A stretch of DNA of 64,000 bases from assembly GCA_946406355.1 (NCBI GenBank), contig CAMJKI010000002.1, positions 16,970 to 80,969 of the forward strand, read 5' to 3'. Each line of letters begins with the position of its first letter. Position 1 is the first letter of the stretch. Of this stretch, positions 1 to 64,000 are shown one piece after another. The notes under the pieces are model-generated. The model made no database searches and was not told the DNA's origin. It worked only from the letters and a program-made list of their open reading frames with translations. Both the position numbers and the translations under genes were made by a program. The DNA is from an uncultured Bacteroidales bacterium (GTDB taxonomy: Bacteria; Bacteroidota; Bacteroidia; Bacteroidales; UBA932).

Positions 1-769
1 CCGTCTCTATCATTTCCCCGCCACCCATATACGGAGGCATGGCATCCAGCCATTTCTTTTTTCCGTAAAGGACACCGGTTCCCGTAGCGGCAAAAATCTT
101 GTGACCGGAGAACGCATAAAAATCGCAGTCCAGCTCCTGGACATCTACCCGGCTGTGAACAATGCCTTGAGCACCATCCACCAGTACCGGAACGCCCTTT
201 TTGTGGCAAACAGTAACCATTTCCCGCACAGGGTTAACGATACCTAACACATTGGAAATGTGAGAAATAGCTACAATTCTGGTGCGATGAGAAATCAATT
301 CTTCCAACTGTTCTACCCGCAGCACGCCATTTTCCTGAATGTCAAGGACTTTAAGAACGGCCTTCTTGCGTTGGCAAAGCATCTGCCAGGGTACAATATT
401 GGAGTGATGCTCGGCCATGGAAACTATGATTTCATCTCCTTCGTGCACAAAAGCCTCGCCAAAAGAAAAGGCAACCAGATTGATGGAAGCCGTGGCGCCG
501 GAGGTAAAAACAATCTCCTCCCGGGCCGATGCATGCAGGTAATCTTTAACAAAATCGCGGGTTCCTTCATAGGCATCCGTGGCTTCACCAGCCAAATAAT
601 GAACCGCCCGGTGAATGTTGGCGTTGGCCGTTTGGGCCAGCCTATCCCATTCCTGAATAACCTGAACAGGGCGCTGGGAAGACGCGGCGTTATCCAAATA
701 CACCAGCGGCTTGCCATAGGTTTGGGTGGCAAGGATGGGAAACTGGCTGCGTATTTCTTTAACGTTCAT
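1..769 (-). CDS. sufS: Cysteine desulfurase, SufS type (3' part truncated by window edge)
   Basis: Reverse-strand translation MNVKEIRSQFPILATQTYGKPLVYLDNAASSQRP...ISHISNVLGIVNP...LVDGAQGIVHSRVDVQELDCDFYAFSGHKIFAATGTGVLYGKK; PLP-Lys motif SGHKIFAATG. Confidence 0.93.
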   Translation of the reverse strand, partial: MNVKEIRSQFPILATQTYGKPLVYLDNAASSQRPVQVIQEWDRLAQTANANIHRAVHYLAGEATDAYEGTRDFVKDYLHASAREEIVFTSGATASINLVAFSFGEAFVHEGDEIIVSMAEHHSNIVPWQMLCQRKKAVLKVLDIQENGVLRVEQLEELISHRTRIVAISHISNVLGIVNPVREMVTVCHKKGVPVLVDGAQGIVHSRVDVQELDCDFYAFSGHKIFAATGTGVLYGKKKWLDAMPPYMGGGEMIET

Positions 770-809
770 GTGTATTGGATAAGTTTGCAAATTTACATAA
801 ATTTGCGAT

Positions 810-1397
810 ATGATAGACTATATTAAAGGACAAATCATTGAATTAACCCCCACGGAGTTAATCTTGGAAAACGCAGGAATAGGGTATTCCATCCTCATTT
901 CCCTGCAAACCTTCGAGGCCTTCCAGCAGCAAACACAGGCGGTAGCTTACATCCACCATTATATCCGGGAAGACGAGGAACTGTATTTCGGCTTCGCAAC
1001 AAAAGACGAAAGAGAGCTGTTCCGGCTGTTGATCAGCGTGTCCGGAATTGGCGTGGCATCGGCCCGTATGATGCTGTCTTCGCTCACTTCGGAAGAGATC
1101 CGGCAGGCCATTCTTTCGGAGAATATCAACCGCATTAAAAGCGTGAAGGGGATTGGTCTCAAAAGCGCCCAGAGGCTTATTCTGGAGCTTAAAGACAAAG
1201 TGGTGAAAGGCGAGGGAAGCGAGTCTTCGGCCCTCTTCAAAACAGATAATTCCGCCCTGGTGGAAGAGGCCACAACGGCCCTGGTTATGCTTGGTTTTAC
1301 CAAGGCGGCTATCGCCAAGGTTATGCCCACCCTCATCAAGGAGAACCCCAACGCAAAGGTAGAAGACATAATAAAAGCCGCCTTGAAGCGGCTGTAG
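810..1397 (+). CDS. ruvA: Holliday junction branch migration protein RuvA
   Basis: MIDYIKGQIIELTPTELILENAGIGYSI..., HhH motifs SGIGVASARMML and KGIGLKSAQRLILELKDK. Confidence 0.97.
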   Translation: MIDYIKGQIIELTPTELILENAGIGYSILISLQTFEAFQQQTQAVAYIHHYIREDEELYFGFATKDERELFRLLISVSGIGVASARMMLSSLTSEEIRQAILSENINRIKSVKGIGLKSAQRLILELKDKVVKGEGSESSALFKTDNSALVEEATTALVMLGFTKAAIAKVMPTLIKENPNAKVEDIIKAALKRL

Positions 1398-1454
1398 AGG
1401 GATTGTCGGCTTGACTGGCTATGACGTCATGCCCGGCATCGATCGGGCATCTTT

Positions 1455-1470
1455 CGTTCCACGTGGAACA
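1455..1470. promoter_or_regulatory. parS-like palindrome (CGTTCCACGTGGAACA)
   Basis: 14-bp perfect palindrome GTTCCACGTGGAAC at 1456-1469, matching the ParB/Spo0J parS consensus class; ends 1 bp before the mnmG stop codon. Confidence 0.75.
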
Positions 1471-1471
1471 A

Positions 1472-3409
1472 CTAACGTCCAAAATAAACCAATAGAACGG
1501 AAATATCTGCGGGAGAAACGCCCGATATCCTGGAAGCCTGAGCAATGGTCTCAGGCTTATACTTTGCCAATTTCTGCCGACATTCGATGGTCAAACCCTG
1601 AATTCCGTTGAAGTCGAAACCAGCAGGAATCTTAATATATTCAAGCCTGTTATTCTTTTCGGCCTGCAATTTCTCGCGCTCAATATACCCTGCATACTTC
1701 AAAGAAACCTCCACGGAAGTAATTACGTCAGGGGAATATGGAGCAAAGCGACGCAGGGGGTCAGGGGGATTAAGCCCCCTGTCAGATGAAACCTGTTGAA
1801 CAAAAGCGTTAGCATTTGTTCCACGTGGAACAAAAAGTAGGAGTTCTGCAAGGGAGAGCTCAGGACGAGAAACCAGATCTACAAGGTGTTTAGACTCGGT
1901 AATAGGAGTTGATCCAACCGATTCAAGGTACGGATTAATCTCCTCTGGACGAAGCTTAACCTTGTAAGACAAGCCCTCCAGCGCCTTAACATCGGCATAT
2001 TTTGTCTCGAACTGGTGATAGCGTTCGTCGGAGGCCAAACCAATCTTATGAGACAATTCGGTAAGACGGAAATCGGCATTGTCCTGCCGTAAAAGGATAC
2101 GGAACTCGGCCCTGGACGTGAACATCCTATAAGGTTCGTCCACACCTTTATTAATTAAATCGTCTATAAGCACACCGATATAAGCCTGGTCTCTGTGCAA
2201 GACAAACGGCTCTGCCTCCTGCAGCTTCAGATGAGCATTAATACCGGCCATAATACCCTGGGCGGCTGCTTCTTCATAACCGGTAGTACCATTAACCTGG
2301 CCGGCCAAGAAAAGATTCTCTACCACCTTGGACTCCAGGGAATAGTGCAGATACTGCGGATCAAAATAATCATATTCTACCGCATAAGCCGGCTTGAATA
2401 CCACGGCATTTTCCAAACCCTCAATAGCGTGCAAGGCTTCCAACTGAACCTCAAGAGGTAGGGAAGAGGAGAAACCCTGGAGGTAGTACTCCGGTGAATT
2501 AGAGCCCTCGGGTTCCAGAAACAACTGATGGGAATCCTTATCGGAGAAAGTTTTTAACTTGTCTTCAATGCTGGGACAGTACCTGGGGCCACGGCCATGA
2601 ATGCGTCCGGTAAACAGGGGCGAGCGGTCAAAGCCCGTCTTCAGAATAGCATGTACCTTCTCGTTGGTATGAAGCAGATAGCAATCCATCTGCGCACGGT
2701 TACCCTGAACAGCCGAAGGAACATTCAGGAAAGAAAAGCGCTCCGGATTCTCATCGCCTTTTTGAGGAACCAGGGAGGAAAGGTCCAGCGAACGGATGTC
2801 GATTCGGGGCGGGGTGCCGGTTTTCATCCGGGCGGTGGGGACACCCAAAGAAGCCAGCTGGTCGGAAATCCCATAAGACGCCATCTCCCCGATGCGGCCT
2901 CCCTCAAAAGTGTTCTCGCCGATATACATCCTACCGTTGAGGAAGGTGCCGGCAGTTAAAACAAAGGCCCGAGCGTGGAAAATTGCACCTGTAACAGTAC
3001 GAACGCCGCAGATTTTGGAATTCTCAAAGAGAAAACTTGCGGCAAAATCTGCGTAAATACTTAATTTAGAATTACTTAGCAGATAATTTAGCCATGTTCG
3101 GGAAAAGAGCTGTTTGTCGCACTGGGCGCGCGGACTCCACATGGCAGGTCCCTTTGAGCGATTAAGCATCCGGAACTGAAGCGTAGCGGCATCGGTCACC
3201 AATCCGGTATAGCCACCCAGCGCATCAATCTCGCGAACAATCTGACCTTTGGCAATTCCGCCCACCGCCGGGTTGCAGGACATCTTGGCCAGGCCATACA
3301 AATCCGGCGTAATGAGTAAAACGGAGGAACCCATATTAGCGGCAGCCATGGCCGCTTCACAGCCGGCATGACCACCGCCTATAACTATAATATCATAGCT
3401 GCCTGTCAT
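1472..3409 (-). CDS. mnmG: tRNA uridine-5-carboxymethylaminomethyl modification enzyme MnmG (GidA)
   Basis: [29 protein letters not shown]..., [24 protein letters not shown]-terminal [26 protein letters not shown]. Confidence 0.98.
1817..1832. promoter_or_regulatory. parS-like palindrome TGTTCCACGTGGAACA (inside mnmG)
   Basis: Perfect 16-bp palindrome; second copy about 362 bp from the first. Confidence 0.8.
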
Positions 3410-3831
3410 ACAAGCTCACGAAGGGACAGATAATAATTCTCCTTGGAACGCATGGTAGCAATATCGGCCTTGCTATGGTCGTCGTATCCAATAAGGTGCA
3501 GCAGGCCATGAACAATTACCCGATTCAATTCATCGGCAAACTCGGTTCCATAGGTAATGGCATTTTCCCGGACGGAATCAATGGAAATGAACAGATCTCC
3601 GGAAAGACGGTCTCCTACACAATAGTCGAAGGTGATAATATCCGTGAAGTAGTCGTGCTGAAGATACTTCATATTCACGTCCAGGATATAATTGTCGGAA
3701 CAAAAGATAACAGACACATCGCCAAGCCGGCGGATCTCACTCTCGGCAACCAGCTTTAGCCAGCGGGAAGTTCGGCGCTTCTCGGGATAGGAGAACTTGA
3801 TATCTTCGGTAAAATAGGAAACCATAGCCAA
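3406..3831 (-). CDS. ybeY: Endoribonuclease YbeY (rRNA maturation)
   Basis: Zn-binding motif [12 protein letters not shown] preceded by DIITFDYC. Confidence 0.95.
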
Positions 3832-3841
3832 AATATTTATG

Positions 3842-3858
3842 CAAAATTAGTAAATTTG
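3842..3858. promoter_or_regulatory. Back-to-back Bacteroidota -7 boxes for ybeY (-) and hflX (+)
   Basis: CAAAATTA 3842-3849 (TAATTTTG on -) and TAAATTTG 3851-3858 (+), both matching TAnnTTTG. Confidence 0.55.
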
Positions 3859-3864
3859 CGTGAT

Positions 3865-5049
3865 ATGAGCGAATTCAAGACAAATAAAGCCGTATTCGTG
3901 GGCGTCATCCTGGAGAAAGGAGCCGAGCGTAAGGTGCAGGAGTACCTGGACGAACTGGCGTTTCTGGCCGAAACGGCCGGCGCCATTCCCGACAAGATGT
4001 TCACCCAGCGGCTGGACCGGCCGGACAAGGCCACCTATATCGGCCCTGGCAAACTGGAGGAAATCAAGGAATATTGCCAGGAAAACGAGATGGAGTACGT
4101 TATTTTTGACGATGAACTCACGGGCATGCAACAGCGCAATATCGAGAAGGTGATTGCATGCAGCGACGTAATAGACCGTACCAGCCTTATCCTGGAAATC
4201 TTTGCCCAGCGAGCCAAAACCTCCTATGCCAAAATGCAGGTGGAGCTGGCCCACTATAATTATATGCTGCCACGCCTGGCGGGCATGTGGACGCACCTGG
4301 AGCGACAGCGCGGCGGCATGGGAACCCGCGGCGGTATGGGTGAAACCCAGATAGAGATTGACCGCCGGATTGTGAAGCAGCGCATTTCCAAGCTGAAGGA
4401 GGACCTCAAAAAGGTGGACAAGCAGATGGCCACCCAAAGGAGCAACCGGGGCTCACTGGTGCGGCTGGCCCTGGTGGGCTATACCAATGTGGGAAAAAGC
4501 ACGCTAATGAACCTCCTGGCCAAGAGCGACGTATTTGCCGAAAACAAGCTGTTTGCTACGCTGGACACCACCGTGCGCAAGGTGGTCATAGAGAATGTGC
4601 CTTTCCTGCTGAGTGACACTGTGGGCTTTATCCGCAAGTTGCCCACCCAGCTGGTAGAGGCCTTCAAGAGCACCCTGGACGAGGTTCGCGAGGCCGATGT
4701 GCTGGTGCACGTGGTAGACATCTCCCATCCCGGATTCGAGGAGCAGATGGAGGTGGTGGAAAGGACGCTGCGGGAAATTGGCGCAGCGGGCAAACCCGTG
4801 TATGTAGTATTCAATAAAGTGGATGCTTACACTTATGAACCCTACGACGAGTTCTCCCTGGAGCCTCCCAAGCCCATCAACCGCACCTTGGAGGAGCTCA
4901 AAAACAGCTGGATTGCCGAGGAAAAGACGCCCTGCATCTTCATTTCGGCCAAGGAGAAAATCGGCATGGAAAAACTCCGCAACGACCTGTATAAGATTGT
5001 TGCAGAGATGCATGCCGGCCGGTACCCGTTCAACAACTTTTTGTGGTAA
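3865..5049 (+). CDS. hflX: GTPase HflX
   Basis: GTRGGMGETQIEIDRR, P-loop GYTNVGKSTLMN, DTVGFIRKLPTQLVEAFKSTL. ORF opens at 3856; the ATG at 3865 (MSEFKTNK) fits better. Confidence 0.96.
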   Translation: MSEFKTNKAVFVGVILEKGAERKVQEYLDELAFLAETAGAIPDKMFTQRLDRPDKATYIGPGKLEEIKEYCQENEMEYVIFDDELTGMQQRNIEKVIACSDVIDRTSLILEIFAQRAKTSYAKMQVELAHYNYMLPRLAGMWTHLERQRGGMGTRGGMGETQIEIDRRIVKQRISKLKEDLKKVDKQMATQRSNRGSLVRLALVGYTNVGKSTLMNLLAKSDVFAENKLFATLDTTVRKVVIENVPFLLSDTVGFIRKLPTQLVEAFKSTLDEVREADVLVHVVDISHPGFEEQMEVVERTLREIGAAGKPVYVVFNKVDAYTYEPYDEFSLEPPKPINRTLEELKNSWIAEEKTPCIFISAKEKIGMEKLRNDLYKIVAEMHAGRYPFNNFLW

Positions 5050-5103
5050 TTGGGCCTTGTTTGAATTAATATTCAACTATTTTCGTCAAAATTAGCATTT
5101 TTT

Positions 5104-5136
5104 CGAGCGCTTTTATTTTGTAAGGAAAAGCGCTCG
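5104..5136 (+). terminator. Hairpin downstream of hflX
   Basis: Inverted repeat CGAGCGCTTTT ... AAAAGCGCTCG, 11-bp perfect stem. Confidence 0.5.
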
Positions 5137-5360
5137 TAATTTTACGGATTATAAGCAACCAGCGCACCCAAAACCCCTAAAAATAACGAACGGCGTGAAT
5201 AATTATACTATATTATATATATGAATCCCGCTCGGGAATTTGCATAATTAAAATTTCTTTCCAATCTTTGCAGCCTATTCCGTTTAACAGACGGGGTTTT
5301 GTCGTTTTATTCGACGTAGAGTATTTGTATCAATATTTATGTTTAACTAATGTCTTGCTT

Positions 5361-8300
5361 ATGAAAAAGTTCAAGATTTTTCTCTCGGCAGTGGCAGTTT
5401 TAGCAATGTCCTTCACGGCAGCGGCACAGAACATCAATGTGTCCGGTAAAGTGACGGATGCGGCTGGTGAACCCATCGTGGGCGCCAATGTGGTGCTCGC
5501 CGGTTCCTCCACCACCTATGCCCTGACCGATGTCTCCGGCGCTTATAAAATCAGTGTTCCGCGCAATGGAACCCTGGACGTAAGCTGCCTGGGTTACCAG
5601 AGTGTTTCTGTTCCCGTAAACGGACAGACCACCCTGAACATTGTCCTCCAGGACGATACACAGATGCTGGATGAGACCATCGTGGTGGCATTCGGTACTT
5701 CCACCAAGGAAGCTTTTACCGGAGCGGCCAAGGTGATCGGCGACGAAAAGTTGCAGCGCTCCACCGTAACGGAAGTTACCAGCGCATTAGCCGGTCAGGT
5801 GGCTGGTGTACAGCTCACCTCTTCCAACGGTGCCCCTGGTTCCAAGCCTACCCTCCGTATCCGCGGTATCAGCTCCATTTCTGCCGGCAACGATCCTCTG
5901 ATCATTGTGGACGGCGCCCCCTTCGGCGGTGATTTGAACAATATCAACCCGGCCGATATCGAGAGCATGACCGTGCAGAAGGATGCTGCTTCCAACGCCC
6001 TCTATGGTGCCCGTGGTGCCAACGGTGTTATCATGATTACCACCAAGAGAGCCAAGCAGTCGGACGCCATTGTTACGCTGGACGCCAAAGTTGGTGTTAA
6101 CACCAAGGGCCTGCAGAACTACGTAACCTTCCGCGATCCCGCCGCTTACTACGAGATGCACTACCAGTCTCTGTACAATTATTATGTAGACAAGAAGGGT
6201 GACTCTGCCGCTATGGCCTACCGCCATGCCAACGAAGTGCTTACCGGTTCTTCTTCCAGCGGCGGTCTGGGTTATCTGGTGTACAGCGTTCCCGACGGAC
6301 AGTATCTCATTGGTTCCAATGGCAAACTGAACCCGAACGCCACCCTGGGCAACCACATCACCTACAAGGGCGAAGATTATCTGGTTACCCCCGATAACTG
6401 GGACGACTACGCATACCGTACCGGCATCCGTCAGGAATACAACGTTTCCGTATCGGCCGGCGGTCCCAAGAGTTCCTTCTATGCCGCTGTCGGTTACCTG
6501 GACAACCAGGGTATCACCAAAGCTTCCGACATGCAGCGTATGACCGGCCGTCTGCGCGCCGACTACCAGGCCAAGAGCTGGCTCAAGGTTGGTGCCAACA
6601 TCGGTCTCACCCACTTCAACTTCAATTCGCTGGGCAACAACGGTTCCAGCAACTCCACCGGTAACATCTGGGCCTTCACTTCCCAGCTGGCTCCTATCTA
6701 TCCCCTGTGGATCAGAAACGGAGACGGCTCCATCAAGAAAGACTCCAACGGTTTTGAAATGATGGACTACGGTTCCAAGCTGAACGCCGGTCTCACCCGT
6801 ACTTACCTGGGAGACTCCAACGCCCTTATGGACAGCTACCTGAACACCCGTAACCAGGAAGGCAACTCCGTGAGCGCTAACGGTTTCGTGGATATTGACA
6901 TCCTGCGGGGCCTCAAGCTCACCATCAACGGTACCGGTTATGTAGATGAAACCCGTTCCAAGTATGTGTACAACCCGTACTATGGCCAGTTCGACTCTAC
7001 CGGTGGTACCGTAGAAGTGGAGCACAGCCGTTACATCACCTACAACCTGCAGCAAATCCTCAACTACAATACCGAATTTGCAAACCGTTTCCACCTGGGT
7101 GCCATGCTCGGTCATGAGTATTATAATTCCAGAAGCTACAATCTCTGGGGCTCCAAGTCCAAGATGTTCGACCAGAGCAACACCGAACTCAGCGGTGCGG
7201 TTGTAGACGGTAAGAATGCCGGTTCCTCCCTCTCCGAGTACAACAACGAAGGTTTCTTCGCCCGTGTACTGTTCGACGACAACAATACCTTCTTCCTGAA
7301 CGCCTCCGTGCGTCGCGACGCTTCTTCCCGCTTCGCTCCGGAAAAGCGCTGGGGTACCTTCTGGGCCCTGGGTGCCGCCTGGATCATCTCCAAGGAAAGC
7401 TGGTTCAACGCCCCCTGGATTGATGAACTCAAGTTCAAGGCTTCCATCGGCTCGCAGGGTAACGACAACATCGGTTCCTACCGTTATACCGATACCTACG
7501 ATATCGTTAACTCCGACGGCGAAGTAGCTACCTCCTTCTCCACGAAGGGTAACCGCGACATCACTTGGGAAACCAACACCAACTTCAATGCCGGTATTGA
7601 GTTCTCCCTCTTCAACCGTGTGTCCGGTAGCATCGACTACTTCTCCCGTAAGACCACCGACATGCTGTTCTCCTTCCCTGTGGCACCGTCCCTGGGTTAC
7701 AGCTCCTATTATGCCAACGTTGGTGATATGAACAACCGCGGTATTGAGGTGGACCTGAGCGTTAATATTATCAACAAGAAGAACTTCCGTTGGGATGTTA
7801 ACGGTAACCTCACCTATTTCAAGAACAAGATTACCATGCTGCACGACGAAAAGAAAACCACCCGTGCCTATGACATGAATGGTAATCTTACCGAAGGTTA
7901 CTCCTCCGGTTCCCAGTTCGTGGGAGAAGGTGCTTCCCTCTACAGCTGGTACGTTAGAGAATATGCCGGCGTAGATCCCGAAACCGGTGAATCCCTCTGG
8001 TATAAGATCCAGTGGAAGACGGACGAGGACGGCAACGAGATCAAGGACGAGAACGACCATCCCATCTTTGACGGTGTTACCACCACCAAGGCCTATGCCG
8101 ATGCCTCCCAGTTCATCAACAACAAGTCTGGTATGGCTCCCGTCTATGGCGGCTTCGGTACCAGCCTGGAACTCTATGGTGTAGACTTCTCCATCAACTT
8201 CAGCTATCAGCTGGGCGGCTGGCGTTACGACAGCCAGTATGCCTCCTTCATGGCTTCTGCTGCCGGTTCCAACATCGGCTACAACTACCATGTAGACCTC

Positions 8301-8624
8301 CTGAAGTCCTGGACCAAGGAGAATCCCAATACCGACGTTCCCCGTTTCCAGTACGGTGACACCTATTCTGCCGGTACTTCTACCCGCTTCCTTACGAAAG
8401 CCAGCTATCTGAACATCGAGAACGTGAACCTGGGTTACACCTTCCCGGCCAAGCTCACCCAGAAGGTGAAGATCTCTTCCCTGAGAATTTACGTGGCCGC
8501 CGAAAACCTGGGTTACTGGTCTGTGCGTACGGGCTTCGACCCTCGTCAGGGTTACTCCGCCGCCGATGCTTCTTCCTACTCCCCGATGAGAACTATCTCG
8601 GGTGGTATCACTGTTAAATTCTAA
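5361..8624 (+). CDS. SusC/RagA-family TonB-linked outer membrane protein
   Basis: MKKFKIFLSAVAVLAMSFTAAAQNINVSGKVTDAAGEPIVGANVVL; plug ALAGQVAGVQLTSSNGAPGSKPTLRIRGISSISAGNDPLIIVDGAPFGGDLNNINPADIESMTVQKDAASNALYGARGANGVIMITTK. The ORF track start at 5268 lies upstream of the signal peptide. Confidence 0.97.
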   Translation: MKKFKIFLSAVAVLAMSFTAAAQNINVSGKVTDAAGEPIVGANVVLAGSSTTYALTDVSGAYKISVPRNGTLDVSCLGYQSVSVPVNGQTTLNIVLQDDTQMLDETIVVAFGTSTKEAFTGAAKVIGDEKLQRSTVTEVTSALAGQVAGVQLTSSNGAPGSKPTLRIRGISSISAGNDPLIIVDGAPFGGDLNNINPADIESMTVQKDAASNALYGARGANGVIMITTKRAKQSDAIVTLDAKVGVNTKGLQNYVTFRDPAAYYEMHYQSLYNYYVDKKGDSAAMAYRHANEVLTGSSSSGGLGYLVYSVPDGQYLIGSNGKLNPNATLGNHITYKGEDYLVTPDNWDDYAYRTGIRQEYNVSVSAGGPKSSFYAAVGYLDNQGITKASDMQRMTGRLRADYQAKSWLKVGANIGLTHFNFNSLGNNGSSNSTGNIWAFTSQLAPIYPLWIRNGDGSIKKDSNGFEMMDYGSKLNAGLTRTYLGDSNALMDSYLNTRNQEGNSVSANGFVDIDILRGLKLTINGTGYVDETRSKYVYNPYYGQFDSTGGTVEVEHSRYITYNLQQILNYNTEFANRFHLGAMLGHEYYNSRSYNLWGSKSKMFDQSNTELSGAVVDGKNAGSSLSEYNNEGFFARVLFDDNNTFFLNASVRRDASSRFAPEKRWGTFWALGAAWIISKESWFNAPWIDELKFKASIGSQGNDNIGSYRYTDTYDIVNSDGEVATSFSTKGNRDITWETNTNFNAGIEFSLFNRVSGSIDYFSRKTTDMLFSFPVAPSLGYSSYYANVGDMNNRGIEVDLSVNIINKKNFRWDVNGNLTYFKNKITMLHDEKKTTRAYDMNGNLTEGYSSGSQFVGEGASLYSWYVREYAGVDPETGESLWYKIQWKTDEDGNEIKDENDHPIFDGVTTTKAYADASQFINNKSGMAPVYGGFGTSLELYGVDFSINFSYQLGGWRYDSQYASFMASAAGSNIGYNYHVDLLKSWTKENPNTDVPRFQYGDTYSAGTSTRFLTKASYLNIENVNLGYTFPAKLTQKVKISSLRIYVAAENLGYWSVRTGFDPRQGYSAADASSYSPMRTISGGITVKF

Positions 8625-8636
8625 TCCGACACGAAT

Positions 8637-10220
8637 ATGAAAAACATACTTAAATTCGTTTCTGTCGCGGTCCTTGCTTCTGTTGTTCTCAACGCCTGCA
8701 TCAAGGAAACATTCCCGATGAGCTCCACAGCCACCACCGAGCAGGTAAGTTCTTCTGCATCGGCTCTTGAAGCTTCCGTAAACGGTATTCCCGCCCAGAT
8801 GTCCCAGGGTTACCTGGTATATGGCAGCCAGACTTACGAGAACGATATGGCCTATCCGCTGTACATGATTACTTTCGCCGAGATGACCGGTGAAATGTAC
8901 GCCGTGGGCGATGCAGGCTATGATCACTATCAGAACGCCAGCACCTGCCTCAGTTATGGTCCTACCGCCGCTCGCCAGAGCTATGTTCCCTGGAGAACCA
9001 TGTATATGTTCGTCAAGAGCGCCAACGATGTAATCGGTGCCATTAACGAAGAGACCGCATCCGAGGCTCAGCTCGCCTATAAGGGCATGGCTTATGCCTA
9101 CCGTGCTTTCTGCTACTTCATGCTCACCAGCATGTACGAACCCGTGGAAAACAAATACACCGATGTTTCCAAGGTTAAAGGTCTTACCGTTCCTATCGTG
9201 ACCGAAGAGACTACCGAAGAACAGGCCAAGAAGAACCCCCGCGCTTCGCATGCCGAAATGATTTCCTTCATCCTGAGCGATTTGGACAACGCCGAGAAGT
9301 ACCTGGCCAACAGCACCTCTTCCAACAAGATGTTCCCTTCCCTTGCCGTTGCATACGGCATTCGCGCCAAAGTGCTCATGCTGGACGGCAAGTATGCCGA
9401 AGCAGAGAAGTATGCCCGTCAGGCTATCACCGCCTCCGGTTGCCGCCCGCTCACCCAGGCCGAATGGGAAGATCCCAAGACCGGTTTCAATACCGCCAAC
9501 GACGCCTGGATGTGGTATACCACCTATTCCGCCGAAAACATGGGTAACCTGTGCAACTTCACCGGCTGGATGGCCGCTGAGGCCGACTGGGGCTATGCTT
9601 CCCTTACCGTTCCCGGCATTGACAAGGCCCTGTATGAACGCATCCCCGACACGGACTTCCGCAAACATTCCTGGGTAGATCCTGAAAAGATGGATTATTA
9701 CAAGTACCAGACTGTCCGCGATGCCGACTGGTTCGAAGAACTGCCGGATTACACCTCCCTTAAGTTCCGCTGCGTTGGCGGTGACTTTGAGACCTACAGC
9801 GTAGGTGGCGTGTGCGACGTTCCCATGATGCGCGTAGAGGAAATGTACTACATTGAGGCCGAGGCAAAGGCTCACCAGAATCTGTCCGCTGGCGTTGAGG
9901 CCATGGTCAACTTCGTGAAGACTTACCGCGATCCCGAGTACAACTTCCGCGCTGCAAGCTTCGACGAGTTTGCCGACGAATATGTTTACCAGAAAAAGGT
10001 TGAGTTCTGGGGAGAAGGTATCTCCTTCCACGACATCAAGCGCCTCAAGACTGGTGTTTACCAGGGTTACGAAGGCACTAACGCTCCCGGTACCAACTTC
10101 GCTATCAACTGTGACGGCATTAAGCCTAACATGAACTTCTGCATCCCTACCTCCGAGGTTGAGAACAATACTGCTCTCGAGGGATTCAACAACCCCGACC
10201 CCTCCGGTACTGTTAAATAA
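8637..10220 (+). CDS. SusD/RagB-family outer membrane lipoprotein
   Basis: Lipobox VVLNAC; directly downstream of susC; C-terminal pattern EYVYQKKVEFWGEGISFHDIKRLKTG typical of SusD/RagB. Confidence 0.93.
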   Translation: MKNILKFVSVAVLASVVLNACIKETFPMSSTATTEQVSSSASALEASVNGIPAQMSQGYLVYGSQTYENDMAYPLYMITFAEMTGEMYAVGDAGYDHYQNASTCLSYGPTAARQSYVPWRTMYMFVKSANDVIGAINEETASEAQLAYKGMAYAYRAFCYFMLTSMYEPVENKYTDVSKVKGLTVPIVTEETTEEQAKKNPRASHAEMISFILSDLDNAEKYLANSTSSNKMFPSLAVAYGIRAKVLMLDGKYAEAEKYARQAITASGCRPLTQAEWEDPKTGFNTANDAWMWYTTYSAENMGNLCNFTGWMAAEADWGYASLTVPGIDKALYERIPDTDFRKHSWVDPEKMDYYKYQTVRDADWFEELPDYTSLKFRCVGGDFETYSVGGVCDVPMMRVEEMYYIEAEAKAHQNLSAGVEAMVNFVKTYRDPEYNFRAASFDEFADEYVYQKKVEFWGEGISFHDIKRLKTGVYQGYEGTNAPGTNFAINCDGIKPNMNFCIPTSEVENNTALEGFNNPDPSGTVK

Positions 10221-10239
10221 TTAGAAAAAATCGCGCAAT

Positions 10240-12165
10240 ATGAAATACTTAAAGAATTACTTGTTCGCCCTTACAGTGGCCGCCCTTACCTTGGCCGCCT
10301 GCGACAAGACCGTGGTTCCGGAGTATGTAAAGGCCGATCCTACCACCAATGAGCAGGTCTTCTTCCCCTCCTCTGTCGGCGATAAAATCAAAATGGCAGA
10401 CGGAGAGACCTCTTTCACCATTCCCATCCAGCGCGGTACCGCCAACCTGGAAGCTATTGATGTGGCAATTGCCGCTTCCGGAGAGGGTATAGAGTACTTT
10501 ACCGTTCCCGGTACCGTCTCCTTCGCTTCCAATGCCAAAACCGCCAACCTTACCATCAAGGTAACGGATCCGGTAGCCCTGGGAAAGAATAACTTCTACC
10601 CCATCACCCTCACTATTGCCGACGAGTCCATGACCACTCCTTATGGCCGTAACAGCATTACTTTCACCGCCGGTATCGAACTGCCCTGGATTAAGTTCGA
10701 CAGCGGTATCTACTACAGCTTCTGGAACGACGTAGAATTGGAAAGAACCGTAGAGTATCAGCAGATTTCCAGCAACATGCGTTATTGCCGTATCCAGGAT
10801 TTCTGGGACGACGAAGACAATCCCATGGATATTTTCTGGTACTGGGACACCGAAACCGACTACTGCTTCTTCCTTCCCACCGTCATGGAACCCTACGACG
10901 GAGCCAACAACTGCGTGATGTCCGACATGGCCAGTTTCTATACCAAATATAAGGACTGGGAAGGCGATGTGGGCAAGATTGGTAGCGATGAATGGTTCGC
11001 CTGGGCCGGCCCCTGGATGGCCAGCCGCGGTGACATTCCTTACTACGACGGTAACGGAACCTTCCACCTGGCCGACTGGTTCTATATCGCAAGTGCCGAA
11101 GACGGCGTTCCCACGGGACGTGGCTGGCAGTTCGGCGGCGACGGCGACTGGTTCAAGGGCAACAGCTTCGGGGACTATACCCTGGAAGTTACCTATGCCG
11201 GCATGTTCGTAACCCCTAAGAGCGATGCTTACCCGGTCATCAACTTCGCCTCCACCAAGGCAAGTGCCAAGTATTTTGATACCGTGAAGTACCTCATCGC
11301 CCCGCAGGGCACCGATCCCGCAGAGATTGAGGCTATCATCGTTGCCGAAGCATCGGAAGAGATTGGAACCATCACGCTCGAAAACATGGCGGCTTCCATC
11401 CAGCCGGAACTTGAACCTGGCAAATATGTGCTCGTCGCCATTCCTTACGTTAAAGGCGACAAGAATGACAAGGGAGAATCCAACGAATACAAGACCCTCT
11501 TCACAGCCGTGCTGAACTTTACCTTCACCGGCCTTACCGGAGAAAATACCAGTCTTGTTGAAGGTGCCTACTCCATGAGTTATGGCAGTAACTTCTCCAA
11601 CACCTTCAACGTTATCGGTACGGATGATCCCACTCTGTTCTTTGTAGAGAACCTTGGCATTCCCAACGGAACCCTGTGGTATGCCGAATACGATCCGGAC
11701 GCCCTTACCCTTACCCTCGATGGCTATGAGTATGGCTACGAATCTTATGGAAACCAGTTTGGAAAATACTATGGTTACTTCAACACCGAGAAGACCCAGG
11801 TATATGCTCTCTGCGTGTATGCCGATGAGGAAAGCACAGGCAACGACGAACTGGTCTTCCGTGTAGACAAGGGAAGCCGTGAACTGACCATGATCGAGCA
11901 AGATTTCACCGTTGAGGTGTATCTCCTTGAGGATGGCAGTCTGCTGGGCTACTACAACGCTTTCCCTGCAGGAAATCCTGTAGTGAAGGCTGCCGATACC
12001 GCAGCGGCTCCTGCAAGGCGGAATTTCAGCATGGCCTCCGGTTTCAACTCCAGGCCCTACCGCGGCGGAACCATTCTGCACAAGAACGACAACAGGAAGA
12101 GTTCCCGCATTGTCCGCTCTAAAAAAGGTGACCTCCTTCAGGGTAATTTTGTAGAAACTCTGTAA
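10240..12165 (+). CDS. Lipoprotein of SusCD locus, Calx-beta/BACON-like N-terminal region, function unknown
   Basis: MKYLKNYLFALTVAALTLAAC lipobox; third gene after susCD; basic C-terminal tail ...RRNFSMASGFNSRPYRGGTILHKNDNRKSSRIVRSKKG. Confidence 0.7.
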   Translation: MKYLKNYLFALTVAALTLAACDKTVVPEYVKADPTTNEQVFFPSSVGDKIKMADGETSFTIPIQRGTANLEAIDVAIAASGEGIEYFTVPGTVSFASNAKTANLTIKVTDPVALGKNNFYPITLTIADESMTTPYGRNSITFTAGIELPWIKFDSGIYYSFWNDVELERTVEYQQISSNMRYCRIQDFWDDEDNPMDIFWYWDTETDYCFFLPTVMEPYDGANNCVMSDMASFYTKYKDWEGDVGKIGSDEWFAWAGPWMASRGDIPYYDGNGTFHLADWFYIASAEDGVPTGRGWQFGGDGDWFKGNSFGDYTLEVTYAGMFVTPKSDAYPVINFASTKASAKYFDTVKYLIAPQGTDPAEIEAIIVAEASEEIGTITLENMAASIQPELEPGKYVLVAIPYVKGDKNDKGESNEYKTLFTAVLNFTFTGLTGENTSLVEGAYSMSYGSNFSNTFNVIGTDDPTLFFVENLGIPNGTLWYAEYDPDALTLTLDGYEYGYESYGNQFGKYYGYFNTEKTQVYALCVYADEESTGNDELVFRVDKGSRELTMIEQDFTVEVYLLEDGSLLGYYNAFPAGNPVVKAADTAAAPARRNFSMASGFNSRPYRGGTILHKNDNRKSSRIVRSKKGDLLQGNFVETL

Positions 12166-12183
12166 TAATCCAGTATCTTACTT

Positions 12184-12213
12184 AAGGGCGGCCCGCAAAC
12201 AGGACCGCCCTTT
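12184..12213 (+). terminator. GC-rich hairpin followed by T-rich tract
   Basis: AAGGGCGGCCCGCAAACAGGACCGCCCTTTGTCT between two co-directional genes. Confidence 0.45.
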
Positions 12214-12231
12214 GTCTCTAAAAAGCATTTT

Positions 12232-13254
12232 ATGAAAATAAAGTGGTTATCAGGCACACTGAGCATTCTCTTTGGACTGCTTCTGCTCTCTTGTAACGGC
12301 AAGGACCCCGGTGAGGAAGGCGGGGGCGGTGGCGGCGGCACTTCCACCATCACCTCCCTGGCCCAGCTGCTGGAAAAATCCACCTCCTCATCGGCCGAAT
12401 TCGATTTTACCGTCAGTAATCTGGTGGTAACGGCCGTGTACGGAAACTATGCCCAGTTGGAAGACGGCACTTCCGGCGCCCAGTTGAACAAGGCCGGTCA
12501 CGGCCTTACGGTGGGGCAGAAAATAGACGGCCGCATCACCGGAAAAGCCCGCAATACTTCCGGAGCCCTGTATCTGTCGGAACTCAACACGGCTTCCGCC
12601 AAGGTCACTACGGCCTCTTCCCTCCCGGAAACCAAGGTTTCACTGGCCGAAGTGCTGGCCGACAAGGGAAAATACACCAACCGGCGGGTAAGACTGGAGA
12701 ATGTAACCATTGTGAACGGCTTCAAAGGCATTGATGAAAACGAGTCCGGAACCTTCTCACAGAAGGGTGTCCAGACTGCGGCGGCCTGCCGCCCCAAACT
12801 CCAGACCCCCATTCCGGACGGCTGGCAGGGCGACTTGATCTGCTATCCCACCGCCGCATCCTGCTATATCTTCGGCGCAGAAGACTTTCTGGAGCACGAA
12901 ATCAATACTCCGCTGGCCAACATCAATGCCATCGGCGTATATTCATCGGCCGGCAGCAGCCCGCGTGCCCTCCTTTCCTACAGGCAGGGTGCCGACCAGT
13001 ATGCCTGGGGAAAGAGCGGGGAGGAGCGTGAATTCCGCCTGCAGAATTACAACGAAGAATGGGTGCTTCAGCTCATTTTCCCGGCCAAGTTCAAACTGGG
13101 CCAGGAAATCAGCCTGAACACCGAAGCTATCGGCCTGAGCAACTTTACCTCTGGAACTTCCAAGGTGTTTGTGGAAAAGATTTCCGGCGACAGAATCTGG
13201 CTCATGGATTATGACGCCGATCTCGGGTATGTCTGTAAAATTGTGGAGGAATAG
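12232..13254 (+). CDS. Lipoprotein, DUF5689-like (OB-fold) domain
   Basis: SILFGLLLLSC lipobox, poly-Gly linker GEEGGGGGGGTST, then VSNLVVTAVYGNYAQLEDGTSGAQL...GQKIDGRITGKARNTSGALYLSEL. Confidence 0.6.
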   Translation: MKIKWLSGTLSILFGLLLLSCNGKDPGEEGGGGGGGTSTITSLAQLLEKSTSSSAEFDFTVSNLVVTAVYGNYAQLEDGTSGAQLNKAGHGLTVGQKIDGRITGKARNTSGALYLSELNTASAKVTTASSLPETKVSLAEVLADKGKYTNRRVRLENVTIVNGFKGIDENESGTFSQKGVQTAAACRPKLQTPIPDGWQGDLICYPTAASCYIFGAEDFLEHEINTPLANINAIGVYSSAGSSPRALLSYRQGADQYAWGKSGEEREFRLQNYNEEWVLQLIFPAKFKLGQEISLNTEAIGLSNFTSGTSKVFVEKISGDRIWLMDYDADLGYVCKIVEE

Positions 13255-13257
13255 GCT

Positions 13258-14967
13258 ATGAAGAGATTATTTGCTTTAGCCCTTTCACTGCTGGTGGCAA
13301 CAGCCGCATTTGCAGAAGGCATTTCCAGACAGGAAGCATTAGATTATGCACGTAAGTTCTTCTCCGATACACCTTCGGCCCAACTGAGCATCAGTTGGAC
13401 GGGCGGCAGCGAGACAGAACCCGCTTTTTATGTGATAAACCGTGCCGGTGGCGGCTGGCTTCTCCTGTCGGGTGAGTCGGTGGTAAATCCTGTATTGGGG
13501 TATTCCTTTAATGGAGTCTTTACCACTAAGAATATGCCCCAACATATGCAAGATTGGTTTGGTCAACTGGAGCAGGATATCCGTGAGGTACGCCAGCTTA
13601 AGCTGGCTCCAGAGATGGATATAGTAATGGAATGGCAAAACCTGGGTATAAAAACCAAAGCCGGTGGTGCGTCGCTGGTGCTGGAATCGGCCCAGTGGGA
13701 CCAGGGAAGTCCTTATAACAAGTACTGCCCCACCTCCGGCGGCCGAAAATCCGTGACCGGCTGCGTTGCCACCGCCATGGCCATCACCATGCGCTATAAC
13801 AAGTATCCGGCACATGGTTATGGGGAATTGAGTTCTTATATCACCAATACTACCCAAACGGCCATAGCAGGCTTTCCTATAGATGGCCATGAATATAACT
13901 GGGACTTGATGCCCCTTAAAGATGTGTCCCATGCCAGTGACGAAGAAAAGGATCAGATTGCCCGGCTCATGTATGACTGTGGTGTGATGATCCATATGGA
14001 TTATACTCCCTCCGGATCCGGTGCCGTTTCCATGTATATGCCTGGCTTACTGGCCGAACACATGGGATACAGTGCCGAGGCTATGCTTTTCAAGAAGAGC
14101 ATGTATAAACCCAAGGAGTGGATTAATCTTATAAAACAGGAGCTGGATGCCAATCGTCTGGTATTTTATTCAGCCCAGGATGCCAAAGGACAGGGAGGTC
14201 ACGCCTTTGTAATTGACGGTTATGACGAGAACGATCTGCTTAGTGTTAACTGGGGTTGGAGCGGTTCCAATAACGGTTTTTACAATTTAGACTTGGAAGT
14301 TGGCGGTTTACGATTTTCCGACAGCCAGGGTGCCGTACTGGGATTGGTTCCGGATCCGGATCACAGCCGTGAGGCACTTACTTATCTGTGCCTTACAGGA
14401 AAAGGACTTTCATTGTCTTCCGGTCATATTGCCGAAGGAAAGAAATTTGATGTGGCTTTTAACGAAATTACCAACTACGGCAATGGTAAATTTACCGGCC
14501 CCCTCATGGTGGTTCTTACCGATGAAGACAACAACATCAAAGCCAATCTCAGCTCTCCGCTTAGCGTTGAGATTGAAGCCCTGTATTCCCTTACCGGCAG
14601 TATTACAAACTGTAAGCTGGAGCAGACCCCTCTGTTCAAAGACCACGTACAGCTGGCTGCCAAGAACCCCCGCACCGGCGAATATGAAGTGTTAAGGGCC
14701 GATGTCGAAAACGAGTCTGTAGGCGGCCTGGCCACCGTTCCCAACTTTATTGCCGGCAAGAACTCCTACAACTCGGGTGAGACCTTTGAGTTTAAGATCT
14801 TCAAGAGCGGAGAAAAGTATAATACGGCCACCTGGTATTTTGACGGGAAGCTGATTCCCCAGGATCAGGACGACGTTGTTCTTTCTGCCGGAACCCACGA
14901 GGTAAAAGTGGTTTTAGCCAAACCTGCGGGTACGGAAATATTGGTTCGTGAACTCCTTGTTTATTAA
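13258..14967 (+). CDS. C10-family (streptopain/interpain-type) cysteine peptidase
   Basis: N-terminal SRQEALDYARKFF pro-region, catalytic Cys in SVTGCVATAMAITMRYNKYP, catalytic His in GQGGHAFVIDGYDENDLLSVNWGWSGSNNGFYNL. Confidence 0.9.
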   Translation: MKRLFALALSLLVATAAFAEGISRQEALDYARKFFSDTPSAQLSISWTGGSETEPAFYVINRAGGGWLLLSGESVVNPVLGYSFNGVFTTKNMPQHMQDWFGQLEQDIREVRQLKLAPEMDIVMEWQNLGIKTKAGGASLVLESAQWDQGSPYNKYCPTSGGRKSVTGCVATAMAITMRYNKYPAHGYGELSSYITNTTQTAIAGFPIDGHEYNWDLMPLKDVSHASDEEKDQIARLMYDCGVMIHMDYTPSGSGAVSMYMPGLLAEHMGYSAEAMLFKKSMYKPKEWINLIKQELDANRLVFYSAQDAKGQGGHAFVIDGYDENDLLSVNWGWSGSNNGFYNLDLEVGGLRFSDSQGAVLGLVPDPDHSREALTYLCLTGKGLSLSSGHIAEGKKFDVAFNEITNYGNGKFTGPLMVVLTDEDNNIKANLSSPLSVEIEALYSLTGSITNCKLEQTPLFKDHVQLAAKNPRTGEYEVLRADVENESVGGLATVPNFIAGKNSYNSGETFEFKIFKSGEKYNTATWYFDGKLIPQDQDDVVLSAGTHEVKVVLAKPAGTEILVRELLVY

Positions 14968-14983
14968 TGGAACGATGATGAGA

Positions 14984-15391
14984 AAGCTTTTATTACTGAC
15001 TGCTTTGGCTCTGTCCCTGTGCGCATGCTCTGCCCAGCGGGCGGCAACGGACAGCGGAAACGGCAACGTGAATGCCACCAAGGACTTAAAAGTGAGTGAA
15101 AAAGACAACCGCGGCTACTCCTCCATTTACGACTACCTGCGCGGAAAAGTACCCGGTGTAGAGGTTCGTGGAACGGAAGTGACTATCCGTGGGGTAAACT
15201 CCGTCAATTCCGCCAGCGCTCCGCTCATCCTGGTAGACGGTGTGGAAATGCAGGATATCTCCAACCTGAGTCCTATGGACGTAGATCATGTGGAAGTGAT
15301 CAAGGACGCCTCCGCCTCCCTCTACGGCTTTCGTGCCGCCGGCGGTGTAATCAAAATCACCACCAAATCGGCCGGAGAAAAGAAGAAATAG
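14984..15391 (+). CDS. Stand-alone TonB-receptor plug-domain lipoprotein
   Basis: MRKLLLLTALALSLCACSAQ lipobox; plug-like YDYLRGKVPGVEVRGTEVTIRGVNSVNSASAPLILVDGVEMQDISNLSPMDVDHVEVIKDASASLYGFRAAGGVIKITTKSA, then stop. ORF track opens at 14948. Confidence 0.82.
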   Translation, partial: KLLLLTALALSLCACSAQRAATDSGNGNVNATKDLKVSEKDNRGYSSIYDYLRGKVPGVEVRGTEVTIRGVNSVNSASAPLILVDGVEMQDISNLSPMDVDHVEVIKDASASLYGFRAAGGVIKITTKSAGEKKK

Positions 15392-15396
15392 ACCTT

Positions 15397-17034
15397 TTAT
15401 CTCACTTCAAAATCAAAGACTTCGTAGAAGGGCTTGCCGCTTGCGGTGAGCCCTTCTGCTACAACGCGGAACGTACCGGAACTGGCAGGTGCCTTCAGCG
15501 GGAGCACCCGGCTTTCTCCGGCACCCATCCGCATGGCCGGATGCCAATACAGGAGGGAACGGTAATCGTCACCAACTACCGGTTCTCCCAGATAGGCAAC
15601 AGGATAACATACGCCCTTGAAGTCCACAACCCGTACATTGGCAGGGAACTGTAAAGCTTTTACGTAATTCTTTCTGGTGATGAAATTAACTACTCCATTA
15701 TAGGAGATACCGCCGAGGATGATTTCTTCCCAATAGATGTCCACATCCTCCAGAAGCATGGCATCCATGCCTTCCAGCAAGGACAGGTCCGATATTACAA
15801 CGCCGTCCAGCATGGTAAGGATATTGTCCTTGGCCACCTTCCGGTTTCCAACAGCATCCGGAACAATCAGTTGCAACTGGTGCTGATTATGGATGGTCCG
15901 GATGCGCAACTCCTTGACAATCTCCACAATCTCTTCCTGAAGGGAAGGAAAGCGCGTATAGTCATCTAAATGGTATGTTTTTCCGGCACCTTTCTCCAGC
16001 AGGATATCTTGCCGGCGCGGAAGAAACTGCACCAGTGTATCTATCTGCAACAGGGTGCCAGCTGCCGCCTTGCGACGAACCAGGGAACCATATTGGGCCG
16101 GCGAGAGTTCCAGCTGTTCTATTGTACCCACAGACGGATACTGGAAGGGATCCATCAGCGAAATATAACCGCCGCCTCTTGCCACTTCACAGACCAGCTC
16201 CCTGTCTCCGTAGATATTGTTGGTAAAGAACAGCAGCCTGCCTTTTTCTCCCATTTTACCCACATATACATCCGTAGGAGATTCCACCGACGAAAGCGTT
16301 GCCACAGCCACTTGTGATAAAGAATCCAGCTGTTTATTTTCCAGTCCTTCAACGGCGGCATAAATGATTTCCCCTTCGTATTCCGCCAGTTTGGCCGATG
16401 CCTCCACCGGTTCTTTCAAAGAAGCATAAAAATCGGCCCAACCTCGCCCGGACGGTTCCCCAATCTGATCCAGTTCATAGATGGACAGGGAAAAATCGGC
16501 CGTCTCCGCGCCCCCAGAAATGGCCAGGGAGAAAGTCCGTCCGTTTCTGGGTATTTCCCTTGTAGAAATGCTCAAAAATCCGTCAGAAGCCTGGGAAGCG
16601 GCCTTTCCTGCGTACTCTGCTTCCGGTACCACTTTTACACCTCCGTTTACACGGGCCGTAGAGGTTGTGTTGAAAACCGATACTACTTTGGATCCCGGGA
16701 GAAAAGCTCCAGGATACTTTGCCGTATAGGCCAGAAGGCGGTAATTGCCAGTGGGAACCGACAGCGGAATGCGAAACTTTCCAGCCCCCCGGCCCTCAAC
16801 CAGGCCGATTTTGGCCGTTGCCACCGTTCCGTCTTCCGAAACCAGTTCCAAATAAGAAACGGCGCTGTAGGCCGACAGTTTTTGGGTAGAAGCATCCAAA
16901 CAGAAAAGAGAGCACCAGATTTCATCGCCGGCAATGTAAACATTCCGGTCGGTGGAAACATAGATTTTTTCCACTCCCTGGGCCCGCCCCAGTAAAGGCA
17001 GTAACCCTATAAACAGTATGATTAACTTTTTCAT
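15397..17034 (-). CDS. MG2-like (alpha-2-macroglobulin type) protein with degenerate TonB-plug region
   Basis: VEKIYVSTDRNVYIAGDEIWCSLFCLDAST...VPTGNYRLLAYTAKYPG; plug-like ILTMLDGVVISDLSLLEGMDAMLLEDVDIYWEEIILGGISYNGVVNFITRKN. Confidence 0.7.
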   Translation of the reverse strand: MKKLIILFIGLLPLLGRAQGVEKIYVSTDRNVYIAGDEIWCSLFCLDASTQKLSAYSAVSYLELVSEDGTVATAKIGLVEGRGAGKFRIPLSVPTGNYRLLAYTAKYPGAFLPGSKVVSVFNTTSTARVNGGVKVVPEAEYAGKAASQASDGFLSISTREIPRNGRTFSLAISGGAETADFSLSIYELDQIGEPSGRGWADFYASLKEPVEASAKLAEYEGEIIYAAVEGLENKQLDSLSQVAVATLSSVESPTDVYVGKMGEKGRLLFFTNNIYGDRELVCEVARGGGYISLMDPFQYPSVGTIEQLELSPAQYGSLVRRKAAAGTLLQIDTLVQFLPRRQDILLEKGAGKTYHLDDYTRFPSLQEEIVEIVKELRIRTIHNQHQLQLIVPDAVGNRKVAKDNILTMLDGVVISDLSLLEGMDAMLLEDVDIYWEEIILGGISYNGVVNFITRKNYVKALQFPANVRVVDFKGVCYPVAYLGEPVVGDDYRSLLYWHPAMRMGAGESRVLPLKAPASSGTFRVVAEGLTASGKPFYEVFDFEVR

Positions 17035-18149
17035 CAGTCAAAATTCGGTTTTTCCAAAGTTCCTCCAGCCTGGGTACAGTCATAACAACGGCCTAACCCC
17101 CAGCCGGGAACTTGCTGCTGGTCGGCATTGGTGATAAAATCTATCGGCTCATAACCCAAGTTATACATGTCCAGGTATAAGGATTCTTCCACTTCCATCA
17201 AACTCTTTTCAGGAACCCGCCATTTGTTAAACCTGTCATCCATGGAAACCTCTTTTACTACCACTCGGGAAATGTTTACATAACCGTAAACCTTGCTGTC
17301 CGGATTGTCTTCACAATATACGTTTCCACGCACTTCGCCGGGTTCGGGAGAGAAAAGGTTTCCGCCTATGGATGCGTTATCCTCCAGCATTTTCCTGTAC
17401 AGATACTGCTCTGGCGTAAGGTTCCACAATTTAACCCGCGCGTGGTATTCCCTGTGGTTGCGGTTATTGTTCCGGCCAAAGCTGCTGACGGAATAATTAG
17501 TAACCTTTCCGCCCAAGGAAGAGTAATCTATCATTACCTGGGCGTTGGAATTCAGTTTGCGCCAACACCAATAGAAACGGGTATCCGGATTGATGATGAC
17601 GGATACCTTCTGAGTTTCCGGATCAAATTTCAGATTCTTAATAAAATCGGAATGGAAATTCCATATTTCATCAATTACAGCCGCTGCGTAGCCGCTTCCG
17701 CTGCCATTGTCTTCCATGGAAATATTCACATAAACCTGCGTATCATCGGCCTGTATGGAAAGATCGGTAATTGTGGGCGGGGCCACCGGATCTATCCATT
17801 CGGAACGATAGGTTTTGCCTCCACAGATAACGGTCAATCTGTATTTTCCATCATAATTGGATGTAAAAGCCGGTATTGAATAGTTTCCATTGCTGCCCGT
17901 TGCCGGATAGGTGTGTCCGGCTTCATCTTCCATATATACATCTGCGGAAGGTCTTCCGCCCGCAACAGCGTGTTGTCCAACCTGAAGCGGCTGAAGATAG
18001 GAAAGCCTGATTGTAGAAGTATAGCCCAGTAAAAGATTGGCATCAATTACCAGAGAAGATTGATCGTCAATATCTTCCAAATCTACGGAGAAGGGATACA
18101 CACAGCCCGCAAGCAAGGAGACTGTTATCAGTAAACAAAACTTCTTCAT
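17034..18149 (-). CDS. DUF4249 domain-containing lipoprotein
   Basis: MKKFCLLITVSLLAGCVYPFSVDLEDIDDQSSLVIDANLLLGYTSTIRLSYLQPL; adjacent to a TonB receptor as is typical for DUF4249. Confidence 0.8.
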   Translation of the reverse strand: MKKFCLLITVSLLAGCVYPFSVDLEDIDDQSSLVIDANLLLGYTSTIRLSYLQPLQVGQHAVAGGRPSADVYMEDEAGHTYPATGSNGNYSIPAFTSNYDGKYRLTVICGGKTYRSEWIDPVAPPTITDLSIQADDTQVYVNISMEDNGSGSGYAAAVIDEIWNFHSDFIKNLKFDPETQKVSVIINPDTRFYWCWRKLNSNAQVMIDYSSLGGKVTNYSVSSFGRNNNRNHREYHARVKLWNLTPEQYLYRKMLEDNASIGGNLFSPEPGEVRGNVYCEDNPDSKVYGYVNISRVVVKEVSMDDRFNKWRVPEKSLMEVEESLYLDMYNLGYEPIDFITNADQQQVPGWGLGRCYDCTQAGGTLEKPNFD

Positions 18150-18152
18150 AGC

Positions 18153-21100
18153 CTAAAACAGAATATTAATATTCACATAAGGAATCTGCGTGGCAAACAC
18201 AGAGAGCATATACCCTTTGACGGAACCGTTGGAATCGGCCTTGAAAAATACCGAATAAGGGTTTTTTCGGCCGGTCACGTTGTACACGCCGATTGTGAAA
18301 GTGGTGTGAATCCAATTGGTTTTCTTGTGTCCGGGATCTATATTGAAGGCCAGATCCAGGCGGAAGTAATCCGGTATCCGGTATCCGTTGCGCTCGGAAT
18401 AAGCCAGCCTGTAGGCTCCGCCCAACTGGTATTTACCCACCGGAACCGTTACCGGGCGTCCGGTAGAATAATCCATATTCACCGACACGCTGTATCGGTG
18501 CGTAATGGCCCAGTTGGCCACCAACTTTACCTCGTGCGGTTTGTCGTAGGGAGCATTGTACCAGTCTCCGCCGGAAAGCGTTTCATAACCCCGGTCCTCC
18601 ATCACTTTATAGCGGGAGCGGGAATAGCAGTAACTGAGCCAACCCGTGAGTTTTCCGGTGGTCTTTTTTATCATAGCCTCCACACCATAAGCCCTTCCAT
18701 ACACAGGCAGCAAATCATCGGCCAGGTTTTCATTCATGGAAAGCGTTGCACCGGGTTTGTAATCCAGGGCATTAGACATCTGCTTATAATAACCTTCCAC
18801 GGAAAAATCTATTCCACTGCCCATGTGTGTCCAATATACACCCGCCGCTGCCTGCCAGCCTGTTGTGGGTGCAATGGAAGAATCACTCAATTTCCAAGTA
18901 TCCATGGGAGAAACCGATGAGGTATTGGAAATGAGATGAATATACTGCCGCATGGTATTCAGTCCAGCCTTGAAGGAAAGGTTCGGCTGCGGGGAATAAC
19001 GGGCACTCAAACGCACTTCCGGCCCCAAGTAGAACTTGGAAGGATTCAAAAAAAGGAAAGATGACAGGCGTAAGCCGCCTTCAAGGGACAACTTTTCCTG
19101 CACTTGCCAGGTATCAGATACATAAAAGGCAGGCTCTATGGCGAATTCCCGTTGTAAAGAACGGGCCTGAATGCCTGAACGCTCACCATAGGGCAGCATA
19201 ATGCCGGGCTCCATTGCATATCCTACTACGTCCAAACCATACTCAAGCAGATGATTATTTAACGGAGCAGCAAAATGACTGCGAAGAAAAGCCTGGCGTA
19301 TATAGGTATCCAAATCGAATGCACCTTCTTCCCAGGAATGGATACCGGTACGGTTGCCATACTGGTCATAACCCACCGTTACGGAAAAAGCCTTCCCATC
19401 GGCCTCTTTATGACGGAATGCAGCCGATGCATTAATATTAGTATAACGGAAAGTAGTGTCGCCATTAAAAGCAAAGCGGTCTGTAGCAAAGTATCCATTC
19501 AGTTGCAGACTGTTCTCGCTGTTAAAGTTATGGGTTATTCCGGCATTCACATCCGTGAAACCGGCACTTCCGCCACTGTAATAGCTGTCTTTGGGAAGAA
19601 GCTTAAGAAGCCAGTCCGAATAAGTTGTCCTGGCACCTATAATAAAGCTGGTCTTTTTAGAACCCAGGGGTCCTTCCAAATGTAAACGGCTGGTAAGTAA
19701 TCCAATACCCAAAGAACCTTGTACTTTATCCGTATTTCCCTCCTTGGACTTGACGGCTAAAACGGAAGAAATCCTGCCTCCATACTGCGCAGGAATGGAA
19801 CTTTTATAAAGCTCTACATCCTCAATGATATCGGGATTAAATGCCGAGAATATACCAAACAAATGCGAAGGATTATAAATGGTATTCCCGTTAAAAAGAA
19901 TCAGATTCTGGTCCTGTGAACCGCCGCGCACATTAAAACCGCCGGAAGCTTCGCCCACCGTTTTTACACCCGGAAGCGTAAGAACGGCTTTCAAAATATC
20001 CCCTTCTCCAAAAGCCGACGGAATTTTATTCATGGTTCGGATATTCACTTTTTCCACTCCCATGGTGGTTGTCCGGTGATTGGCCATACTTTGGGCCGAT
20101 ACCACCGAAGCCTTCAGCAGTTCCACTTTATCCGGAAGCTCTATATTCAGGGAACCGTCACTGCGTAAATCTACCCTGATATCCATATCCTCCTTGGCTT
20201 CGTAACTGAAATGCATCACATTGTCGCCAGAAGGCAGAATAATGGAATAATAACCATTAGCGTCCGACCGCGCATAAGTAGAAGTCTGGTCATCAAAAAT
20301 AACGGCTCCATAAAGCGGGTCTCCTGTCTCCAAATCGCTTACTCTACCACTTACTTTTACTTTTTCGCCGCCTTTTCCACTGCCGACTACATATGTTTTA
20401 TTTCTATAACTGACGTTAATATTAGTATTCGAACCTGTATTCTCTGTCTGTTTATCTACATTCGAAAAATAGCCTTCCGGAAGACCCAGTCCTTCCGGCC
20501 TTTCATTAACTACAACTACACTGGCCGGCGTATCCTTTCCCTTCCAGAAACCCAGTTTATCGGCCAGAATAGAATTATAACTTGAAGAATCATTAAGAAT
20601 CCTTCTATATGCACTCTTCCCCAGTTTTACAACCTTTCCATCAACAATGCCGTAATACTTTTCCTGTTTGGAAAAAAAATTGGTCAACGAGTAGTTATAA
20701 TCGGGGTCATAATAGCCGATATCCTGGCCATTATGGTTCCCGACACGGGATGTAAATACCTTTTTTACTTGTCTGAAAAGAGGAACTTTTCCGTCTTTAA
20801 CCAGTTCAAAATAACCTTCGGGAGCATCTGAATATTCCAAATACTGAAGATTCAGAAACAAATGCTCTCCCATGGTAAAATAGTTTACCCATTCCCTGAA
20901 CAATACAACGCCGGACACATTCTCCGACACCTTTACCTGTAATTCCTGTTTGGAAGCGTCAAGGTTTACCAAAACATTTTCATACAGTTTTCCGTTATAG
21001 TAAACAGATCCCCTCTGAAACTGCTTTCCTTCCAAATAATAGGTTCCATTGTATTGATAAGGATACTGAACCGGCAGTTTTCCCCTGTATAAAGTGGAAA

Positions 21101-21203
21101 GCGGGCCCGCCTCCTGCATATACTGGCTGTTTTCAGTCTGCGCAAATAATGATAAACAACCAATAATAGATAATAATATTACTGATACCCATCTGTATTT
21201 CAT
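18153..21203 (-). CDS. TonB-dependent receptor with long N-terminal extension and carboxypeptidase-regulatory-like domain
   Basis: VSGRVSDLETGDPLYGAVIFDDQTSTYARSDANGYYSIILPSG; plug LPGVKTVGEASGGFNVRGGSQDQNLILFNGNTIYNPSHLFGIFSAFNPDIIEDVELYKSSIPAQYGGRISSVLAVKSK; signal peptide at MKYRWVSVILLSIIGCLSLFAQ. Confidence 0.92.
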   Translation of the reverse strand: MKYRWVSVILLSIIGCLSLFAQTENSQYMQEAGPLSTLYRGKLPVQYPYQYNGTYYLEGKQFQRGSVYYNGKLYENVLVNLDASKQELQVKVSENVSGVVLFREWVNYFTMGEHLFLNLQYLEYSDAPEGYFELVKDGKVPLFRQVKKVFTSRVGNHNGQDIGYYDPDYNYSLTNFFSKQEKYYGIVDGKVVKLGKSAYRRILNDSSSYNSILADKLGFWKGKDTPASVVVVNERPEGLGLPEGYFSNVDKQTENTGSNTNINVSYRNKTYVVGSGKGGEKVKVSGRVSDLETGDPLYGAVIFDDQTSTYARSDANGYYSIILPSGDNVMHFSYEAKEDMDIRVDLRSDGSLNIELPDKVELLKASVVSAQSMANHRTTTMGVEKVNIRTMNKIPSAFGEGDILKAVLTLPGVKTVGEASGGFNVRGGSQDQNLILFNGNTIYNPSHLFGIFSAFNPDIIEDVELYKSSIPAQYGGRISSVLAVKSKEGNTDKVQGSLGIGLLTSRLHLEGPLGSKKTSFIIGARTTYSDWLLKLLPKDSYYSGGSAGFTDVNAGITHNFNSENSLQLNGYFATDRFAFNGDTTFRYTNINASAAFRHKEADGKAFSVTVGYDQYGNRTGIHSWEEGAFDLDTYIRQAFLRSHFAAPLNNHLLEYGLDVVGYAMEPGIMLPYGERSGIQARSLQREFAIEPAFYVSDTWQVQEKLSLEGGLRLSSFLFLNPSKFYLGPEVRLSARYSPQPNLSFKAGLNTMRQYIHLISNTSSVSPMDTWKLSDSSIAPTTGWQAAAGVYWTHMGSGIDFSVEGYYKQMSNALDYKPGATLSMNENLADDLLPVYGRAYGVEAMIKKTTGKLTGWLSYCYSRSRYKVMEDRGYETLSGGDWYNAPYDKPHEVKLVANWAITHRYSVSVNMDYSTGRPVTVPVGKYQLGGAYRLAYSERNGYRIPDYFRLDLAFNIDPGHKKTNWIHTTFTIGVYNVTGRKNPYSVFFKADSNGSVKGYMLSVFATQIPYVNINILF

Positions 21204-21270
21204 GATACAAAAGTATATAAAAAAAGGTTCCACCCAAAGGATGGAACCTAATTTTAAAAGAAATTTAATA

Positions 21271-22014
21271 TTACTCGCTGAAACGGGCTTTCAGATATTC
21301 GCGGTTCAGGCGGGCAATATGGTCGATGGTAACATGCTTGGGGCACTCCATCTCGCAAGCGCGGGTGTTGGTGCAGTTACCAAAGCCCAGTTCGTCCATC
21401 TTGGCCACCATGGCACGGGCGCGGCGGGCAGCTTCCGGCTTACCCTGAGGCAGCAGCGCCAGGGAACTTACACGGGCAGCCACAAACAGCATGGCCGATC
21501 CATTCTTACAGGTAGCCACACAGGCACCGCAACCTACGCAGGCGGCTGCATCCATGGACAGTTCGGCATCGTCGTGCGGAATCAGCTGAGTATTACCGTC
21601 CTGGGCACTGCCGGCACGTACGGTGATAAAACCGCCGGCCTGCATTATCTTGTCGAAGGCACTACGGTCTACCACCAGATCCTTGATGACAGGGAAAGCG
21701 CCGCTGCGCCAAGGCTCCACGGTAATGGTTGCACCGGGTTTGAAGTGACGCATGAACAGCTGGCAGGTAGTAACCTGGTCGTCCGGACCATGAGCGCGAC
21801 CGTCAATATACAGCGAGCAGGCACCGCAGATGCCCTCACGGCAGTCGTGGTCGAAGGCAATGGGTTCCACACCCTTGCGAATGAGCTGATCATTAAGGAT
21901 ATCCAGCATTTCGAGGAACGATGCATCTTCCTCCACATCCGTAACGTGGTAGGTCTCGAAATGGCCTTTTGCTTTAGCGTTCTTCTGACGCCATACTTTC
22001 ACATTATATTCCAT
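21271..22014 (-). CDS. sdhB: Succinate dehydrogenase/fumarate reductase iron-sulfur subunit
   Basis: [27 protein letters not shown] and [19 protein letters not shown], plus C-terminal [15 protein letters not shown] Fe-S ligands. Confidence 0.96.
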
Positions 22015-22022
22015 AATCGGGA

Positions 22023-23972
22023 TTAGTCTTTATAGTTACGGGTTGCTATCTTAATATTCTCATACTTAAGCGGTTCCTTGTGCAGTTCAGGCTCCTTGCC
22101 CTCACCCTTGTATTCCCAGGCGCCCACATACATGAAGTTTTCGTCGTCACGCTTGGTTTCGCCTTCCTCGGTTTGCATCTCCTCGCGGAAATGGCCGCCG
22201 CAGGATTCCTTGCGGTTAAGGGCGTCGCGGGCCATCAGTTCACCAATATCAAAGAAATCTGCCAAACGCAGGGCTTTCTCCAGTTCCTGGTTGAATTCCT
22301 CATTGGTACCGGGCACACGCACGGTTTTCCAGAATTCTTCGCGCAGGGCTTTGATTTCTTCAATACCCTTCTTAAGACCTGCCTCGTTACGGGCCATACC
22401 CACATACTCCCACATAATGTGGCCGAGTTTCTTGTGCAGGCTGTCCACGGTTTCCGTTCCCTTTACGGCAAAGAGTTTGGTAATACGCTCCTTCACTGCT
22501 TTTTCGGCCTCTTCAAATTCGGGAGCATTAGTGTCCGTCTTAGGCTCGGCAAACTTATGCGAAAGGTAATCGCCAATGGTGTAAGGCAGAATGAAATAGC
22601 CGTCGGCCAGACCCTGCATGAGGGCCGATGCGCCCAGACGGTTTCCGCCGTGGTCGGAGAAGTTGGCTTCGCCGATGGCGTACAGGCCAGGGATGGTGGT
22701 CTGCAGGTCGTAGTCTACCCAGAGGCCGCCCATGGTGTAGTGGATGGCCGGATAAATCATCATCGGCTCTTCCCAAGGAGAAGAAGAAGTGATCTTCTCA
22801 TACATGTCGAAGAGGTTGCCGTAGCGCTCCTGCACCCGCTGGTGACCCAGACGCTTGATGGCATCGGCAAAGTCCAGGAACACGGCCAGACCCGTTTCGT
22901 TTACGCCGAAGCCTGCATCGCAGCGCTCCTTGGCGGCACGGGAAGCCACGTCACGGGGAACCAGGTTGCCGAAGGCCGGATAACGGCGCTCCAGATAGTA
23001 ATCACGATCCTCATCCGGAATCTGGGAAGGTTTTATTTCGTGCTTGCGCAACTTCATCACATCCTCCATCTTCTTGGGCACCCAGATGCGGCCGTCGTTA
23101 CGCAGACTCTCAGACATCAGCGTAAGTTTGCACTGCTGGTCTCCGTGAACCGGAATACAGGTGGGGTGAATCTGGGCAAAGCAGGGATTGGCAAAGAAAG
23201 CGCCCTTGCGGTAGGCCTGCATGGCGGCCGATCCGTTGGAATTCATGGCGTTGGTAGAAAGGAAATAGGTATTTCCATAACCGCCGGTAGCCAGAACCAC
23301 GGCATGGGCGCCGAAGCGCTCAATTTCACCGGTTACCAGGTTACGGGCAATGATACCCTTGGCCTGACCGTTGATGATAACCAGATCCAGCATCTCGTGC
23401 CGGGGATAGCTCTTTACGGTGCCGGCGGCAATTTCCTTGTTCAGGGAAGCGTATGCACCCAGCAGCAGCTGCTGACCGGTTTGTCCGCGGGCATAGAAAG
23501 TACGGCTTACCTGCACACCGCCGAAGGAACGGTTGGCCAGATAGCCGCCGTATTCACGGGCAAAAGGAACGCCCTGTGCCACACACTGGTCGATGATGGC
23601 GGCACTAACCTCGGCCAGACGATAAACGTTGGCTTCGCGGGAACGATAGTCACCACCTTTGATGGTGTCGTAGAACAGACGGTAGATGGAGTCGTTGTCG
23701 TTCTGATAGTTCTTGGCAGCATTGATACCACCCTGGGCGGCGATGGAATGCGCCCGGCGGGGAGAGTCGCTGATGCAGAAAATCTTGACGTTATATCCCA
23801 GCTCGCCCAGAGAGGCAGCTGCGGAAGCTCCGCCAAGACCGGTACCTACCACAATCACTTCCAGTTTCCGCTTGTTGTTGGGAGAAACAATCCGGATTTC
23901 GGCTTTACGCTTGGACCATTTTTCGGCAAGAGGTCCTTCCGGAATCTTGGAAATAAGTTTAGAATCGGCCAT
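22023..23972 (-). CDS. sdhA: Succinate dehydrogenase/fumarate reductase flavoprotein subunit
   Basis: [114 protein letters not shown]. Confidence 0.97.
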
Positions 23973-24000
23973 ATAATTAATAAATTGTGTTTCTATTTGA

Positions 24001-24008
24001 CAAAAATA
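24001..24008 (-). promoter_or_regulatory. sdhA -7 box
   Basis: CAAAAATA = TATTTTTG on the - strand, about 28 bp upstream of the sdhA start. Confidence 0.5.
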
Positions 24009-24050
24009 AGCATTTTTCGTGAATAAATTATGAAAAATGAGGACTATTCC

Positions 24051-25088
24051 TTAAAATAGCGTATTGTCTTCGGGATTATACTTACGCTGCACAAGATAGG
24101 ATTCCAGTCCCAAATGCTTATATGCCAGTTCGGTTGCCACCCGGCCCCGTTGCGTACGGATTATAAATCCTTCCTTTATGAGGAAAGGTTCATACACCTC
24201 TTCCAGGGTTCCACTGTCTTCACTTACAGAAGTAGCCAGCGTGCCGATGCCCACCGGACCTCCCTTGAAGTTGACGATGAGCGTCCTGAGTATCTTATTG
24301 TCTATACCGTCCAGTCCCCGCTTGTCTATCTTGAGTTTGTTAAGGGCAAAACGCGTGATTTCCAGGTTGATGCGTCCGTCTCCCAGCACCTGGGCAAAAT
24401 CCCGTACCCGCCTTAGCAGCGCATTGGCTATACGCGCAGTACCCCTGCTCCTGAGAGCAATTTCCATAGCCGCATCCTCATCAATATCCAAAGCCAGTAT
24501 CTTGGCACTGCGTATTACAATATTCTTCAAATCGTTAACATCGTAATACTCCAAGGCACAGGTAATTCCAAAACGGGCCCTGAGCGGGGCAGTTAATAAT
24601 CCGCTACGGGTAGTTGCACCCACCAGGGTAAAGGGATTCAAGGCAATTCTCACCGACCTGGCTCCCGGCCCCTTGTCTATCATGATATCTATCACATAGT
24701 CCTCCATGGCCGAGTACAGGTACTCTTCCACTTCCGGAGAAAGCCGATGGATTTCGTCTATAAAAAGAACGTCTCCCGTTTCCAGCGAGGTGAGCAGTCC
24801 GGCCAGATCGCCCGGTTTATCCAGCACCGGCCCGGAAGTCACCTTCATTTTTACCCCCATCTCGTTGGCAATAATATGAGCCAGGGTGGTTTTACCCAGT
24901 CCGGGAGGCCCGTGGAACAGCACATGATCCAAAGCTTCCTTCCTGAGTTTGGCGGCCTTAATATATATCCTCAGGTTGGATACAATTTCACTCTGTCCGG
25001 TGAAGTCGTCCAGTTCCTGCGGCCTTATTATTCCGTCAAATTCACTATCTTTGCGGTCTACTGTGCTATGTGGGTCGAATTCGTTCAT
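24051..25088 (-). CDS. ruvB: Holliday junction DNA helicase RuvB
   Basis: [78 protein letters not shown]. Confidence 0.98.
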
Positions 25089-25112
25089 AAAATCAGCGAT
25101 TCAATTCAAGTA

Positions 25113-25120
25113 CAAATATA
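25113..25120 (-). promoter_or_regulatory. ruvB -7 box
   Basis: CAAATATA = TATATTTG on the - strand, 24 bp upstream of the ruvB ATG. Confidence 0.5.
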
Positions 25121-25356
25121 GTCTTTTTATTTTTAAGATTGTTGTTTTTAATAATACGGTTAATAAGTTGATAACTTATATTAATTAATTGAAAATCTTT
25201 TAATTATATATAGTAAAAGTTTGTTGAAAACATAGAAATTCCGGGTTGATAAACTATGAATAACCGGTCAGGCTAAAACTGTTCTAATTATCAACACACT
25301 TATAAACAGGGTTATCAACAGGTTATCAACCGGCAAAAATGGGAAAATGTTGATAA
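25121..25356. other. Candidate oriC: AT-rich stretch plus DnaA-box-like TTATCAACA cluster
   Basis: Boxes at 25166-25174 (rc TTATCAACT), 25222-25230 (rc TTTTCAACA), 25244-25252 (rc TTATCAACC), 25288-25296 TTATCAACA, 25300-25308 TTATAAACA, 25312-25320 TTATCAACA, 25323-25331 TTATCAACC, 25348-25356 (rc TTATCAACA); AT-rich run across 25121-25225; flanked by divergent genes. Confidence 0.6.
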
Positions 25357-28300
25357 GTGAAAAATCAACTGAACTGCTAAGGAAGCAAATCCAATCATCG
25401 GAGGAATGCTTCTGCAGCGGGCTTTTTTTATCGGCCCGCTGGTTTGTGTTTTCCCAGATTGCCAGGGATAATATCCATCTGGTAGTGCTTCCTACCAGGG
25501 AAACAGCGGAATATTGCGCTGCCGATTTATATAATCTGATAGAAGGGGACCGTATTTTCTTCCTGCCCGAGTCGGGAAAAGGCGTGGAAAGAAGCAATTA
25601 CAAGTCTTCCCTGGGCGTGCAGCGTACCGCCGCCATAGGAAAGTTGCTTCAGAAGCAGGAAGATTTATTGGTATTGGTAACTTATCCGTCGGCCCTGGAA
25701 GAATACGTTCCGGCTCCGGAAGCACTTAAGGATGCTTTATTTACCATCAGGCCCGGAGACCGGCTTCCCTACGCAGAACTTACGGAAAAACTCATTACGG
25801 AAAACTTCGAGAAGGTAGATTTTGTTTCCATACCCGGGCAGTTTTCCGTGCGGGGTGCCGTAATAGATATCTTCTCCTATTCAACGGATAAACCCTATCG
25901 GCTTTCCTTCTTCGGCAACGAAGTAGAAAAGATCCATCTCTTCGACTGCAATACCCAGCTTTCCATAGAAACGGTGGAGCAGGCCGATATTTATCCGGAC
26001 ATTGCATCCAGGGAAACAACTGAAACAGAAGGAGTAAGCCTGGTAAGCCTTTTACCGGCCAATACGCTGGTGTGGCTGGATTCATCGGATATGTATAAGG
26101 GGAGCGCCTTCTTTGACGAACTGCTTTCCAGAAGGCATGTGTATCTGGATATACCCTTAAACAAAGCCGATGTAAAAGCCGTTCCCTTTTCCATAGCGCC
26201 GCAACCCGTTTTCAACAAAAACTTCGAACTCCTCATTTCCGACATTAAGGAAAAAAAGGAGGATAATTACCAGGTTTTCATTTACGGGGAAAAGGAAAGC
26301 CAGCTGGAGCGTCTCCGTTCCATCATGCTGCAGGACCAGCATGCCCTGATACCGGAGTTCGTAAAGGGAAAGAATATTCATTCCGGCTTTATAGACAAAG
26401 ACAGCAAAATCTGCTGCTATACCGACCATGAGATATTCGACCGTTTCCACCGGGTTAGGATGCGCCGTACGGTGGATAAGTCGGAACAACTCACTTTGAA
26501 TGAGCTGAGCGCCTTTAATTTAGGTGATTACATTGTACATATCGATCATGGTATAGGAGTTTTCGGCGGCCTGGTTAAAATGAAGGACGACCATGGCCGG
26601 GTGCACGAGGTTGTTAAGCTGATGTATAACGGCGGAGACGTAGTGTTTGTTTCCGTCCATTCCCTGCATAAAATTTCCCGCTTCCGTTCCAAGGACGGCG
26701 AGCAGCCCCGCATCAACAAGTTGGGATCCAAGACCTGGGGTGCCATGAAGACGGCAGCCAAGTCCCGGATGAAGGATATAGCCAAGGATCTCATACAATT
26801 ATATGCCCGCCGACGCGCATCCAAAGGCTTTGCTTTCTCGGCCGATACCTACCTGCAGGAAGAGCTGGAATCGTCCTTTATGTACGAGGATACGCCCGAT
26901 CAGGAAAAGGCCACCAGGGCGGTAAAGCAGGATATGGAAGATACCTGCCCCATGGACCGGCTCATTTGCGGCGATGTGGGCTTCGGTAAAACGGAAGTGG
27001 CCATCCGGGCCGCTTTCAAGGCCGTTTCCGATTCCAAGCAGGTGGCAGTACTGGTACCTACCACCATCCTTTCCCTGCAACATTACGAAACCTTCAAGTC
27101 CCGCCTGCAGAATTTTCCCTGCACCGTAGAATATGTAAGCCGATTAAAGACGGCCAAACAGATTACCGACATCAAGAAACGCCTGAAGGAAGGGAGTATA
27201 GACATCCTCATCGGCACGCATAAAATTCTGGGCGCCGGCTTTGAATTCAAAGATCTGGGACTTCTGGTCATTGACGAAGAGCAGAAATTCGGCGTATCGG
27301 CCAAGGAAAAACTGCGGCAGATGAAAAATGCCGTGGATACCCTTACCCTTACAGCTACCCCCATTCCCCGTACCCTGCAGTTCTCCTTGTTGGGAGCACG
27401 GGATCTATCAATTATTAATACACCTCCGCCCAACCGTATTCCCATCCAGACCGAGATTATCCTTTTCAACGAAGAGGAAATCAAGAGCATCATCAGTTAT
27501 GAACTCAACCGGGGCGGACAAATCTTCTTCCTGCACAACAAAGTGGAGGAACTGCCTGCCATTCACGACATTCTGCACCGTCTGGTGCCGGATATGAAAA
27601 TATGCATAGCCCACGGGCAAATGGAGTCACACGACCTGGAAGACCGGATGCTGGCCTTCATGCGGGGCGACTACGACTTGCTGCTGTGCACCACCATCAT
27701 CGAAAACGGCCTGGATATTCCCAACGCCAACACCATCCTGGTGAACCAGGCCCAGAATATCGGGCTCAGCGACCTGCATCAGCTCAGGGGCCGGGTGGGC
27801 CGCTCCAACAAGAAAGCCTTCTGCTACCTGATAGTGCCGCCGCTGGCCAGTATTACCGACGATGCCCGCCGCAGGCTCCGCGCCATTGAAGAATTCTCCG
27901 ACTTGGGAAGCGGCTTCAACATTGCCATGCAGGACCTGGATATCCGGGGCGCCGGCAACCTCCTGGGCGCCGAGCAAAGCGGTTTCATTGCCGATATGGG
28001 CTACGAAACCTATCAGAAGATTCTGTCCGAAGCCATGGAGGAACTGGGCGTGGAAACCGGTATCAGCGTAAGAAAGAACGAAGAACTGTATGTGGAAGAC
28101 TGCACCCTGGAAACCGACCAGCCGGCCCATATACCCGACGATTATATAGACATAACGGCCGAAAAGATAAGGATCTACAAGCAGCTGGATGCCCTCACCG
28201 ACGACCGCGAGATAGACCGCCTGGGCAAGCAGCTGGCCGACCGTTTCGGCCCGCTTCCCAAAGAGGTGGAAAACCTGCTCTATGTGGTTAAAATAAGGAA

Positions 28301-28541
28301 TTTGGGCGTAAAGATGGGATTCGAGAAGATTATCATCAAGAACGGCATGCAAATCATGTTCTTCGTTTCCAATCCCATGTCGGCCTACTACCGTTCCAGC
28401 CAGTTCGAAAAGATCCTCAAAAAGGTGGCGGACAATCCGTCCATGTACAAGTTCAACCAGGACGGCGGCAAACTCCGCACGGTATCCCGTGGCATTACCA
28501 GCCTGGAAGGAGCCCTCTACATTTTGAAAAAACTGCAATAA
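25347..28541 (+). CDS. mfd: Transcription-repair coupling factor Mfd
   Basis: CarD-like region FNLGDYIVHIDHGIGVFGGL, helicase motifs DRLICGDVGFGKTEVAIRAAFKA, VIDEEQKFGV, TLTATPIPRTLQFSLLGARDLSIINTPPPNR, QLRGRVGRS. Confidence 0.98.
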   Translation: MLISEKSTELLRKQIQSSEECFCSGLFLSARWFVFSQIARDNIHLVVLPTRETAEYCAADLYNLIEGDRIFFLPESGKGVERSNYKSSLGVQRTAAIGKLLQKQEDLLVLVTYPSALEEYVPAPEALKDALFTIRPGDRLPYAELTEKLITENFEKVDFVSIPGQFSVRGAVIDIFSYSTDKPYRLSFFGNEVEKIHLFDCNTQLSIETVEQADIYPDIASRETTETEGVSLVSLLPANTLVWLDSSDMYKGSAFFDELLSRRHVYLDIPLNKADVKAVPFSIAPQPVFNKNFELLISDIKEKKEDNYQVFIYGEKESQLERLRSIMLQDQHALIPEFVKGKNIHSGFIDKDSKICCYTDHEIFDRFHRVRMRRTVDKSEQLTLNELSAFNLGDYIVHIDHGIGVFGGLVKMKDDHGRVHEVVKLMYNGGDVVFVSVHSLHKISRFRSKDGEQPRINKLGSKTWGAMKTAAKSRMKDIAKDLIQLYARRRASKGFAFSADTYLQEELESSFMYEDTPDQEKATRAVKQDMEDTCPMDRLICGDVGFGKTEVAIRAAFKAVSDSKQVAVLVPTTILSLQHYETFKSRLQNFPCTVEYVSRLKTAKQITDIKKRLKEGSIDILIGTHKILGAGFEFKDLGLLVIDEEQKFGVSAKEKLRQMKNAVDTLTLTATPIPRTLQFSLLGARDLSIINTPPPNRIPIQTEIILFNEEEIKSIISYELNRGGQIFFLHNKVEELPAIHDILHRLVPDMKICIAHGQMESHDLEDRMLAFMRGDYDLLLCTTIIENGLDIPNANTILVNQAQNIGLSDLHQLRGRVGRSNKKAFCYLIVPPLASITDDARRRLRAIEEFSDLGSGFNIAMQDLDIRGAGNLLGAEQSGFIADMGYETYQKILSEAMEELGVETGISVRKNEELYVEDCTLETDQPAHIPDDYIDITAEKIRIYKQLDALTDDREIDRLGKQLADRFGPLPKEVENLLYVVKIRNLGVKMGFEKIIIKNGMQIMFFVSNPMSAYYRSSQFEKILKKVADNPSMYKFNQDGGKLRTVSRGITSLEGALYILKKLQ

Positions 28542-28545
28542 TAGT

Positions 28546-28553
28546 TAAATTTG
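28546..28553 (+). promoter_or_regulatory. -7 box upstream of coaX
   Basis: TAAATTTG 17 bp before the coaX ATG at 28570. Confidence 0.45.
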
Positions 28554-28569
28554 CAGGTTACCATAAACT

Positions 28570-29298
28570 ATGTCCAACTTAGTTGTAGAAATAGGAAATA
28601 CAGCGCTCAAGGCTGCCTGGAGCAGCCGGATGACGCTGGGAAAAACCTTCCGCTACCAGGGAGAGAAGGTGACAGATTTCATTTTGTCGCTAACTGCCCG
28701 TGAAAAGCCGGCGGTAATGGTGGTTTCCTCGGTATTTCCCCTTTCCGAAGCCGATATCCAGCGCCTTGCCCCGGAGTGCGGAAAACTGATAGTGTTGGAC
28801 AAAAACAACAGGGAATTCCTTTTGTCACAGGGGCTTCCCTCCTACTTGTCCTACGACCGCGCCGCTTCCGTGGTGGCTGTTCGCTATCTTTTCAAGGGCC
28901 GGGGATGCACCATTGTAGATTTTGGAACCACCCTTTCCATAGATTTCACTTCGGAAGAAGGCCTGTACCGCGGAGGAAATGTATCGCTGGGATGCCGTAC
29001 CCGTTTCAAGGCCCTCAGCCGATATTCCCGCGCCCTTCCGCTGGTGGATACGCCGGAAAATCCGGAGGTAATCGGCCTTTCCGAAACCGCCTCCCTGGAG
29101 AGCGGAGTGGTGTCGGGCATTATATTTGAAATTGAGGGCTACCTGGGCTTGAATCCCCAAAATATAGCCGTTTTCACGGGTGGAGACGCTAATTATTTTG
29201 CAAAACGGATGAAAAGTTCCATATTTGTAATTTGTAACCTCGTGTTGATGGGGTTGGCACTAATAGCTGACGAGTATGCTCAGAAGATGGAAAAATAG
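28570..29298 (+). CDS. coaX: Type III pantothenate kinase
   Basis: MSNLVVEIGNTALKAAW, YDRAASVVAVRYLFKGRGCTIVDFGTTLSIDFTSEEGLYRGGNVSLGCRTRFKAL. Confidence 0.94.
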   Translation: MSNLVVEIGNTALKAAWSSRMTLGKTFRYQGEKVTDFILSLTAREKPAVMVVSSVFPLSEADIQRLAPECGKLIVLDKNNREFLLSQGLPSYLSYDRAASVVAVRYLFKGRGCTIVDFGTTLSIDFTSEEGLYRGGNVSLGCRTRFKALSRYSRALPLVDTPENPEVIGLSETASLESGVVSGIIFEIEGYLGLNPQNIAVFTGGDANYFAKRMKSSIFVICNLVLMGLALIADEYAQKMEK

Positions 29299-30568
29299 GT
29301 TATTGGCAGTGATTATTCCCCTGATGGTTCCGTTTGTGGCTCAGGCCCAGACCGATGGAACCTACAGTGGTTTTTCCCCTTATTCCGTATATGGAATAGG
29401 GCAGATGCATCAGGGAGGCACCGCCTGGAACCGTGGAATGGGAGGAATCGGCATAGCTGCTCGTAACAGGCGTTTCATCAATATCTTGAATCCGGCATCG
29501 GTCACCGCCCGGGACACCTTGTCTTTTATGACCGATTTGGGCGTTACAACCAAATTCTCCCTTTTCATGCAAGACAGCAAAAAGGCGCCCAACGTTACAA
29601 TGAACATAGAGGATTTTGTAATGTCCTTCCCGCTGTGGAATCACACGGCCATGATGGTGGGCATTAATCCCCTCAGCGATGTAGGTTATAAGATAACCTC
29701 TTCCAAGATAGATCTTTACACAACGCAGAATACGTTCACCTCGGCCGGAAACGGTGGCATCTATCAGGTGTTCGCCGCTTTTGGCGGCACCCTGTGGAAC
29801 CGCCTTTCCCTGGGTGTACAGGGCATGTATGTCTTTGGAAACGTGAATAAATCGGCCACCCAAAGCTATGCCGATGAAACCTACCGCACCTATCACAGCG
29901 GCGATTCGCTGCAGGTGAACAACCTGGGTGTTAAATTCGGCCTGCAGTACGAACAGCCGCTCAGCACCACTTCTTTCCTTACGCTGGGCGCCACGTATAG
30001 GCTTTCCACCAGCATGAACGGACACCATATCCATTATCTGGAAGAAGGTTCGTACTACCGCGAAAGGAAGGAAACACTGCTTTCCAGCGCCGGCCTCCGT
30101 TTTGGCGACGAACTGGGCGTAGGCCTGTCGTACCGCAAGTCGGATACCTTCCTTATAGAAGCGGACTATACCCGTTCGGACTGGAGCCGATGCGGATTTG
30201 ATGCCGTTGCCGGCCTGTCCAATGTGGGAGACCGTACGTTTGCCGCATCTACCGCCCAGTCGTTCCGGCTGGGAGCGGAATGGACGCCCAACCGCAACGA
30301 TATCCGTTATTACCTCAAGCGTTGTACCTACCGGGTGGGCGCCTATTACGACCAGTCCTATTATACCGTTGACGGGCAGCATATAGATGCAGTGGGCATT
30401 ACCCTGGGCATGACGGCCCCCGTCTTCCGTTACTACAACGGTCTTTCCCTGGGCCTGGATTTCGGCCGCCGCGGCCTGGCTCCCGGACAGGTAAAAGAGT
30501 ATTTTGTGGGCATCAATGTGGGCTTCAACCTCTTTGATATCTGGTTCCAGAAACCCATGTACGATTAA
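29276..30568 (+). CDS. Outer-membrane beta-barrel protein, function unknown
   Basis: Signal peptide ...IIPLMVPFVAQAQTDGTYSGFSPYSVYGIGQ; alternating beta pattern; conserved coaX-lptC neighbourhood. Confidence 0.75.
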   Translation: MLRRWKNRLLAVIIPLMVPFVAQAQTDGTYSGFSPYSVYGIGQMHQGGTAWNRGMGGIGIAARNRRFINILNPASVTARDTLSFMTDLGVTTKFSLFMQDSKKAPNVTMNIEDFVMSFPLWNHTAMMVGINPLSDVGYKITSSKIDLYTTQNTFTSAGNGGIYQVFAAFGGTLWNRLSLGVQGMYVFGNVNKSATQSYADETYRTYHSGDSLQVNNLGVKFGLQYEQPLSTTSFLTLGATYRLSTSMNGHHIHYLEEGSYYRERKETLLSSAGLRFGDELGVGLSYRKSDTFLIEADYTRSDWSRCGFDAVAGLSNVGDRTFAASTAQSFRLGAEWTPNRNDIRYYLKRCTYRVGAYYDQSYYTVDGQHIDAVGITLGMTAPVFRYYNGLSLGLDFGRRGLAPGQVKEYFVGINVGFNLFDIWFQKPMYD

Positions 30569-30626
30569 TTTAGCACGATACTTGTAAATATTGGTCCCAA
30601 ACAGGAAACAAACAAAATCTAACGAT

Positions 30627-31955
30627 ATGAAAAAATTAGTTCTTACCTTCTTCGCCGCGTCGGTAGCTCTCCTTTCCGCAGGGTTTACCGCATCTGCCCA
30701 GGGCAAGTATGGCGCCGACAGCGCCGAGTGCATCAAGTACCTTTCCTACTATCAGGAGTACTACAAGCAAAAGAATTACGATTCGGCACTTCCCAACTGG
30801 AGAAGGGCCTACGCCCTGTGCCCCGCCACGGCTTCCCAGAACATGTTCGTGCACGGCACAACGCTCATGACCCAGCAGTACAACAAGGTGAAGGATGCCG
30901 CCTGGAAATCGGCCATCGTAGATACCATCCTTACCCTGCAGGACCAGCGTATGACTGCCTATCCCAAGAACAGGGCTACCATCCTGAACAACAAGGGACA
31001 GTACATGATCAACTATCGTGGTGAGGACGCCGCCTACCTCTATAAGAATCTCAACGAGATTATGGACGAGCTGGGCGCCGGCACCAAGCGCGACATCCTG
31101 GTTAAGGTACTGCAGGCTTCCATCAGCCTCTATCGTGAGAACCAGCTGCAGGCCGACGAGGTTATCGGCATGTACGACAAAGTGTCCGAACTCATTGAAA
31201 AGGCCGAGGCCAAGAACGAGTCCGACGAGGAAGAGAACCTGAAGGCCAAGGCTACCATCGAGTCCCTGTTCGCCGACAGCAAGGTGGCTTCCTGCGATAA
31301 CCTCATAGCCATCTTCGGTCCCCGCTACGAGGCCGATCCGGAGAACATCACCCTGGTTTCCAATATCGTGAAGCTCATGAACACCGCCGAGGACTGCGCC
31401 TCCAACGACCTGTACCTCAAGGCTGTTACCTCCATGTATAAGCTGGATCCTTCCTACAAGAGCGCCTATGCCCTGTTCCGCCTGAATTCGGCCCGCGGCA
31501 ATATAGCCGACGCCGGCAAGTATATGGAAGAGGCTATCGCCGCTCCGGAGTCCGATCCTGCCACCGACGCCCAGTACTACTACGAACTGGCCCTGTTCGC
31601 CTACAAGAACGGCATGCGTTCCAAGGCCTACGAGAGCGCCCGCAAGGCTATCGACATGGACTATGGCTATGCCGGCAAGGCCTACATCATCCTGGGCAAC
31701 CTCTGGGCTTCCGTAAGCTGCGACGGAGATGTTAACAAGTATGCCCGCTACTGGGCCGCCACGGACTGCTACCAGAAGGCCCGCAGCGCCGATCCTACCG
31801 TAGCCGACGAAGCTTCCGCTTCCATTTCCAGCGTAAGCCGCTATTATCCCGAGGCCAGTGAAATCTTCATGTACGACCTGGGCGCCGGCCAGAGCTACAC
31901 CGTTTCCTGCGGTGGCATGACCGCCACAACTACGGTACGTGTGAACAACAGATAG
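30627..31955 (+). CDS. Tetratricopeptide-repeat periplasmic protein
   Basis: MKKLVLTFFAASVALLSAGFTASAQGKYGADSAECIKYLSYYQEYYKQKNYDSALPNWRRAYALCPATASQNMFVHG; TPR-like repeats. Confidence 0.8.
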   Translation: MKKLVLTFFAASVALLSAGFTASAQGKYGADSAECIKYLSYYQEYYKQKNYDSALPNWRRAYALCPATASQNMFVHGTTLMTQQYNKVKDAAWKSAIVDTILTLQDQRMTAYPKNRATILNNKGQYMINYRGEDAAYLYKNLNEIMDELGAGTKRDILVKVLQASISLYRENQLQADEVIGMYDKVSELIEKAEAKNESDEEENLKAKATIESLFADSKVASCDNLIAIFGPRYEADPENITLVSNIVKLMNTAEDCASNDLYLKAVTSMYKLDPSYKSAYALFRLNSARGNIADAGKYMEEAIAAPESDPATDAQYYYELALFAYKNGMRSKAYESARKAIDMDYGYAGKAYIILGNLWASVSCDGDVNKYARYWAATDCYQKARSADPTVADEASASISSVSRYYPEASEIFMYDLGAGQSYTVSCGGMTATTTVRVNNR

Positions 31956-32578
31956 TGAAGGCAAAATACATATTCAGGACGATGGCAAGCACTCTGGTGC
32001 TTGCTTTCGTCGTTTATTCGTGCAAGGGCAATCTGTCCGAGGCCGAGAAGCTGGACCTGAACAAAATACCCCTCCAGACCGTAGATGACATGTTCTATGT
32101 GCAGACGGAAAACGGCCGGCTGAAAACGCGGATAGAGGCCGCCAGGATGGAGGCTTACGAAAAGGATACCCTTTCCTATGACCTGTTTCCCAATGGTGTG
32201 AGCTATTTCGGATACGGGGACGACGGCTCGCTGGAAACCACTATCACAGCCCAGCAGGCCCGTCACGACAAGAATAAGGGGGGAAAGGATAAATGGTCGG
32301 TCTTCGGCAATGTGGTTATCCGGAATATCATCAAGCAGGAAACCATGGAAACCGACACCCTGTATTGGGATCAGGAGGCCCAGGAAATCTGGACCGACTG
32401 CTACATCAAGATGACTTCTCCCAGCGGAATTCTGCAGGGATACGGGATGCGTTCCGACGAAATGGCGCGCAACGCCATCCTGCTTTCTCCCTTCGACAAC
32501 GAGTTCATTGTAGAGAAGGATTCAACGGTGGTAGTCATTGATTCCGTTAATTTTATAGGGCCGATGTTAAAAAAATAG
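31955..32578 (+). CDS. lptC: LPS export ABC transporter periplasmic protein LptC
   Basis: LQTVDDMFYVQTENGRLKTRIEAARMEAYEKDTLSYDLFPNGVSYFGYGDDGSLETTITAQQARHDKNKGGKDKWSVFGNVVIRN. Confidence 0.85.
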   Translation: MKAKYIFRTMASTLVLAFVVYSCKGNLSEAEKLDLNKIPLQTVDDMFYVQTENGRLKTRIEAARMEAYEKDTLSYDLFPNGVSYFGYGDDGSLETTITAQQARHDKNKGGKDKWSVFGNVVIRNIIKQETMETDTLYWDQEAQEIWTDCYIKMTSPSGILQGYGMRSDEMARNAILLSPFDNEFIVEKDSTVVVIDSVNFIGPMLKK

Positions 32579-32600
32579 TGGTTAATTGGAAAGATTTTCG

Positions 32601-32608
32601 TAATTTTG
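32601..32608 (+). promoter_or_regulatory. -7 box upstream of ppiD
   Basis: TAATTTTG, 40 bp before the ATG at 32648. Confidence 0.45.
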
Positions 32609-32647
32609 CAGCCCTTATCGAGTAAAAATTAAAAAACAGATAAAAAA

Positions 32648-34735
32648 ATGGCAGCTCTAGAGACCATCAGAACCAAATTCGGCATTGGTGCATCGCTCAT
32701 CATTGCCTTCGGTCTTTTACTCTTCCTTGTAAATCCGTCCGACATCATCCAGACTATCCAGTCGGCCTCTTCCAGGTACGATGTCGGCAAAATCAATGGT
32801 AAATCCATTTCCTATACGGATTTCGACCAGTTGGTAAAGCAGAACGCAGATGTTAACCAGATGCTCACCGGCGTCTCCACTTCCAGCGAAGAAGCCCAGA
32901 AGCAGATGCGGGAACAGACCTGGCAGAACCTGATCCAGGAGTATCTCATTATCCCCACCATCCAGAAGGCCGGCATCAACGTGGGCCAGCAGGAGCAGAT
33001 CGACCTGTTTGTGGGCGATAATATTTCCCCCGTTATCGTGAGCAGCGGTCTGTTCCGTGACGAGAACGGCAACGTTTCTCCCGCCCTGGTGCGCGACTTC
33101 ATGGAGGCCTCAAGCAGCGATCAGAACCCGCAGTACCTCCAGATCCGGAATTATCTCCAGAACCTGGTCCGTAACAACCGTTACACCACCAAGTACAGCA
33201 ACCTGTTCTCCGCTTCTTCCATGGAGAATGCGCTGCAGCTCCAGAAGTCCATCGCCGAGAACAACACCCTGGCCAATGTAGATTTTGTGGTTTCCAACAA
33301 CACCTACTTCCCCATGGACACCACCATCGTGGTTTCTTCGGCCGATATCCGCAAGTACTACAAAGATCATAAGGAGAACTTCCGTCAGAAGGCTACCCGC
33401 GATATTGAATATGCTGTATTTGAGGTAGTTCCTTCGGCTCAGGATATCGCTGCCCAGAACAACGAGTTCGCCGCCCAGTACGAGGAATTCGTGGCTACCG
33501 AAAATGTGCGTGCCTTCCTGCAGCGCAATTCGGACCGTCAGTGGAGCGACCGCTGGTACAAGAGCGGGGAACTCCGTTCCGTTAACGCCGACATCGACGC
33601 CTTCGTGAGCGAGAACGCTTCCGGTGCTTCTCCCGTGGTTGCTTCCGGCAACACCTTCTATGCCGCCCGCATTATGGACATGGCCAACATCCCGGATTCC
33701 GTGTATGTGCGCCACATCCTGCTGCAGGGCACCGATGCCCGCCACCAGGCCGACAGCCTGCTGGGCGAACTCAAGGGTAACAACTTTGCCGCCCTTGCCA
33801 CCCTGTACTCCGTGGACCAGAACTATGCCATGGACGGCGAAATGGGCAACCTCGGCTGGATGACGCAGAATTCTGTGATTCCCGGCTTCGAGCCCATCTT
33901 CACTGCCGCCAAGGGCAAGCCTTTCATCCTTACCACCCAGTACGGTACTCATATTGTGGAGGTGACCAAGACCACCGCCCCCGTTGCAAAGAAGCAGGTG
34001 GCCGTGTTTGAGAAGAGCGCCATTCCCAGCAAGGAAACCTACGCCCGCATCTACAACCAGGCTAATATCCTGGCTACCCGCGCCGCCGGCAAGTACAGCA
34101 ACTACAAGGCCGCTTGCGACTCCACCGGTACCTACTCCCGCAGCATGACCATCAACGAGGGAACCGACACCTACGGCTCTATCGGCCACGCCAAGGAAGT
34201 AACCCGCTGGTGCTTTGACAACAAGCCCGGAAAGGCCTCCAACATCATAACCGTAGATAACAACTACTTCTTTGTAGCCGCCGTCAAGGAGGCCCACAAG
34301 GAGGGTTATGCCAAGGTGGAAGAGGTGGCCGAGAACATCCGCACCAACCTCTATTACGACCTGTATGCCAAGAAGCAGGCCGAGCGTGTGGCCGAGAAGA
34401 TCCAGGGCGCTACCACGCTGGAGCAGGCTGCCGAAAAGCTGGGTCTCCAGGTTAACAGCCTCACCGACGTTACCTTCTCCACCAATTCGGCCGCTACCAC
34501 CGAACCCGCTTTCGTGGGTGCCGTGGCTGCTGCCAAGGAGAACGTGCTGGCCGGTCCGGTTGCCGGTACCGTAGGTTCGTACCTGTTCCGTGTAAACGGT
34601 CGCGAAACCGGTTCCTTCTATACCGAGGACGACGCCCGCAACTACCAGGCCCAGGTGAACAACTACAACCTTCAGCTGCTCATGTCCGTGATGATGGACA
34701 AGACGGTCAAGGACAACCGCGCCCGTTTCTATTAA
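32648..34735 (+). CDS. ppiD: Peptidyl-prolyl cis-trans isomerase, SurA/PpiD type
   Basis: N-terminal single TM MAALETIRTKFGIGASLIIAFGLLLFLVNPSD; parvulin core YVRHILLQGTDARHQADSLLGELKGNNFAALATLYSVDQNYAMDGEMGNLGWMTQNSVIPGFEPIFTAAKGKPFILTTQYGTHIVEV. Confidence 0.9.
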   Translation: MAALETIRTKFGIGASLIIAFGLLLFLVNPSDIIQTIQSASSRYDVGKINGKSISYTDFDQLVKQNADVNQMLTGVSTSSEEAQKQMREQTWQNLIQEYLIIPTIQKAGINVGQQEQIDLFVGDNISPVIVSSGLFRDENGNVSPALVRDFMEASSSDQNPQYLQIRNYLQNLVRNNRYTTKYSNLFSASSMENALQLQKSIAENNTLANVDFVVSNNTYFPMDTTIVVSSADIRKYYKDHKENFRQKATRDIEYAVFEVVPSAQDIAAQNNEFAAQYEEFVATENVRAFLQRNSDRQWSDRWYKSGELRSVNADIDAFVSENASGASPVVASGNTFYAARIMDMANIPDSVYVRHILLQGTDARHQADSLLGELKGNNFAALATLYSVDQNYAMDGEMGNLGWMTQNSVIPGFEPIFTAAKGKPFILTTQYGTHIVEVTKTTAPVAKKQVAVFEKSAIPSKETYARIYNQANILATRAAGKYSNYKAACDSTGTYSRSMTINEGTDTYGSIGHAKEVTRWCFDNKPGKASNIITVDNNYFFVAAVKEAHKEGYAKVEEVAENIRTNLYYDLYAKKQAERVAEKIQGATTLEQAAEKLGLQVNSLTDVTFSTNSAATTEPAFVGAVAAAKENVLAGPVAGTVGSYLFRVNGRETGSFYTEDDARNYQAQVNNYNLQLLMSVMMDKTVKDNRARFY

Positions 34736-34744
34736 TAGATTTTT

Positions 34745-35848
<1,104 letters not shown>

Positions 35849-35873
35849 ATAACTGATTATCAGTATATTATAG

Positions 35874-35907
35874 TTTTCTCCCTGTGATTTTTGTCACAGG
35901 GAGAAAA
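35874..35907. terminator. Bidirectional terminator between convergent ychF and CpXC gene
   Basis: TTTTCTCCCTGTGA-TTTTTG-TCACAGGGAGAAAA, 14-bp perfect stem. Confidence 0.75.
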
Positions 35908-35928
35908 TTGTAAATAGCTGTTGGTGAA

Positions 35929-36543
35929 TTACTTAAAGAATTGGTCTGGCCAAACGGCGTCTACTACGGCAAAGCCTGCGGCGGGATGAATGGAAGGATT
36001 GCGGCCCAGGATGCCGCGAGCGTCTTCGTATACGTTAAAGCCGATATTCACCACTTGCATCTGACCGTTCAACGGGAAGGCCAGAACCATCTCGTTGTCG
36101 GGACCTTCCATCCGCAGGAAACGCAGCTGGTCATCGGCCATTTCCGGGTTTTTGGCGCTCAGCTCCCGGCGGGTTACCCACTTGCACATTTCCATGGCCA
36201 CATCGTCCAGGCCGGCTTCGTGGATATTTACCTTTTCTATCAGGTCGCCTACTTCTTTCACGCGGCGCAGGGTATAGCCTTCCAGTTCCTTCACCGCCTC
36301 TTCCACCTCCCTGGGCGCCTCCTGGCCGTCCGGCAGCAGCCACACCATCAGGCGGCTCTCCGGATCGTGATACAAAGTCTGGTACTTCAGCAGGTTCCGG
36401 GTGCCGCAGTAGGGACATTCCCAAACAAAGAGGGAACCGTCCCGGACCCGTGCTTTAAGCTCCGGATTCAGGGCGGTATTGATGCGCTGTACCGGTTCCA
36501 CCTGCGTGGGCCGGTGACAGTGGCTACAGTTTACGGGCACCAT
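35929..36543 (-). CDS. CpXC-domain protein
   Basis: MVPVNCSHCHRPTQVEPVQRINTALNPELKARVRDGSLFVWECPYCGTRNLLKYQTLYHDPESRLMVWLLPDG: two CxxC motifs and the CpXC layout. Confidence 0.7.
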   Translation of the reverse strand: MVPVNCSHCHRPTQVEPVQRINTALNPELKARVRDGSLFVWECPYCGTRNLLKYQTLYHDPESRLMVWLLPDGQEAPREVEEAVKELEGYTLRRVKEVGDLIEKVNIHEAGLDDVAMEMCKWVTRRELSAKNPEMADDQLRFLRMEGPDNEMVLAFPLNGQMQVVNIGFNVYEDARGILGRNPSIHPAAGFAVVDAVWPDQFFK

Positions 36544-37666
36544 CGCTGATGACCACGTCATAGATCTTGGGTTCGTGCCCGAACTTGGCGGCGAATTCCT
36601 TCACGGCCGTGGCGATGAAAGCGTCGTACAGTTCTTCCTTCACCAGGTTGATGGTGCAGCCGCCGAAGCCGCCGCCCATAACGCGGGAACCCGTTACATC
36701 GCATTTGCGGGCCAGTTTGTTCAGGAAATCCAGTTCTTCGCAGGACACCTCGTACAGACGGGACAGGCCGAAGTGGGTCTGGTACATCATCTCACCAACG
36801 GTCTCGTAATCGTCCCGTTCCAGGGCGTCGCAGACGTCCAGCACGCGCTGCACCTCGCCGATTACGAATTCGGCCCGCAGGAAGTCTTCCTGGGGGATCT
36901 GGTCCCGAACTTCGTCCAGCCAGAGGCGCTTGGCGTCGGACAGGAACTCCACCTCCGGATGATTGGCCCGGATGGCAGCGGCGGCCCTTTCGCAGGATTC
37001 GCGGCGCTTGTTATAGGCGCTGGAGGCCAGTTCGTGCTTTACGCAGGTATCCAGCAGCACCACGCGGTAACCTTTGGGATGGAAGGGGAAATACTTGTAT
37101 TCACCCGTTTTGCAATTGAGGCGGATGAGGGAACCTTCCTTGCCGAAGATGGAAGCGAACTGGTCCATGATGCCGCACTTTACACCGCAGTAATTGTGCT
37201 CCGTGCTCTGGCCGATGCGCGCCAGCTCGAACTTTTCTATACCGTTGCCGTTAATTTCGTTGATGGCGAAGGCAAACACGCTTTCCAGGGCAGCGGAAGA
37301 GCTAAGGCCGGCACCCAGCGGAACGTCTCCGGCAAAAACGGCATTGAATCCGGCCACCTTGCCGCCCCGCTTGATGGTTTCCCGGCACACGCCGAAGATG
37401 TAGCGGGCCCACTGCTGCTGGGGTTTATCCTCTTCCTGCAGGCCGAATTCCACAAATTCGTCGAAGTCGATGGAAAACACCTTCACTTTGTCGGTCCCGT
37501 TGGGATTGATGGCTGCCATGACGCCGAAATTGATGGCACCCGGGAACACATAACCGCCATTATAATCCGTATGTTCGCCGATAAGATTGATTCGGCCGGA
37601 AGACATGTAAAGGGTTCCTTCTTCTCCAAAGAGGGTTTTGAATTTTTCCTGAATCTTGGTTTTCAT
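36524..37666 (-). CDS. galK: Galactokinase
   Basis: SSGRINLIGEHTDYNGGYVFPGAINFG, GDVPLGAGLSSSAALESVFAFAINEI, VMGGGFGGCTINLV. Confidence 0.96.
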   Translation of the reverse strand: MKTKIQEKFKTLFGEEGTLYMSSGRINLIGEHTDYNGGYVFPGAINFGVMAAINPNGTDKVKVFSIDFDEFVEFGLQEEDKPQQQWARYIFGVCRETIKRGGKVAGFNAVFAGDVPLGAGLSSSAALESVFAFAINEINGNGIEKFELARIGQSTEHNYCGVKCGIMDQFASIFGKEGSLIRLNCKTGEYKYFPFHPKGYRVVLLDTCVKHELASSAYNKRRESCERAAAAIRANHPEVEFLSDAKRLWLDEVRDQIPQEDFLRAEFVIGEVQRVLDVCDALERDDYETVGEMMYQTHFGLSRLYEVSCEELDFLNKLARKCDVTGSRVMGGGFGGCTINLVKEELYDAFIATAVKEFAAKFGHEPKIYDVVISDGARKL

Positions 37667-37714
37667 ATACAGTGTTACTTATTGTCGGTATCTACAAAGA
37701 TAGTGATTTTTTTC

Positions 37715-38476
37715 CTAATGGCGAAGGCCCCAGACAGCCGGGTCGTAGGCCGATTCCACATACTCTTCCATATCGTCCGGAAGGGCGGGGTAAAAATCCA
37801 GGCCCGTGAGCAGCTCCAGGTCGTTCACCGAAAGGGCGCATTTCTCCAGATAGTAGCGGTTGGCGTCGTTCTGCATCACAAAAGCCACCGCCTGATAGCG
37901 GGATCCGTCGTGCACCAGCGCCACCTTGAAAAAGGCATCCGGCACTACCACATTGTCCGGGCCGATGGTTCCATACTTGTTGTCGCCGATGATGGGGCCG
38001 GATACTACCCACACCCGACCGTATTCCCGCGCCCATTTGCGGACCTGCTTCTCCAAGTATTGCCAGTCCTTGTTGTTCAGTTCTTCCCGCTGGGGGCAGA
38101 TGTTCAGGAAGTAGAAGGTTTCGGCCATGGCTTCGTCGCTCCAGAAGAAATCTCCGGCCGGGGCCATGTGTCCCCTGGTCCATCCGCTGCGGAAATAGTC
38201 CTCCCGCCGCGCCTGCTTTCCCGGAAAGTTGAAGTCCATGGAAAAGTCCTTGTCGGTACGGGTTGCTTCGCCGTGGGTTTCCTCTTCCGTAAGTTCATAG
38301 GCCACCCAGTTGGGAATGAGCGTTTCCGTGTTATAAGAAGTAACATATCCCTGATACTCCACCACATTATCCCGCGCTTCCACGGCCGGCATCTCCAGCC
38401 CCTGAGGCGCTTCTGCCGTAATAAAGTCACACGCGGCAAGGGTGAGCAGAGTCACCGCCAATCCTGCTGTTTTCAT
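37715..38476 (-). CDS. DNA/RNA non-specific endonuclease (NUC1 family), lipoprotein
   Basis: LTLAAC lipobox; RSGWTRGHMAPAGDFFWSDEAMAETFYFLNICPQREELNNKDWQYLEKQVRKWAREYGRVWVVSGP. Confidence 0.85.
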   Translation of the reverse strand: MKTAGLAVTLLTLAACDFITAEAPQGLEMPAVEARDNVVEYQGYVTSYNTETLIPNWVAYELTEEETHGEATRTDKDFSMDFNFPGKQARREDYFRSGWTRGHMAPAGDFFWSDEAMAETFYFLNICPQREELNNKDWQYLEKQVRKWAREYGRVWVVSGPIIGDNKYGTIGPDNVVVPDAFFKVALVHDGSRYQAVAFVMQNDANRYYLEKCALSVNDLELLTGLDFYPALPDDMEEYVESAYDPAVWGLRH

Positions 38477-38485
38477 TTTGCTGCT

Positions 38486-38893
38486 TTATAAAGAAGAGTT
38501 CATAAGTTCCCGCCCCAGTTGATGCAGGGCCTTTTCCATTTTGTCTATCTGCTTTTTACGGGGTTTGGTTACTCCGTGCATATAAGACCAGATTTGCTTA
38601 GGGTGTATACCGGAAAGACGACCTAACGCCGTGGGAGTTATAACCCCGGAATAGTATTCAAGCATAGCCATAACATCCCAGTGGGTTACAAACTCATATT
38701 CGTCATCCAGCCACTCCGGATAAATGAATGCACGCTCCGGGCCGTCTTCTTTAGTGAGCCGGAGCGTTTCCATCAATTCTTTTTTTGCCTCCAGAACGCT
38801 GTTCCCGGAACCAAATAGGGCCGGGTGGTCCTCACAGCAGGCCGTATAGGTTCCATCCTCTGCCCGACTGATATTTATACTTACTTTTCTCAT
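38486..38893 (-). CDS. hicB: HicB-family antitoxin with C-terminal HTH
   Basis: MRKVSINISRAEDGTYTACCEDHPALFGSGNSVLEAKKELMETLRL plus HTH TALGRLSGIHPKQIWSYMHGVTKPRKKQIDKM; overlaps hicA by 4 bp. Confidence 0.82.
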   Translation of the reverse strand: MRKVSINISRAEDGTYTACCEDHPALFGSGNSVLEAKKELMETLRLTKEDGPERAFIYPEWLDDEYEFVTHWDVMAMLEYYSGVITPTALGRLSGIHPKQIWSYMHGVTKPRKKQIDKMEKALHQLGRELMNSSL

Positions 38894-39078
38894 ATTTCTA
38901 TATCTAAGTCTTTCAGTATTTTCCTTGATGTCCGGTATGCAACCTCCTTTCCCTTATGAAAAGGTACAGTATAGATTTTCCCATTTTTTTCGTATCTCAC
39001 ATGGCTGCCTTTTCCCCTGTTTTCCAGTTTTGTCCAACCGTTTTGGACAATGATTCGATGCAGTTCCGAATACTTCAT
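38890..39078 (-). CDS. hicA: HicA-family toxin (mRNA interferase)
   Basis: MKYSELHRIIVQNGWTKLENRGKGSHVRYEKNGKIYTVPFHKGKEVAYRTSRKILKDLDIEI; catalytic His in GSHVRY. Confidence 0.88.
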   Translation of the reverse strand: MKYSELHRIIVQNGWTKLENRGKGSHVRYEKNGKIYTVPFHKGKEVAYRTSRKILKDLDIEI

Positions 39079-39113
39079 ACAAATATAGATATTTTTCTAT
39101 AAAACAGACCGAT

Positions 39114-40073
39114 TTATTGATTATTTTCTATTATATCCAGCCACACGGGGCAGTGGTCGGATACGCCGGCCTGGTAGCGGGGGCCGGAATAAGTGCGGAG
39201 GGGTTTGGTGCCGCCGTGGGCGGCGTCGGGAACTTGCAGGAAAGGGATATACAGGATTTTCATGGCAGCCGGAAGGCAGGCGGGTGTAACGTAAAACTGG
39301 TCGATAAGGTCCCATTGGCCGTCGTACTTGATGGTGCCCTTTCCCTGCCGGTGAAGCGCTTCCGCCATGGGCACAAAAGTGGGCTCCAGCAGCTTGTAAA
39401 CGGGGTTTTCCGGCGTATCGTTGAAGTCTCCGGTGGCGATGATGCGCGTTTCGCCCAGGGCAGACAGGGAATCGGCCAGGAAACGGAGGCGCTCTACGGC
39501 CAGGCGCCTGCGAGGTTCGGAAATGGCCGCTCCGCCGTACTTGGACGGGTGGTGGTTCACCAGCACGGAAAAGGCCCCCGGCGGGCCGATAAAGCGGCAA
39601 AGCAGGATGTCGCGGGTTGCCATTACCGAATCGGCCTGGAAAAGATGGCAGGGGCGGGCGTCGGTCAGCTGCAGGCGGGTGCTGCGGTAGAGCAGGGCCA
39701 CATCAATGCCCCGGGGGTCCGGCGAATCGAAATGAACATACTTATAGTCCAGTTTCCGCAACGCGGTTTCCTGCAGCAAACGCCTGAGTACAAAGGCGTT
39801 TTCCACTTCGGCAAAGCCTATTACATCCGGCAGGCCCCCTTCGGCCGACCCGGCCCAGAGGATGCCTTTGGCAATGGCGTTGCACTTGGCAAGGAAGCGT
39901 TTCTTGGTCCAGCGCCGTTCCCCCCGGGAGGAGAATTCGGCGTCGGACACCGATGTGGAGTCGTTCCGGTAGTCGAAGAAGTTTTCCAGGTTCCAGAACA
40001 TTACCCGGAGCGTATCTTCCTGCGGCCGCGAAACAAACAGCAGGCAGGCCAGTAAAAAAGTTCCCATGCCCAA
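39114..40073 (-). CDS. Endonuclease/exonuclease/phosphatase family protein
   Basis: RVMFWNLENFFDYRND, VIGFAEVENAFVLRRLL, IIATGDFNDTPENP, GVSDHCPVWLDI. Confidence 0.88.
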   Translation of the reverse strand: MGMGTFLLACLLFVSRPQEDTLRVMFWNLENFFDYRNDSTSVSDAEFSSRGERRWTKKRFLAKCNAIAKGILWAGSAEGGLPDVIGFAEVENAFVLRRLLQETALRKLDYKYVHFDSPDPRGIDVALLYRSTRLQLTDARPCHLFQADSVMATRDILLCRFIGPPGAFSVLVNHHPSKYGGAAISEPRRRLAVERLRFLADSLSALGETRIIATGDFNDTPENPVYKLLEPTFVPMAEALHRQGKGTIKYDGQWDLIDQFYVTPACLPAAMKILYIPFLQVPDAAHGGTKPLRTYSGPRYQAGVSDHCPVWLDIIENNQ

Positions 40074-40139
40074 ATATAAGGCACGGGAACAGAACGCATC
40101 GGTTAAAACATTAAAATGTGACGAAATGTTTTAACCGAT

Positions 40140-43100
40140 TTACAGGTCAAAATTGAATATCATGCTCACACTGAAGGGTTTCCCGTCGGTCACCTTGCTG
40201 TAGGCCGATCCGCCCAGACAGGAGAAGGAAACGCCCACATCGCCTTCAAAGTTGAAGAAGAGCAGATGAGCTACCCGGGCCGACAGGTCGGCTCCGGCGC
40301 TCCAGAGGTTACCCCCCTGGAAACCGCAGAAGTCGAAGTGGGGCGTAAGCCGGAAGTTCTTGATATAGGTAACGAAGCCCAGGGAAAGGTCTCCCACATA
40401 GATGGGGATGGCATAATCGGCCGTTACGCGGTACTGAAAGGTGCTGTTATGGCTAACCTGCGGACCGGCCGACGCGGGGAATCCCCGGGGCAGGAAACCG
40501 GCATAGGCTTCTCCAAACATAGTGTTGGTTCTGTTAATCTGCCACTGGTACAGACCGGTGAGCCGGAGCCCCTGCGGCAGCCACAGGCCGGGCAGATAGC
40601 CATAGCCGTAAAGGTAGGCTACGGGCGCATATACCTGGGAAAGGCCCAGCCGCATGCTGGCGCCCGCCTCCAGGCCGATGCCCAGTCGCGGATAGGTGCC
40701 CGCCTGGGCCACCGGCAGCATCCAGTAGCCCCGCAGAGAGGCGGAAAGCCGCTGGAGAAAATGCACGTCTCCGTCTGTGAAGCCGGCAATGTGGTATCGG
40801 ACCGGAAGGCCTTCAAAAAGTTGATCCGGAACCTCCCACAGGGTTGCGGCCGTGGAAAAAGAGCTGTTGGAGAAAGTATAAGAAAGCTTGGGAATCAGGC
40901 CGCCGAGCATGCCGCCTTTGTTGAACTTAAGCGGCACGTACGCATTCAGGTTAAAGGAAAAGGACGGATAGTTCCGTTTGACGGAGTTCGTAGACAGCGA
41001 AGTGGAATTGGGGCGCTTATACCAGTTAAGATGGTATTGCCGCGCCTGGCTGCCACCCAGGTCGAATGAGGCCTCAAAAACCGGGTACAGCCCGGTGTAG
41101 GTCAGTTTTCCATGCAGGGAATGCGACCAGCTATCCCCCTTTTTCTCGCCGGGATGGGCGCTGTAACCCACGTAGCCGAACATGCTGGAAAGGGTGTTCT
41201 GGAAAAAGCCCGTAACCCCCAGCGAGGCGGTTTCGTAGGAGAAGTCGAAGCTTTGGTCCTGCAGGGCGTCGTAATTCAAATAGAAGGGGAACCACGTGTG
41301 GAAATGCACCAGATGCGGGAGCTTGCGATAAGGCTTGGGTTCCGACATCTCCACCGGCGCATCGGCTGCCGGAACAGGCCCCAGGGCCCTTTCCTGGGCC
41401 ATCAGGGCATCTTCCATGGGGTAAGTATGCACATCGGCAAAGCGCACTTCCCGGGGCTGCAGGGCTTCCATCGGCGTACGGAAAAGCATCGTTCCCTCCA
41501 GCGTCTGCGCCACATAATAGAGGAAACCGTCCTCTTCGGCGGCATCCGTGAGCCCGTAGCGGGCCGATGTATACTGCAACAGCTTTCCCTCTTCCGGATA
41601 ATAGCGGTACAGTTCATTGGAGCCGTCGCGGTCCGATATCCACTCCAGCACGCCGTCCGCGGCGGCCAGGTTCACCAAGATCTGGATGCAGGGCTCCAGG
41701 ACGGTATCCCACTTGCCTTCGGCCGATACGTGATAGAGTCCGGCGCCTTTTTCCGAAATGCCCGCCACATAGAAGGTATTGTCTTTCCACCAGGCAATTT
41801 CGGTGGCCTGGATGCCGTCCGGCACGCGAATCCTTTGAAGGATCTTGCCATCTGTGGCGCTCAGGAAAACCAGATTGTTGCCACCCTCCCAGGGGTACTC
41901 CAGACAGCACAGATACTGCCCGTCCGGCGAGGAAGTAGGGTCGTACAGCCTTCCCTCGTGCGTAAGATCCCGGACTTTCTTTCTGGTAATATCGTAATAG
42001 CGGATGATGGAGCGGTGTGCCAGCTCCCAGCGCGTGTCCGCTACCGTTTCCGACCAGTACAGGCGTTTGAAATGCTCTTCGGCCCAGAGGGAGCCGATGC
42101 CGGAAGACAGGGGGGCCAGGATATCCTCTTTCCCGTCCCGGTAGGCTATCAGTTCCCGTCCCCGGGCGTTGTCGTCCCTCAGCAGATAGATGGTTCCGTC
42201 CAGCGGCGCGGCGGAACTGTACGAGCGGGGAAGGTTTTTGGCGTGGGTGAGCTGCTCCTGCGGAATGAAGGGGGCGCGGGCATCGGCCTCTTCCTGCCAC
42301 TGGCTGTTCATGCCCTGAAGAATCTCTGTGAAGGTTTCCTTAAACCGCTTTCCAGAGCGTTCCTCGGCTGTTTTTTTCATATTCAGCTGGGTAAAGCTGA
42401 AGGGGCGACGGCGGGAGCGGGCCAGGAAATCGGCCGTAAACTGCGGGTAGTCGTAGAAGTAACGCACGCCGCCGATGGTTATATAGCCCAAAGTATAGTA
42501 GTCGGGCGTATAATGCTTATAGGAGCCATAGCGCCAGCGGTCCCAGGTACGGAAGTCCCCCTGGTCCAGAGCCACGCGGTAATAGTTCAGGAAATCGGCC
42601 GTGCGGGCGCGCGTGCCGTATCCGAAGCCGGTTTCCGCCGCCACGGCGTCCCCTTCGGCCAGGGCCAGGTCCAGATAGAACAGGAAGCCCAGGGGACTCG
42701 CTGCCTCACCGGCCAGATAGTTCAACGGCTTCAGCCAGCCGGTGTAGCCCATTTGCAGCTGCGCCTGGTGCCGCGGCTCATGGGTGGCCAGCTGGATATC
42801 CCAGGGAGAGGGCGTTCCGCCGTCATGGTCCATCACCGTATAGAATTCCATCCGGGCGGGCGCCCAGCCCACGGATCCGTTGGAAAATCCGTTGCGGGTG
42901 TGCAGCACCACCGGCATTTTCTTTCTCCACTGCAGTTCGCCGGGCATAAGGCCGATGCTGTAGCCGGCAGGAACACGGAAGCGCTCCAGCAGGCGGGCGT
43001 AATTCCGGGCCAGGGAGTCGGCGCCCTTTGGGTAAATCACCTGATAATAAGGCGTTTCTATGCTGTACCACCGTAAATGCCCCGGGTCTGTACCCTTTTG

Positions 43101-43175
43101 GTAGAACTGTGCGCGGGCACATAGGGATGCCGCCAGAAGGGCTATTACGGTAAGGCAAATCTTTCTTTCCTTCAT
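40140..43175 (-). CDS. Outer-membrane protein with gluzincin-like HEXXH region, beta-propeller and C-terminal beta-barrel
   Basis: DIQLATHEPRHQAQLQMGY (HEPRH) followed by LDLALAEGDAVAAET; propeller-like repeats GRLYDPTSSPDGQYLCCLEYPWEGGNNLVFLSATDGK; C-terminal barrel ending FSVSMIFNFDL. Confidence 0.65.
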   Translation of the reverse strand: MKERKICLTVIALLAASLCARAQFYQKGTDPGHLRWYSIETPYYQVIYPKGADSLARNYARLLERFRVPAGYSIGLMPGELQWRKKMPVVLHTRNGFSNGSVGWAPARMEFYTVMDHDGGTPSPWDIQLATHEPRHQAQLQMGYTGWLKPLNYLAGEAASPLGFLFYLDLALAEGDAVAAETGFGYGTRARTADFLNYYRVALDQGDFRTWDRWRYGSYKHYTPDYYTLGYITIGGVRYFYDYPQFTADFLARSRRRPFSFTQLNMKKTAEERSGKRFKETFTEILQGMNSQWQEEADARAPFIPQEQLTHAKNLPRSYSSAAPLDGTIYLLRDDNARGRELIAYRDGKEDILAPLSSGIGSLWAEEHFKRLYWSETVADTRWELAHRSIIRYYDITRKKVRDLTHEGRLYDPTSSPDGQYLCCLEYPWEGGNNLVFLSATDGKILQRIRVPDGIQATEIAWWKDNTFYVAGISEKGAGLYHVSAEGKWDTVLEPCIQILVNLAAADGVLEWISDRDGSNELYRYYPEEGKLLQYTSARYGLTDAAEEDGFLYYVAQTLEGTMLFRTPMEALQPREVRFADVHTYPMEDALMAQERALGPVPAADAPVEMSEPKPYRKLPHLVHFHTWFPFYLNYDALQDQSFDFSYETASLGVTGFFQNTLSSMFGYVGYSAHPGEKKGDSWSHSLHGKLTYTGLYPVFEASFDLGGSQARQYHLNWYKRPNSTSLSTNSVKRNYPSFSFNLNAYVPLKFNKGGMLGGLIPKLSYTFSNSSFSTAATLWEVPDQLFEGLPVRYHIAGFTDGDVHFLQRLSASLRGYWMLPVAQAGTYPRLGIGLEAGASMRLGLSQVYAPVAYLYGYGYLPGLWLPQGLRLTGLYQWQINRTNTMFGEAYAGFLPRGFPASAGPQVSHNSTFQYRVTADYAIPIYVGDLSLGFVTYIKNFRLTPHFDFCGFQGGNLWSAGADLSARVAHLLFFNFEGDVGVSFSCLGGSAYSKVTDGKPFSVSMIFNFDL

Positions 43176-43209
43176 ACTACAAAATTAATGATTTCTTGAA
43201 ATATTTCAT

Positions 43210-43217
43210 TAAATTTG
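43210..43217 (+). promoter_or_regulatory. -7 box immediately upstream of thyA
   Basis: TAAATTTG with only 4 bp (TCCT) before the ATG at 43222. Confidence 0.5.
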
Positions 43218-43221
43218 TCCT

Positions 43222-44016
43222 ATGCAACAATACCTGGATCTGCTCAAACATATCCGCGCCAACGGCGTTATGAAGGAAGACCGCACCGGTACCGGCACCC
43301 AAAGCGTGTTCGGCTATCAGATGCGCTTCAACCTGGCCGACGGATTCCCCCTTCTCACCACCAAAAAGGTGCACCTGAAGTCTATCATTTACGAGCTGCT
43401 GTGGTTCCTGGCCGGGGACACTAACATCAAATACCTGCAGGATCATGGCGTAACCATCTGGGACGAATGGGCCGATGAAAACGGCAACCTGGGACCCGTT
43501 TATGGGTACCAATGGCGCAATTGGCCCGCTCCGGACGGGCAGGTTATCGACCAGATTTCAATGGTAATCGACACAATTCGCAAGAATCCGGACTCCAGAA
43601 GAATGATGGTAACGGCTTGGAACCCGGCCGACGTGGAAAAAATGGCCCTGCCGCCCTGCCACTGCCTGTTCCAGTTCTATGTGGCCGACGGAAAGCTTTC
43701 CTGTCAGCTTTATCAGCGCAGTGCCGATGTATTTTTGGGTGTTCCGTTTAACATTGCTTCCTATGCGCTGTTAACCCTTATGGTGGCACAGGTTACCGGT
43801 CTGCAGCCCGGGGAATTTGTGCACACCACGGGCGATACCCACCTTTACAGGAACCATTTCGAGCAAGTGGAACTGCAGCTTTCCCGCGAACCGCGTCCGC
43901 TGCCCGTGATGAAGCTGAATCCGGACGTCAAGTCCATTTTCGATTTCAAATATGAAGATTTCACTCTGGAAGGCTATAACCCGTGGCCGGCCATCAAAGC
44001 ACCCGTCGCAGTCTAA
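43222..44016 (+). CDS. thyA: Thymidylate synthase
   Basis: [80 protein letters not shown]. Confidence 0.98.
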
Positions 44017-44017
44017 A

Positions 44018-44512
44018 ATGGAAAAAAACTTAATCGTAGCCGTTGCCGACAACTGGGGCATCGGCATTAAAAACACCCTTCCGTGGCATATTGCGGAAGA
44101 TCTGAAATACTTCAAGCAAACCACCAAGGGCTTTCCCGTGATCATGGGCCGGACCACCTATTTCTCCCTGCCCTTCCGTCCGCTGCCGGGCCGCAAGAAC
44201 ATTGTGCTGAACCTGGGCGGGGACCCTATCCCGGAGGTAACTTGTGTGTATTCCTTCGACGAGGCCTATGCCGAAGCCGAAAAAACCGGAGCCGCCAAGT
44301 GCTTCGTGATGGGCGGCGCCTCGGTGTACCGGGCCGCCATGCCGGATATGGACAGGCTCTACATTACCCACGTGCACACCGTGCTTCCGGATGCCGATGT
44401 CTTTTTCCCGGAAATTGACCCGGCCGTTTGGGAGCGTGAAAGCACTTCCGAAACCCATATAGATCCGGAAACGGGCTTCTCCTTTGAATTTGTGGTATAT
44501 AAAAAACGCTAA
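44018..44512 (+). CDS. folA: Dihydrofolate reductase
   Basis: MEKNLIVAVADNWGIGIKNTLPWHIAEDLKYFKQTTKGFPVIMGRTTYFSLP...CFVMGGASVYRAAMP. Confidence 0.97.
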   Translation: MEKNLIVAVADNWGIGIKNTLPWHIAEDLKYFKQTTKGFPVIMGRTTYFSLPFRPLPGRKNIVLNLGGDPIPEVTCVYSFDEAYAEAEKTGAAKCFVMGGASVYRAAMPDMDRLYITHVHTVLPDADVFFPEIDPAVWERESTSETHIDPETGFSFEFVVYKKR

Positions 44513-44516
44513 AGCA

Positions 44517-45557
44517 ATGACTATAACAAAAGAACTGTGGGGAAAAACTCCCGAGGGCAAGGAAGTTCTGTTCTACACCCTTAAAAACGCCTCCGGCGCG
44601 TACGTAAAGCTGTGCAACATTGGCGCTGCCATCACTTCCATCGTGGTTCCGGACAAAAACGGCAAGCTGGGAGACATAGCGTTGGGTTACGCCAACCCGC
44701 TGGACTATATCGGCGACGGCCCCTGCATGGGCAAGGTGCCCGGCCGCTTTGCCAACCGCATTGCCAAGGGCAAGTTCACCCTGGCCGGCAAGGAATACAC
44801 CTTGCCCGTCAACTGCGGCCCCAACCACCTGCACGGCGGCCCGGAAGGCTTCATGAACCAAGTTTGGGACAGCCGCATAGAGGGCGATTCCGTGGAATTC
44901 ATGTACTTCTCGGAAGATGGCGAGTCCGGCTATCCCGGCAACATGAAGGTGGTGGCCCATTACACCTGGAGCGAGGACAATTCCCTCAAGCTCATCCTCA
45001 CGGCCGAAACCGACGCCCTCACGGTAGTCAATCTTACCAACCACGTATATGTGAACCTGAACGGCGACGGCAGCGGCACGGTGCTTAACCATAAACTGGA
45101 GCTGAACGCCTCCCAGTGGCTGCCCACGGACCCCACCCTCATTCCGGAAGGCGACCCTGCCGACGTGGCCGGAACGCCCATGGACTTTGTGGAAGCCAAG
45201 CCCCTCGGCCAGGACATCAAGGCCGATTTCCCGGCCCTGAAATACGGCAAGGGTTACGACAACTGCTGGCTGGTAGACGGTGCCATGCCCGGCCAGCTTA
45301 ACACGGTGGCCGACCTGTGGGGCGACGTCTCCGGCCGTCACATGGAGGTGCTTTCCACGCTTCCGGCCGTACAGGTATATACCGGAAACTGGCTCAAGGG
45401 CAGCCCCAAGGGCAAAAACGGCGAGTACGAAGACTACGACGGCGTGGCCATCGAGTGCCAGAAGTGCCCGGATTCCCCCAACCGGCCCGACTTCCCCTCC
45501 ACCGAGCTCCGGCCCGGCGAAGTGTTCGAAGAGGCTATCATCTGGGTATTCGACTAA
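44517..45557 (+). CDS. galM: Aldose 1-epimerase (galactose mutarotase)
   Basis: GAAITSIVVPDKNGKLGDIALGY, GRFANRIAKGKFTLAGKEYTLPVNCGPNHLHGGPEGF, NLTNHVYVNLNG. Confidence 0.95.
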   Translation: MTITKELWGKTPEGKEVLFYTLKNASGAYVKLCNIGAAITSIVVPDKNGKLGDIALGYANPLDYIGDGPCMGKVPGRFANRIAKGKFTLAGKEYTLPVNCGPNHLHGGPEGFMNQVWDSRIEGDSVEFMYFSEDGESGYPGNMKVVAHYTWSEDNSLKLILTAETDALTVVNLTNHVYVNLNGDGSGTVLNHKLELNASQWLPTDPTLIPEGDPADVAGTPMDFVEAKPLGQDIKADFPALKYGKGYDNCWLVDGAMPGQLNTVADLWGDVSGRHMEVLSTLPAVQVYTGNWLKGSPKGKNGEYEDYDGVAIECQKCPDSPNRPDFPSTELRPGEVFEEAIIWVFD

Positions 45558-46510
45558 AGCGTTTCAAAAAACGTTATTACGTTCTCCTGGGGGGCATCCT
45601 TCAGGAGAATTTTTTTATCCCGGTCCAGCAGATAAAGGGACGGGATGCCACGGACGTTGTATATACGGTCGTTGGTAACGGCCAGCCGATGGTCGTACCC
45701 GCAAATCCAGCTTTTGGGAAAACTGTCCGCCTGGGCCATCCAGTCCTCGATTTCGGGGTCTATGAAGATATCCACCACCTTCAGCCGGCCGTCGGCGATG
45801 GCCCGGCTTACCCGGGGCATCTGCTCCATCAGTTCCATCAGCTCCCGGCAGGCATTGCAGCCCGGGTTGCCAAAGATCAGGAGGGTATAATCGGCCTGTA
45901 TGCCGTGCAGGGTGTGTACTTTGCCTTGCGCATCCGTGAAGGGAAAGTCCGTGGCCACCGAGCCGACGGGGTTCCTGGCGCACATCTGGGCGTCGTAGCG
46001 GTATTTGGGCCGATAGGCGTCCTTCACCAGTTCCGATTCGGCCAGGAGGGCGGCATACACACCGTACAAATCTTCGCAGCGCACGGGGGAGTTGGGGTCG
46101 TAAAGATACTTGTTTGCCAGTTCGGCCATCTGCGGGAACAGATTGGACTCCGGATAGCGCCGGCCGAAGGTTTCCGCCCTTGCGAACAGCCGTGCCACCG
46201 CTCCCCTGGCGGCCTGCATGGGAACATTCTGCAGCAGCGTGGCATACAGGCCCATCTGCCCTTCCAGCTCCTGCAGCGCCACGCCGTTTACCGTAAGCGA
46301 GTCGCAATAATACACGGCCGATGTATCCGTGAACCGGTCCCACTGGTGGTTTACCATATAATCTACCCGGTCTTCCGCCTCTGTTATCATGGAAGGAATT
46401 TCCACTTCCGGGAAAGCGCGGCGGGCGGGTTGGACCGGCGATTTTGCCTGCCTGCCACCGCAGGAAGCCAGGAGCAAAACGGCCAGCAATATGCCTGTAA
46501 TCCTTTTCAT
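45554..46510 (-). CDS. DUF5106-like thioredoxin-fold lipoprotein
   Basis: LLLASCGG lipobox; LLIFGNPGCNACRELMELM (CxxC) and C-terminal RIYNVRGIPSLYLLDRDKKILLKDAP. Confidence 0.78.
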   Translation of the reverse strand: MKRITGILLAVLLLASCGGRQAKSPVQPARRAFPEVEIPSMITEAEDRVDYMVNHQWDRFTDTSAVYYCDSLTVNGVALQELEGQMGLYATLLQNVPMQAARGAVARLFARAETFGRRYPESNLFPQMAELANKYLYDPNSPVRCEDLYGVYAALLAESELVKDAYRPKYRYDAQMCARNPVGSVATDFPFTDAQGKVHTLHGIQADYTLLIFGNPGCNACRELMELMEQMPRVSRAIADGRLKVVDIFIDPEIEDWMAQADSFPKSWICGYDHRLAVTNDRIYNVRGIPSLYLLDRDKKILLKDAPQENVITFFETL

Positions 46511-46547
46511 AGCATAGCAAATTTAGGTATTTATTTCAAGAAATCCT

Positions 46548-46555
46548 TATCTTTG
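46548..46555 (+). promoter_or_regulatory. -7 box upstream of NSS transporter
   Basis: TATCTTTG 19 bp before the ATG. Confidence 0.5.
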
Positions 46556-46574
46556 CGGAACGAACGAACTTAAC

Positions 46575-47933
46575 ATGGCAGCAAGAGAAAACTTCGGCAG
46601 CCGCGCGGCTGTTATTATGGCTATGGCGGGCTCTGCCATTGGCCTGGGAAATATCTGGCGCTTCCCCTATCTGGCTGGGGAAAACGGCGGAGCCGCCTTC
46701 ATTATCATATATATAGTCTTTACCCTTATCCTTTCCCTGCCCATCTTTTTGGCAGAGTCGGTGCTGGGGCGCCGTTCGGGCACCAACAGCCGGGCGGCCA
46801 TTTCTTCCCTCATTCCCGGACGTGCCGGCCGATGGCTGGGTATGTTAACCGTAATTACGCCCCTCTGGATTGTTTCCTACTATTCCGTGGTGGGCGGCTG
46901 GTCGCTGGATTACCTGTCCCAGGCCCTTCGGCTAAGCTTTATCCATACCCCTCCGGAGCAGCTCACGGGCTTTTTCGAAGCCTTCATCGGCCGAACCTGG
47001 GTTCCACTCCTCTGCCACTTGGGCTTTCTGCTGGTAACGGTGGTTATAGTGGCCCTGGGCGTAAAGGGTGGCATCGAGAAATTCAGCAAAATATGCATTC
47101 CGGTGCTGTTTCTGCTCATTGTGCTCATTACGGTTTATTCCCTCTCCCTGCCAGGCGCTTCCAAGGGTGTGGAGTACCTGGTGAAGCCGGACTTCTCCAA
47201 AGTGACCGGTCATACCTTCCTGGATGCCCTGGGACAGAGTTTCTATTCCCTGTCGCTGGGCATGGGTATTATCATAACCTACTCTTCCTACGTAAGTAAA
47301 AAGGAGAACCTGATGGTGGCCGGCCTGGGCACCTCGGTGTGCGATTTGCTGTTCGCCTACCTGGCCGGTTTTGCCATTATGCCGGCGGTGTTTGCAGCGG
47401 GAATCGCTCCCGGAAGCGGCCCCGGGCTCATTTTCAACACCATTCCCTACATCTTCTCCCAGATGGGGCAGCAGATGCCGGTAGTGAGTTCGGTGGCGGC
47501 CATCCTGTTCTTTCTCACCATCCTCTTCGCCGCCCTCACCTCCTCGGTTTCGCTCATCGAAGTGGGTGTGGCTTTTCTCACTGAAACCAGCGGTATTTCG
47601 CGCCGGAAGGCCTGCGTGTGGCTGTTCCTCATTTGCGGCTTCTTCGGGGCGCTGGCATCGCTGTCGTTCGGCCCGCTAAAGGGCGTGAAGCTGTTTAACC
47701 TGTCACTCTTTGACTTTGCCGACAGCTTTGCCTCCAACGTGCTGCTGGTAATCGGCGGCGTACTGGCCGTGGTGCTGGCCGGCTGGGTGCTTCCCAAGCG
47801 CGCCGTATTTGTCGAACTCACCAACGGCGGAACCAAGAAGGGCAATGTGAAGCTGTTCCCGGTGGTTTATTTCCTCATCCGTTATGTGGCTCCGCTGGGT
47901 ATCGGCGCCATGATTGTGTCACTGGTACTATGA
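46575..47933 (+). CDS. NSS-family sodium-dependent transporter (copy 1)
   Basis: NFGSRAAVIMAMAGSAIGLGNIWRFPYLAGENGGAAFIIIYIVF, typical SNF/LeuT-type TM1. Confidence 0.93.
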   Translation: MAARENFGSRAAVIMAMAGSAIGLGNIWRFPYLAGENGGAAFIIIYIVFTLILSLPIFLAESVLGRRSGTNSRAAISSLIPGRAGRWLGMLTVITPLWIVSYYSVVGGWSLDYLSQALRLSFIHTPPEQLTGFFEAFIGRTWVPLLCHLGFLLVTVVIVALGVKGGIEKFSKICIPVLFLLIVLITVYSLSLPGASKGVEYLVKPDFSKVTGHTFLDALGQSFYSLSLGMGIIITYSSYVSKKENLMVAGLGTSVCDLLFAYLAGFAIMPAVFAAGIAPGSGPGLIFNTIPYIFSQMGQQMPVVSSVAAILFFLTILFAALTSSVSLIEVGVAFLTETSGISRRKACVWLFLICGFFGALASLSFGPLKGVKLFNLSLFDFADSFASNVLLVIGGVLAVVLAGWVLPKRAVFVELTNGGTKKGNVKLFPVVYFLIRYVAPLGIGAMIVSLVL

Positions 47934-49294
47934 TCAAACAGCGGGAAAACTTCGGCAGCCGGGCTGCGGTGATTATGGCCATGGCGGGTTCTGCCATCGG
48001 CCTGGGCAATATCTGGCGCTTCCCGTACATGGTGGGGGAATACGGCGGTGCAGCCTTTATCATTCTGTATATTCTGTGCAGCTTTATCCTGGTGCTGCCC
48101 ATATTCTTTGCCGAAACCATCATCGGCCGGCGCAGCCGCTCCAACACCTTTGGAGCCATGCGGAAACTGGCCCCCGGAACGGCCTGGAAGTGGCTGGGAC
48201 TGCTCACCATTGTATCGCCCATCATTATTCTAAGCTACTACAGCGTGGTGGGCGGCTGGTCGGTGGAATACCTGTTCAAGGCCCTGACCTTTGACTTTAC
48301 GGATACGCCGCCGGACCAGATCCAGGGTTTCTTCGGCCGATTCATTTCGGCTACCTGGCGGCCCATTGTGGCGCACACCGTTTTCCTGGCCATGGTGGCG
48401 GGGATTATTCTGGCGGGCGTAAAGAAAGGGATAGAAAAGTTCACCAAAATTACCATGCCCATTCTGTTTGTGCTGGTGGTGATTATAACCATCTATTCCG
48501 TTTCCCTGCCCGGGGCGTCCAAAGGCGTGGAATATCTGGTTAAACCCGATTTCTCCAAGATATCGGCCTCCACGGTGGCGGCGGCCATGGGACAGGCCTT
48601 TTTCTCCTTGTCGCTGGGTGTGGGTACCATCCTCACTTACGCTTCTTACGTGCGCAAGGACGAGAATATTCTGGCATCGGGAGTGGGAACGGCGGTGTCC
48701 GACCTGCTGTTTGCCATCCTGGCCGGTTTTTCCATTATGCCGGCGGTGTTTGCTGCGGGAATTACCCCTGGTGCCGGTCCCGGCCTGGTGTTCGAGACGC
48801 TGCCGTTCATTTTCAACAAAATGGGCGTTGCCATCCCCTGGATAAGCGCCCTGGTGGCCATTCTCTTCTTCGTTACTATTTTGGTGGCGGCCCTTACATC
48901 GGCCATTTCCATGATGGAGGTGGGGGTTGCTTACCTCACGGAGGAGAAGGGCATGAAGCGCCTCACGGCCACGCTGGCTATTACCGCTTTTGCGTGGGTT
49001 GTGGGTATCCTCTGCAGCCTTTCCTTCGGTCCGCTCAGCGGGGTTAGCCTCCTGGGCAACAGCATCTTCGACTTCCTGGACAAGCTGTGCTCCAACTGGC
49101 TCCTGCCGGCCGGCGGCCTGCTTTTCACCCTCTTTGTGGGCTGGAAAATGAGCCGGGCCGATGTAAAGGACGAATTCACCAACGGCGGCACCCTGAAGGC
49201 CAACACCCGCCTTTTCGGCCTGATATGGTTCCTCCTCCGCTTCGTTGCCCCCGTGGGCATCGTAGCGGTGTTCGTCACCAATTTACTGCTGTAA
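47930..49294 (+). CDS. NSS-family sodium-dependent transporter (copy 2)
   Basis: NFGSRAAVIMAMAGSAIGLGNIWRFPYMVGEYGGAAFIILYIL; ATGA overlap with copy 1. Confidence 0.93.
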   Translation: MIKQRENFGSRAAVIMAMAGSAIGLGNIWRFPYMVGEYGGAAFIILYILCSFILVLPIFFAETIIGRRSRSNTFGAMRKLAPGTAWKWLGLLTIVSPIIILSYYSVVGGWSVEYLFKALTFDFTDTPPDQIQGFFGRFISATWRPIVAHTVFLAMVAGIILAGVKKGIEKFTKITMPILFVLVVIITIYSVSLPGASKGVEYLVKPDFSKISASTVAAAMGQAFFSLSLGVGTILTYASYVRKDENILASGVGTAVSDLLFAILAGFSIMPAVFAAGITPGAGPGLVFETLPFIFNKMGVAIPWISALVAILFFVTILVAALTSAISMMEVGVAYLTEEKGMKRLTATLAITAFAWVVGILCSLSFGPLSGVSLLGNSIFDFLDKLCSNWLLPAGGLLFTLFVGWKMSRADVKDEFTNGGTLKANTRLFGLIWFLLRFVAPVGIVAVFVTNLLL

Positions 49295-49296
49295 AC

Positions 49297-50583
49297 CTAT
49301 CCCAGCAGGAACTGCTTGAACCCTTCAAAGTCCTTCCCCAGCGGGATGGACCTTTTTTCGCCCTGCATGAAGGCGGCCAGGCGTTCCGGGATGGCCACCG
49401 GGGCGCCGATGATGCGTTCCACGGTGTCCTTGAACTTGGCCGGGTGGGCGGTTTCGCAGAAGAAGCCCACTTCTCCCGGCTGCGGGCTTTCCTTAAGCGC
49501 GCGGTAGCCGCAGGCACCGTGCGGGTCCAGCAGGTAGCCCGTGCGGGCGTAGCAGTCGCGGATGGTCTCCTCAATCTGCGCATCGCTGTAGGTGGCGCCG
49601 GAAATATCGGCCCGGATGGCCTCGGGCGAACGTCCGTACAGGTCCCAGATGCGGGCAAAGTTGCTGGGATCGCCCACATCCATGGCGTTGGCGATGGTCT
49701 GTACGGAAGGCCGCGGCCGGTAAGAACCCGTCTGCAGGAACTCGTAAAACACGCTGTTGGCGTTATTGGCGGCGATGAAACGCTTCACGGGCAGGCCCAT
49801 CCGTTTGCCGAAGAGGGCCGCGCAGATATTGCCGAAGTTGCCGCTGGGCACGCAGCAAACCACGTTGTCGGCCAGCCCCAGCCGTTGCAGCTGCGCGTAG
49901 GCCCAGAAGTAGTAGAAGGCCTGCGGCAGGAAGCGCGCCACGTTAATGCTGTTGGCCGATGTAAGGCGCAGTGCCTCATTTAGTTCCGCATCCATGAAAG
50001 CGGCTTTTACCAGCGCCTGGCAGTCGTCGAAGGTGCCGTCAATTTCCAGGGCGGTGATGTTCTGCCCCAGGGTAGTGAACTGGCACTCCTGGATGGGGCT
50101 CACTTTCCCCTTGGGGTACAGCACAAAAACGCGGATGCCGTCCACGCCCAGGAAGCCGTTGGCCACGGCGCTGCCGGTGTCGCCGGAAGTGGCTACCAGC
50201 ACGTTCACGGGGCCTTTTCCGTCATTGAAATGTTGCAACAGCCGCGCCATGAAGCGGGCGCCCACATCCTTGAAGGCCAGCGTGGGCCCGTGGAACAACT
50301 CCAGGGCATAAATGCCGGGTTCCACCTGGTGGAGGGGACAGTCAAAGGAAAGGGTTTCGGCCACTATGCGTTGCAGATCGGCGGCGGGAACATCTTCCCC
50401 AAAGAAGGCATTGGCAACGCGCGTGGAAAGCTCCACGAAGGAACCGTCGGCGCGGAAAAACGCCTCCGGAAGGCGCTGGATGCGCTCCGGCATATACAGC
50501 CCGCGGTCTTCGGCCAACCCCTTTACCACCGCCTTCTGCAGGGAGGCCAGCGGGGCTTTTCCGTTGGTGCTATAGTACTTCAT
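49297..50583 (-). CDS. thrC: Threonine synthase
   Basis: ELFHGPTLAFKDVGARFMARLLQ, LVATSGDTGSAVANGFLG, VCCVPSGNFGNICAALFGKRMG. ORF track opens at 50589; the second Met (MKYYSTNGKAPLASLQKAV) is a likely start. Confidence 0.97.
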   Translation of the reverse strand: MKYYSTNGKAPLASLQKAVVKGLAEDRGLYMPERIQRLPEAFFRADGSFVELSTRVANAFFGEDVPAADLQRIVAETLSFDCPLHQVEPGIYALELFHGPTLAFKDVGARFMARLLQHFNDGKGPVNVLVATSGDTGSAVANGFLGVDGIRVFVLYPKGKVSPIQECQFTTLGQNITALEIDGTFDDCQALVKAAFMDAELNEALRLTSANSINVARFLPQAFYYFWAYAQLQRLGLADNVVCCVPSGNFGNICAALFGKRMGLPVKRFIAANNANSVFYEFLQTGSYRPRPSVQTIANAMDVGDPSNFARIWDLYGRSPEAIRADISGATYSDAQIEETIRDCYARTGYLLDPHGACGYRALKESPQPGEVGFFCETAHPAKFKDTVERIIGAPVAIPERLAAFMQGEKRSIPLGKDFEGFKQFLLG

Positions 50584-51505
50584 GGGCAAGCAGTTTGGCG
50601 CCTTTGTTGGTAACCTTCACCACATAAACATCGCAGTTGATGCCGTGGGCGCTGAAGTGGTCCTTCATGATTTTTCCGGCCTTATGGGCAATTTCCCGCT
50701 TGTCGGAGAGGGAGAACACGGAAGGGCCCGAACCGGAGATGTTCATGGCCATGGAGCCGGTGGCCAGGATCTTTTCGCGGAGCTCGTCAAAACCCGGAAT
50801 GAACTGCTTGCGGTAAGGCTCGGCCACGGCGTCTTTCATGGCGCGGCCCACCAGGCCGATGTTGCCGGAGTACAGGCCGGCCACCAGGCCGCCCACGTTG
50901 CCCCATTGGCTGATGGCGTCGTGCATGGGCACGGCTTTGGGCAGGATGCTGCGTGCCGCCTTGGTGGAAACCACAATTTCCGGATGCACCACTGCGCAGT
51001 AGAAATTGCCGGGGATGGGCAGCTGAATCATGTCCAGCGGTTCGTACCCGCGAATCAGGATAATGCCTCCCAGCAGGGCCGGGGCTGCATTATCGGCATG
51101 GTATCCGCCGCTGGCCAGGTTCTCACCCTCCATGGCGCAGATAACCATTTCCTCGTCGGAAAGCGGGCAGTCGTACAGTTCGTTCATGCCATAAGCCGCG
51201 GCGGCGCTGGAAGCGGCACTGGAGCCGATACCGGAGCCGGGGTAGATCTTCTGGCAGATGGTTACGTCGATGTGACCGCTGAGGCCGGTCATCTCAAAGA
51301 ATTTGCGGATTACGGGGGTAATCACATTGTCTTCCACATTCTCCGGCAGGGGAACGCTGGTTTTGTTGGTGATGGTGATACCGTCCCCTTCCGAGGCCGT
51401 CATTTCCAGGATGTCGCCCACTTCGTCCAGGGCCAGTCCCATGATGTCGAATCCGCAGCCCAGGTTGGCGATGGAGGCCGGGGCAAATACTCTTACTTTC
51501 TTCAT
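50570..51505 (-). CDS. thrB: Homoserine kinase (GHMP family)
   Basis: MKKVRVFAPASIANLGCGFDIMGLALDEVGD, YPGSGIGSSAASSAAAAYGMNELYD, NISGSGPSVFSL. Confidence 0.97.
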   Translation of the reverse strand: MKKVRVFAPASIANLGCGFDIMGLALDEVGDILEMTASEGDGITITNKTSVPLPENVEDNVITPVIRKFFEMTGLSGHIDVTICQKIYPGSGIGSSAASSAAAAYGMNELYDCPLSDEEMVICAMEGENLASGGYHADNAAPALLGGIILIRGYEPLDMIQLPIPGNFYCAVVHPEIVVSTKAARSILPKAVPMHDAISQWGNVGGLVAGLYSGNIGLVGRAMKDAVAEPYRKQFIPGFDELREKILATGSMAMNISGSGPSVFSLSDKREIAHKAGKIMKDHFSAHGINCDVYVVKVTNKGAKLLAHEVL

Positions 51506-51526
51506 ATTTATTAAGTTCGTTCGTTT

Positions 51527-54148
51527 CTAAATTCCCAGTTCTTCCTTCATGGCGCGCAGCAGGTCAAAGGCCTGCAGCGGGGTCATGTTGTTAAGGTCGG
51601 CCTCCCGCAAGCGGTCCCGCAGGCTCTCCAGCAGCGGGTCGTCCAGCTGGAACATGGAAAGCTGGAGGCTGCCGTCTTTTTCTACGTGCCCTTCGCGCGT
51701 GTTGTGGGGCTTCACGGGGATCAGGGCACCCGCCCGTTCCAGCGCCTGGCTGTTCTCCAGGGCCTTCAGGGTGCGTTCGGCGCTTTCCAGCACCGGTCCC
51801 GGCATGCCCGCCATCCGGGCCACGTGGATACCGAAGCTGTGGGCGGTGCCGCCTTCCTTTATCTTGCGCAGGAAAATGACCTCGCGGCCCACTTCCTTCA
51901 CCGTTACATGGAAGTTCTTCACTCGGGGGAAAAGGCCTTCCAGGTCGTTGAGTTCGTGATAATGGGTGGCAAATAGCGTTTTGGCGCCCTTGCCGTATTC
52001 GTGAATATATTCCACGATACCCCGGGCGATGGACATGCCGTCGTAGGTGGAAGTTCCCCGGCCGATTTCGTCCAGCAGCACCAGCGAACGGGCGCTCAGG
52101 TTGTGCAGGATCATGGCCGTTTCCAGCATTTCCACCATGAAGGTGGATTCGCCCCGGGAAATGTTGTCCGTGGCACCTACGCGGGTGAACAGCTTGTCGA
52201 ACCAGCCGATGCGGGCGGCATCGGCCGGCACAAACGACCCCATCTGGGCCATGAGCACGATAAGGGCCGTCTGGCGCAGCAGGGCGCTCTTACCCGCCAT
52301 GTTGGGGCCGGTGAGGATGATAATCTGCTGCTTTTCGGAGTCCAGGTAAACGTCGTTGGGCACGTACTGCTCCCCCGGCGGCATCAGCGTCTCAATTACA
52401 GGATGCCGGCCGGCCTTGATGTCCAGCACCAGGGAATCGTCCATTTCCGGACGGCAGTAGTTCCGGGCCGATGCCTGTTCGGCAAAGCCAGCCAGCACAT
52501 CTACCTGCGCCATAATGCGGCTGTTGCGCTGGATGGCGGCAATCTGCTGCTGGATTTGGCCGATGAGGGCGGCGTAAAGGCGCGTTTCAATCTCGTAGAT
52601 GCGGCTTTCGGCCGTTACAATCTTCTCTTCGTATTCCTTAAGCTCCTCGGTAATATAGCGCTCGGCGTTTACCAGCGTCTGTTTCCGGATCCACTCCGGC
52701 GGCACCTGGTTCTTGTAGGCGTTGCGAACCTCGATATAGTAGCCGAAAACGTTGTTGTAGGCAATTTTAAGGGAGGAAATGCCGGTGCGTTCCGCCTCCC
52801 GCTGCTGCATTTGGAGCAGATAGTCCTTTCCGCTGCCGGAGAGGCTTCTGAGCTCGTCCAGATCGGCATCCACGCCGTCGGCGATCACCGGGCCCTTGCC
52901 AATTTGGGCGGCGGGTTCCGGAGCCAGTACCCGGCCGATTTCCTTGAGGATCTTATCGCAGCCGGCCAGGCCTTTGAGCAGGCCGTCCACCGGGCTTCCG
53001 GCACAGCGCTGTTTGATGGGGTTCATGAGGGAGAGGCCCCGGCCCAGCTGAATCACTTCCCGCGGCAGCGCCTTCCCGGTGGCTACGCGTCCCAGAATTC
53101 GCTCCAGGTCTCCCATCTTGCCGATATCCATCTGCGTTTGCTGCAGAACATCTTGATTCTCAATAAAGTACTGGACAATGTCGTAGCGGGCGTTCAGTTC
53201 CTTCCGGTCCAGGATGGGCATGGCCAGCCAGCTGCGAAGGAGGCGGGCGCCCATCGGCGAGGAGCATTTATCCAGCGTTTCCACCAGCGACACGCCGTCT
53301 TCTCCGGCGCTGCTGCGGAACACTTCCAAGTTGCGGAGGGTGAACTTGTCCATCCACACAAACTTACGCTCGTCTATGCGGCCGATGGAACAGATGTTCT
53401 TGAGCCCCACGTGCTGGGTTTGCTCCAGATACACCATCAGGGCCCCGGCGGCGGCTACCCCCAGCGGATAGATTTCTATGCCGAACCCCTTGAGGCTTTC
53501 CACGCCCAGCTGGCGTTTGAGGCGCTCTACGGCGGCATCGTACACAAAGGCCCATTCGTCTATGGAAGTGCAATAATAGTCCCCGAAGCGTTCCCGGACG
53601 CCTTTTTCGCACCCCCGCTGCAGCACCAGCTCCTTGGGGTTCAGGGACCCCAGCAGGGTGCCGATATAATCCAGCGAACCCTGGGCTACCTGGAACTGGC
53701 CGGTGGAAACGTCCAGGAAGGCGGCACCGCAAAGGTCTTTCTCGAAGTAGAGCCCGCAAAGGAAGTTGTTTTCCTTTACCTCCAGCATGTTTTCCCCAAA
53801 GGAAATGCCCGGGGTAACAATTTCCGTAATGCCGCGCTTTACCAGCTTCTTGGCAAACTTAGGGTCCTCCAGCTGGTCGCACACGGCCACTTTGAAGCCG
53901 GCCCGCACCAGTTTGGTAAGGTAGTTTTCCAGGGCGTGATGGGGGAATCCGGCCATGGCCACCGGTCCTTTGTCTCCGTTGGACTTTTTGGTCTGGACCA
54001 GGCCCAGTACCCGGGAGGCCGTTACGGCATCGTCCGAATAGCATTCGTAGAAGTCTCCCACACGATACAGCAGCAGGGCCTCGGGGTGTTGGGCCTTCAC
54101 CTCGAAGTAATGCCGCAGCATGGGGGTATCTTCTGCCATCTTTGCCAT
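51527..54148 (-). CDS. mutS: DNA mismatch repair protein MutS
   Basis: DTPMLRHYFEVKAQHPEALLLYRVGDFYECYSDDA, LTGPNMAGKSALLRQTALIVLMAQMGSFVPA, LDEIGRGTSTYDGMSIARGIVEYIH, FATHYHELNDLE. Confidence 0.98.
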   Translation of the reverse strand: MAKMAEDTPMLRHYFEVKAQHPEALLLYRVGDFYECYSDDAVTASRVLGLVQTKKSNGDKGPVAMAGFPHHALENYLTKLVRAGFKVAVCDQLEDPKFAKKLVKRGITEIVTPGISFGENMLEVKENNFLCGLYFEKDLCGAAFLDVSTGQFQVAQGSLDYIGTLLGSLNPKELVLQRGCEKGVRERFGDYYCTSIDEWAFVYDAAVERLKRQLGVESLKGFGIEIYPLGVAAAGALMVYLEQTQHVGLKNICSIGRIDERKFVWMDKFTLRNLEVFRSSAGEDGVSLVETLDKCSSPMGARLLRSWLAMPILDRKELNARYDIVQYFIENQDVLQQTQMDIGKMGDLERILGRVATGKALPREVIQLGRGLSLMNPIKQRCAGSPVDGLLKGLAGCDKILKEIGRVLAPEPAAQIGKGPVIADGVDADLDELRSLSGSGKDYLLQMQQREAERTGISSLKIAYNNVFGYYIEVRNAYKNQVPPEWIRKQTLVNAERYITEELKEYEEKIVTAESRIYEIETRLYAALIGQIQQQIAAIQRNSRIMAQVDVLAGFAEQASARNYCRPEMDDSLVLDIKAGRHPVIETLMPPGEQYVPNDVYLDSEKQQIIILTGPNMAGKSALLRQTALIVLMAQMGSFVPADAARIGWFDKLFTRVGATDNISRGESTFMVEMLETAMILHNLSARSLVLLDEIGRGTSTYDGMSIARGIVEYIHEYGKGAKTLFATHYHELNDLEGLFPRVKNFHVTVKEVGREVIFLRKIKEGGTAHSFGIHVARMAGMPGPVLESAERTLKALENSQALERAGALIPVKPHNTREGHVEKDGSLQLSMFQLDDPLLESLRDRLREADLNNMTPLQAFDLLRAMKEELGI

Positions 54149-54169
54149 GTACCGGTTTTTGGATTACGG

Positions 54170-54177
54170 CAAATGTA
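54170..54177 (-). promoter_or_regulatory. mutS -7 box
   Basis: CAAATGTA = TACATTTG on the - strand, about 21 bp upstream of the mutS ATG. Confidence 0.45.
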
Positions 54178-54199
54178 CGAAAAATTACGCAAAAGATAC

Positions 54200-54207
54200 T
54201 ATATTTG
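54200..54207 (+). promoter_or_regulatory. -7 box of glycosyltransferase gene
   Basis: TATATTTG with 7 bp before the ATG at 54215; divergent with the mutS -7 box. Confidence 0.5.
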
Positions 54208-54214
54208 TAATTCC

Positions 54215-55537
54215 ATGAAACGTGTTTTGGTCATAGCGTATTACTGGCCGCCGTCCGGCGGTTCGGGGGTGCAGCGCTGGGTGAAATTTTGCAAATACCT
54301 GCCTTTGGAGGGCTGGCAGCCGGTGGTGTATGCCCCGGAGAACGCCGCCTATCCTTCGCTGGACCCTTCGCTGGAAGCCGAAGTGCCCGCCAGCGTAGAA
54401 GTAATCCGCCGGCCCATTCTGGAACCGTATGGCATTTACCGCAAAATCATGGGCAAAGGCGCCAGCCAGCAGGTTACGGAAATCTCTTCCGGAGAAAAGA
54501 CCTGGAAGCAAAAGCTTTCCCTCTGGATCCGGGCCAATCTTTTTGTGCCGGATCCGCGGGTAGGTTGGGTGTGCCCCAGCGTGCGTTTCCTCAAGAAATA
54601 CCTTGCGGAACATCCTGTGGATGTGATTGTTACCACTGGGCCGCCCCATTCGGTGCACCTCATCGGCCAGCGCCTGCACAAGGCTTTGGGCATTCCCTGG
54701 ATTCCGGATTTCCGGGACCCGTGGAGCCGGATGTATTACCTGAAATACCTGCCGATGACCGACTGCACCTGGCGGAAACTCCGCCGGCAGGAGCAGGCAG
54801 TGCTGGACGAATGTTCCATGGTGCTGGCCTGCACGCCGCTGGTGCAGGAAGAATTTCAGGCTCAAACACATACGCCCGTCGCCTGTATCACCAACGGATT
54901 TGACGAGGAAGACTTTGCCGGCAGGCTGCTGCCGCGCCGGGACGGGCATTTCAACCTTACCCACACCGGCCTGTTTGCGGCCGACGGCAATCCGCTCACA
55001 CTGTGGAAGGTGCTGGGCCGGATGGCGGCCGATATCCCGGCTTTCCGGGAGGCGCTCCGCCTTCGCCTGGTGGGCCGTGTAGATAAGGAAATCCTGGATG
55101 CCATTGCGCAGGAGGGCCTTTCCGGCAACGTTGTAGAGCTGGGGCCCTGCAACCATGCCGAAGCCGTCCGGGAGCAGCGCGCCGCCACGGTGCTTTTGCT
55201 GCCGCTGCGCAACGACCCTCAGTATCGGCCCATCCTTCCCGGCAAGCTGTTCGAATACCTGGCCAGCCGCCGTCCGGTACTGGGCATCGGCCAGCCCGAC
55301 GGTGCCATGGCCCGGGTGCTGGCCGAAACCAAGGCGGGCGTAACGGTAGACTGGGCCGATGCCGCCGCTACCCGTTCTTTCCTGGAATCGGCCTGGAACC
55401 AGTTCGTGAACGGCAGCGTTCCGGCCACCAAGGGCGATATCAGCCCGTACACCCGCCGTGCAACCACTCACGCGCTGGCGGAATTGTTGGAACGGGTGCA
55501 AAAAGGGCCCGTTTCGCCCCCAAGTGAACAAAATTAA
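54215..55537 (+). CDS. Glycosyltransferase family 4-like protein
   Basis: MKRVLVIAYYWPPSGGSGVQRWVKFCKYLPLEGWQPVVYAPENAAYPSLD; PILPGKLFEYLASRRPVLGIGQPDGAMARVL. The 1178-aa ORF from 52001 is an upstream shadow extension antisense to mutS. Confidence 0.88.
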   Translation: MKRVLVIAYYWPPSGGSGVQRWVKFCKYLPLEGWQPVVYAPENAAYPSLDPSLEAEVPASVEVIRRPILEPYGIYRKIMGKGASQQVTEISSGEKTWKQKLSLWIRANLFVPDPRVGWVCPSVRFLKKYLAEHPVDVIVTTGPPHSVHLIGQRLHKALGIPWIPDFRDPWSRMYYLKYLPMTDCTWRKLRRQEQAVLDECSMVLACTPLVQEEFQAQTHTPVACITNGFDEEDFAGRLLPRRDGHFNLTHTGLFAADGNPLTLWKVLGRMAADIPAFREALRLRLVGRVDKEILDAIAQEGLSGNVVELGPCNHAEAVREQRAATVLLLPLRNDPQYRPILPGKLFEYLASRRPVLGIGQPDGAMARVLAETKAGVTVDWADAAATRSFLESAWNQFVNGSVPATKGDISPYTRRATTHALAELLERVQKGPVSPPSEQN

Positions 55538-55591
55538 TCCATTGGGGGGCAAATCTCCCCGTTTTTGCCCCCGAAATGCATGAATAGGATC

Positions 55592-58138
55592 ATGAGGAAG
55601 ATCAATTGGAAAGCAATCGGCATATTGGCCGGCGTTATAGTGCTGTTTTTGGTACTCAGTTACGGTTTTGTGCCGCAGGTGCTGGACGGCAAGATAGTGA
55701 ACCAGAGCGATATCTCCGGCTATGTGGGCATGTCTCACGAGATGACGGAGTGGAACAAGGCGCATCCGGACAACCCTACTTACTGGACCGATTCCATGTT
55801 CGGCGGCATGCCCACTACGGCCATTTCCACGCAGAACGGCGGCGACTACACCCAGTCGCTGTACAACCTGCTGTTTACCGGAAAGCGGCCGGCCACCTGG
55901 CTCTTTGTGGCGCTGCTGGGCGCTTTTCTGCTGTTTCTGGCGCTGGGTGTAAAATGGCCGATAGCCATCGGCGGGGCAGTGGCCATTGCCTTCTGCAGCT
56001 ACAATTTCCAGATTATCCAGGTGGGTCACAACACCAAGATGCAGGCCATCGCCCTGATGCCCTGGGTGCTGGCGGCAGTGGTGTATACCTACCGGTCCAA
56101 AGGCATTTGGAAAACCCTTCTTGGCGCTTGTCTTTTTGGCCTGGCGCTTAGCCTGCAAATCAAGGCCAACCATCAGCAAATCTCTTATTACCTGGCCATT
56201 ATCATTCTGCTGTATGCGCTGGTGGAGTTTATCGGCGCCATCAAAAACAAGGCCTGGAAGCCCTTCCTGGTGGCATCGGCCCTGTTGCTGGTGCTGGGCG
56301 GGGCGGGTATTGCTACCAATGTGAACAAGCTGCTGCCGCTGGCCAAATATACGCCCTACACCATGCGCGGCGGCTCCGAACTGTCGCAGGATGGCGGCAA
56401 TGGCGGCGGCCTGGACCTGAATTACGCCACGGCCTGGAGCTACGGCTGGGAAGAACTGCCCAACCTGATGATACCCAACTTCAACGGCGGCTCCTCCTCC
56501 GGCGCCGTGAACCCGGACAAATCGGCCACGGTAAAGCTGCTGAAGCAGGCCGGGCAGAAGAATGTGCGGGAAACAGCCAAGGCGCTGCCGCTGTATTGGG
56601 GGCCGCAGCCTTTCACCGCCGGGCCCATGTACATGGGTGCCATCACCGTTTTCCTCTTTATACTGGGCCTGTTCCTGTACAAGGGACGGGAGAAATGGTG
56701 GCTGGTGGCGGCAACCATCCTGGCAGTGCTGATGGCCGTGGGCAGTCACTTTATGGCCTTCACCAAGCTGTGCTTCAATGTTTTGCCGCTGTATAACAAG
56801 TTCCGGACGGTTTCCATGGCGCTGGTTGTGCTGCAGGTGACGCTGCCGGTGCTGGGCTTCCTTACCCTGGACCGGATTGTTCGCGAAGAATATAGCAAAA
56901 AGGCCTTCCGGAAGGGCTTCTGCTGGGCTGTCGGCCTTACCGGAGGCTTCTGCTTCCTGTGCTGGCTGGCGCCGGGCCTGTTCGGCTCTTTCACCGCCGA
57001 TTCCGACGCCCAGATGCAGGATGTGCTGGTAGAGGCTTTGGTGACCGACCGCATGGCCCTGTTTCAGGCCGATGCCAGGCGTTCGCTCCTGCTCATCCTG
57101 GCTTCCGCCGGCCTTTTGATATGGGCTTTCCTGCCCAAGGGCCAGACAGAACACGCCAAAAGCTTTGCCGGCATTGAGCGCAAGTGGGTAGCCGCGGTGG
57201 CTATCGGCCTGCTGGTTACGATGGACCTCTTTGCCGCTGGCAAGCGCTACCTGAATGCCGACCATTTCACTACCCCCAAGGACTTCAACGCGCCCTTTGC
57301 CGAGCGTCCCGTGGATCAGATTATCAAGGCCGACAAGGACCCGCAGTACCGGGTGCTGGACCTGACGGTGAATGTGTTCAATTCCTCCGTTCCGTCCTAT
57401 CATCACAAGAGCGTGGGCGGCTATTCTCCGGCCAAGCTGCAGCGCTATCAGGATTTGATAGAGCACTATCTTACCGGCGAAATCAACAGCCTGTACAAGC
57501 AGCTGAATACAGCCGAAGATTTGCAGGAAGTATCTGATTATATGACGGTTTCCACGCCCGTGCTGAATGCCCTGAATACGCGTTACGTGGTGCTGTCCGA
57601 CGACTATCCGCCGCTGGTGAACGACGGCGCCTTCGGCCCGGCCTGGTTTGTAGATTCCGTGGTGGAGGCTGCAACGCCCGATGAAGAAATTGCCCTTCTG
57701 GGCGCTGTGGATCTCCGCACCCAGGCGGTGGTAGGAGATGGCCGGTCGCTGCCGGCCATGACGAGCGGGACCCCGGATGACGGCTCCACTCCCGTCATCC
57801 CCGGCTCGACCGGGGATCTCATCGGCCTCACCTCTTATGCCCCCAACGAGCTCCATTACCATTACACCGCCGCTTCGGACCGCTTGGCGGTGTTCAGCGA
57901 AATCTACTACCCGGATGGCTGGACGGCCACCGTGGACGGGCGGCCGCTGGAACTCCTCCGCGCCGACTGGACGCTTCGGGCGGCCCTTCTCCCTGCCGGT
58001 GAGCACGACGTGGTGATGCACTTCCTGCCGGAAAGCTACCGCACCGGCGCCCGCATCTCCACCATCGCCTCCATCGCCCTGCTTCTGCTCACCCTCCTCT
58101 CAATCCTGGGCCTTTTTATCAGACAGCGCAGAGCGTAA
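55592..58138 (+). CDS. YfhO-like multi-pass membrane protein
   Basis: FVPQVLDGKIVNQSDISGYVGMSHEMTEWNKAHPDNPTYWTDSMFGGMPTTAISTQNGGDYTQSL; multiple TM segments; C-terminal LTSYAPNELHYHYTA...AVFSEIYYPDGWTATVDG. Start could be 55565, 55580 or 55592. Confidence 0.88.
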   Translation: MRKINWKAIGILAGVIVLFLVLSYGFVPQVLDGKIVNQSDISGYVGMSHEMTEWNKAHPDNPTYWTDSMFGGMPTTAISTQNGGDYTQSLYNLLFTGKRPATWLFVALLGAFLLFLALGVKWPIAIGGAVAIAFCSYNFQIIQVGHNTKMQAIALMPWVLAAVVYTYRSKGIWKTLLGACLFGLALSLQIKANHQQISYYLAIIILLYALVEFIGAIKNKAWKPFLVASALLLVLGGAGIATNVNKLLPLAKYTPYTMRGGSELSQDGGNGGGLDLNYATAWSYGWEELPNLMIPNFNGGSSSGAVNPDKSATVKLLKQAGQKNVRETAKALPLYWGPQPFTAGPMYMGAITVFLFILGLFLYKGREKWWLVAATILAVLMAVGSHFMAFTKLCFNVLPLYNKFRTVSMALVVLQVTLPVLGFLTLDRIVREEYSKKAFRKGFCWAVGLTGGFCFLCWLAPGLFGSFTADSDAQMQDVLVEALVTDRMALFQADARRSLLLILASAGLLIWAFLPKGQTEHAKSFAGIERKWVAAVAIGLLVTMDLFAAGKRYLNADHFTTPKDFNAPFAERPVDQIIKADKDPQYRVLDLTVNVFNSSVPSYHHKSVGGYSPAKLQRYQDLIEHYLTGEINSLYKQLNTAEDLQEVSDYMTVSTPVLNALNTRYVVLSDDYPPLVNDGAFGPAWFVDSVVEAATPDEEIALLGAVDLRTQAVVGDGRSLPAMTSGTPDDGSTPVIPGSTGDLIGLTSYAPNELHYHYTAASDRLAVFSEIYYPDGWTATVDGRPLELLRADWTLRAALLPAGEHDVVMHFLPESYRTGARISTIASIALLLLTLLSILGLFIRQRRA
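57775..57815. repeat. Tandem palindromes embedded in-frame in the yfhO-like gene
   Basis: GGATGACGG (57775-57783)/CCGTCATCC (57792-57800) and CCCCGG-CTCGA-CCGGGG (57799-57815). Confidence 0.55.
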
Positions 58139-58157
58139 CTTGTTGACTGAAAAGAGA

Positions 58158-58203
58158 TTAAATGATTCCCGGTGCAATTAGATTTGCACCGGGAATCATT
58201 TAA
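58158..58203. terminator. Bidirectional terminator / shared palindromic element copy 1
   Basis: TTAAATGATTCCCGGTGCAA-TTAGAT-TTGCACCGGGAATCATTTAA, 20-bp perfect stem between convergent genes. Confidence 0.8.
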
Positions 58204-58241
58204 TTAGCTGACGCACAATTGGTTGCGTTATGCGGCGGAAA

Positions 58242-59312
58242 CTAGACGGTTTCGGCCAGCTTGGAGGCCAGGTCCAGGAAGGCCAGGGCGTCGGGGCGTG
58301 TGCCCAGGGCGGCCGGCTCGCCGGCGTCACCGGCTTCGCGGATGCCTTGCACCAGCGGGATCTGCCCCAGCAACGGAATGTCCAGTTCGGCCGCCATCCT
58401 GGAGCCGCCCTCTTTGCCGAAGAGGTAGTATTTCTCGTCCGGATGGGCCTCCGGCGTGAACCAGGCCATATTTTCCACCAGGCCGTAGATGCGCCGGTTC
58501 ACCGAAGGGTTCCGGAACATATCGGCTCCTTTCCTTACATCGGCCAGGGCCACTTCCTGCGGAGTGGTTACAATTACGGCGCCGGAAAGCGGAATATCGC
58601 TCACCAGGGAAATATGGATGTCGCCCGTTCCCGGGGGCATGTCAATTAGCAGGTAGTCCAGCGGTCCCCATTGGGTCTGTAAGACTATCTGTTTGAGGGC
58701 GCTGCAGGCCATGGGACCGCGCCAGATGAGCGCCTGCCCGGCCTGGGCAAAATAGCCGATGGACATCCATTTCACGTTGTACTTTTCGACGGGCACGAAC
58801 AGTTCGCTGCCTTCTTCTCCTTCCATGGCCGGCACATAGCCTTCAGTACCCGTCATGATGGGTATGGAGGGGCCGTAAACGTCGGCATCGGCCAGTCCCA
58901 CCCGGTAACCCAGGCGCGCCAGGGCGATGGCCAGATTCACGGCAACGGTGCTTTTTCCCACGCCGCCCTTGCCGGAAGCGATGCCGATGATATGGCCCAC
59001 TTCCCGCACCTGGTCCAGGTTCAGATCGTTCGTCGTTTTTTTGGCGGGATCCCGCACCACGGTCTTCACTTCCACCTGCGTTCCCCCGGGCGCGTTCCGG
59101 TAGATGGCGGCCCGGGCCGCACCCACCAGATAGTTCTTGAGAGGGTCTGGCCGCTTAGGGAAAGCCAGCGTTACAACCACCGATCCTTCAGTTATTTCCA
59201 CACCGGATACCATCCCCAGGGAAACAATGTCTTTGTCCTCTTTGCCGGGGTGCTGCACCTCGCGCAGCCACTGCATTACCAATTCTTCCGTCATATTACT
59301 GGAATTTGCCAC
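58242..59312 (-). CDS. mrp: Mrp/NBP35-type P-loop Fe-S carrier ATPase
   Basis: HIIGIASGKGGVGKSTVAVNLAIALARLGYRVGLADADVYGPSIPIMTG; DYLLIDMPPGTGDIHISL. Confidence 0.95.
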   Translation of the reverse strand: MANSSNMTEELVMQWLREVQHPGKEDKDIVSLGMVSGVEITEGSVVVTLAFPKRPDPLKNYLVGAARAAIYRNAPGGTQVEVKTVVRDPAKKTTNDLNLDQVREVGHIIGIASGKGGVGKSTVAVNLAIALARLGYRVGLADADVYGPSIPIMTGTEGYVPAMEGEEGSELFVPVEKYNVKWMSIGYFAQAGQALIWRGPMACSALKQIVLQTQWGPLDYLLIDMPPGTGDIHISLVSDIPLSGAVIVTTPQEVALADVRKGADMFRNPSVNRRIYGLVENMAWFTPEAHPDEKYYLFGKEGGSRMAAELDIPLLGQIPLVQGIREAGDAGEPAALGTRPDALAFLDLASKLAETV

Positions 59313-59331
59313 AAAAATAGGGAATTTTTAC

Positions 59332-59339
59332 TATTTTTG
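59332..59339 (+). promoter_or_regulatory. -7 box of S46 peptidase gene
   Basis: TATTTTTG 20 bp before the ATG at 59359. Confidence 0.45.
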
Positions 59340-59358
59340 CCTTCCAAACCATTTAGAT

Positions 59359-61446
59359 ATGAAAAGATTTTTAGCAATTGTGGCCGCTCTCGCCGTGTCG
59401 GTGAGCGCTTTCGCCGACGAAGGAATGTGGCTGCTGCCGCTCCTTAACCAAATGAACAAAAAGGATTTGAAAGCTGCGGGATGCAAGCTTTCCCCGGAGG
59501 AAATCTATTCCATCAACAAGTCTTCGCTCAAGGACGCCATCGTCCAGTTCGGCGGAGGTTGCACCGGAGAAATGATCAGCGGGCAGGGCTTGGTAATCAC
59601 CAACCACCACTGCGGCTACAGCAGCATCCAGAGCCTTTCCACCGACGAGCATAACTACCTGATGGACGGCTACTGGGCCAAGAATACCGCCGAGGAAATC
59701 CCCGCTCCCGGCCTCAGCGTCACCTTCCTGGTTTCCATGGAGGACGTTACCGCCGTAATGGAGAAGGCCGAGGACCAGGCGGCCAAGGCCGAAGAACTGG
59801 TAAAGGCCGCCAACGAGGCCAATCCCTACTGCCAGGCCGAGGTTGAGAGCTTCTACAACGAGAATGTCTTCTACCTCATTGTGTACAAGACCTACCGCGA
59901 CGTGCGCTTCGTGGCCGCCCCGCCGGCATCCATGGGTAAGTTTGGCGGAGAAACCGACAACTGGATGTGGCCCCGTCACACCTGCGACTTCTCCATGTTC
60001 CGCGTGTATGCCGGCAAAGACAACCAGCCCGCAGCCTACAGCCCCGACAACGTGCCCTACCAGCCCGTCCGGAGCCTGAAGATTGCCACCAAGGGCGTGA
60101 AGGAAGGGGATTATACCATGATTATGGGTTATCCGGGCAGCACTCAGCGGTACCAGACTGCCACCCAGCTCAACCAGATGATTGCTACCCACCGCATCTC
60201 CATCGACGCCCGCACTGTGCGTCAGGACCTCATGTGGGAGGCCATGTGCGCCGATCCTTCCGTGCAGCTCAAATACGCCAACAAGTATGCCGGATCGGCC
60301 AATGGCTGGAAGAAGTGGCAGGGTGAAGAGCTGGCCTTCGAAAACCTCAGCATCATCCCCCGTGAAGAGCAGAAAGAGGCCGACCTGATGGCTTGGATCA
60401 ATGCAGATCCCGCCCGCCAGGCCCTCTACGGAACTCCGGTGGCCGACATTGACGCCTACGTTTCCAAGAACGCTGCCGCCAATCAGGCCGTTACCCTGCT
60501 TTCCGAGGTGGCCAACTCCATCGAACTCATCGGCATGGCCGCCAACCTGATGAACGGCTATGGCCGCGCCCTGCAGCAGGGCACCGACAGCGTAGCCGCC
60601 CTGGCCCAGGCCAAGGAAAGCCTGCAGCGCCGTTATCGCGACTACGTGGAAGAGCTGGACCGCAAGGAGGCCGTGGCCATGCTGGAATTCTACCGCAATC
60701 GGGCCAAGGAGGAGGACTACCTCAATGCCGATTTTGCCACGCTGGACATTCCCGCTTATGTGAAAGACCTTTACGACAACAGCGCCTTTACCTCGTACGA
60801 GAAAATGCAGGCCACGCCCGTGGACAGCTTGCTGAACGACCCTGCCCTGGGTCTGTACACCAGCATGACCATGGTTGTAATGAAGCACTACACCGCCCTG
60901 TACGGATCGCCCGATGAAGAAGCCAAGTACAGCGCCGCCCGCAAGCACTTCACGGCAGCCCTCATGGAGTGGCAGAAGGGAAAGGCCATGTACCCGGACG
61001 CCAACTTCACCATGCGTCTCACCTACGGAACAGTTAAGCCTTACAGCCCCAAGGACGGCCTCACCTACCATTACTTCACCACGGCCAAGGGCCTGCTGGA
61101 GAAGGAGGACCCCACCAATCCGGAATTCATCCTGCCCGCCGGCGTAAAATCCCTCATCCTGGCCGGTGATTATGGCCGCTGGGCCGATGCCGACGGCACC
61201 TTGCACACCTGCTTCCTCACCAACAACGACATCACCGGCGGCAACTCCGGCAGCCCTGTTCTGGACGCTAACGGCAACCTCATCGGCCTGGCCTTCGACG
61301 GCAACTGGGAGAGCATGAGCTCCGACGTAATGTTTGAGCCGGACCTCCAGCGCTGCATCTGCGTGGATATCCGCTATGTGCTGTGGATGATTGAGAAGTT
61401 CGGCGGCGCCACCAACCTCATCAACGAACTCACCTACGCCAAGTAG
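59359..61446 (+). CDS. S46-family dipeptidyl-peptidase (DPP7/DPP11 type)
   Basis: ADEGMWLLPLLNQMNKKDLKAAGCKLSPEEIYSINKSSLKDAIVQFGGGCTGEMISGQGLVITNHHCGYSSIQSLS; TGGNSGSPVLDANGNLIGLAFDGNWESMSSD. Confidence 0.95.
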   Translation: MKRFLAIVAALAVSVSAFADEGMWLLPLLNQMNKKDLKAAGCKLSPEEIYSINKSSLKDAIVQFGGGCTGEMISGQGLVITNHHCGYSSIQSLSTDEHNYLMDGYWAKNTAEEIPAPGLSVTFLVSMEDVTAVMEKAEDQAAKAEELVKAANEANPYCQAEVESFYNENVFYLIVYKTYRDVRFVAAPPASMGKFGGETDNWMWPRHTCDFSMFRVYAGKDNQPAAYSPDNVPYQPVRSLKIATKGVKEGDYTMIMGYPGSTQRYQTATQLNQMIATHRISIDARTVRQDLMWEAMCADPSVQLKYANKYAGSANGWKKWQGEELAFENLSIIPREEQKEADLMAWINADPARQALYGTPVADIDAYVSKNAAANQAVTLLSEVANSIELIGMAANLMNGYGRALQQGTDSVAALAQAKESLQRRYRDYVEELDRKEAVAMLEFYRNRAKEEDYLNADFATLDIPAYVKDLYDNSAFTSYEKMQATPVDSLLNDPALGLYTSMTMVVMKHYTALYGSPDEEAKYSAARKHFTAALMEWQKGKAMYPDANFTMRLTYGTVKPYSPKDGLTYHYFTTAKGLLEKEDPTNPEFILPAGVKSLILAGDYGRWADADGTLHTCFLTNNDITGGNSGSPVLDANGNLIGLAFDGNWESMSSDVMFEPDLQRCICVDIRYVLWMIEKFGGATNLINELTYAK

Positions 61447-61486
61447 TTCCCGCTTGCAGAATGTAATCACCTGAAGGTGAACCGAT

Positions 61487-61530
61487 TAAATGTTTCCCGG
61501 TGCAATTTTATTTGCACCGGGAAACATTTA
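61487..61530. terminator. Bidirectional terminator / shared palindromic element copy 2
   Basis: TAAATGTTTCCCGGTGCAA-TTTTAT-TTGCACCGGGAAACATTTA, 19-bp perfect stem between convergent genes. Confidence 0.8.
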
Positions 61531-61565
61531 TCTTGCAGCATATCAATGACTTGCGTTCTGCAGGC

Positions 61566-62183
61566 CTAGAACAGTGAGGGTTCCAGCTCTTTTACGTGGA
61601 AGGATTTGCGGTGCCAGGGGGTGTAACCGTGGCGGCGGATGGCTTCTATGTGTTCGGCGGTGGGGTAGCCCATGTTGCGGTCCCAGCCGTATTGGGGATA
61701 CTCCAGGGCCAGTTTTCGCATGAATTCGTCCCGCCAGGTTTTGGCCAGCACAGAGGCTGCGGCAATGCTGGCAAAGGTGGCGTCGCCGTGCACAACCGTG
61801 CGGAAATTGTTGAAGCCATACGGGCCGAAGGGGCGGAACTTATTCCCGTCTATCAGCAGAAACGCCGGTGCCGGATCCAGGCGAAGGACGGCCCGCTGCA
61901 TGCCGGTGACAGAGGCCCATAGGATATTAAGCCGATCAATCTCTTCCGGCTGAACAGCCTCTACCGCCCAGGCGATGGCCTCCCGCTCGATGATGGGCCG
62001 GAGCTCTTCACGCGCTTTTTCACTCATTTGCTTGGAGTCGTTCAGGAGGGGATGCCGGAAGCCTGGAGGAAGAATTACGGCGGCGGCATACACCGGCCCG
62101 GCCAGCGGCCCGCGGCCAGCCTCATCGCAGCCGGCTTCCAGCCGGCCCGGCTCCAGGTAGGGTTTGAGCTTTGGTTCTGTCAT
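61566..62183 (-). CDS. rnhB: Ribonuclease HII
   Basis: MTEPKLKPYLEPGRLEAGCDEAGRGPLAGPVYAAAVILPPGF...NDSKQMSEKAREELRPII...IDGNKF...DATFASIAAASVLAKTWRDEFM. The ORF track start at 62492 overextends. Confidence 0.95.
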   Translation of the reverse strand: MTEPKLKPYLEPGRLEAGCDEAGRGPLAGPVYAAAVILPPGFRHPLLNDSKQMSEKAREELRPIIEREAIAWAVEAVQPEEIDRLNILWASVTGMQRAVLRLDPAPAFLLIDGNKFRPFGPYGFNNFRTVVHGDATFASIAAASVLAKTWRDEFMRKLALEYPQYGWDRNMGYPTAEHIEAIRRHGYTPWHRKSFHVKELEPSLF

Positions 62184-62206
62184 TCTGGACGCAGCGAAGA
62201 TTCTCT
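62179..62206. repeat. Dispersed-repeat-like sequence overlapping the rnhB start codon
   Basis: TGTCATTCTGGACGCAGCGAAGATTCTC resembles the widespread bacterial repeat type GTCATTCTGAGCG(C/A)AGCGAAGAATCTC. Confidence 0.45.
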
Positions 62207-62218
62207 GGCAAATTTCGC

Positions 62219-62226
62219 TATCTTTG
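62219..62226 (+). promoter_or_regulatory. -7 box of CPBP protease gene
   Basis: TATCTTTG, 19 bp before the ATG at 62245. Confidence 0.5.
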
Positions 62227-62244
62227 CACAAATATACAAACGAG

Positions 62245-63057
62245 ATGATTAAAGAAATGCCCGTCTGGAAATGGGCGCTGCTGCTTCTGGCGGCCCTTTT
62301 CCTGTCCACCCTGCTGTATGGGGTGTCTTCCATGGTAACCCTTATCCCCATTACATGGGGCCGATGGGTGGGTACGCTGCTGATGGCCGCTGCCATGCTG
62401 GCGCTGTACGCCCTGTTTGTCCGCTGGTTCGAGAAACACAACCCACAAGATCTGCCCATGAATAAATGCCTTCCCCACTCAGCTGCGGGCATGGGAATCG
62501 GCTTGGTCTATTTTGTTGTGGTTGTGGCTATTATGCTGGCTATCGGCGTTTATAAGATTGAGGGAACCGGCCATGCATGGAAAGATATAATGAATTCGTT
62601 CTTTGTGTTCCTGCTGGTAGCCATCGGTGAAGAAATTATTTTCCGGGGCGTGCTGTTTCGTTGGATAGACGAAAAATGGGGTTTCGCGGCCGCCCTTGTG
62701 GCATCGGCCCTTATCTTCGGCTTTGTACATATTACCAACGACAACGCCTCCTGGTGGTCTTCCCTGGCCATTGCCATTGAGGCCGGGCTGCTGCTGGGCG
62801 CCATTTACAAATATTCCGGAACGCTGTGGATGCCCATCGGCGTGCACTGGGCCTGGAATTTCTCGCAGGGCAACATCTTTGGCTTTGAGGTGTCCGGAAC
62901 GGACGCCGGCGCCTCCCTCCTGTACAGTACCGTGTCGGGCAGCGAATGGCTCACCGGCGGAGCCTTCGGGGCCGAGGCTTCGGTAATTTCCGTGGCGGTG
63001 GGAACGCTTGTGTCGGCCTGGCTCATCTGGCAGGTTTATCGGCGCAATGAAGCCTAA
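62245..63057 (+). CDS. CPBP (Abi/Rce1-like) intramembrane metalloprotease
   Basis: AIGEEIIFRGVLFRWIDEKWGF (EExxxR motif), LIFGFVHITND, GVHWAWNF; multiple TM segments. Confidence 0.88.
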   Translation: MIKEMPVWKWALLLLAALFLSTLLYGVSSMVTLIPITWGRWVGTLLMAAAMLALYALFVRWFEKHNPQDLPMNKCLPHSAAGMGIGLVYFVVVVAIMLAIGVYKIEGTGHAWKDIMNSFFVFLLVAIGEEIIFRGVLFRWIDEKWGFAAALVASALIFGFVHITNDNASWWSSLAIAIEAGLLLGAIYKYSGTLWMPIGVHWAWNFSQGNIFGFEVSGTDAGASLLYSTVSGSEWLTGGAFGAEASVISVAVGTLVSAWLIWQVYRRNEA

Positions 63058-63094
63058 AATCGACCTATATTATTGTATTTGCGTGAAAAATGGT

Positions 63095-63102
63095 TATATT
63101 TG
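63095..63102 (+). promoter_or_regulatory. -7 box of EF-G-like gene
   Basis: TATATTTG; ATG at 63141. Confidence 0.45.
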
Positions 63103-63140
63103 CAGACTGCCTTGAAAAACGCAAAATTAATTAATACCCA

Positions 63141-64000
63141 ATGAAAACTTACACTACCAAAAACATCCGCAACGTTGTCTTGATTGGTGCACCCCGCAGC
63201 GGTAAAACCACCCTGTCGGAGGCCATGCTCTTCGAAGGCAAGGTCATCGACCGCCGCGGTTCCGTAGAGGAAAAGAACACCGTGTCCGACAACACTGAGT
63301 TCGAACAGACCAACCAGAAGTCCATCAACGCCACTCCGCTGTATGCCGAGTTCAATGGCTGCAAGATCAACTTCATCGACGCTCCGGGTTCCGACGATTT
63401 CTCCGGCGGCGCCCTTGCCGCCTTTAAGGTGGTTGAGGCTGCCGTTATGGTAATGAACGGCACTGCCGGCATCGAGGTGGGCACTACCCTCTTCGGCCGT
63501 TATGCCGATCAGTACGGCGTTCCCATGATCATTGCCGTGAACCAGCTGGATCACGACAAGGCCAACTGGGACGGCGTGCGTGGCGCCATCAGCGAGGAAT
63601 TCGGCAAGAAGGCTATCATCTGCCAGTTCCCTGTGAACCCCGGCCTGGGCCTGGAAGGCTTCGTGGATGTTATCACCATGAAGTTCTACAACAAGAAGAA
63701 CGAGGAGCAGGACATCCCTGCCGCCTATGCCGATGAGGCCGAAGAACTGCGCGCCGAACTCATGGAGAAGGCCGCCGAAGGTTCCGACGAGCTCATGGAG
63801 AAGTTCTTCGAGACCATGGAGCTGAGCACCGACGAGATCCGTGAGGGTCTGCGTGCCGGCATCCTCAAGGGCGAGACCATCCCGGTGTTCTGCACCGCCG
63901 CCAAGGAAAACATCGGCGTAAAGCGCCTGATGGAATTCATCGTGAACGTGGTTCCTTCTCCGGAAGGCAAGGAAGAGCCCACCGTGGACGGCGGCACCCT
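63141..64000 (+). CDS. Elongation factor G-like paralog (EF-G2 type), truncated by window end
   Basis: MKTYTTKNIRNVVLIGAPRSGKTTLSEAMLFEGKVIDRRGSVEEKNTVSDNTEFEQTNQKSINATPLYAEFNGCKINFIDAPGSDDFSGG...MIIAVNQLDHDKANWDGV; open to 64000. Confidence 0.88.
   Translation, partial: MKTYTTKNIRNVVLIGAPRSGKTTLSEAMLFEGKVIDRRGSVEEKNTVSDNTEFEQTNQKSINATPLYAEFNGCKINFIDAPGSDDFSGGALAAFKVVEAAVMVMNGTAGIEVGTTLFGRYADQYGVPMIIAVNQLDHDKANWDGVRGAISEEFGKKAIICQFPVNPGLGLEGFVDVITMKFYNKKNEEQDIPAAYADEAEELRAELMEKAAEGSDELMEKFFETMELSTDEIREGLRAGILKGETIPVFCTAAKENIGVKRLMEFIVNVVPSPEGKEEPTVDGGT

Follow-up and report, generated by a model that had tools for sequence, protein, structure and literature searches.

By its sequence, the gene interrupted at the downstream edge of the window (the whole 64-kb stretch of DNA that was analysed) is an EF-G2 (the Bacteroidota branch of EFG II) and an ordinary member of an already described family, known from gut Bacteroidales as a spare translation factor. 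We consider it reasonably probable that its product is a second translocase, able to bind GTP and the ribosome although the canonical catalytic set (switch II His, P-loop Asp, and the two hydrophobic-gate Ile) has been lost. If it behaves as Bacteroides thetaiotaomicron (Bt) EF-G2 does, it would translocate slowly without splitting GTP, thereby saving energy when growth is poor. Judging from its genus, its switch would not be Cur (BT4338); a plain Bacteroidota-type promoter would serve it, under some other control or none.

The open reading frame begins with an ATG at 63141, runs on the forward strand to 63998 (286 amino acids), and is still open where the window stops, which is also where contig G000:C2 ends; the gene is therefore cut by the assembly, and its visible part consists of the complete G domain and only the start of domain II. 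A Pfam GTP_EFTU match over residues 7-273 (E 8.5e-36) means that the resemblance is not due to chance. The best NCBIfam match is NF058620 (EFG2_Bacteroid), whose curated cut-off of 1000 bits applies to the whole protein and whose 717 positions are spanned by the window fragment over only 286. At the edge of another contig of the same assembly (C26:2-430) lies a 142-residue C-terminal piece with EFG_IV and EFG_C domains, which scores 226 bits over NF058620 positions 578-717 and is identical in 141 of 142 residues to the C-terminus of a full-length congener, L046. The window gene most likely ends in this piece, with about 284 codons between the two parts absent from the assembly. L046 itself, 89.5% identical to the window gene over the G domain, scores 1015 bits and thus passes the cut-off; its AlphaFold model (mean pLDDT 88) superimposes on 8dmf with a TM score of 0.92. 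The best PDB match is 7uvp/8dmf, the latter described as ribosome-bound Bt EF-G2. The initial annotation's call of a Bacteroides-type EF-G2 is thus borne out by the best family match and the best solved relative. That it represents another Bacteroidales lineage is true as well, though unremarkable, as 40 of the 61 genomes searched contain a family member above the cut-off.

Features of the EF-G2 gene and its upstream region (window coordinates)
Feature	Position	Strand	Observation
Promoter core, Bacteroidota type, TTG-N19-TATATTTG	63073..63102	+	From alignment; -7 element aligned in 10 relatives
5′ part of fusA2-type gene (EF-G2), residues 1-286	63141..64000	+	NF058620, 339 bits over 1-281; contig stops at window base 64000
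G1/P-loop GAPRSGKTT, residues 16-24	63186..63212	+	GKT kept; Asp and Ile of AHIDAGKTT lost
Ser61, in place of the Mg-coordinating Thr of RGITI (switch I)	63321..63323	+	Ser in 47/48 relatives, Thr in 1/48
G3 DAPGSDDF, residues 80-87	63378..63401	+	Ser84 (63390-63392) at the catalytic His; His in 20/20 canonical copies and in no EF-G2
G4 NQLD, residues 134-137	63540..63551	+	Lys replaced by Gln; guanine-reading Asn and Asp kept
G5 region CTAAKEN	63891..63911	+	-

Re-reading the translation confirmed all of the motif changes listed at the outset: GAPRSGKTT, DAPGSDDF, NQLD, and no RGITI. The window gene thus has the His-less G3 and NQLD-type G4 of EFG2_Bacteroid together with the missing RGITI and diverged GTPase domain of EFG II, and does not have the EFG I set (AHIDAGKTT, RGITI, DTPGHVDF, NKMD). 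Comparison within the order separates what is lost from what is kept. None of the 48 order-level EF-G2 sequences retains the switch II His, the P-loop Asp, or either hydrophobic-gate Ile; in the P-loop, this concerns Asp21 and Ile20, both present in 20/20 canonical copies. By contrast, 48/48 retain the GKT and the Asp of DxPG and have Ser or Thr at the switch I position that binds Mg, so that switch I of the window gene is degenerate yet not empty. The G4 motif is nearly as constant among these 48 (Asn in 46, Asp in 46, Gln in 39). All 20 canonical EF-Gs from the same order have AHIDAGKTT, RGITI, DTPGHVDF, and NKMD-type motifs intact. The His at the tip of domain IV is found in every class: 67/67 EF-G2, 34/34 other EFG II, and 22/22 canonical copies. 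The residue pattern of EF-G2 would fit a factor with GTP and ribosome binding but without the usual catalysis.

Loss of the catalytic His had been taken to fit the Bacteroides EF-G2 that translates without GTPase activity during starvation; the family stands, but the His is not diagnostic of that activity, and for this genus a connection with starvation is questionable. No readable EF-G2 locus of a Bacteroidota genome has the His, and neither does any EFG II protein in a sample covering five other phyla. In other branches of the window gene's own phylum, EFG II members show Tyr, Leu, Phe or Thr at this position; in Fusobacteriota, Actinomycetota, Bacillota, and Burkholderiales copies, as in the Thermus and M. 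smegmatis structures, it is Tyr. In a 2011 survey, the lack of RGITI and the weak conservation of the GTPase domain were already named as characteristic of EFG II as a whole (PMC3150367). As far as the compared sequences tell, the His loss is older than Bacteroides EF-G2. Ribosome-dependent GTPase activity and synthesis of poly(Phe) have been reported for Thermus EF-G-2, whereas M. smegmatis EF-G2 is reported to bind nucleotide but to lack such GTPase activity (PMC3150367, PMC3832671); as both have Tyr and yet differ in outcome, what decides cannot be the residue in G3. The H92A mutant of E. coli EF-G is strongly deficient in GTP hydrolysis, with multi-turnover translocation still seen (PMC12775393). 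Since the His is missing in all EFG II sampled while GTPase outcomes differ, its loss marks an old subfamily rather than GTP-free translation, and reading the latter from the former is a weak argument. A GTP-free mechanism for the window EF-G2 is plausible by analogy, on the strength of its kinship with Bt EF-G2, for which GTP-independent translation is stated in PMC10294740.

The Thermus protein is the model for the strongest alternative, in which the window gene encodes a slow, GTP-hydrolysing second EF-G that draws its catalysis from another residue or from the ribosome and acts on special mRNAs or under special conditions. This reading gains from reports of GTP hydrolysis on the ribosome and of poly(Phe) synthesis by a factor that has Tyr in place of the same His. 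We nevertheless regard it as unlikely: a cited title (in PMC10294740 and PMC12775393) describes Bt EF-G2, the nearest relative to have been tested, as devoid of GTPase activity, and Thermus EF-G-2 apparently does not have a domain IV insert that is present in all Bacteroidota EF-G2 examined.

This insert lengthens the segment from GGAGQFGEV to the WGGKL strand of domain IV, which measures 44-69 residues in 120/120 full-length Bacteroidota EF-G2 and 23-27 in 20/20 canonical copies. The window gene is broken before this point, and its relatives L090, L046, and L043 have the insert, predicted to form short beta strands in the L046 model. Other EFG II sequences from the same GTDB phylum are divided: some have a form of 44-46 residues, others, in genomes from outside the class, are at 24 and lack the insert. 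When the tree is computed with the insert columns removed, the 86 sequences that bear the insert all group together (support 1.0), and within this clade the 49 with the longer form make up a clade of their own (0.84); the split between EFG II and canonical EF-G receives a support of only 0.52. On this tree, the insert appears as a single gain that sets Bacteroidota EF-G2 apart. The abstract of Han et al. 2023 reportedly assigns the loss of GTPase activity to a 26-residue region unique to EF-G2, and we do not claim as proven that the insert causes this loss. With the His missing from every EFG II protein sampled, tested members that differ in GTPase activity, and an insert of single origin, these proteins make up a natural set for finding what stops GTP hydrolysis.

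A different main role, in ribosome protection, recycling or storage, with GTP and the A site bound but no productive translocation, is suggested by the PDB's labelling of the Bt EF-G2 sequence as TetQ and by the M. smegmatis protein, with its nucleotide binding and reported lack of ribosome-dependent GTPase. We think such a role improbable, as NF012154, the family of genuine Tet(Q), gives only 72 bits on the fragment (cut-off 1425) compared with 339 for EFG2_Bacteroid, the domain IV tip that translocation needs is retained, and Bt EF-G2 is reported in PMC10294740 to support translation. A TetQ-type resistance protein was rejected on the same scores, and Tet(Q) is absent among the matches of full-length L046 at 1e-30. 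The chain in 7uvp/8dmf is named Tetracycline resistance protein TetQ even though 8dmf is described as Bt EF-G2, a label that could mislead the annotation of resistance genes.

Neither canonical EF-G nor rpsL was found in the window's own assembly (88% complete); because both are missing, the str operon probably went unassembled. Among 12 congeners of at least 90% completeness, all have the canonical gene and 11 have EF-G2 too. Several order-mates have the two genes a few kilobases apart in opposite directions (G042:C5, G043:C30, G049:C46, G059:C3, G057:C118), and three near-complete Bacteroidales genomes (G032, G040, G053) have canonical EF-G and no EF-G2 match. A scan of viral sequences gave one EF-G2-like copy, on a contig taken as bacterial, and a few canonical EF-G or other GTPase genes; a 104-kb IMG/VR contig (L172) encodes an EF-G of canonical type (AHIDAGKTT, DTPGHIDF).

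The window gene and its relatives are under purifying selection, with dN/dS of about 0.08-0.15 (dN 0.046 and dS 0.54 against L090; dN 0.073 and dS 0.55 against L046), and a pseudogene reading was dropped on this basis. Horizontal gain was dropped as well, the G-domain tree placing the gene inside its own genus. In the closest relative (L090:3001-6858, 93% identical), the frame is shifted near the C-terminus and runs on to 1286 codons, which is probably a metagenome assembly error; an apparent frameshift in L061 falls in a sequence that contains a run of N. A decaying duplicate or an assembly artefact, to which the split over two contigs and the missing canonical EF-G might point, is highly improbable given the long open frames in congeners, a dN/dS of about 0.1, vertical placement within the genus, and the absence of rpsL from the same assembly.

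In Bacteroides, BT4338 (Cur) acts by way of a palindromic site to turn on fusA2 when carbon is limiting (PMC6989115). No Cur site within three mismatches was found in the whole 64-kb window, and upstream of EF-G2 such a site occurs in 0/27 congeners versus 9/20 order-mates, with 1/19 for canonical fusA; we rely on these counts instead of the p-values, which come from simple base shuffles. Cur is a CRP-family protein. A full-length match to the CRP-type HTH was found in 0/37 genomes of the genus (G000-G036, two above the cut-off being partial) versus 22/24 order-mates, and cNMP-binding domains in 3/37 versus 23/24, with the caveat that domain profiles may overlook a very diverged Cur and that several of the genus genomes are incomplete, the near-complete ones being in agreement. 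With neither a CRP-type regulator nor a Cur site upstream of EF-G2, the known Bacteroides starvation switch probably does not apply in this genus. What is conserved upstream of EF-G2 in the relatives is a promoter core, TTG-N19-TAnnTTTG, which we take to be of Bacteroidota type from the -33/-7 consensus. A genus in which CRP-type regulators are not detected and EF-G2 has no upstream Cur site seems to be the new element here, and this apparent loss of Cur raises the question of whether, beyond Bacteroides, translation that saves energy has any tie to starvation.

A wider reading can be put forward tentatively, with the odds somewhat against it: a small-genome Bacteroidales genus may have kept EF-G2 while losing Cur and its site, leaving a GTP-hydrolysis-free translocase outside the starvation switch, possibly in use during everyday growth, with catalytic loss and insert acquired at separate steps. 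If true, the loss of catalytic residues (throughout EFG II) and the insert (in Bacteroidota only) would be separable in natural proteins as causes of GTPase loss.

Among known systems, Bt EF-G2 (BT2167, fusA2; 8dmf/7uvp) shares with the window gene the change of His to Ser in G3 (DCPGSDDF in Bt), the NQLD in G4, and a degenerate switch I with Ser. It is also alike in its domain IV tip and in an insert segment of 53 residues, as found in the window gene's closest relatives, and is about 51% identical to L046. The two differ in the P-loop, where the window gene has Arg and Bt EF-G2 has Gly, and in that the Bacteroides gene is under Cur, whereas neither Cur site nor CRP-type regulator was found in the window genus. 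Thermus EF-G-2 (1WDT) and M. smegmatis EF-G2 (9k0z) likewise have no RGITI, have the catalytic His and P-loop Asp replaced, and keep the switch I Ser/Thr, but the His position is Tyr in both and Ser in the window gene; that Thermus EF-G-2 apparently has no insert is seen in the alignment of its 653 residues to 680 of an insert-less relative. Canonical EF-G (EFG I, TIGR00484) has its domain order, GTP_EFTU domain, and domain IV tip His in common with EF-G2, and differs in its intact catalytic motifs (20/20 order-mates) and lack of an insert. It also sits in the str operon, whereas the window gene lies downstream of genes for RNase HII and an Rce1-like membrane protease.
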